From IMG/VR virus record IMGVR_UViG_3300020411_002586, positions 1 through 28,430 of that record: a DNA stretch of 28,430 nucleotides, one strand, 5' to 3'. Source of the DNA: a virus. Both the position numbers and the translations under genes were made by a program. Below, piece after piece: positions 1 to 28,430 of the stretch (its first letter is position 1; every line of letters begins with the position of its first letter). The notes beneath the pieces were generated by a model. That model had not been told where the DNA came from and ran no database searches. It saw only the letters and a list, made by a program, of their open reading frames with translations.

Positions 1-36
1 CAACAAAAGACTCTTGACAAGCTAGAGCAAGAGTGA
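1..36 (+). CDS. C-terminal fragment of an upstream gene
   Basis: Frame 1 is open from the left edge and ends at a TGA at 34-36. The last residues read QQKTLDKLEQE, a charged, probably helical or coiled-coil tail. Only eleven residues are visible, so no function can be given. The same-strand direction and the short distance to the ssb gene fit the tight packing of the rest of the window. Confidence 0.4.
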   Translation, partial: QQKTLDKLEQE

Positions 37-42
37 TACATT
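14..42 (+). promoter_or_regulatory. Probable sigma70 promoter upstream of ssb
   Basis: A perfect TTGACA at 14-19 is followed after 17 bases by TACATT (37-42), 4 of 6 matches to the -10 consensus. A second -10-like TATACT lies at 63-68 but has no good -35. CTCTTG (11-16) and CAAGAG (28-33) form an inverted repeat across the -35 region. The ssb start at 94 would have a leader of about 45 bases. Confidence 0.4.
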
Positions 43-93
43 AGATATCAAGGAACGCTTGATATACTTTAGACATCAAAAAGGAGAAAAAAC

Positions 94-867
94 ATGTCAA
101 TCAATATGGAACTAATGAGACAAAAACTTGCCGCGTTGCGTGGTGAGGGAACAAGAGATAATGGTCCATCTATCTGGTTTAAGCCAGAAGAAGGTGATCA
201 AGATATTCGGATCGTACCGACAAGTGACGGTGATCCACTTAAGGAAATGTTTTTCCACTACAACGTGGGTGAACATAAAGGCGGCGTCCTTTGTCCGAAG
301 CGTAACTTCGGAGAGCGATGCCCAATTTGCGATTTCGCGTCATCTTTGTGGCGCGAGGGCACTGAGAAAAACGATGATGAAAGCAAGAAGCTAGCTAAGT
401 CACTTTTTGTACGTCAACGTTACTTCTCACCGGTCGTGGTCCGCGGACGCGAGGAAGAGGGAATCAAGGTATATGGATATGGTAAGACAGCCTATGAGTT
501 GTTGCTGGGCTATATTCTTGATCCAGAATATGGCGATATTACTGATACTGTTGAAGGTACTGATATTACCCTTACTTATACTAAGCCAACGCGTCCCGGT
601 GCATACCCACAGACCAACATGAAAATGCGTCGAAACACTAGCCCCCTCCTGAGTGATGAAGACGCAGTACCCGGGCTTCTTCAAAATATGCCCGATTTTG
701 ACAGTTTGTTTGAGCGCTTGTCGCCTGAACAAGTTGATGCCATTCTTGACGAACAATTGTCGTCCGATTCCTCTGCCGAGGGTCGTTCAAGTGAGACTCA
801 AGCCTATGGTAAGAAAAGTGAAGCCAGCGATGTTGACAAGGCATTTGATGAATTGATGGCCGGTTGA
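94..867 (+). CDS. Single-stranded DNA-binding protein, T4 gp32-like
   Basis: A 257-residue protein of the gp32 type, which coats single-stranded DNA during replication and recombination and contacts recombinase, helicase and polymerase. Residues 55-79 hold the zinc-site pattern of gp32: H55, C67, C76 and C79, with the CPIC knuckle, in the spacing seen in T4 (H64, C77, C87, C90). The OB-fold region runs to about residue 190. A Ser/Glu/Asp-rich linker follows, ending in the acidic tip DVDKAFDELMAG, which corresponds to the gp32 tail used for protein-protein contacts. The start has an AAGGAG ribosome site 8 bases upstream. Length is a little under T4 gp32 (301). Its stop codon lies inside a TTGACA hexamer. 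The family call rests on the zinc motif, tail and phage context. Confidence 0.85.
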   Translation: MSINMELMRQKLAALRGEGTRDNGPSIWFKPEEGDQDIRIVPTSDGDPLKEMFFHYNVGEHKGGVLCPKRNFGERCPICDFASSLWREGTEKNDDESKKLAKSLFVRQRYFSPVVVRGREEEGIKVYGYGKTAYELLLGYILDPEYGDITDTVEGTDITLTYTKPTRPGAYPQTNMKMRRNTSPLLSDEDAVPGLLQNMPDFDSLFERLSPEQVDAILDEQLSSDSSAEGRSSETQAYGKKSEASDVDKAFDELMAG

Positions 868-883
868 CAAATTAAAGCCGATC

Positions 884-911
884 CGCCCCGGTTACAATAG
901 GGCGCTCTTTT
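884..911 (+). terminator. Probable rho-independent terminator after ssb
   Basis: CGCCC (884-888) pairs with GGGCG (900-904) across an 11-base loop, followed by CTCTTTT (905-911). The short GC stem and T run 17 bases after the ssb stop fit a modest intrinsic terminator. The TACAAT in the loop could be mistaken for a -10 box. Confidence 0.5.
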
Positions 912-939
912 AATCTAAAAACATAGAAGGAGTATTATT

Positions 940-1221
940 ATGTTAGATTGGTTAAAGTCCGTATGGGCTAGATGGAAAGTGCAGGTTAGTTTTGTTGGAG
1001 GCGCCCTTGTGGTCGCAACCACATACGGAACTTGCACAGTCGATCCACCCTCTGTATCAGAGGCTACAACGACAACTGAGGAAACAATCACTGTATTGCC
1101 AACTGCCTCAACTACAACTACGGACGATGCCGCTAGCGGCACCACCGAAGAAGCTACAACCACTACAACGGAAGAAGCTTCAGGCGACGAAGCCGCCGAA
1201 ACTACAACTACTACTGAATAG
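940..1221 (+). CDS. Small membrane-anchored protein with Thr/Glu-rich tail
   Basis: 93 residues. Residues 1-13 are amphipathic and basic (KSVWARWK). Residues about 14-32 are hydrophobic and look like an uncleaved signal anchor or signal peptide. A cysteine at about residue 31 (TYGTC) is not a canonical lipobox. The remaining 55 residues are a low-complexity mix of Thr, Glu, Ala and Asp, including runs of four or five Thr, with mucin-like composition and no predicted fold. An AAGGAG site (927-932) precedes the ATG. Together with the following 36-residue lipoprotein it forms a two-gene envelope cassette, each gene ending in the same hairpin repeat. No family is recognised. A role at the cell surface (lysis or superinfection exclusion) is inference from topology only. 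Confidence 0.6.
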   Translation: MLDWLKSVWARWKVQVSFVGGALVVATTYGTCTVDPPSVSEATTTTEETITVLPTASTTTTDDAASGTTEEATTTTTEEASGDEAAETTTTTE

Positions 1222-1224
1222 TAT

Positions 1225-1258
1225 AAAAAGCCGCTGGCAGACCGGTGAAAAGTCTGCC
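1225..1258 (+). repeat. Hairpin repeat, copy 1
   Basis: A 34-base element 33/34 identical to 1388-1421. It contains the stem GGCAGAC (1236-1242) / GTCTGCC (1252-1258), extended by AAAGC/GCTTT around a 4-base bulge. No long T run follows, and the next gene's AAGGAG site begins at 1264. This copy may therefore attenuate or process the mRNA rather than fully terminate it. Confidence 0.8.
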
Positions 1259-1277
1259 GCTTTAAGGAGACAATAAA

Positions 1278-1388
1278 ATGAGATTCGTTCTACCAGTTCT
1301 TGCTGCTAGCCTTTTTATGGGTTGCGGCGATAAGGATGAGGACACCGCGGAAGACACCGCAGACTCTGTTGATACTGCAGCAGAGTGA
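1278..1388 (+). CDS. Putative 36-residue lipoprotein
   Basis: ATG at 1278 follows AAGGAG (1264-1269). The 36-codon product starts MRFVLPVLAASLFMGCG: one basic residue, a 12-residue hydrophobic stretch, then a lipobox-like FMGC ending at C16. The mature part would be about 21 residues made almost entirely of Asp, Glu, Thr and Ala (DKDEDTAEDTADSVDTAAE). This layout matches very small bacterial lipoproteins and plasmid-type lysis lipoproteins, which are acylated at the cysteine and inserted in the envelope. It is flanked by the duplicated hairpins and followed by a clear terminator. No homologue is recognised. A lysis or host-surface role is inferred. Confidence 0.65.
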   Translation: MRFVLPVLAASLFMGCGDKDEDTAEDTADSVDTAAE

Positions 1389-1429
1389 AAAAGCCGCTGG
1401 CAGACCGGTAAAAAGTCTGCCATTTTTTT
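1388..1429 (+). terminator. Rho-independent terminator (hairpin repeat copy 2)
   Basis: Second copy of the 34-base repeat (1388-1421): stem GGCAGAC (1399-1405) / GTCTGCC (1415-1421), loop CGGTAAAAA, then seven T at 1423-1429. It begins at the last base of the lipoprotein stop codon. This is the strongest intrinsic terminator in the left half of the window and insulates the strong promoter that starts 12 bases later. Confidence 0.85.
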
Positions 1430-1440
1430 AAAAATAATTC

Positions 1441-1468
1441 TTGACATTTAAAATCATGGTGTTATAAT
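1441..1468 (+). promoter_or_regulatory. Strong sigma70 promoter for the ParB-like/dam operon
   Basis: TTGACA (1441-1446), 16-base spacer, TATAAT (1463-1468), preceded by TG to give the extended -10 TGTTATAAT. All twelve consensus positions match. It lies directly after a terminator and upstream of the gene at 1583. Confidence 0.85.
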
Positions 1469-1582
1469 AAGAATATCCAAATTGTGGTGAGGATCATAAA
1501 AATCCACTATTAACAACAAGTGTAATTGCTACGGCTACCCGCTTGCCATTATTAAAGGCCACTGGCCAAGGGAGACATATTT
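1469..1582 (+). other. Leader of about 105 bases without a recognised element
   Basis: This is the longest untranslated leader in the window; other promoters here lie 15-20 bases from their start codons. It contains GGAT/ATCC and GGCC/GGCC short stems but no stable fold I can support, no tRNA and no known riboswitch core. The AAGGGAG ribosome site is at its end, ahead of ATG 1583. The unusual length might mean RNA-level control. Confidence 0.3.
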
Positions 1583-2689
1583 ATGGATAATGTTAATGAC
1601 GCGAGTACTGGCGCTGAAACCAGTATCATGAACGCCAACGACCTAAACATCGTTGACATCTACACAAACAATCCGCGTGTTCGCACCGGCTTTAACAACA
1701 CAGGTACAATCAATCTTGATGATTTTGAAAAACTTATAAAGATTGAATTTAACGACGCGAAGTTTTCACATTTTGACTGGCTTGATTTGCAAACAGTTGA
1801 TTTGAATTCCTCCAATTGGAAGAACATTGGAATCCGCGATAAAGATGACGAAGAAGGTCGCATTGAGAGTTTCCAAGTTTCTTTTCGTCAATTAGGGTAT
1901 GACATGTCGGAGTATCCTGCTTGTATTGATACCGATGAGATGGTACTTGAAGGTCGCGGTCGAATAAAGTCAGCGATCTTAAACGGAGAACGCTGGATGC
2001 CAGTCGCTGTTTATACACGTAGCGACACGTCTGAGCGAAACACTGTGACTAACGGATTGATTGCTAACCAGAAGAAGCCTGTTTTTATGTCTAGTTTTAA
2101 CGACTATGTGGCGGCTGGTGTTAATTTGATTGCGAAGGACGAACTGGAAGCTTCAAACGAAGCCGTTGATAACTGGTTAATTCACGAAGTTAAGATTGAC
2201 CGTCGTTATGACAACAGCATTAACGGTATGAGAACGAAGATCCGTAACGCTATTATAAGTCGCTCTCAGGTTGATAACAGTCTTATCTGGTCTTTGAGCA
2301 AGAAAGAAGCCGAGAAGTGGATAAAGACTAATCTTGGATTAGCCAAAGCTGATTTTGTTCTTGTTAACATGGCTGATAATGAGACTTATGCTGAGCGCGC
2401 TTGGCGCCACATTCGTGATGCACTTAAAAATGGCCGTGAACCTGTGAACTTGATCTTCTATACCACTGATACTAGCCCAACAGCTGCTCGCGCTGGTCTC
2501 AAGAAGTCTATGCAATACATCGAAGACTTGTATCTCGATTCTTGGGAAGTGGTTAACAGTCAATTATCAAGTGAAATCACTTTGGTTGCCCCAGCGAAGC
2601 GTCCTTATGTTTTTATGGGTGCGGTACCGCAAATTGTGCAAAGCCACAACATCAACGGTTGCAACTTGGTTTCGGTTAACAAGTACTGA
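1583..2689 (+). CDS. ParB/sulfiredoxin-fold-like protein
   Basis: 368 residues. The segment at about 117-143 reads like a ParB-type core: MVLEGRGRIKSAILNGERW followed by MPVAVY. This corresponds to the DGHRR...A....G...PV.V pattern of ParB-N and Srx-fold proteins, where the GxxR motif binds nucleotide or DNA. The remaining 220 residues are not recognised. Phage ParB-like proteins are often encoded beside DNA methyltransferases, and here the stop codon overlaps the next start (TGATG at 2687-2691), so the two are translationally coupled. A role in DNA binding, methylation targeting or nicking is inference. Start chosen by the AGGGAG site about 8 bases upstream of ATG 1583; an in-frame ATG at residue 16 is possible. 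Confidence 0.5.
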   Translation: MDNVNDASTGAETSIMNANDLNIVDIYTNNPRVRTGFNNTGTINLDDFEKLIKIEFNDAKFSHFDWLDLQTVDLNSSNWKNIGIRDKDDEEGRIESFQVSFRQLGYDMSEYPACIDTDEMVLEGRGRIKSAILNGERWMPVAVYTRSDTSERNTVTNGLIANQKKPVFMSSFNDYVAAGVNLIAKDELEASNEAVDNWLIHEVKIDRRYDNSINGMRTKIRNAIISRSQVDNSLIWSLSKKEAEKWIKTNLGLAKADFVLVNMADNETYAERAWRHIRDALKNGREPVNLIFYTTDTSPTAARAGLKKSMQYIEDLYLDSWEVVNSQLSSEITLVAPAKRPYVFMGAVPQIVQSHNINGCNLVSVNKY

Positions 2690-3546
2690 TGAAAACGCCG
2701 TTAAGATATCCCGGTGGAAAATCACGGGCTGTCGAAACACTCATGAGTTTCGTTCCCGAGGATTGTGGTGAGATTTGCTCACCCTTTCTCGGGGGCGGCT
2801 CGTTTGAGTTGGCTTTGGCAGAAAAAGGAATTAAAGTCCATGCGTACGATGCGTTTAAACCGATTATATGGTTTTGGGATGCAATCTTAAAAGATCCTGA
2901 CAAGCTCGCGACCATAGCCGACTTGTATCGTCGAAAGAAAACATACAAGTACACGAAGCCCGGCGCCGACAAAGATGGCAACCCGCATGCGGAACAGAAA
3001 ATAAGAGCGTTAGGCTTACCAGAAAAAGATTTTTACAGATTTCGTGAAGAGATCTTGTTTGCGCTACAATCAAACCACCCATTTACGTTTGATGCTGCCG
3101 CTAAAGTTTACGCTATTAATCGTAGCAGCTTTTCAGGCGCCACATTCTCAGGTGGTTTTTCAGAGAGAGCTAGCTATGCTAGATTTACTGATAGTCAGAT
3201 TGAGTATGTCAGAAACTTTAAGGTTGACAATTTTACCGTCAAGCGCGCAGACTTTAAGGACTCAATTAAAAAACACAAGGATTGTCATTTATACCTTGAC
3301 CCTCCTTATTTCTTAGATACAGCGAGAGCAAAGCTGTACGGAGTCGAGGGTGATATGCATTCGTTCTTTCCGCACATGGCCTTATATTCTATTCTTAGAA
3401 AAAGAGATAATTGGATCTTATCATACAATGATTGTGAAGAGGTCAGAGAGTTATACAGAGATTATCAGATCCACGACGCAGAGTGGACCTATGGCATGAA
3501 TAGAAGCAAAAAATCATCTGAGATTGTCATAACAAACTTAAAATAA
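2689..3546 (+). CDS. dam: D12-class DNA adenine N6-methyltransferase
   Basis: 285 residues, the normal size of Dam/DpnM-type enzymes, which transfer a methyl group from S-adenosylmethionine to adenine N6 in DNA. The class signature is complete: N-terminal RYPGGKSR (6-13), AdoMet-binding motif I PFLGGGSFE (32-40), the NRSSFSG region (144-150) and catalytic motif IV DPPYF (204-208). The order I then IV is that of the alpha (D12) group, whose usual target is GATC. Specificity cannot be read from sequence. It starts within the stop codon of the ParB-like gene. Likely roles are protection from host restriction or marking phage DNA. A degenerate paralogue lies at 27582-28340 and an unrelated adenine methyltransferase at 18434-18907. 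Confidence 0.92.
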   Translation: MKTPLRYPGGKSRAVETLMSFVPEDCGEICSPFLGGGSFELALAEKGIKVHAYDAFKPIIWFWDAILKDPDKLATIADLYRRKKTYKYTKPGADKDGNPHAEQKIRALGLPEKDFYRFREEILFALQSNHPFTFDAAAKVYAINRSSFSGATFSGGFSERASYARFTDSQIEYVRNFKVDNFTVKRADFKDSIKKHKDCHLYLDPPYFLDTARAKLYGVEGDMHSFFPHMALYSILRKRDNWILSYNDCEEVRELYRDYQIHDAEWTYGMNRSKKSSEIVITNLK

Positions 3547-3549
3547 TCC

Positions 3550-3578
3550 TTGCCTTTTGGCACTGAATCGATTATAAT
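3550..3578 (+). promoter_or_regulatory. Sigma70-type promoter for the recombinase gene
   Basis: TTGCCT (3550-3555), 17-base spacer, perfect TATAAT (3573-3578). The recombinase ATG is at 3601, giving a predicted leader of about 16 bases that holds only the AAGGAG site. The spacer start carries a small dyad, TGCC TTTT GGCA (3551-3562). Confidence 0.7.
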
Positions 3579-3600
3579 ATTATTAACACAAGGAGTGACC

Positions 3601-4719
3601 ATGGCAAAAGCCAAAGCTGGTCGTGTCTCTATGCACGATCTTATGAAACTAGTAAATAAAAAAGCTGGACGTGAGGTGGCACACGATCTTACCACCGACA
3701 ATCCCACATCTGTTAAGGAGTGGATACCAACCGGTTCCCGGTGGCTTGACTCAATTATCTGTAAGGGTCAGCTAGCAGGTATTCCAGTTGGCAAAATTAC
3801 AGAGATTGCTGGACTTCAATCAACTGGTAAATCTTATATGGCAGCACAGATTGCCGCAAACGCTCAAAAGCAAGGTAAGCTTGTGGTTTACTTTGATTCT
3901 GAGTCTGCGATTGATCCAAGCTTTCTTGAGCGAGCAGGCTGTGACCTTGAAAGACTTATGTATGTACAGGCTTCATCTGTTGAGTTTGTATTAGAGACTA
4001 TCGAAGAGTTATTGGGAGCATCAGAAGATCAGCTTGTGTTGATTTGGGATTCATTAGCGTTTACTCCGTCTATATCAGATGTCGAAGGCGACTTCAACCC
4101 ACAGTCCACGGTTGCTACCAAAGCACGTATTTTGGCAAAAGGTATGTCTAAGCTTGTAATTCCCATTGCAGATCAAAAAGCAACCTTTATTGTCTTGAAC
4201 CAATTGAAGACTAATATTCCGCAAGGTCCGATGGCAAGACAAATTGCAATGACAACACCTTATATCACGCCCGGTGGTAAAGCGATGCATTATTCGTACT
4301 CTCTGCGTATCTGGCTCACAGGTCGCAAGTCTAAGGCCGCGGCTGTGCTGGATGAAAAAGGTTTCAAGATTGGTTCAGAGGTTAAAGTTAAACTTGAGAA
4401 GTCACGTTTTGGGACGGAAGGACGAAACTGCACATTTAGAATTCTATGGGGTACTCATGATATTGGTATTCAAGATCAAGAATCATGGTTTGACGCTGTT
4501 AAGGGTGCTAAACAAATGCAATCCGCAGGCTCTTGGTATACTTTGACAATGGGCGACTACACCAAAAAGTTTCAACCATCAAAGTGGACTGAACTTGTCA
4601 AAAACGACGAAGAGTTCAGAAACAAGATTATTGAACTTATGGAAGTTGAGGTAATTCAAAAGTTTGACTCACGCGAGGGTAATGCTGCAGATTATTACGA
4701 CGACGAAGAAGTTGCATAA
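3601..4719 (+). CDS. UvsX/RecA-like strand-exchange recombinase
   Basis: 372 residues from the ATG at 3601. An upstream in-frame TTG at 3550 is rejected because it overlaps the promoter. The RecA fold is clear: Walker A GLQSTGKS (71-78), the catalytic-glutamate region FDSESAIDPSF (99-109) typical of UvsX/RecA, Walker B LVLIWDS (145-151), and a loop-2 region after LNQLKTN. The spacing and the phage setting match T4 UvsX (391 residues) better than bacterial RecA. The enzyme polymerises on single-stranded DNA after gp32 displacement and drives ATP-dependent strand exchange for recombination-dependent replication and repair. The tail is acidic (YYDDEEVA), as in other RecA-family proteins. It has its own promoter and is followed by the repair operon. 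Confidence 0.92.
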   Translation: MAKAKAGRVSMHDLMKLVNKKAGREVAHDLTTDNPTSVKEWIPTGSRWLDSIICKGQLAGIPVGKITEIAGLQSTGKSYMAAQIAANAQKQGKLVVYFDSESAIDPSFLERAGCDLERLMYVQASSVEFVLETIEELLGASEDQLVLIWDSLAFTPSISDVEGDFNPQSTVATKARILAKGMSKLVIPIADQKATFIVLNQLKTNIPQGPMARQIAMTTPYITPGGKAMHYSYSLRIWLTGRKSKAAAVLDEKGFKIGSEVKVKLEKSRFGTEGRNCTFRILWGTHDIGIQDQESWFDAVKGAKQMQSAGSWYTLTMGDYTKKFQPSKWTELVKNDEEFRNKIIELMEVEVIQKFDSREGNAADYYDDEEVA

Positions 4720-4720
4720 A

Positions 4721-4753
4721 ACACTTGACAAGTGTGTCGTAAGCGTATATACT
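4721..4753 (+). promoter_or_regulatory. Promoter with palindromic operator-like -35 region (uvdE operon)
   Basis: TTGACA (4725-4730), 17 bases, TATACT (4748-4753). The -35 hexamer is embedded in a perfect odd palindrome, ACACTTG-A-CAAGTGT (4721-4735), a plausible repressor or activator site. The start codon is at 4777, so the leader would be about 17 bases and contain only the AGAGGGG ribosome site. Confidence 0.8.
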
Positions 4754-4776
4754 ATTAATATAGACAAGAGGGGTTT

Positions 4777-5712
4777 ATGTCTAACTATCTAGGTTATGCC
4801 TGTATCAATATGGGCTTTTCATCGCTGCCAAAGTCGCAGCGCATCACAACAAATCGTACAATGATCAAGCGTACGTTCAAGGAGCGTGGAATTGGCTATG
4901 CTTCTGAGCTTGCTTTGCAAAATCTACGTGATTTGCACACTATTCTTGAGTGGAATCTTGAGCATGATATTTACTTTTATCGGCTTTCTTCCGATATTAT
5001 TCCGTGGGCGTCCGAGTACAACCTCACAGACATGCCTAATTTTGGCGCTATACACGCCGCAGCACTCAAGGCGGGCAACTTTGCTCGCAAGCATGGAATG
5101 AGACTCACAGCCCATCCTGGCCCGTTTAACAAACTTGCTTCACCAAAGGAGCGAGTCTTTGAGTTGACAAAAACCGATTTGTCAGTGCACGGTGATTTAT
5201 TTGATCTTATTGGACTGCCACGTACACCATTCGCAAAGCTAAACATTCATGTTGGTGCTGCCTATGGCGATAAGCCATTTGCTCTTGACAATTTCTGTCG
5301 TAATTTCGAGCGCTTACCAGACAATGTGCGTTCTCGTTTGACTGTTGAGAACGATGACAAAACTTCTTTGTATTCAACACTTGAGTTGTACGAAGGCGTA
5401 TACAAGCGCATTGGTATACCGATTGTGTTTGACTATCATCATCACATGTTGCATCCTGGTGGACAAACTGAGCAGGAGGCACTGGAACTAGCCTTGTCAA
5501 CATGGGGTGATATCAAGCCAGTCGTACACTACGCTGAGTCTCGCTCTATTGAGCATGGAAATCCTAAAATCAAGCCACAAGCGCATTCTGATTTGGTGTA
5601 CAATACGCTAAATGATTACGGTAACGAGTTTGATATTATGATTGAGGCTAAGCACAAAGAACTTGCGCTGCTTCAGTATCGTGATATATTAAACAAGAAG
5701 AGAGTAGCATGA
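4777..5712 (+). CDS. uvsE: UV damage endonuclease UvdE
   Basis: 311 residues, standard length for UvdE/UvsE. This TIM-barrel, metal-dependent endonuclease nicks DNA 5' of cyclobutane dimers and 6-4 photoproducts to start repair. Diagnostic segments in order: LGYACINMGF (5-14), the RLSSDIIPW strand (69-77), TAHPGPF (111-117), NIHVGAAYGDK (156-166), LTVENDD (188-194), FDYHHHMLHP (218-227), and the HYAESR strand (positions about 252-257). These supply the His, Glu and Asp metal ligands of the family. It leads a tightly overlapping operon with a DUF6435-like peptide, a VOC protein and the 5' nuclease, fitting excision repair in a light-exposed habitat. The stop overlaps the next ATG (ATGA). Confidence 0.93.
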   Translation: MSNYLGYACINMGFSSLPKSQRITTNRTMIKRTFKERGIGYASELALQNLRDLHTILEWNLEHDIYFYRLSSDIIPWASEYNLTDMPNFGAIHAAALKAGNFARKHGMRLTAHPGPFNKLASPKERVFELTKTDLSVHGDLFDLIGLPRTPFAKLNIHVGAAYGDKPFALDNFCRNFERLPDNVRSRLTVENDDKTSLYSTLELYEGVYKRIGIPIVFDYHHHMLHPGGQTEQEALELALSTWGDIKPVVHYAESRSIEHGNPKIKPQAHSDLVYNTLNDYGNEFDIMIEAKHKELALLQYRDILNKKRVA

Positions 5713-5894
5713 TAAGGTTTATCAAAAATTTTTTACAGAAAAGAGAGTCCAATAACATTAGGAAAAAGATTAGCCGCTTGCAAAAAGAAGCCATGGGGTT
5801 TCAACGCAATGGTAATCTTAGACAATATGCGGCTACAATGCAGATGATTGAAAATTTAGAACAACAGTTGGTTTCTAAAGATGACGAGGATTGA
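5709..5894 (+). CDS. DUF6435-like small basic helical protein
   Basis: 61 residues starting in the ATGA overlap with uvsE. The sequence is a basic, two-helix hairpin: an N-terminal amphipathic MIRFIKNF segment, then KKISRLQKEAMGFQRNGNL and a second helix rich in Met and Glu. The pattern of a leading hydrophobic-basic segment, then helix, QRNG turn, helix, resembles the DUF6435 family of short bacterial and phage proteins of unknown function. No catalytic residues are apparent. Its place inside the repair operon suggests co-expression with UvdE but does not give a role. Confidence 0.6.
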   Translation: MIRFIKNFLQKRESNNIRKKISRLQKEAMGFQRNGNLRQYAATMQMIENLEQQLVSKDDED

Positions 5895-6186
5895 CCATAT
5901 TGCTTTGGTTGTCGAAGAGCCCAAGTTAGCAGCCAAATGGTACGAGTTTAATTTTAATGCTGAAATTTTATATCTTGATGATTCGTGGGCATTTATCGAG
6001 TTTGAAAATATTAAAATGGCGTTTGTCAAAAAGGGTATGCACCCGCCGCATTTTGCGTTTGAAGTAGATAACTTTGAAGACATAGACGGCAAAATCAAAA
6101 CACACAGGGACGGCTCCCGCTCTGTGTATAAACGAGATCCATGGGGCAACATTTACGAGTTAATTAATTATGAATATGAAGAGTGA
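5881..6186 (+). CDS. VOC-fold (glyoxalase/bleomycin-resistance) protein
   Basis: 101 residues, about one VOC module pair, the length of small glyoxalase-like domains. It opens with RIDHIALVVEEPKLAAKWY, the classic first beta-alpha unit with H6 as metal ligand, then HFAFEV (about 57-62) and DPWGNIYELI near the end, supplying the usual second His and last Glu. The fold coordinates a divalent metal and serves in isomerisation, dioxygenation or drug sequestration. The substrate here is unknown. It overlaps its upstream neighbour by 14 bases and the 5' nuclease by 17, so all four genes are co-translated. Confidence 0.75.
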   Translation: MTRIDHIALVVEEPKLAAKWYEFNFNAEILYLDDSWAFIEFENIKMAFVKKGMHPPHFAFEVDNFEDIDGKIKTHRDGSRSVYKRDPWGNIYELINYEYEE

Positions 6187-7162
6187 AAATAAAAGAGTTT
6201 TAATAATCGATGCGTTGAACATGTACTTACGTGCTTATATTGTCGACCCCAGCTTGTCAAGACACGGACAGCCAATTGGTGGGCTAAAAGGATCGCTTAA
6301 AATCCTTCAGAAACTAGTTCGCACCACAAAGCCTGATAATGTTATTATAGCATGGGATGGACCTGATGGTTCAAGAAAGCGCAAGACGATGGACAAGAAT
6401 TACAAGCAAGGTCGTAAACCTATTAGACTTAATCGTGCTTTCCACAATTTGACTGATGATGAAGAAGTGCAGAATAAAATTTGGCAACAAAGTAGACTTA
6501 TTGAATACATTAATGAGATGCCGATTGCACAAGTTATGATTGATCAAGTTGAAGCTGATGATGTTATTTCATATGTTTGTAATATGCCTCACTACAAAGA
6601 CTGGCAGAAAATTATTGTATCGAATGACAAAGACTTTATGCAGCTATGTGGAGAGCAAACTGTTTTATGGAGGCCAACAAAAGATGAAATTTTAAACACA
6701 AAAAGAATTGTTGAACAAACGGGCGTACATCCCACAAACATGGCACTAGCACGCGCAATCATTGGCGATGCCTCTGATAATTTACCGGGTGTCAAGGGTG
6801 TTGGCTTCGGGACAGTATCTAAAAGACTCGCTTTTCTTGGCGAGGAAGGAACCTATACCATAGATGATGTCATTGAGCATTGCGAAGAAATGCTTGAAGA
6901 AAGTAAGTTAAAGGTTTACAGCAATATCGTCGAAAATAAAGAACTAATTGAGCATAATTATAAAATGATGCAATTATATGCTCCACAAATGTCAATTCAA
7001 TCAAAGACATTTGTAAAAGATTCGATTGAAAATTTTGAGTTTACTTTTAATAAAACTGGCATTTTGAAGATGATGATTGATGATGGATTTGGTGAATTAA
7101 ATTGGGAAGATCTCAAGACTTCCTTAAACAAGATCATTAGCGATCGTGTTGACGCGGCCTGA
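6170..7162 (+). CDS. 5'-3' exonuclease / flap endonuclease, T4 RNase H-like
   Basis: 330 residues, close to T4 RNase H (305). This FEN-family enzyme removes RNA primers and 5' flaps during lagging-strand synthesis. The acidic metal cluster is in place: D14 (LIIDALNMYL), D63 (IIAWDGPDG), E128-A-D-D131, D153 and D155 (SNDKDFMQL), then GDASDNLPGVKG (199-210), which starts the helix-three-turn helix that grips DNA, with K+ and DNA contacts. The C-terminal 110 residues are helical. It is last in the UvdE operon and is followed by a short hairpin. A second ATG 6 bases downstream (6176) could be the true start. The T4-like call is by motif and length. Confidence 0.88.
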   Translation: MNMKSENKRVLIIDALNMYLRAYIVDPSLSRHGQPIGGLKGSLKILQKLVRTTKPDNVIIAWDGPDGSRKRKTMDKNYKQGRKPIRLNRAFHNLTDDEEVQNKIWQQSRLIEYINEMPIAQVMIDQVEADDVISYVCNMPHYKDWQKIIVSNDKDFMQLCGEQTVLWRPTKDEILNTKRIVEQTGVHPTNMALARAIIGDASDNLPGVKGVGFGTVSKRLAFLGEEGTYTIDDVIEHCEEMLEESKLKVYSNIVENKELIEHNYKMMQLYAPQMSIQSKTFVKDSIENFEFTFNKTGILKMMIDDGFGELNWEDLKTSLNKIISDRVDAA

Positions 7163-7178
7163 TAACTTAGCCGTTTTT
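7155..7178 (+). terminator. Weak rho-independent terminator candidate
   Basis: CGGC (7155-7158) and GCCG (7170-7173) form a short stem, extendable by one G-U pair, with an 11-base loop that includes the stop codon of the nuclease gene, followed by five T (7174-7178). It has the same design as the ssb terminator (short GC stem, 11-base loop) but is weaker. Confidence 0.4.
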
Positions 7179-7181
7179 ACC

Positions 7182-7209
7182 TTGACTTTAGGTGAATGAA
7201 TGTTATACT
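7182..7209 (+). promoter_or_regulatory. Sigma70 promoter for helicase/RNR operon
   Basis: TTGACT (7182-7187), 16-base spacer, TATACT (7204-7209) with an extended -10 TG (TGTTATACT). The helicase start is at 7236, giving a leader of about 20 bases containing AGGGG. Confidence 0.75.
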
Positions 7210-7235
7210 TATAAACACAGAAATGTAGGGGCAGA

Positions 7236-8624
7236 ATGCTATCAGAAAAAGTAGATTTCGGAAGATACGGTAAAGCGTTTCAAGAAGGGTTGGTTCAACT
7301 AATATTTGAGGATCGACCCTTCGCTGATCAGATTACCGAAGTATTAGATGTTAATTTTTTAGAGCTTGAATATCTAAGGATTTTTGTTACCAAGATCTTA
7401 CGCTATCGAACCAAATATGCAAAGCACCCATCATCAGATGCCATTGTTACCATTTTGCGTACCGAACTTGATGGTGAAGATGAAGCGGTACGAGAGCAAG
7501 TTAAAGAATACTTTACAAAAGTACAAGCCAAAGAGGTAACTGATACTGATTATATCAAAGAGACATCACTAGAATTCTGCAAAAAACAAAAACTTAAAGA
7601 AGCCATGATGGAGTCTGTTGGTTTACTTCAGTCGTGTTCGTTTGATGAAATTTCAACTGTTATCAATGATGCCTTAAAGCTTGGTTCAGACAATAATTTT
7701 GGTTATGATTATTTGGTTGATTTTGAAGAACGATTCAAGCCAAAATTTAGGAAACCAGTCACGACCGGTTGGGCTGAAATTGACAAGATCACAAGCGGCG
7801 GCTTGGGTAAAAATGAATTAGGCGTTGTAATTGCTCCAACCGGTGCAGGAAAATCTATGGCACTTGTTCATTTGGGAGCCCAGGCAGTCAAAGAAGGCAA
7901 AACAGTCGTACACTACACACTCGAACTACAGGACACTGTTGTAGCATCTAGATATGATAGTTGTCTAACCGGCTACCCATTATCAGAATTAAAAAGTTTT
8001 AAAGATGAAATTTATGACGCAGTTAAAGACATTGATGGTAGATTAATTGTTAAAGAGTATCCAACTAAATCAGCTTCTACAAACACTATTAAGACACACT
8101 TGTCTAAGCTACATAAAAGAGGTATAAAGCCCGGTTTGGTTGTTATTGATTATGCAGATTTGCTTAAGCCTGTAACTGTACGTAAAGAAAAACGAAATGA
8201 ATTAGAATCAATTTATGAAGAATTAAGAGCTATATCGCAAGAATTTGAATGTCCTGTGTGGACAGCCTCGCAAACAAATCGGTCTGGATTAAACGCAGAG
8301 GTGATCACGATGGAGCAAATTTCTGAAGCTTTTAACAAATGTTTTGTCGCTGATTTTATATTTACAATTTCGCGTACTATTGAGGATAAACAAAAAAATC
8401 AGGCAAAAATGTTTATCGCTAAGAACAGAAATGGGCCCGATGGGATTATATACGATCTATTTATGGACACATCAAACGTGAGTATTAGAATGCTGCCAAA
8501 AATAATTCCGTCAACTTCCCCCAATGGCGGCACTATACCACTGAATCCTGTGCAAAATTCGGCTGCTGTACAGAAAAATCATTTACAAAGCCGATACGAA
8601 AAGTTCAAAACCAGAAGGAAATAA
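7236..8624 (+). CDS. DnaB/gp41-type replicative DNA helicase
   Basis: 462 residues, close to T4 gp41 (475) and E. coli DnaB (471). It unwinds DNA at the fork as a hexamer and normally works with a primase. The N-terminal 160 residues are helical. The RecA-like motor follows VTTGWAEIDKITSGGLGKNE, with Walker A APTGAGKS (200-207), HYTLEL (motif 1a with its Glu, about 226-231), Walker B LVVIDYADLL (301-310) and a motif-3 Gln at TASQTN. The arginine finger region lies in the last 100 residues. A low-complexity Pro/Asn segment precedes a basic tail ending RRK. The ribonucleotide reductase gene begins 5 bases after its stop. No primase is in the window. Confidence 0.88.
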   Translation: MLSEKVDFGRYGKAFQEGLVQLIFEDRPFADQITEVLDVNFLELEYLRIFVTKILRYRTKYAKHPSSDAIVTILRTELDGEDEAVREQVKEYFTKVQAKEVTDTDYIKETSLEFCKKQKLKEAMMESVGLLQSCSFDEISTVINDALKLGSDNNFGYDYLVDFEERFKPKFRKPVTTGWAEIDKITSGGLGKNELGVVIAPTGAGKSMALVHLGAQAVKEGKTVVHYTLELQDTVVASRYDSCLTGYPLSELKSFKDEIYDAVKDIDGRLIVKEYPTKSASTNTIKTHLSKLHKRGIKPGLVVIDYADLLKPVTVRKEKRNELESIYEELRAISQEFECPVWTASQTNRSGLNAEVITMEQISEAFNKCFVADFIFTISRTIEDKQKNQAKMFIAKNRNGPDGIIYDLFMDTSNVSIRMLPKIIPSTSPNGGTIPLNPVQNSAAVQKNHLQSRYEKFKTRRK

Positions 8625-8628
8625 TTAC

Positions 8629-10593
8629 ATGAGAACAATCGACAACATTAGAAAATTTAAATTATCAGACACATTCATAGACCAATACACAGACAAAGAA
8701 GTGCCATGGGGTCCTTTAGGGTATGTAACTTTTAAACGTACCTATTCGCGACGTCTAAATGAATTTGATCCAGAGGCTGAAGGCTCTGAAGAGTGGTTTC
8801 AAACCTGTCGTCGAGTTATCGAAGGTATGTTCAACATGCAGAAGCAACATGTTTTTCAGCTTGGACTAGAGTGGAATGATAATAAGGCTCAAAAGACAGC
8901 TAAGGATGCGTATGATCGATTGTTTAACTTAAAATGGACCCCACCCGGTCGTGGATTATGGATGATGGGTACTAAATTTATTGAAGAGCGGACGGCCGCT
9001 GGTCTTTTTAACTGCGCCTTTAGATCCACCAAAGACTTATCAACTAAGGGCGGCTACCTGTTTGCGTGGATGATGGATGCTCTTATGGTCGGTATTGGGG
9101 TTGGATTTGATACTCTTGGCGCCAATAGTGTAACAATCGCTGAACCTCAGTTTACTAACGATACTCACATTATTGATGATTCACGCGAAGGATGGGTGCA
9201 CTCTGTTAAACTTTTGTTGGATGGTTATTTCTTTGGCTCACAGGTTCCAAAGTTTGATTATTCAAACATCAGGGAATTAGGAGCACCGATAAAAGGTTTT
9301 GGTGGCACCTCTTCTGGACCCCAACCTTTGATTGAGCTACATCAAAATCTGAGAGAGCTATATGACGCTAAGATTGGGCAACAAATTAGCTCGGTGGATA
9401 TTGTCGATACTGAGAACTTGATTGGTCGCTGCGTCGTATCCGGCAATGTGCGGCGTTCCGCCGCTCTCGCTCTTGGATCACATGACGACTTTCATTATCT
9501 TGAAATGAAAAATGACCAAGAAAAATTATACCACCACCGTTGGGGCTCAAACAATTCATTCCACGCAGTTGTGGGTATGGACTATCAATGGCATGCAGAG
9601 CAGTCACAGAAGAATGGTGAGCCGGGATATATCTGGCTTGATAATGCTCGCACCCGCGGACGTATGGCCGATCCTCCACGTGACGATGATAGAAGCGTAA
9701 TGGGGTTTAACCCGTGTGTAGAACAACAGCTTGAAGATGCAGAACTTTGTTGTCTAGTTGAAACGTTTCCAGCAAAACACGATACGTATGAAGATTATTT
9801 AAAGACACTTAAAATTGCTTATTTGTATGGCAAGACCGTAACCCTATCAAACACACATTGGCCAGAAACGAATGCTAAGATGTTAAAGAACCGTCGCATC
9901 GGACTTTCTCAATCTGGTGTGATCCAAGCATTCAACAAACACGGACGCCGAGAAATGCTCACATGGTGTGACAAGGCGTATAGTTATGTACATCAGCTTG
10001 ATGAAGAATACTCAGATTGGCTATGTATCCCTAAATCGGTCCGCATGACGTCTATCAAGCCGTCTGGAACAGTATCGCTGCTAAATGGAAGCACGCCGGG
10101 AGTCCATTTTCCGGAAGATGAATACTACATCAGACGCATTAGGTTCTCAAAATCTAATACAATGCTTGACACTCTAGCTGAAGCAGGTTATAATATCGAA
10201 GATGACAAATATTCGCCAAACACTGTGTGTGTTGAATTTCCAGTTCATGAAAAATATTTTATCAAAGGAAAGAAAGATGTAAGCATGTGGGAACAACTTG
10301 AGATCGCTGCCCAATACCAACATTACTGGGCAGACAACTCAGTTTCTATTACCGTTACTTTCAAGCCCGAAGAGGCTCCACAAATTAAGAGCGCTCTTGA
10401 AATGTACGAAACAAGATTAAAGGCTGTTTCGTTTTTAAAGTACGAAGAAACGGGATACGAACAAGCTCCCTATGAAGCTATCACGAAGGAAAGATATGAA
10501 GAATTATCTGCCGGCATCAAGCCAATTACTCGATTTAAGTCAGCATCCGGCAGTGGTACCAAGTACTGCGATGGCGAATCCTGCACCATTTAG
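8629..10593 (+). CDS. Adenosylcobalamin-dependent (class II) ribonucleotide reductase
   Basis: 654 residues, in the range of monomeric class II enzymes of the Lactobacillus leichmannii type, which reduce ribonucleotides to deoxyribonucleotides through a B12-derived thiyl radical. The reducing pair is C129 (FNCAF) and C374 or C375 (ELCCLVE). The radical site is NPCVE (361-365), with N361, C363 and E365. The phosphate-binding KPSGTVS segment occurs near residue 482. The swinging C-terminal cysteines are C647 and C652 (CDGESC). No effector-cone domain or separate small subunit is seen. The host must supply cobalamin. A thioredoxin that could re-reduce it is at 19139. A consensus promoter lies inside its 3' part (10166-10194). 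Confidence 0.93.
   Translation: MRTIDNIRKFKLSDTFIDQYTDKEVPWGPLGYVTFKRTYSRRLNEFDPEAEGSEEWFQTCRRVIEGMFNMQKQHVFQLGLEWNDNKAQKTAKDAYDRLFNLKWTPPGRGLWMMGTKFIEERTAAGLFNCAFRSTKDLSTKGGYLFAWMMDALMVGIGVGFDTLGANSVTIAEPQFTNDTHIIDDSREGWVHSVKLLLDGYFFGSQVPKFDYSNIRELGAPIKGFGGTSSGPQPLIELHQNLRELYDAKIGQQISSVDIVDTENLIGRCVVSGNVRRSAALALGSHDDFHYLEMKNDQEKLYHHRWGSNNSFHAVVGMDYQWHAEQSQKNGEPGYIWLDNARTRGRMADPPRDDDRSVMGFNPCVEQQLEDAELCCLVETFPAKHDTYEDYLKTLKIAYLYGKTVTLSNTHWPETNAKMLKNRRIGLSQSGVIQAFNKHGRREMLTWCDKAYSYVHQLDEEYSDWLCIPKSVRMTSIKPSGTVSLLNGSTPGVHFPEDEYYIRRIRFSKSNTMLDTLAEAGYNIEDDKYSPNTVCVEFPVHEKYFIKGKKDVSMWEQLEIAAQYQHYWADNSVSITVTFKPEEAPQIKSALEMYETRLKAVSFLKYEETGYEQAPYEAITKERYEELSAGIKPITRFKSASGSGTKYCDGESCTI
10166..10194 (+). 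promoter_or_regulatory. Perfect consensus promoter inside the RNR gene
   Basis: TTGACA (10166-10171), exactly 17 bases, TATAAT (10189-10194): all twelve positions match. It lies 400 bases before the Cys-rich peptide and 630 before the GroES-like gene and could transcribe them independently of the helicase/RNR operon. The bases encode MLDTLAEAGYNIE, so chance within coding sequence is possible. Confidence 0.5.
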
Positions 10594-10601
10594 GAGGGAA
10601 G

Positions 10602-10835
10602 TTGAAAAATTTTAATCACCTATTTGAGAAGCAAGAGTTAATTATTAATTGTAAGCAAAGAGACACAAGCCGATGCCAGTGGAGACCTACCGGCAATATC
10701 AAGGCCACGGCCGGCGACAATGTTTGTGTCTCCTTGGTATGCGCAGCATGTGACGCACGAACTAGCGTGTTTTTGGATCATATGCAATATAAAAATCACG
10801 AAAAGATATTACTAAAGGAGATAGATAATGTTTAA
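10602..10835 (+). CDS. Small Cys-rich protein, possible zinc binder
   Basis: 77 residues from a TTG at 10602 preceded by AGGAGG (10592-10597), only 4 bases away. The spacing is short, but there is no better start in frame. Cysteines occur as C17, C25, then C42, C47, C50 in CVSLVCAACDA, an arrangement that could bind zinc. Resemblance to small conserved phage proteins is only general and no family is recognised. It sits between the RNR and GroES-like genes and overlaps the latter by 8 bases, so the two are co-translated. Confidence 0.6.
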   Translation: MKNFNHLFEKQELIINCKQRDTSRCQWRPTGNIKATAGDNVCVSLVCAACDARTSVFLDHMQYKNHEKILLKEIDNV

Positions 10836-11106
10836 ACCCGTCAACAGGTATGTGTTGATCAACAATCGCAAACCAGTAGTTGAAAACGAAACACCAATGG
10901 GTATTTTATTGCCTGATGATTACAAGCCAACTGAAGAACGATACACTAGTTATAACGTACTCGACTGGGCGGATGATATCAGGTTTGACCTTGATAATAC
11001 CGATTCCATTATAGTCGATAACAGTATGATTGAAGAAATTACTGTGGATAACTCGACATATTCTATTGTGCAAGATAATTATATTGTAGGGATTATACGC
11101 AAATAG
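10828..11106 (+). CDS. Divergent GroES/gp31-like co-chaperonin
   Basis: 92 residues, the size of GroES (97). The start KPVNRYVLINNRK matches the first beta strands of GroES (RPLHDRVIVKRKE). It is followed by a 16-residue Glu/Pro segment ending MGILLPDDY (24-32), which corresponds to the mobile loop whose hydrophobic tripeptide docks on GroEL. The ending SIVQDNYIVGIIRK resembles the last GroES strands (VLIMSESDILAIVE). The middle (residues 40-70) is diverged and rich in Asp. It would cap a GroEL ring during folding of phage proteins, as gp31 does for the T4 capsid protein. A phage GroEL is encoded at 25141. An AAAGGAG site precedes the ATG. The assignment is by pattern, not by strong identity. 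Confidence 0.65.
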   Translation: MFKPVNRYVLINNRKPVVENETPMGILLPDDYKPTEERYTSYNVLDWADDIRFDLDNTDSIIVDNSMIEEITVDNSTYSIVQDNYIVGIIRK

Positions 11107-11118
11107 GAAAAACATTAA

Positions 11119-12024
11119 ATGGACAAGAACTTTTACAACGAAGCTTCCGCAGCGCGCCTAGGCTGGGATCCGTCGTGGTTTGGCGAAAGATTTTTTGATG
11201 ATAGGCTGACAAGAGCAGTTAAAAAATATCAAAGGTCAAAGGGGCTTTCGGCCGATGGCATGTGCGGTCCTGCCACTTTTCGTCGTTTGTGGACTGACAG
11301 GCAAGAAAACATTGATGACCATGTACCTGAAACTAAAGAATACTCAAACTATATCGTTTACAATGGAAATTTTACAGCAATCGATTGGGACAAAGTGGTA
11401 TTGTGGTCCGAGCCCGGCGCACCAAAGGCTCGAAAGGGAACGTACTACGATTATACCGGTCGCCCAAAACGCAAGATTAGGTATTTTGTAAACCACTGGG
11501 ACGTGTGTTTAAGTTCTCGTTCGTGTCAAAGAGTGCTAGACAGAAGAGGTATATCTGTACATTTCTTAATCGATAACGATGGCACCATTTACCAGACTAT
11601 GGATATGCAACATGCTGCATGGCACGCTGGTTCTGAAAGAACCAACAGACCATCAATTGGTGTTGAGATTACCAATGCTTATTATCCTAAATATCAAAAT
11701 TGGTATAAGAGGCATGGCCACGGTGAGAGACCAGTCATTGACAAAGCTTTTGTCAACGGTAATGAAATAGGTCCATTCTTAGGGTTCTATCCTAAACAAC
11801 TAGAAGCTCTCAAGGCTCTTTGGAAAGCTGTGGGCGATGCGACCGGGATCCCGCTTCAAACACCAGAAAATCAATTCGGCAATACTTCAAAAAACTACGA
11901 GCAGCACGTTGCATATGGCAAGTACGAAGGGATTGTTAGTCACTATCACATAAGCAAAAATAAGATAGACTGTGCTGGGCTTGACATCAAATCAATGATC
12001 GATGAGATAAAAGAAGATACTTGA
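11119..12024 (+). CDS. N-acetylmuramoyl-L-alanine amidase with peptidoglycan-binding domain (endolysin)
   Basis: 301 residues in two modules. Residues 5-60 form a PG_binding_1-type domain (FFDDRLTRAVKKYQRSKGLS, then DGMCGPATFRRLW). Residues 120-290 are an Amidase_2 (PGRP/T7 lysozyme-like) domain cutting the amide between MurNAc and L-alanine. Zinc ligands are probably H126 (VNHWD), H277 and C285 (SHYHISKNKIDCAG), with the H-x7-C spacing of T7 lysozyme (H122, C130), and H169 in AAWHAG. There is no signal peptide, so export would need a holin or another route. None is recognised nearby. The stop codon lies inside the TTGACA of the next promoter. Confidence 0.9.
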   Translation: MDKNFYNEASAARLGWDPSWFGERFFDDRLTRAVKKYQRSKGLSADGMCGPATFRRLWTDRQENIDDHVPETKEYSNYIVYNGNFTAIDWDKVVLWSEPGAPKARKGTYYDYTGRPKRKIRYFVNHWDVCLSSRSCQRVLDRRGISVHFLIDNDGTIYQTMDMQHAAWHAGSERTNRPSIGVEITNAYYPKYQNWYKRHGHGERPVIDKAFVNGNEIGPFLGFYPKQLEALKALWKAVGDATGIPLQTPENQFGNTSKNYEQHVAYGKYEGIVSHYHISKNKIDCAGLDIKSMIDEIKEDT

Positions 12025-12049
12025 CATTGATATCTATTTGAGATATAAT
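12021..12049 (+). promoter_or_regulatory. Perfect consensus promoter placed at a start codon
   Basis: TTGACA (12021-12026; includes the endolysin TGA stop), 17 bases, TATAAT (12044-12049). The next ATG is at 12055, only 6 bases after the -10, where transcription should begin. An inverted repeat ATATCT (12030-12035) / AGATAT (12041-12046) overlaps the -10. Confidence 0.85.
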
Positions 12050-12054
12050 GTCCT

Positions 12055-12909
12055 ATGGTGCTTGAATATCCAAACATTGTGGTTGGCTCTAGTTTAGATG
12101 CTGTAATGTTCGCATACATCAACAACTATCCGTTATTTTTTGAGTCAGGAAAGAGACCCTTCAGGTTTGACTATCTGCAGCCTGATATGCAATTAGATTT
12201 TTTAAAACTGGCCCGGGCCGGCCCAAAAAGTTTAACGACACTTGACGGACAAAAGCTGGTTGGCATATCCCACGAACTTCTTTGGGAAAGATTACTGTTC
12301 ATTATGTCAATTGTTGGAAATGTGCCATTGTCTGATATGTGTAAATCAATTAGATATGACGCGTCAAAAATTACCTGCTTTAACGAATATTCAAAAATAG
12401 CAGAAGTTGCGTATAAAAAAATGTACAATTTTAAACAAGACGATAAAAAAAGCACTTTTTTGTGCCGCGATTGGATAGCATTTAATAGTGGCGGCAAGCA
12501 TGAGATAGACTTAATCGAGACAACTGACCAGTTTGTAAACCAAATCTGGTTTTATCCTTCTGATAGGATTTGTGGTAAAACCAAAGTTAAAGATGCCTGC
12601 GCTATTTCATTTATTGATAAAGAACACGTTAACGATTTTGAATTTAGTCAAACTATGGCCAGATTTAAGATTGTAAAAGATATGAAAGATAGAGGCATGA
12701 AGGGGTTGTTAAGTAGTTACGGACCCAATGGCAAGCCGAAACACTACGATTTTAAAACCTCTATTATCTCTCGCTCAATAGAACATCACGGACCTATTGT
12801 GTGCTTTGATGAGCACGACATACCTGTGAGTGTTCCAGATTTCGACAAGATGCTTAATCAACTGAACAAAAGTTCCATGAAGTATTGGAAAATATTGAGG
12901 CACCTATGA
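12055..12909 (+). CDS. Conserved phage protein of unknown function, predicted leaderless
   Basis: 284 residues, not assigned to a characterised family. The N-terminus YPNIVVGSSLDAVMFAYINN has the beta strand, small-residue turn and helix of a dinucleotide-binding fold, but the glycine motif (VGSSLDA) is not canonical. The rest mixes aromatic-rich strands (DQFVNQIWFYPSDR) and a conserved-looking FKTSIISRSIEHHGP segment. No Shine-Dalgarno sequence precedes the ATG, and a perfect promoter ends 6 bases upstream, so a leaderless message is predicted. The next internal Met (about residue 18) would remove the conserved-looking first strand. Its end overlaps the following gene by 4 bases (ATGA), which suggests a two-component function. 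Confidence 0.75.
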   Translation: MVLEYPNIVVGSSLDAVMFAYINNYPLFFESGKRPFRFDYLQPDMQLDFLKLARAGPKSLTTLDGQKLVGISHELLWERLLFIMSIVGNVPLSDMCKSIRYDASKITCFNEYSKIAEVAYKKMYNFKQDDKKSTFLCRDWIAFNSGGKHEIDLIETTDQFVNQIWFYPSDRICGKTKVKDACAISFIDKEHVNDFEFSQTMARFKIVKDMKDRGMKGLLSSYGPNGKPKHYDFKTSIISRSIEHHGPIVCFDEHDIPVSVPDFDKMLNQLNKSSMKYWKILRHL

Positions 12910-13799
12910 GCCAACACATGCACCTTGCCGGAATAATACCGATTGCTAATTTTAATGATACATTCGATATGCCTTATCCATGGTTTATGTTACCTGTTGA
13001 TAATGGTTTTTCTATGATACAGAAATCAGTTTTTGAATGCGCTATAGCTGGCTGTCAGACAATATGGATTGTTGCCAATGACGATATTGCTCCAATCATC
13101 AAGCACCACATTGGCGAATGGGTGTATGATCCTGTTTATTACTATCGCAAAGAAAAGTTTTACAAAGATAAAAGAAAAGAGATACCAATATATTATGTCC
13201 CTGTTCATCCCAAGGACCGCGACCGCCGTGACTCGTATGGCTGGTCCGCTTTGTACGGTATGCACTCGGCGTGGTATGTTTCACAGCGATTATCTAAATG
13301 GATTACGCCTGAAAAATACTATGTATCTTTTCCACACGCAGCATTCAATATCTACACACTGAGGGAACACCGGCCAATGATTAACCATCACAGTAATAAT
13401 TTCTTTCTGACCAGCGGCGGAAGTACGATTAAAAATAATGAGTACTTGTCGTTCACCATGTTTGGTGAAGATTTTAAGAACTGTCGTCGACATGTTAATT
13501 CTGAGACAACTAAAACATTTTACAATACTGAAGTTGGCGAAAAATATCCCTCAAAAAAATTGCCAATTAATGAAAGGTGGTCCGCAAGAAGTTTTGATAT
13601 AGAAACTGTCTTTTCGCAGGTTGACGAAACTAATTCATATAGGCATGATCTTGAGTGGTTCCATTCGCTGGAAAATTGGGACAACTACCGCAATTTTATG
13701 TCTAGTGAAAACTTTATACAAAAGCCTTCAGATTCCTTGACAAAGGCTCACAAACATAATATAATATGTAATGAAGAGGGGTACATCAATGAACAATAA
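12906..13799 (+). CDS. Nucleotidyltransferase-like conserved phage protein
   Basis: 297 residues from ATG 12906, chosen over an upstream ATG (12885) because it forms the ATGA overlap and has a GAGG site 6 bases upstream. The opening LAGIIPIANFND, then MPYPWFMLPVDN and CAIAGCQTIWIVANDD, resembles the GT-A/NTP-transferase pattern (hydrophobic strand, start-codon-like PV residues, helix, then IVxND). It continues with IPIYYVPVHPKDRDRRDS and KYYVSFPHAAF. The glycine-rich GxGxR nucleotide loop of sugar-nucleotidyltransferases is missing, so activity is uncertain. It is coupled to the preceding unknown gene, and its 3' end carries the dnaE promoter and overlaps dnaE by 11 bases. DNA or surface glycan modification is one possible role (inference). 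Confidence 0.6.
   Translation: MSQHMHLAGIIPIANFNDTFDMPYPWFMLPVDNGFSMIQKSVFECAIAGCQTIWIVANDDIAPIIKHHIGEWVYDPVYYYRKEKFYKDKRKEIPIYYVPVHPKDRDRRDSYGWSALYGMHSAWYVSQRLSKWITPEKYYVSFPHAAFNIYTLREHRPMINHHSNNFFLTSGGSTIKNNEYLSFTMFGEDFKNCRRHVNSETTKTFYNTEVGEKYPSKKLPINERWSARSFDIETVFSQVDETNSYRHDLEWFHSLENWDNYRNFMSSENFIQKPSDSLTKAHKHNIICNEEGYINEQ
13737..13765 (+). promoter_or_regulatory. Perfect consensus promoter for dnaE
   Basis: TTGACA (13737-13742), 17 bases, TATAAT (13760-13765), inside the 3' end of the preceding gene. Transcription would start near 13772, excluding the ATG at 13771 and supporting translation from ATG 13789 with a 17-base leader holding AGAGGGG. Confidence 0.85.
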
Positions 13800-16700
13800 A
13801 CCAAATATTAAATTTGTTGGACTGCATGCACACAGCGTGGCAGGATCAATATTCGACGCTATCGGCTATCCGCAGGCACATATGGACTTTGCATACGAGA
13901 ATGGCTGCGAAGCGTTAGCACTAACCGATCACGGTAACATGAACGGTCTCGCATATCAGGTTCTGCATGCCAAAAAGATGCAGGAAGCTGGCAAGAAGTT
14001 TAAGCCGATCTTTGGATGCGAGGCGTATTTTACGCCTTCTATTGCAGAGTGGCGAGAGGCATATGATCAAGCTATGGCTGACAAGAAGAAAGCCAGAGCG
14101 ATTAAAAAGGATGCACAGTCCGGTGCCACTGTTGAAGATGAAGGCGATAGCAAGAAAACTCAGAGTATTCTTAAGCGCCGGCGACATTTGGTTTTGTTGG
14201 CTCAGAATCAAACTGGATTAAACAACCTATTTAAGTTGGTATCGGAGTCGTATCAACCGGAGAATTTCTATCGTTATCCTCGTATTGACTATGCGCTACT
14301 GGAAAAGTATAATGAAGGCATCATTGCTTCTTCTGCTTGTCTTGGTGGGGTGTACGCAGGAAACTACTGGGAGAACAGAGATGCAGGTGACGAAGCCGTA
14401 CTCGAAGCCATGCGTGAGTCAACAAGACGTATGGTTGACATTTTTGGTGATCGCTGGTATGCCGAGATACAATGGAACAATATCAAAGAACAGCACGAAC
14501 TTAACCAGTATGTAATCAAAGTGGCCAGAGAGTTTGGGGTGCGCCTTGTTACCACTGCTGATAGTCATTATCCGAGCCCTGATGCATGGAAGGACAGAGA
14601 GCTTTACAAACGTTTAGGTTGGCTAGGAAAAGGTAGACCATCTTGGGCTGATGAAGAGTCTGAACTGCCAGAGGGTGTAGAAGAAATTGGATACGAATTA
14701 TATCCCAAGAATGGCGATCAAATGTGGGAAAGTTATAAGCTTTATTCAGAAGAACAGGGTTTTGAATATGACGACAACGTAATCCTACAGAGCATAGAAG
14801 AAACACATCATATTGCCTTTTCTCGCATTGATGACTTTTTGCCTGACAACACAGTCCGTTTGCCTGAGTTTGTTGTACCGGCTGGGTTCACTGCTACTCA
14901 AGCACTTGTGAATTATGCTCTTGAAGGATTAAAGGATAAAGGTTTGCACACTAATAAAGAGTATACAGATCGACTCAAGCTTGAGCTAAATGTTATTGAT
15001 GACCGCGGGTTCTCAAAATATTTCCTAACTATGAAATCAATTGTTGATGTGGCGACCGATATGATGCTTACAGGACCCGGCCGTGGTTCTGCAGCAGGTT
15101 CGCTGGTGGCATATGCGTTAAACATCACACAGGTCGACCCTATCAAACATGGTCTTCTGTTCTCGCGTTTCTTGCGCTCTGATGCGACAGATTATCCTGA
15201 TATTGATTATGATGTGTCAGATAGTATGGCGCTCAAAGAAAAGCTTGTCGAAATGTGGGGCGAAGATTGTGTGGCGCCAATCTCAAATTGGAATACTCTC
15301 CAACTTAAGTCGTTGATTAAAGATATTTCAAAGCTCTATAACATTCCGTTTACTGAAGCTAATACAGTAACTTCGATTATGATCCGAGAAGCCACACCAG
15401 AGGCAAAACGAAAGCATGGTATTAAGGCAGGAGTATATGCACCGACATGGGAAGAGGTTATGGAGTTCTCGCCAACTTTGACAGCCTACCTCAACAAGTA
15501 TCCGCAAGTCAAGACACACGTTGAGGGTCTAGTAGGACAGGTTCGCTCCTGTTCTCGACACGCTGGTGGTGTGGTTATCGCAGAGGACTTGGACAAGAGT
15601 ATGCCATTGATTAATTCAGGTGGTGTACGTCAAGCTCCGTGGGCCGAAGGGCAGAACGTTCGACACCTTGAGCCAATGGGATTCATTAAGTTTGATCTGC
15701 TTGGTCTCTCTACACTCAAGATGATGGAGGGTGCGATTGAACTTATCTTGAAGCGCCACTATAACATCGAACAGCCAACGTTTGCACAAATTAGAGATTA
15801 CTACGAACAAAACTTGCATCCTGACGTGATTGATTTAGAAGATCAGCAGGTCTATGAAAACATCTTTCACAAGGGCAAGTGGGCTGGCATCTTCCAGTTC
15901 ACAGAGAGTGGCGCACAAAACTTTTGCAAGCGCGCAAAGCCAAATAACATCATTGATGTCTCAGCTATCACTTCGATCTTTCGGCCCGGTCCACTATCGG
16001 CCGGTGTCGATACAGACTATGTTGAAGCCAAGGAAGCACCACACTATATTAAATATCTGTCTGACGAAGCACGCGAGATTACTGAAGAAACATTCGGGTT
16101 CCTGATTTTCCAAGAGCAGATTGCTTTGTTGGCTCACAAATTAGGCGGCTTGACACTGGACGAAGGTAACATGCTCCGTAAGGTTTTGACCAAGAAAGGC
16201 ACCGGCAAAGGCTCAGTAAAAGCTGTCCTTCATGACAAGTTTATTGCCGGATGCGCTAGCAAGGGAATACCAACAGACGAAGCACAATCATTGTGGGATA
16301 AGTTTGAGTACTTCTCAGGATATGGTTTCAATAAATCACATGCTGTATCATATTCAATTATCTCTTATCAGTGTGCGTGGCTGTTTAACTACTACCCATC
16401 TGAGTGGATTGCTGCCTTCTTGGATAAAGAGCCTGAGTCAAGAAAAGAAAAGGCTATTAACACCGCCAAGTCTTTCGGTTACAACATCGCCCCTGTGGAT
16501 TTAAATAAGTCAGGTCGTGTTTGGGAAATTGCCGCAGATAATAAGACTCTTATTCAACCGCTAACTTCAATCAAGGGCTTTGGAGACTCAGCGCTTGAAC
16601 AGATTTTGGAGCACCGACCGTTTACTGATATCGAAAACTTGCTTTTTAGGGATGAGATAACATACTCCAAGTTAAACAAGAAAGCGCTTGATGCACTGTG

Positions 16701-17217
16701 TCGCGCTGGAGCGATGGACAATCTTGTGGATGACAGATTTACTGGTCGCAAACATTTCTGGTCTGCGGCGGTCGTTGATAGACCGAAGAACAAGAAGAAG
16801 TTTGCCGAGAATATTGAGGCATATGCTCCCGAAGGTGATTTTTCCGAAGAGGAAGTTATACATTTTAAGACAGAATTAACAGGTGTATTCCCAATGAATT
16901 TAGTTATTAGCGGTGATACAATCCAGAGACTAAAAGATAAATATATACCACCAATTTCTGAATTTGATCCTGAGTTGTGTGTGTGCTGGTTCATACCCCG
17001 AAAGATTATCCCCAAGAAAACTAAGAACGGTAAAGCTTATTGGATTGTTGAAGTTATTGATTCAAACAATGAAACCGAAAAGATCAGATGCTGGGGTATT
17101 AGACCAGAAAGAGATAAGATTTTTACTAATCGACCATATATGGCCAAGTTAAAGTATGACGAGCAGTGGGGTTTCTCAACTTATGCTGTTGGTAAGACAT
17201 TTAAACTACTTGGGTAG
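13789..17217 (+). CDS. dnaE: DNA polymerase III alpha subunit (class C, DnaE type)
   Basis: 1142 residues from ATG 13789, near the length of E. coli DnaE (1160). It would be the replicative polymerase. The N-terminal PHP domain keeps HAHS (H13, H15), D23, TDHG (H48), GCEAY (E78), H133, C184 and TADSH (D258, H260), a complete set of metal-ligand positions. The polymerase core has GPGRGSAAGSLVAYAL, the catalytic DIDYD (D473, D475), HAGGVVIA, FRPGPLSAG, IFQEQIALLA and FSGYGFNKSHAVSYS. After the HhH-like region comes an OB-fold domain (TKNGKAYWIVEVID), where the protein ends, lacking most of the tau-binding tail. The upstream start at 13771 is rejected because it lies at the promoter's transcription start. 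Neither clamp nor clamp loader is in the window. Confidence 0.95.
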   Translation: MNNKPNIKFVGLHAHSVAGSIFDAIGYPQAHMDFAYENGCEALALTDHGNMNGLAYQVLHAKKMQEAGKKFKPIFGCEAYFTPSIAEWREAYDQAMADKKKARAIKKDAQSGATVEDEGDSKKTQSILKRRRHLVLLAQNQTGLNNLFKLVSESYQPENFYRYPRIDYALLEKYNEGIIASSACLGGVYAGNYWENRDAGDEAVLEAMRESTRRMVDIFGDRWYAEIQWNNIKEQHELNQYVIKVAREFGVRLVTTADSHYPSPDAWKDRELYKRLGWLGKGRPSWADEESELPEGVEEIGYELYPKNGDQMWESYKLYSEEQGFEYDDNVILQSIEETHHIAFSRIDDFLPDNTVRLPEFVVPAGFTATQALVNYALEGLKDKGLHTNKEYTDRLKLELNVIDDRGFSKYFLTMKSIVDVATDMMLTGPGRGSAAGSLVAYALNITQVDPIKHGLLFSRFLRSDATDYPDIDYDVSDSMALKEKLVEMWGEDCVAPISNWNTLQLKSLIKDISKLYNIPFTEANTVTSIMIREATPEAKRKHGIKAGVYAPTWEEVMEFSPTLTAYLNKYPQVKTHVEGLVGQVRSCSRHAGGVVIAEDLDKSMPLINSGGVRQAPWAEGQNVRHLEPMGFIKFDLLGLSTLKMMEGAIELILKRHYNIEQPTFAQIRDYYEQNLHPDVIDLEDQQVYENIFHKGKWAGIFQFTESGAQNFCKRAKPNNIIDVSAITSIFRPGPLSAGVDTDYVEAKEAPHYIKYLSDEAREITEETFGFLIFQEQIALLAHKLGGLTLDEGNMLRKVLTKKGTGKGSVKAVLHDKFIAGCASKGIPTDEAQSLWDKFEYFSGYGFNKSHAVSYSIISYQCAWLFNYYPSEWIAAFLDKEPESRKEKAINTAKSFGYNIAPVDLNKSGRVWEIAADNKTLIQPLTSIKGFGDSALEQILEHRPFTDIENLLFRDEITYSKLNKKALDALCRAGAMDNLVDDRFTGRKHFWSAAVVDRPKNKKKFAENIEAYAPEGDFSEEEVIHFKTELTGVFPMNLVISGDTIQRLKDKYIPPISEFDPELCVCWFIPRKIIPKKTKNGKAYWIVEVIDSNNETEKIRCWGIRPERDKIFTNRPYMAKLKYDEQWGFSTYAVGKTFKLLG

Positions 17218-17243
17218 GCTAATTATAGCACGGAGTTTATCAC

Positions 17244-17945
17244 GTGCGCGCATCTAATTTATTAAAATGGAAAAGAACATTGAACGAGCTTAGATTTAAG
17301 CATAGCGAACTTGAATTTATCGAAGACATTAATGAATCACATGCGCAAGAGTTTCAAATGTATCTAGAAGACTATTGTAGAGCCAAAGATGTTGACTTGG
17401 AAGATTTAAACAAAAACCTATTGGCAGCGCAGGCACTAAAAATAAAGGAACACCAGCCTGAAAGTGAAAAAATTAGTTTACCCGACACTCGAATCGATGA
17501 AGATGGGGCACTCGTTGTACAACACAAAGCTGAAGGTGCAGAAAAAGAAGATGATGTAATAGATGAAGATGCTAAAGAATTGGCGGATGCATTTACAAAA
17601 CTTTTCAAACAAATAGCCCTTTACTTGCATCCGGATCGACTACAAAATTTATCTGATGATGAAAAAACAGAAAGACTTGAATTATTTAAAGAAGCACAAG
17701 CAGCTTTAAAGAACGAAAAATATTATTTTCTTTTGGACCTCTCAGAAAGATTTGGTGTCAGGACACCTAAAAATTACAAACAACAGACAAGATGGATGAA
17801 AACTAAAATTAATGATCTTGACTCGCAGATTGAAAAAGAGAAAATAACCTATAACTATAAGTTTGCTGAATGCGAAACTGAAGAAGATAGAGAGCGCCTA
17901 ATGAGAAATTTTATATATCAAGTTTTTAAGGTTCATGTTGAATAA
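17244..17945 (+). CDS. J-domain (DnaJ-like) protein
   Basis: 233 residues from GTG 17244, with CGGAG 8 bases upstream. The N-terminal 110 residues are acidic and coiled-coil-like. A J-domain-like segment follows at about 112-172: LFKQIALYLHPDRLQNLSDD, with the invariant HPD at 129-131, then a helix with KEAQAALKNEKYYFLLDL, matching J-domain helix III. The domain is internal, not N-terminal, and the usual helix I is only partly recognisable. A long charged helix ends the protein. J proteins stimulate Hsp70 ATPase, and here it might redirect host DnaK to phage proteins. It immediately follows dnaE, which suggests co-expression with replication functions. Confidence 0.7.
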   Translation: MRASNLLKWKRTLNELRFKHSELEFIEDINESHAQEFQMYLEDYCRAKDVDLEDLNKNLLAAQALKIKEHQPESEKISLPDTRIDEDGALVVQHKAEGAEKEDDVIDEDAKELADAFTKLFKQIALYLHPDRLQNLSDDEKTERLELFKEAQAALKNEKYYFLLDLSERFGVRTPKNYKQQTRWMKTKINDLDSQIEKEKITYNYKFAECETEEDRERLMRNFIYQVFKVHVE

Positions 17946-17949
17946 ATAC

Positions 17950-17978
17950 TTGACACCCGCTTCATTCGTTGTTATAAT
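17950..17978 (+). promoter_or_regulatory. Perfect extended -10 promoter for the small-gene operon
   Basis: TTGACA (17950-17955), 17 bases, TATAAT (17973-17978) with TG at the extended position. Its last 14 bases, TTCGTTGTTATAAT, are identical to those of the promoter at 22209-22237. The gene start at 18003 has an AGGAGGG site and a leader of about 18 bases. Confidence 0.85.
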
Positions 17979-18002
17979 ATTAGAGTAAATCAGGAGGGCC
18001 AC

Positions 18003-18254
18003 ATGGCAACATCAAACAATCAGAAAAAGCAGTACGTTAAAGAGTACATTCGTTCACTCAAAGCCATCGAAGACTGCATCGAACCTTATCAAGAGCAGAA
18101 ACGTGAATTACGTTCCGAGTTCCGCAATAATGGTTGGCTAAACACAGACGAAATTCGAGCAGCAGTAAAGGCTTACAGGCTGTTCAAGGGTAAAGTAAAC
18201 ATCGATGAAGTTGTTGAAAACTTTGATATTATTTCCGAGGGCTCGAATGAATAA
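18003..18254 (+). CDS. Small conserved phage protein, GapR-like in outline
   Basis: 83 residues with the first AGGAGGG ribosome site of the operon. It is one long charged helix (KEYIRSLKAIEDCIEPYQEQKRELRSEF), a turn at NNGWL, then AAVKAYRLFKG and an acidic tail. Alternating helices with a basic, Glu/Gln/Arg-rich centre recall the nucleoid protein GapR (DUF2312), but I cannot establish homology. It is the first gene of a run of small overlapping genes, and its last 8 bases overlap the next. Confidence 0.5.
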   Translation: MATSNNQKKQYVKEYIRSLKAIEDCIEPYQEQKRELRSEFRNNGWLNTDEIRAAVKAYRLFKGKVNIDEVVENFDIISEGSNE

Positions 18255-18441
18255 ACTAACTAAGAAAAACATGCAACTATGGACGCCGGGCGAAGTAGCT
18301 CGTTTTTACAGCTGCTCTGTGGGCACTGTTGCGCAATGGCGCAAGGAAGGCAAGATCCCGTGCATTCTGCTGACCACGGGAGATTTTCGTTATGAGATTG
18401 AAGCAGTCCGCGATGCAATGGAGGTAGGCCGCAATGAATAA
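18247..18441 (+). CDS. MerR/excisionase-type helix-turn-helix protein
   Basis: 64 residues from ATG 18247. An upstream in-frame start at 18205 is rejected because it lies inside the previous gene, while 18247 has GAGGG 7 bases before it. The core LWTPGEVARFYSCSVGTVAQWRKEG followed by a small wing ending in ILLTTGDFRYEIEAV matches the winged helix-turn-helix of the MerR/Xis (HTH_17) superfamily. Such short proteins bind DNA as regulators or recombination directionality factors. No integrase is nearby and the phage appears lytic, so a transcriptional regulator is more likely. It overlaps both neighbours. Confidence 0.65.
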   Translation: MNKLTKKNMQLWTPGEVARFYSCSVGTVAQWRKEGKIPCILLTTGDFRYEIEAVRDAMEVGRNE

Positions 18442-18907
18442 AGCTACTCAGCAGTTAATGTTTAGCTCTAAAACTGATGAGTGGGCTACACCGCAAGAGT
18501 TTTTTGATAAACTTAACTGGCGCTTTGGACCTTTTGACTTGGACCCTTGCGCCAACCCACACAATACTAAGTGTGCTAATTTTTTTACTGAAGCCGAAGA
18601 TGGGCTTAGTAAAAACTGGGAAGGCTTCACTACATTTGTCAATCCTCCTTATGGGCGCGGAATCGATAAGTGGATTAAGAAAGCCTTTGATGAATCCCGC
18701 AAGGAACAAACCCGTGTGGTGATGTTAATACCAGCTAGAACTGATACAAAATATTGGCATCAATATGTAATGCGTGCAGATGAGGTGTATTTTTTGAAAG
18801 GACGTTTAAAGTTTGGAGATTGCGATAATTCAGCACCATTTCCGTCAGCGGTTGTTGTCTTTGATGGCACGAATCAAAGACAAATATTTGGAGCGATGAA
18901 CAGATGA
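18434..18907 (+). CDS. Phage DNA N6-adenine methyltransferase (pfam05869 type)
   Basis: 157 residues, the size of the short phage Dam family (DNA N-6-adenine-methyltransferase, PF05869). Key segments: TDEWATPQEFFDKLN near the start, FDLDPCANPHN (34-44, AdoMet-pocket region), the catalytic NPPYGRGIDKWI (70-81), then MLIPARTDTKYWHQY and GRLKFG. The motif order and short length differ from the D12 enzyme at 2689, so the phage carries two unrelated adenine methyltransferases. It overlaps the HTH gene by 8 bases and the next gene by 4 (ATGA). Confidence 0.88.
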   Translation: MNKATQQLMFSSKTDEWATPQEFFDKLNWRFGPFDLDPCANPHNTKCANFFTEAEDGLSKNWEGFTTFVNPPYGRGIDKWIKKAFDESRKEQTRVVMLIPARTDTKYWHQYVMRADEVYFLKGRLKFGDCDNSAPFPSAVVVFDGTNQRQIFGAMNR

Positions 18908-19167
18908 ATAGAAAACAACGACGCGCATTAAACAAACATATGGGAAAAGATGCGACCGAAAGCATGTCGCAAAAAATTTCTCAGTTTGGCAAGCTCCCCC
19001 AACAGTGTACTACTTGTGAAAAAGAGTTTGACAAGAAAGATAAAGATATGGTACAATCATGGTCGGTTGTTGTTAAGCAAGAAGTCGTTAGACTTTTTTG
19101 CCCTGACTGTATACAAAAAACAAAGGAGGCTATAGAATATGTCAGTAGAGAGAATAGATCGGAATAG
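18904..19167 (+). CDS. Zinc-ribbon small protein
   Basis: 87 residues starting in the ATGA overlap with the methyltransferase. The N-terminus MNRKQRRALNKHMGK is strongly basic. Two CxxC knuckles follow, C35-TT-C38 and C66-PD-C69, separated by a strand of hydrophobic residues, the layout of a four-cysteine zinc ribbon. Basic-tail zinc-ribbon peptides like this are common in T4-related marine phages with unknown function. Its last 29 bases overlap the thioredoxin gene. Confidence 0.65.
   Translation: MNRKQRRALNKHMGKDATESMSQKISQFGKLPQQCTTCEKEFDKKDKDMVQSWSVVVKQEVVRLFCPDCIQKTKEAIEYVSRENRSE
19028..19057 (+). promoter_or_regulatory. Possible internal promoter before thioredoxin
   Basis: TTGACA (19028-19033), 18-base spacer, TACAAT (19052-19057; 5 of 6), within the zinc-ribbon gene and about 80 bases ahead of the thioredoxin start. 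This could be coincidence in coding sequence. Confidence 0.3.
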
Positions 19168-19507
19168 CGTCAAGAAAATTCTTGATGGTTATGTTAAGGA
19201 TAGACATTCAGTTGTTATAAAATTCTATGCATCATCTTGTGGTTATTGTCACAATTTGGCGCCATTTTTCAAGCAATTGTCGGAAACATATGATGATATA
19301 AATTTTTATGCATTTAATATGGAGGATGGTGATGGCTTTGAGCAAAAGTACAATTTTGAGGGAGTTCCTACGATTTGTCACGTAAGCACCAATGGTAAGC
19401 GAACAAAAGTAAATTTTGTGCCCGAGCCTGATGAACCAGATGGCGGCGACGATGGCACGTGGTACCACCCACAAGAGCTAGTAAAATTCATCGAACAACA
19501 CAAATAG
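19139..19507 (+). CDS. Thioredoxin-like protein
   Basis: 122 residues, thioredoxin length with an extra acidic insert. The active site is C34-GY-C37 in FYASSCGYCHNLAPF, close to the protein-disulphide-isomerase type CGHC. The cis-proline loop is GVPTI (75-79) as in thioredoxins. A glycine/aspartate insertion (PDEPDGGDDG) precedes the last helix. It probably re-reduces the class II ribonucleotide reductase encoded at 8629 or other phage enzymes. An AAAGGAGG site (19122-19129) precedes the ATG inside the upstream gene. Confidence 0.88.
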   Translation: MSVERIDRNSVKKILDGYVKDRHSVVIKFYASSCGYCHNLAPFFKQLSETYDDINFYAFNMEDGDGFEQKYNFEGVPTICHVSTNGKRTKVNFVPEPDEPDGGDDGTWYHPQELVKFIEQHK

Positions 19508-19515
19508 GAGGTACG

Positions 19516-19860
19516 ATGGCATCATTAAAAAATCTTGAAGCAGCATTATTAACACTGCAAGCGCAAGCATTAAAGCATTACGGCGCTATTGAAATATTAA
19601 TTAATAATCCTGTTGGCTTAGCCGAACATACTGACTACGCTGACGAGATTATTAAGCACGCTAAGGCACTTTCTGAGTGTGAAGAAGCTTACGGCTCTTT
19701 GCAAAAGCATTTTGTACCAAAGCCACCACCGGTCACACAAACTGAGCCAAGACCTGTACAAGAGGGCGCAGCTGTTATAACCCCTGAAAACTCTCCTACC
19801 ATGAAGAGGACGCTGCAGCGCGTAGCTAAAAAAAAGAAGAAGGAACTAAAGAATGATTGA
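19516..19860 (+). CDS. Hypothetical protein, helical with basic tail
   Basis: 114 residues from ATG 19516, directly after AGGAGGT. An upstream in-frame start (19459) is rejected because it lies in the thioredoxin gene and lacks a site. Residues 1-65 are two amphipathic helices (LKNLEAALLTLQAQALKHYG). A Pro/Thr/Glu linker (VPKPPPVTQTEPRPVQEG) follows, then a basic tail ending [10 protein letters not shown]. No family recognised. The linker and lysine tail suggest a nucleic-acid-contacting adaptor. It overlaps the IMPDH-like gene by 8 bases. Confidence 0.6.
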   Translation: MASLKNLEAALLTLQAQALKHYGAIEILINNPVGLAEHTDYADEIIKHAKALSECEEAYGSLQKHFVPKPPPVTQTEPRPVQEGAAVITPENSPTMKRTLQRVAKKKKKELKND

Positions 19861-20887
19861 TAATGAAGCATTAACGTACGACGACGTTTTACTGCAACCC
19901 CAATATTCTAATATTCGCTCAAGAAGAGAAATCAATATTGGCACCGCATTTAAGAAAGATGTTAATTTGTCTTTGCCAATTATATCTTCTCCAATGGATA
20001 CCATCACTGGCGGCACTATGGCTGCGACTATGGCCAAGGCAGGTGGTGTTGGTATTATCCATCGCTATAACACTATTGAAAGTCAGGTTCTTGAAGTTAT
20101 ACGCGCATATGAGTTGTGTCCTGATGACAATATTATAATTGGTGCTGCAGTTGGAGTTACCGGTGATTATTTTGAGAGAGCAAAGGCGCTTATTAGTGCT
20201 GGTGTTGATGTGCTATGCATTGACGTGGCACATGGACACCATATACTTATGAAGGAGGCTTTGATTGACATTAGAGCACTTGCCCCGGCTTTGCACATCA
20301 TGGCCGGCAACGTTGCAACTTTACAAGGAGTCAATGATTTAGCTGATTGGGGAGCTGATTCGGTCCGCTGTAATATTGGCGGTGGCTCTATTTGCTCAAC
20401 TAGAATTCAAACAGGTCATGGAATCCCTGGGCTCCAAACTATTTTTGAATGTGCCAAAACCGATCGTGATGTTGCAATCATTGCCGATGGCGGCATTAGA
20501 AACTCTGGCGACGTTGTTAAAGCTTTAGCTGCCGGCGCAGATGCAGTTATGTGTGGTTCTCTTTTATCTGGTACATCTGAAACTCCCGGGAATGTATTTG
20601 AAGACCAAGACGGGTTTAAATATAAAACATACCGAGGTATGGCATCTAAAGAAGCCCAAATGAAGTGGCGCGGAACTTACTCATCTTTTGAGGGCGTTGC
20701 CAGTCAGGTTCCATTTCGAGGTGGTGTAGGTCCGTTGCTGGAAGACTTGGAAAGAGGACTACGTTCAGGATTTTCATATTCTGGCGCTAGAAATATGTCT
20801 GAGTTACGTTCCAAAGCTGTTTTTGTCAGACAGACCCCAGCCGGCTTCGGTGAAAGCAAAACTCACATTAATACTAGGAAGTGGTAG
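19853..20887 (+). CDS. IMP dehydrogenase / GMP reductase family enzyme without CBS domains
   Basis: 344 residues forming a TIM barrel: [17 protein letters not shown] (8-24), SSPMDTITG (45-53), [17 protein letters not shown], the catalytic Cys loop [11 protein letters not shown] with C181, the phosphate-binding [20 protein letters not shown], and the flap region [10 protein letters not shown]. The family includes IMPDH, which converts IMP to XMP for GTP synthesis, and GMP reductase. The length without the CBS insert fits GMP reductase or a trimmed IMPDH; the SRREI and SSPMDT segments are shared by both. Which reaction it performs cannot be settled by eye. Either would remodel purine pools for phage DNA synthesis. 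Confidence 0.85.
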
Positions 20888-21228
20888 TGTCTAACGAATT
20901 CGATAATTATGGCAACGATGTGAAGCGAATAGTATTTAATGTGACGGATCACGAACACGCTAAACTTATAGTGCGCCTACGACACAATTCGTTAACTCAA
21001 TCTGAGTTTTTTCGAGCAGTTATAAGCGGCGTTAATGATAATGACGAAAATATCTTAAACTTTATCAACACATGCGTTGCGGAAAAGCAATCATTAAATA
21101 AATCAAGATTGAAAAAAAACAATACATTAATATCTAAAGGTAAAAAGCTTTCGGAAAATTTTGGTTTTGAAGATGATGAGATCGAGGACATATTTGATTT
21201 AATAGCGCAAGAGCACCCTGACCTATGA
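20887..21228 (+). CDS. Conserved phage protein with possible ribbon-helix-helix core
   Basis: 113 residues from GTG 20887, which shares one base with the IMPDH-like stop and has AGGA 8 bases upstream; a GTG 6 bases earlier is also in frame. Residues 12-48 (RIVFNVTDHEHAKLIVRLR, then SLTQSEFFRAVISG) have the strand, helix, helix outline of a ribbon-helix-helix DNA-binding unit. The rest is basic then very acidic (FGFEDDEIEDIFDL). Proteins of this pattern occur in T4-related marine phages. Function unknown. It overlaps the sigma-like gene (ATGA) and is probably co-regulated with it. Confidence 0.55.
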   Translation: MSNEFDNYGNDVKRIVFNVTDHEHAKLIVRLRHNSLTQSEFFRAVISGVNDNDENILNFINTCVAEKQSLNKSRLKKNNTLISKGKKLSENFGFEDDEIEDIFDLIAQEHPDL

Positions 21229-21473
21229 CAAAAGATGGATTAAATAAATGTGCTAGACAGTGCATTATCGATAAAAAACCATGCACAAACAACGCTTGCC
21301 GTCATTTTATTGACTATCCAAAGGAATATAACTGTGTTTTAGTAACTGTGTATGAGCATGGCAATTTAACTTTAAGAGAAGTAGCCGAGCGAATCGGTGT
21401 TTCATTTGCAAGGATTAAGCAGATTGAGAGTAAGGCTTTGGCTAAACTAAAAAAGAGTGACTTAGCACTTTGA
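21225..21473 (+). CDS. Sigma-region-4-like transcription regulator with Cys cluster
   Basis: 82 residues. The C-terminal half, NLTLREVAERIGVSFARIKQ followed by IESKALAKLKK, is a close match to sigma70 region 4.2, the helix-turn-helix that contacts the -35 box. Regions 2 and 3 are absent, so it cannot act alone as a full sigma factor. The N-terminal half has C9, C13, C20, C25 (CTNNACRHF) and C37, resembling a metal-binding knuckle. Similar short Cys-plus-region-4 proteins are known to me from Deltaproteobacteria. It may modulate host RNA polymerase at phage promoters, and the next gene lacks a good sigma70 promoter. It starts in the ATGA overlap with the preceding gene. Confidence 0.7.
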   Translation: MTKDGLNKCARQCIIDKKPCTNNACRHFIDYPKEYNCVLVTVYEHGNLTLREVAERIGVSFARIKQIESKALAKLKKSDLAL

Positions 21474-21497
21474 TTAATATTTTAGGTCATTTATACA
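21470..21497 (+). promoter_or_regulatory. Weak promoter candidate before the acidic protein
   Basis: TTGATT (21470-21475), 16 bases, TATACA (21492-21497). Each hexamer matches consensus at 4 of 6. This AT-rich 73-base gap has no hairpin and ends in AAGGAG. Expression may rely on read-through or a phage-modified polymerase. Confidence 0.25.
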
Positions 21498-21546
21498 AAT
21501 TATTTACTATTTAAGTTTGAGTTTATTTTTTTAAGGAGATTTCACA

Positions 21547-22212
21547 ATGGCTCGTAAACCACTATTAACCGAGGCTGAAATACGCAGCTTCATGAAGCTT
21601 GCCGATTTGGCCCCAATTGGTGATGTTAAGCTGCAAGAAATGGGCTATGGTTCTGAGGAAGAAGAAACAGTCGCAGAGGAAGAAGAGGAACTTGAATTAG
21701 ATGTTCCCATGGGCGATGTTGAAGACGAGCCCGCACCGGCCATGGATGCTCCAGAAGCGCCTGTTGACGACATGGATATGGGCGACGATTTAGGCATGGA
21801 CGATTTAGGCGATGCTGGTGATGATATGGGCGAGGGAGATACCGAAGAACAATTTATGGATCTTGTTCAGCAGTTAGCAGATCTAGTTGGCGTTGATGTT
21901 GCTATGGATGCTGATGCAGAAGAAGCAGCTGATGAATTAGAAATGGGTGATGATGTGGAATCCCTAGAAGGGGGTGATGACTTAGGTGATGAAGCCGCAC
22001 TCGATATGGATGAGCCAGTAGACGATGAACTACCGCCAGATCCAGAAGATGAGGATGAGGTACCCGGCACAAGAATGTACGAGAGCCAAGAAGAAATCGT
22101 AAATGAAGTTGCCAGACGTGTCGCTGCCAGACTCCAAGCTGAAAATAGCAAGCAAAACCTTGCTGACGAATTAACTGAAAAAATCTTTAATAGATTGACT
22201 AACAAAGGTTGA
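21547..22212 (+). CDS. Highly acidic protein, possible scaffold or virion core component
   Basis: 221 residues. The N-terminus LLTEAEIRSFMKLADLAPIG is a helix found at the start of several marine-phage structural proteins (from memory, not checked). Residues 33-175 are extremely acidic and low in complexity, with short Asp/Gly/Met repeats such as MGDDLGMDDLGDAGDDMG. A basic, helical C-terminus (VARRVAARLQAENSKQNL) follows. The acidic body with a helical tail resembles phage scaffolding or prohead-core proteins, but also DNA-mimic proteins. It has an AAGGAG site and marks the start of the probable late region. Its stop lies inside the TTGACA of the next promoter. Confidence 0.6.
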   Translation: MARKPLLTEAEIRSFMKLADLAPIGDVKLQEMGYGSEEEETVAEEEEELELDVPMGDVEDEPAPAMDAPEAPVDDMDMGDDLGMDDLGDAGDDMGEGDTEEQFMDLVQQLADLVGVDVAMDADAEEAADELEMGDDVESLEGGDDLGDEAALDMDEPVDDELPPDPEDEDEVPGTRMYESQEEIVNEVARRVAARLQAENSKQNLADELTEKIFNRLTNKG

Positions 22213-22237
22213 CAGTTATACACTTCGTTGTTATAAT
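22209..22237 (+). promoter_or_regulatory. Perfect extended -10 promoter overlapping an upstream stop
   Basis: TTGACA (22209-22214; contains TGA stop of the acidic protein), 17 bases, TATAAT (22232-22237) with TG at the extended position. A strong terminator hairpin begins 3 bases after the -10, so transcription would start inside the hairpin. Confidence 0.8.
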
Positions 22238-22239
22238 TT

Positions 22240-22271
22240 AATAACCATCAATGTATTGATGGTTATTTTTT
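22240..22271 (+). terminator. Rho-independent terminator
   Basis: A perfect 13-base-pair stem, AATAACCATCAAT (22240-22252) and ATTGATGGTTATT (22255-22267), with a 2-base loop (or 11-12 pairs with a tetraloop), followed by a T run reaching 22271. It should terminate transcripts from upstream. For the promoter that overlaps it, about 9 pairs remain at the RNA 5' end. Confidence 0.85.
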
Positions 22272-22280
22272 GAGTGAATA

Positions 22281-22697
22281 ATGAATCTTGAACATATTGC
22301 TTTAAACTTATTGGTATTCGTATTCGGATATTTTACATGTAGAACATTTTACTTTTTCAAGTCAGCAAGGCGTTCAATTGCGTTGTTAAAATTTTCACAA
22401 ATTGTGGCACTGTCCATATTTCTCAAATGCATCGAAGAATATACTAGCGCCACTACCCACAAACTTATGGCATTGAACAAGTGTGGTATTTTGGAATCTG
22501 ATCCAGTTTATAAAAAAATATCACTTGAATCAAATTTGCATATTGAAGATTTCAAGAAAAGAAGTGTTGCATCTATTGTTGCTTTGCATGCCGGCTTCTT
22601 TGAGCCCACGGTTGATTTTAGTGATTGGGCGACTGCCATGACATTTCTTAAAAATAACAGGAAAGTCATGGAAACATTTTTTAAAAATAGGGATTAA
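22281..22697 (+). CDS. Single-pass membrane protein of unknown function
   Basis: 138 residues. A hydrophobic segment at about 6-26 (LNLLVFVFGYFTCRTFYFF) is followed by basic residues (KSARRS), predicting an N-out/C-in transmembrane anchor. The remaining 110 residues are soluble, mostly helical, with ALSIFLKCIEEYTSATTHKL and a C-terminal basic helix. No family is recognised. The ribosome site is weak (GAG about 6 bases upstream) and the message is predicted to carry a 5' hairpin. It directly precedes the ClpP-like protease and may be co-translated with it. Confidence 0.65.
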   Translation: MNLEHIALNLLVFVFGYFTCRTFYFFKSARRSIALLKFSQIVALSIFLKCIEEYTSATTHKLMALNKCGILESDPVYKKISLESNLHIEDFKKRSVASIVALHAGFFEPTVDFSDWATAMTFLKNNRKVMETFFKNRD

Positions 22698-22698
22698 C

Positions 22699-23364
22699 AT
22701 GTTTAGAAACGTAAAAAAGAAAATTAATGCTGGCATTATTGATAGAATAAAAGAAGCTACCGGCTCAAAAAAAAGCACCGATGACAAGATTGTTTTGATT
22801 GACGCTGACGCATTTGGAGGAACATCAGAGCCTGACATGCGATCGATTGGCTTGTTCTCTGATGTTTCAGATGAAAAGGTAGCTGAAATTGTACAGGCTA
22901 TTTTGTATTTAAACGAGTTGAATAAAAGCGAGAAGGATGAGAAAAAGAAAAAGCCTATTGATTTTTATATTTGCACGTACGGTGGATCTGCTGACGATAT
23001 GTTCGCGTTATATGATATTATTAACATCATCAAGCCTGATACCGAGATACACACAATTGGCGTAGGCAAAGTTATGTCAGCCGGCGTATTACTGTTAGCT
23101 TCTGGTACGCAAGGTAAGCGTAAGATTGGAAAACACTGTCGCGTTATGATTCACAATGTCATTGGTGGTAACCACGGGTCTCTCCCAAATTTGACTAATG
23201 AGTTAGAAGCTATCCAAGCATTACAAGACGATTATGTCAATGCTTTGGTAGAGAACACAAAACTTACAAAAAAGAAGTTAACTAAAATGCTAAACGAAAA
23301 GGTTAACGTCTATTTATCAGCAGAAGAAGCAGTAGAATTAGGTATTGCTGATATAATTATCTGA
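22699..23364 (+). CDS. ClpP-like serine protease (S14 fold), Ser-His-Asn
   Basis: 221 residues in the ClpP/crotonase fold. The catalytic serine lies in GVGKVMSAGVLLLASG (S127) and the histidine in RVMIHNVIGG (H152), as in ClpP (GQAASMGA, RVMIHQP). At the third position, just before YLSAEEAVELGIAD, the usual Asp aligns with N199 (MLNEKVNVYLSA). The oxyanion strand YGGS (94-97) is present. A basic/acidic 30-residue N-terminal extension has no processing site I can identify. It may work with a host ClpX/ClpA-type unfoldase or act as a prohead protease, since both uses occur in phages. It lies between a membrane protein and the 570-residue protein. Confidence 0.85.
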   Translation: MFRNVKKKINAGIIDRIKEATGSKKSTDDKIVLIDADAFGGTSEPDMRSIGLFSDVSDEKVAEIVQAILYLNELNKSEKDEKKKKPIDFYICTYGGSADDMFALYDIINIIKPDTEIHTIGVGKVMSAGVLLLASGTQGKRKIGKHCRVMIHNVIGGNHGSLPNLTNELEAIQALQDDYVNALVENTKLTKKKLTKMLNEKVNVYLSAEEAVELGIADIII

Positions 23365-23374
23365 GGTTTTGAAC

Positions 23375-25087
23375 GTGGACATTAAACAAATACTAAAAGA
23401 AGAATACTCCAAAAAGGATGGACTCAAGCAGGCCATGAACTTAATGGAGATGATTGAAGAAGTTATATCTGTTGTTTCGCTGCTTAGCGAGGAAGAGGTG
23501 CCAAATGTGGTGCCCAAAGATGACACAGAAGCAATCGAAATGATTTTGAAGATGATCCCAAACATCGAGGTGTCTGAGATCGGCTGGTCTGATGTACGCA
23601 CACCAGAAGCAGGTCAAGAGATTAAAGGTCCACAACGTAAACTATTAGAAGATTATCTGAGCAACATCGCTGGTGATGACTTTAAGGCTCGAATTGAGAA
23701 TGTTTCAAGATTCTACGATGATGGTACAGGCATCGTGCAAGAGCGCGCTGGTGGTGATCGCACACAACGCATCGTACAGGCTATATCATACCTTGTGTTT
23801 TATAAAACATTAACAAAAGTCATAACAAACTTTAACGCATCCTCCGCTGGCTTTAGCTTTGAATCATTTTTGGCAGCACTTGTTAATGGTTACCAGATTC
23901 CTGCCAATACAGGCACAATTGCAGACTATATTGACCGTGCAAGCGGTGAGCAGATTCCTGTCAGTCTGAAGTTGTACAAAGAAGGTAACCTTGAGGTTGG
24001 TGGTAGCTATACCGATTTGGTTAATGATCTTACCATGACCGGAGAGCAAACAAAAAACTGGGCATCATCTTTTCCAAACGCAATGAGATATGTTGTATGC
24101 ACAAAGCAGCTAACAGGCGATGACCTTGAACAAGAAGGTCAAATAAAATTCTACCAGTTTGATTTTACTCTCGATAATGTTGTGGACATACTTGCTAACT
24201 CAAAAGACTCGTCAAAGAAATGCATCATGATACCTCGTAGGGTGATGAACGCACTAAAAGGTGGTCAATTGTCTAACGTCGATCTTGATCTGCCCGACGC
24301 CGGCACGCTCCCATCCCCTCAAGAATTAGAAAAAGTATTCATTGATGCACTCCGAAAGATTATTGAAGATAACGGAATTCCAATTGATGAGGCAGGCTTT
24401 AAGGACTTAACTGACAAGCTGGATTGGTCTGAAAATGATGATCTGTTTCAGCCGGCCGACGCAAAACGTTTTGGCGGTGTTGAACAAGGAGTTGTCCGCG
24501 GTATTTCTGCGACAAATCCAAATGCTCGCAAAGAAATAGTAAACGCCATGTTCCCACAAATGCCATGGAGAGGCGGACGTCAAGCACTCATCACAGCTAT
24601 TGGTGCAGCCAACAAGGTTGTCACAGATCAGCACACGGCGTCTAAGAAAGCTGATGAAAGAAATCGAGAGATCGTTCGTATGGTTCAGGCAGACGAATTT
24701 CTTAGTCCTGAAGAATCCATGAGAGAATATGGAATGCTTAAGAGCGCAGACCGTAAGAAGATTGCACTCAAGAATTCATGGGGCTACCTTACTACAGGTC
24801 ACTTCTCGATGAACCAAACCCAAGCAACTAACACAGGTGCTCCCACAAATACAATTGAGATTGGTGTCATTAGAGTTGGTCGTGCTGAAGTTGCAAATGT
24901 TGTCAATAGTATTAGAGATATTCTTAATGAAGAAGTAACTGAGATTTTTAAGTCGTTAAAGATTCTTTCCGATAGCCTTAATTCATTCTTTGCAGGTGGT
25001 CTGCAAGATGACTCGCTCGCTGGGCAGTCAATCTCTAATGCAAACAATATTAGTTCTAAAGAAATTTTGCAAACAAAGGACAAATAG
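23375..25087 (+). CDS. Large conserved phage protein with possible PD-(D/E)XK-like core
   Basis: 570 residues from GTG 23375, chosen because GAGG at 23363-23366 is 8 bases away; a TTG 6 bases earlier is too close. The N-terminus DIKQILKEEYSKK is a helix seen in other marine-phage proteins. Residues 160-200 read FSFESFLAALVNG, then GTIADYID and VSLKLYKE: E163, D184 and K199 are spaced like the E, D and (x)xK residues of PD-(D/E)XK nucleases. The middle contains a second predicted beta region, and residues 410-490 have a charged helix and a TGHFSMNQTQATNTG segment. No family recognised; structural or nuclease roles are both possible. Promoter and groEL follow. Confidence 0.6.
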   Translation: MDIKQILKEEYSKKDGLKQAMNLMEMIEEVISVVSLLSEEEVPNVVPKDDTEAIEMILKMIPNIEVSEIGWSDVRTPEAGQEIKGPQRKLLEDYLSNIAGDDFKARIENVSRFYDDGTGIVQERAGGDRTQRIVQAISYLVFYKTLTKVITNFNASSAGFSFESFLAALVNGYQIPANTGTIADYIDRASGEQIPVSLKLYKEGNLEVGGSYTDLVNDLTMTGEQTKNWASSFPNAMRYVVCTKQLTGDDLEQEGQIKFYQFDFTLDNVVDILANSKDSSKKCIMIPRRVMNALKGGQLSNVDLDLPDAGTLPSPQELEKVFIDALRKIIEDNGIPIDEAGFKDLTDKLDWSENDDLFQPADAKRFGGVEQGVVRGISATNPNARKEIVNAMFPQMPWRGGRQALITAIGAANKVVTDQHTASKKADERNREIVRMVQADEFLSPEESMREYGMLKSADRKKIALKNSWGYLTTGHFSMNQTQATNTGAPTNTIEIGVIRVGRAEVANVVNSIRDILNEEVTEIFKSLKILSDSLNSFFAGGLQDDSLAGQSISNANNISSKEILQTKDK

Positions 25088-25090
25088 AGC

Positions 25091-25119
25091 TTGACATTAT
25101 GCCATAATGTGACTATAAT
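25091..25119 (+). promoter_or_regulatory. groEL promoter with palindromic spacer
   Basis: TTGACA (25091-25096), 17 bases, TATAAT (25114-25119), all positions perfect. The spacer holds the perfect odd palindrome CATTATG-C-CATAATG (25095-25109), which begins within the -35 hexamer and looks like a repressor site. The groEL ATG at 25141 leaves a leader of about 15 bases. Confidence 0.85.
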
Positions 25120-25140
25120 ATACTATAACCAGAGGTACTA

Positions 25141-26724
25141 ATGAGTCGAGAATACGACGACAATCAAACACTACAACAAAAGATTATGACGGGCGCTAAC
25201 AAGTTGGCTGACAATGTTGCGTCCACGCTTGGACCCCGAGGCAGAAACGTATTACTACAAGAGAAAGGCAAGCCGCCGTTTATCACCAAAGATGGTGTGA
25301 CTGTGGCTGCTTTTGTTTCATGCGAAGATCCTTTTGAAAATGCAGCCGCACAAATTATTAAGCAAGCAGCAGTTGAAACAAACAACAATGCCGGCGACGG
25401 CACCACTACTGCTACTGTTTTAGCCAGAGCTATACTTCGTGAGTCACAAAAGTATGTTGTATCTGGTGTGTCACCAATTGAATTAAAGAGAGGTATAGAT
25501 GCTAGTATTAAGCAAGTATGTGATCACCTTGACAATATGTCGCGTCCGATCACTAGTGCAGAGGATATCGCTCACGTCGCTACGATTTCTGCCAATAACG
25601 ATTCAAACATCGGAAATCTTATCACTATGGCTATTGATCGAGTCGGAGAGGATGGCTCTGTAACCATCGAGGAATCTCGTTCTGTTGAGACTGCTATTGA
25701 TGTAACCGAAGGGTTTAGATTTAATGCAGGCTATTGTGCCACTGCATTCATCACAGATGAGCGCCGCGCAGTCATGGCATACGAAGAGCCCTTATTCTTG
25801 GTGACAGATCACAAGATCTCACAGGTAGAACCAATCTTACCAATATTAGAAATGGTTGCCAGAGAGGGACGTCCGCTAGTGATCGTCGCGGAAGATATCG
25901 AAGGTCAAGCATTGGCGGCTATGATTATGAACGCCGTGCGAGGCACTTTAAAAATTGCAGCTATCAAAGCGCCGTTGTATGGCGAAGAGCGACGTAATTT
26001 GCTTGATGATTTGGCTTTGTCTGTAGGTGCTGAGTTTATTAAAAGAGAAGATGGCTTGAAATTGGCCGAGGTAAAATTGTCAGATTTAGGTACAGCTAGG
26101 GCTATCGAAAGCACTAAAAATGCCACAACAATCATTGGTGGTAAATGTGATTTCAAATTGATTGACGGACGTATCGAATCATTGAAGAATCAAATTAAAG
26201 ACACTGCTTCGCTGCCTGAGTGTGAAGTCTTACAAAGTAGAGTTGTTAGGCTGTCATCTGGTGTTGCAATCATCTCTGTCGGAGGCACTACTGAAGTCGA
26301 AATGATTGAAAGAAAACATCGTATTGAAGATGCCCTTGAAGCTGTGCGTTCAGCGCAAGATGATGGTATCATAGGCGGCGGCGGTACTGCACTGTTGCGA
26401 GCGTCCGAAGGTATTGAAATTGAAGCCACTCACAGCGATCAGTTGCATGGTGCTACTGTTGTTAGGGAAGCATGCAAAGAACCCTTCAGACAAATGGCCC
26501 TCAACGCTGGTGAATCGCCCGACATATTGATAAATCTTGTCAGCGAGTCCGATGCTGATACAGGTTGGGATTTTCGCAATAATAAGTTGACAAATATGTA
26601 TGAAGGTGGTATAATTGATCCAGTGAAGGTTACCAAAACTGCACTACAAAATGCAGCAAGTTGTGCTAGCACACTTATCACAACTAATTTTGGAATTATT
26701 CAAACGGAGCTTGACAATGTTTAA
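25141..26724 (+). CDS. groL: GroEL-type chaperonin (Cpn60)
   Basis: 527 residues against about 548 in E. coli. Chaperonins form double rings that fold substrate proteins inside an ATP-driven chamber. The equatorial ATP site is intact: TLGPRGRNVLL (29-39), ITKDGVTVA (48-56), GDGTTTATVLA with D86, and the D398-equivalent at residue 397 in RIEDALEAVR, followed by GGGGTALL. The apical domain is present but diverged (ATAFITDERR, RPLVIVAEDIEGQALAAMI). The flexible GGM repeat tail is missing: it ends IIQTELDNV. A phage copy would fold capsid or other phage proteins, probably with the GroES-like protein encoded at 10828. It has a perfect palindrome-bearing promoter of its own. Confidence 0.95.
   Translation: MSREYDDNQTLQQKIMTGANKLADNVASTLGPRGRNVLLQEKGKPPFITKDGVTVAAFVSCEDPFENAAAQIIKQAAVETNNNAGDGTTTATVLARAILRESQKYVVSGVSPIELKRGIDASIKQVCDHLDNMSRPITSAEDIAHVATISANNDSNIGNLITMAIDRVGEDGSVTIEESRSVETAIDVTEGFRFNAGYCATAFITDERRAVMAYEEPLFLVTDHKISQVEPILPILEMVAREGRPLVIVAEDIEGQALAAMIMNAVRGTLKIAAIKAPLYGEERRNLLDDLALSVGAEFIKREDGLKLAEVKLSDLGTARAIESTKNATTIIGGKCDFKLIDGRIESLKNQIKDTASLPECEVLQSRVVRLSSGVAIISVGGTTEVEMIERKHRIEDALEAVRSAQDDGIIGGGGTALLRASEGIEIEATHSDQLHGATVVREACKEPFRQMALNAGESPDILINLVSESDADTGWDFRNNKLTNMYEGGIIDPVKVTKTALQNAASCASTLITTNFGIIQTELDNV
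26587..26615 (+). promoter_or_regulatory. Perfect consensus promoter inside groEL
   Basis: TTGACA (26587-26592), exactly 17 bases, TATAAT (26610-26615). It lies about 100 bases before the start at 26717 and could drive the final gene group separately from groEL. The bases also encode KLTNMYEGGIID, a conserved groEL region, so chance cannot be excluded. Confidence 0.5.
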
Positions 26725-26941
26725 AGGTCAGTTATGTTACATACCACAAGATGTTTATTTAGTCCAAGAAAACAATCGAAAATATCACAAGACCGATAAA
26801 CCAATCAATGCTGTGGTTGTCGAATACAACAATTGGGACAAGTGGTGTAAAATATTATATAAGAATGAAATTTGGGATGTTAGATTAAATAACACATACC
26901 CATTGGAGGAAAATGTTAGTAAGATTAACGGAAGTGTGTAA
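26717..26941 (+). CDS. Small conserved phage protein, SH3-like by pattern
   Basis: 74 residues from ATG 26717 in the GroEL stop region. An earlier in-frame ATG (26651) lies within groEL and lacks a site, whereas CGGAG (26705-26709) precedes 26717. The short strands FKGQLCYIPQDVYLVQE, AVVVEYNNWDKW and ILYKNEIWDVRLNNTYPL, with conserved-looking aromatics, are compatible with a small SH3-like barrel. Function unknown. It overlaps groEL by 8 bases and the next gene by 29. Confidence 0.6.
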   Translation: MFKGQLCYIPQDVYLVQENNRKYHKTDKPINAVVVEYNNWDKWCKILYKNEIWDVRLNNTYPLEENVSKINGSV

Positions 26942-27203
26942 CACAGGGGCGGTTACAAATAATGCACAATATTCTTTGCGGGAAGTTTATATTAACCCCG
27001 AACATGTGGTGATGGTGCGCGAAGAACAGCGCCTCAAGCAAATAAACGAACAAAGTACAATAGTTGACGGACTCGATTCGTCACATAGATTTTCAAAACT
27101 GGTTATTGATAAGGGCAATACTGGAACAGAAATAGTTGTAGTGGGAGCACCTGATGCTATCGAGACAATTTTAAAGAAACAAAAACAAGTATTAAAAGGA
27201 TAA
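26913..27203 (+). CDS. Small conserved phage protein
   Basis: 96 residues from ATG 26913, preceded by GGAGG. The pattern LVRLTEVC, then SLREVYINPEHVVMVREE, then a loop and TEIVVVGAPDAIETILKKQK resembles short beta-rich FlbD-like proteins found in bacteria and marine T4-type phages, where they are mostly uncharacterised. No catalytic residues seen. It overlaps its upstream neighbour and ends 2 bases before the next start. Confidence 0.6.
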   Translation: MLVRLTEVCNTGAVTNNAQYSLREVYINPEHVVMVREEQRLKQINEQSTIVDGLDSSHRFSKLVIDKGNTGTEIVVVGAPDAIETILKKQKQVLKG

Positions 27204-27205
27204 AC

Positions 27206-27598
27206 ATGGAAAATAATAGAATTACATTACAGTATTCAGTGGAAGAGAGTCAGCTGAAATTTGAGGTTCACAGGCTTGTAACTAATGCTTTGAATCGGCT
27301 AAATTCAATTAGTTGCGAAGAGCCACCGCCGGCCTCTGTCTTAAGCATGTCTACTGCTGATGAGATTGAATCATTGCGTACTGAATTGGCAAAGATCGAT
27401 ATTCTTTTCGGTGATGCTTCGGCAATTATTCAAAACTATATTGATTACAAGCACCGCCGGCGCATGTCAGATGCCACAACACCTGATATTCCAACTAATG
27501 GGGCTATTCCCAATTTAGATTCACTTAATTTGGATGCCCTAAACGAAAAAATACAAAACTTCAAGGATAATTTAAACTCACATGAGAACGCCGATTAA
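27206..27598 (+). CDS. Hypothetical helical protein
   Basis: 130 residues starting 3 bases after the previous stop, with AAAAGGA upstream. The N-terminus (ITLQYSVEESQLKFEVHRLV) is a strand then helix. A helix with SLRTELAKIDILFGDASAII follows, and the C-terminus is a Pro/Asn-rich linker and a final helix (LNEKIQNFKDNLNS). It overlaps the methyltransferase-like gene by 17 bases. No family assigned. The general look matches short structural or assembly proteins of marine myoviruses. Confidence 0.6.
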   Translation: MENNRITLQYSVEESQLKFEVHRLVTNALNRLNSISCEEPPPASVLSMSTADEIESLRTELAKIDILFGDASAIIQNYIDYKHRRRMSDATTPDIPTNGAIPNLDSLNLDALNEKIQNFKDNLNSHENAD

Positions 27599-28340
27599 AG
27601 ATTTAAGATTTAAATCAAAAGCACTGCCGGTTCTAATGTCTATAATCCCTCCAGAAAGTAAAGTTGAAACCTTTTTATTCTTTTCTGGTGATATAGAGGT
27701 TAATTTAGCAGAAGCTAACAGACATGTCACATCTCACACAACAGAGCTGCCTGTCTATGATTTTTGGTTAACTTTGATGGATGATGCTGATATGCTTGTT
27801 GAACATATAAAACATCTCCATCCAATCCCCAGTCAAGATGTGGCTAATGTTTTTCAAAAAACCTTAAATAAACAAAAGAATCCATATACGAGAGCAGCGC
27901 TATTTTTTTTGCTTAATAGATGTTCAGAATTGGGCACCATATCTTCTGGTGATTACGACGAAGCACGCTACAATCCATTAGCACTATCATACATTAAAAG
28001 ATTTAAACAACAAAACTTTGATATAACATGGGACAAAGAATTTATTGCCTCCTTGGAAAAAGAAATAGACGCCGATTTTATATTCATCCCAGCGGGCAAA
28101 TTTACCTATTCTTTTATGCAAGATGGACTGAACACAGGCGACGACACCACCAGATTTGATCATGATGAGTTATCCAGAACATTGAGCAACATTAGGGTAC
28201 CAACCTTGGTGTTATATTCGTACCATCCAGCGCTGCTAAACATTTATTCATTATTTAAGACTAAAATTTTGATTGATAAATACGGTAAGGTTACTGACGA
28301 TAAATCAGCCGCAAAGGAGATTTTAATTGCCAATTTTTGA
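27582..28340 (+). CDS. Degenerate D12 adenine-methyltransferase paralogue
   Basis: 252 residues that align from end to end by eye with the phage's own Dam (2689-3546). N-terminal MRTPIKDLRFKSKALPVLMS matches MKTPLRYPGGKSRAVETLMS, the middle LNRCSELGTISSG matches INRSSFSGATFSGG, YIKRFKQQNF matches YVRNFKVDNF, and the end EILIANF matches EIVITNLK. Yet every key motif is lost: the PGGK loop reads LRFK, motif I FLGGGSFE reads FLFFSGDIE (31-39), and the catalytic DPPY reads IPAG (169-172). A catalytically dead, neofunctionalised homologue is the simplest reading. Frame is intact, so it is not a decayed pseudogene. Confidence 0.7.
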   Translation: MRTPIKDLRFKSKALPVLMSIIPPESKVETFLFFSGDIEVNLAEANRHVTSHTTELPVYDFWLTLMDDADMLVEHIKHLHPIPSQDVANVFQKTLNKQKNPYTRAALFFLLNRCSELGTISSGDYDEARYNPLALSYIKRFKQQNFDITWDKEFIASLEKEIDADFIFIPAGKFTYSFMQDGLNTGDDTTRFDHDELSRTLSNIRVPTLVLYSYHPALLNIYSLFKTKILIDKYGKVTDDKSAAKEILIANF

Positions 28341-28430
28341 ATTAGGAAAAACTTTCGCGCTATTCGCTGTAGCACAAACATGCGTATGGTTTCAGTGTTA
28401 TTCGCATTATATTTGGTCATGGTGGGAAGG
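28327..28430 (+). CDS. N-terminal part of a membrane-associated protein
   Basis: Open from TTG 28327 to the right edge (34 codons). A strong AAAGGAG (28313-28319) 7 bases upstream supports the TTG start. The product MPIFELGKTFALFAVAQTCV continues with WFQ, His and several Trp residues, a hydrophobic and aromatic stretch suited to a membrane or membrane-interacting helix. It overlaps the end of the methyltransferase-like gene by 14 bases. Nothing more can be said without the rest. Confidence 0.6.
   Translation, partial: MPIFELGKTFALFAVAQTCVWFQCYSHYIWSWWE

Follow-up and report, generated by a model that had tools for sequence, protein, structure and literature searches.

A putatively non-catalytic Dam-fold protein encoded behind GroEL in uncultured marine T4-like phages

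Near the 3' end of the window, the 28,430-base stretch of virus DNA analysed here, lies a gene for a relative of the Dam methyltransferases without their catalytic motifs, and the question that this locus raises is what such a 'dead' protein does for a phage. The record also encodes gp32-like, UvsX and UvdE proteins, a DnaB-like helicase, a B12-dependent RNR, DnaE, IMPDH, ClpP and GroEL, and its large relatives encode the gp23 capsid protein; this combination assigns the virus to an uncultured marine T4-like group. Among annotated capsids, the nearest belong to Flavobacterium phage immuto, Microcystis phage Mel-JY01 and Rhodothermus phage RM378, and F4, a conserved neighbour of the dead gene, has zero matches among annotated phage records. 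Taken together, the comparisons below indicate that the dead protein, a core protein of this phage group, is ancient, has a D12 fold, is under selection and, as predicted from its motifs, is non-catalytic.

Fold and loss of the catalytic motifs

The reading frame is intact and specifies 252 residues. Against the 285-residue Dam encoded at the other end of the window, BLASTP gives 24% identity over residues 1–170 (E = 5e-12), and a profile of the dead family aligns with the active Dams end to end, over columns 1–253 (hhalign E = 8.1e-30, probability 99.8%). Further matches are to PHROG_56 (5e-8), to the PADLOC model MTase_II (2.6e-16, residues 11–252) and, by phmmer, to PDB entry 7m6b (7.4e-6); the Pfam D12 model (PF02086) gives no match at E ≤ 10. 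An AlphaFold model computed from 24 natural family members (pLDDT 88.8, pTM 0.86) finds D12 enzymes exclusively as its top solved matches, namely, 7m6b (Z 22.1), E. coli Dam (20.8), DpnM (19.1) and T4 Dam (17.5), with other folds of the same class at Z 11.4 and below. The model thus predicts a Dam/D12 fold with a helical recognition domain, and the near full-length homology to D12 Dam proposed in the initial annotation is borne out by both the family profile and the structural matches. The 'good ribosome sites' mentioned there are borne out in part: in the window, AAGGA lies ~14 nt upstream of the ATG, and several relatives have better-spaced AAGGA-type sites. Since this ATG lies within the 3' end of the gene before it, the two are likely to be translationally coupled.

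In the window protein, PGGK is replaced by LRFK (residues 8–11), motif I by FLFFSGDIE (31–39) and DPPY by IPAG (169–172), just as first described; additionally, the motif II aspartate (D54) has gone, its counterpart being T53. All 21 active Dams examined keep PGGK, the GGG/GGA loop of motif I, D54 and DPPY, whereas none of 24 aligned dead members retains PGGK, the D54 position holds Thr (21 members) or Ala (3), and the catalytic aspartate, D204, is replaced by F, I, V, L, M or C in every one; a DPPY-type motif ([DNS]PP[YFW]) occurs in 0 of 75 copies of the site. Phe148 of the active enzymes aligns with Tyr119 of E. coli Dam, the intercalating residue (PMC10073500), and is E, D, S, A or others in dead members. 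The protein has thus lost the residues with which D12 enzymes bind SAM, catalyse the reaction and flip the base. Other positions persist: Lys6 of the dead protein, which aligns with the E. coli Dam Lys9 that reads the first guanine (PMC10073500), is K or R in 66 of 69 copies, though the adjoining PGGK is gone; the structural residues F61, W62, N112, S115, G118, N145, H194 and Y212 are retained; and six residues on or close to the old motif positions (G36, E39, T53, G172, H194 and Y212) are conserved in 56–68 of 69 copies. A distant member, L080, which is the first branch among the dead copies, has PGDK, FLTGGSIE and CCPY, and is an apparent evolutionary intermediate with partly kept motifs.

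Distribution, ancestry and selection

Used as a single query against viral contigs, the window protein returned zero relatives, which were recovered only via alignments and neighbouring proteins. With an alignment as query, 30 loci came up in IMG/VR, plus one contig in an Opitutia bin, and a repeat viral scan with more sequences in the alignment brought up those loci again. So that the dead gene itself would not steer the search, F4 served as an independent marker of the locus, its alignment being drawn from loci with the dead gene; of 231 stretches that encode a relative, the best 80 were inspected. The dead protein directly follows F5 in 75 of them, and the remaining five end within 460 bases of F4; among these best 80 of 231 matches, it is hence present, at one fixed position, in 75 of the 75 loci with enough sequence. 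The search of related phages for the same motif losses, suggested at the outset, found losses common to the family.

The dead copies are monophyletic (support 100/99) and fall inside the phage-type D12 subclass, near the base of which they split from all active phage Dams. A bacterial enzyme (L174) adjoins the clade (91/85), long branches leaving its exact sister uncertain. As the active Dams are separate in the tree, the window's own Dam is a distant cousin and not the parent; given this deep split, and since an active D12 enzyme is optional in the group, the dead protein should no longer be called a paralogue of the phage's own Dam.

By the Nei–Gojobori method, dN/dS of the dead gene is 0.044–0.070 in six pairs (dS 0.76–2.4, near saturation in several), and 0.16 in one near-identical pair, compared with 0.075–0.15 for the active Dams and 0.019–0.042 for GroEL. 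This ratio of synonymous to nonsynonymous change (dN/dS ~0.05) upholds the view that the intact frame is under selection and, together with the absence of the catalytic Asp from all 24 members and of a DPPY-type motif from all 75 site copies, refutes a recent random loss. A decaying remnant without function would fit the missing catalytic motifs, and is refuted, with a probability close to nil, by the same dN/dS and by the presence of the gene in all 75 loci with room (best 80 of 231 F4 matches). Moreover, the helical domain is better conserved than the catalytic domain in 232 of 251 dead pairs versus 13 of 191 active pairs, and in 1627 of 2340 pairs of a larger dead set; in the dead copies, conservation has moved from the catalytic to the helical DNA-recognition domain. 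Predicted net charge (−5 for the window copy, −7 to +7 for full-length family members) does not separate dead from active copies, and GATC content gives no clear signal.

The GroEL operon and its surroundings

The order GroEL, F8, F4, F5, dead Dam, F7 is found in nearly all loci (window coordinates are given in Table 1). F7 starts with TTG, overlapping the stop codon of the dead gene, and is complete in L068, L077, L078 and others.

Table 1. Features of the window discussed in the text
Feature	Coordinates	Strand	Basis
Active D12 Dam, all motifs; accessory in the phage group	2689..3546	+	PF02086 2.1e-26, alignment
Second adenine methyltransferase, PF05869, intact (NPPY) and conserved alongside the dead protein	18434..18907	+	PF05869 4.1e-34
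ACTATTTA, candidate late-promoter element upstream of F9	21506..21513	+	Motif
F10, putative restriction-endonuclease-like protein in variable slot before GroEL	23369..25087	+	Conserved E..D..SLK, weak REase-fold matches
Sigma70-type promoter TTGACA-N17-TATAAT (12/12) upstream of GroEL; probable operon promoter	25091..25119	+	Motif only
Phage GroEL chaperonin, operon gene 1	25141..26724	+	PHROG_5725 5e-137, synteny
F8, small protein, start uncertain	26651..26941	+	Conserved position after GroEL
F4, conserved 96-aa protein, locus marker	26913..27203	+	Synteny, marker search
F5, 130-aa protein, 3' end overlaps dead-Dam start	27206..27598	+	Synteny
Putative catalytically dead D12/Dam-fold protein, 252 aa	27582..28340	+	Homology, motif table, AlphaFold model
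F7, small, apparently multi-spanning membrane protein, N-terminal part (gene cut by record end)	28327..28430	+	Sequence

A TTGACA-N16/17-TATAAT motif (11–12 of 12 positions) precedes GroEL in all checked loci without an active Dam directly in front, and is absent there from loci in which an active Dam directly precedes GroEL. The element ACTATTTA stands upstream of F6 in all loci checked and likewise upstream of F9, with one exception, a locus whose sequence is too short to show it either way; it also precedes several genes around gp23 in a 191-kb contig, and is absent from the GroEL-to-F7 stretch in the loci checked. The T4-type late promoter TATAAATA is not enriched. Judged by these motifs, the GroEL operon is likely to be an early-type unit, expressed early, between late-type units. 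The early-type promoter and the lack of the late-type motif inside the operon also make a structural role in the virion, one of three functions initially offered, less likely.

Several observations were made alongside. ACTATTTA resembles a late-promoter element of the phage group (in the 191-kb contig, G028, and at window position 21506), and a second sequence, GTTACATTA, is repeated at 43–55 kb in G028, downstream of TTGACA promoters and before mostly small genes. In the same contig (L144–L153), GGCC is extremely depleted (24 observed versus 506 expected), and among the 4-base palindromes of the window, too, it has the lowest score. Alternative putative PD-(D/E)xK nuclease-like proteins, in some cases accompanied by an active D12 Dam, occupy the slot that separates the ClpP-like gene from GroEL (window 23369–25087; L060:1124–2017 and L060:2056–2796; L062:2630–3508), which may be a swappable restriction-modification-like module; the fold matches of the window protein, F10, are weak (Hjc with Z 6.6, HincII, EcoRV, NhoI). 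Elsewhere in the window, a weakly ParB-like protein (1583–2689; phrog_930, 0.0045) directly precedes the active Dam, a small Thr/Glu-rich protein with an N-terminal hydrophobic stretch (940–1426) is followed by a pair of 39-nt direct repeats (at 1225 and 1388) that share 92% identity, and two adjoining proteins (12055–13799) have no Pfam or PHROG matches.

Possible functions and known systems

The strong conservation and the early-looking operon shared with a chaperonin argue that the dead protein does something other than methylate. Our preferred explanation, which we advance tentatively, is that it is a non-catalytic, DNA-binding pseudo-methyltransferase made early from a host-sigma70 promoter, and that it may deliver a partner instead. 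The helical recognition domain and the N-terminal basic residue whose counterpart contacts guanine in E. coli Dam would hold DNA, possibly at a Dam-type site, where the bound adenine would be neither flipped nor methylated; the bound protein could then mask sites from host enzymes, or mark and organize phage DNA during takeover. Alternatively, it could bring a partner to DNA, for example, the co-conserved small adenine methyltransferase PF05869. The full-length homology, the Dam fold, the complete loss of the motifs, the low dN/dS, the presence in all 75 loci with room (best 80 of 231 F4 matches), the retention of Lys6 as K or R, the shift in conservation, the early-type promoter and the lack of a late-type motif in the operon count in favour of this explanation; against it count a charge that is not uniformly positive and the loss of the base-flipping aromatic residue, often to an acidic one. 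The conserved helical segment could equally well bind protein. DNA recognition nevertheless seems the likeliest of the three functions suggested initially, and, in order of preference, we would place DNA binding before partnership with a methyltransferase, a repurposed pocket and a scaffold with the neighbouring proteins.

Appreciably less probable than DNA binding is that the dead protein acts like METTL14, as a companion that is itself non-catalytic and assists or regulates an active methyltransferase, be it the phage D12 Dam, the co-conserved PF05869 enzyme or one of the host. A D12 Dam lies inside the same gene cluster in one clade, and 10 of the large contigs in a first set of 11 have one, several of these having been found via the window's own Dam. 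However, of 21 other large contigs that encode the dead protein, 19 have no D12, among them two gp23-positive contigs of 194 and 155 kb, although contigs may be incomplete, and L062 and L063 keep the dead gene with no Dam in the slot where close relatives have one. The D12 Dam is therefore not an obligate partner, and regulation of the active enzyme, the third function initially suggested, is not a general one. The PF05869 enzyme is intact and present in 17 of 19 large contigs, the other two beginning so close to GroEL that its usual region is cut off, and NPPY is kept in all phage copies spanning the motif; yet this co-occurrence is non-specific, as other core genes co-occur as well. A mirror-tree comparison (raw distance-matrix correlations, PF05869 being outside the set) showed the dead protein to correlate weakly with every neighbour, none of which stood out as a partner. 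A special case, a split adenine methyltransferase in which the dead D12 protein would be the DNA-recognition platform and PF05869 the catalytic subunit, two separate families, is improbable.

Rather unlikely, and slightly behind the partner role, is a repurposed active site, in which the former SAM pocket would bind another ligand or catalyse another reaction: the six well-conserved residues at or near former motif positions, several with changed chemistry, would suit it, but no known catalytic signature is present, and average conservation is lower in the catalytic domain than in the helical one. Somewhat more doubtful still is a protein scaffold acting with the coupled neighbours F5 and F7 rather than on DNA. 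Reading frames overlap in most loci, and F7 is matched in nearly all loci that reach far enough; against this, one overlap is missing in L052, L055 and L064, and neither F5 nor F7 stands out in the distance-matrix comparison.

Among known proteins, the closest annotated-phage match is a D12 Dam of similar size encoded between the cyanophage clamp-loader genes gp44 and gp62; in contrast to the dead protein, it keeps PGGK and DPPY and occupies another locus, and the retained DPPY ruled out the cyanophage hits as members of the same dead family. We found no described dead D12 family in the open-access literature. METTL14 belongs to a methyltransferase family different from D12. In the METTL3–METTL14 complex, its methyltransferase fold is inactive and has been retained for a task other than catalysis, for example, substrate binding (PMC6112310). 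The dead protein, with a methyltransferase fold and, as predicted, no activity, is alike in this, and differs from such an obligate pseudo-subunit in that most of the large contigs in the second set (19 of 21) have no homologous D12 partner. With the D12 N6-adenine DNA methyltransferases (PF02086; E. coli Dam, T4 Dam, 7m6b), it shares whole-length homology and fold, but it lacks any catalytic or SAM-binding motif and escapes the Pfam D12 model. A pseudo-enzyme family missed by that model is here identified as a core, probably early, gene of a widespread group of uncultured marine T4-like phages, and the dead Dam, F5, F7 and PF05869 form a concrete set of proteins for testing. If DNA binding proves true, these phages have turned a modification enzyme of the D12 type into a non-catalytic DNA-binding tool.
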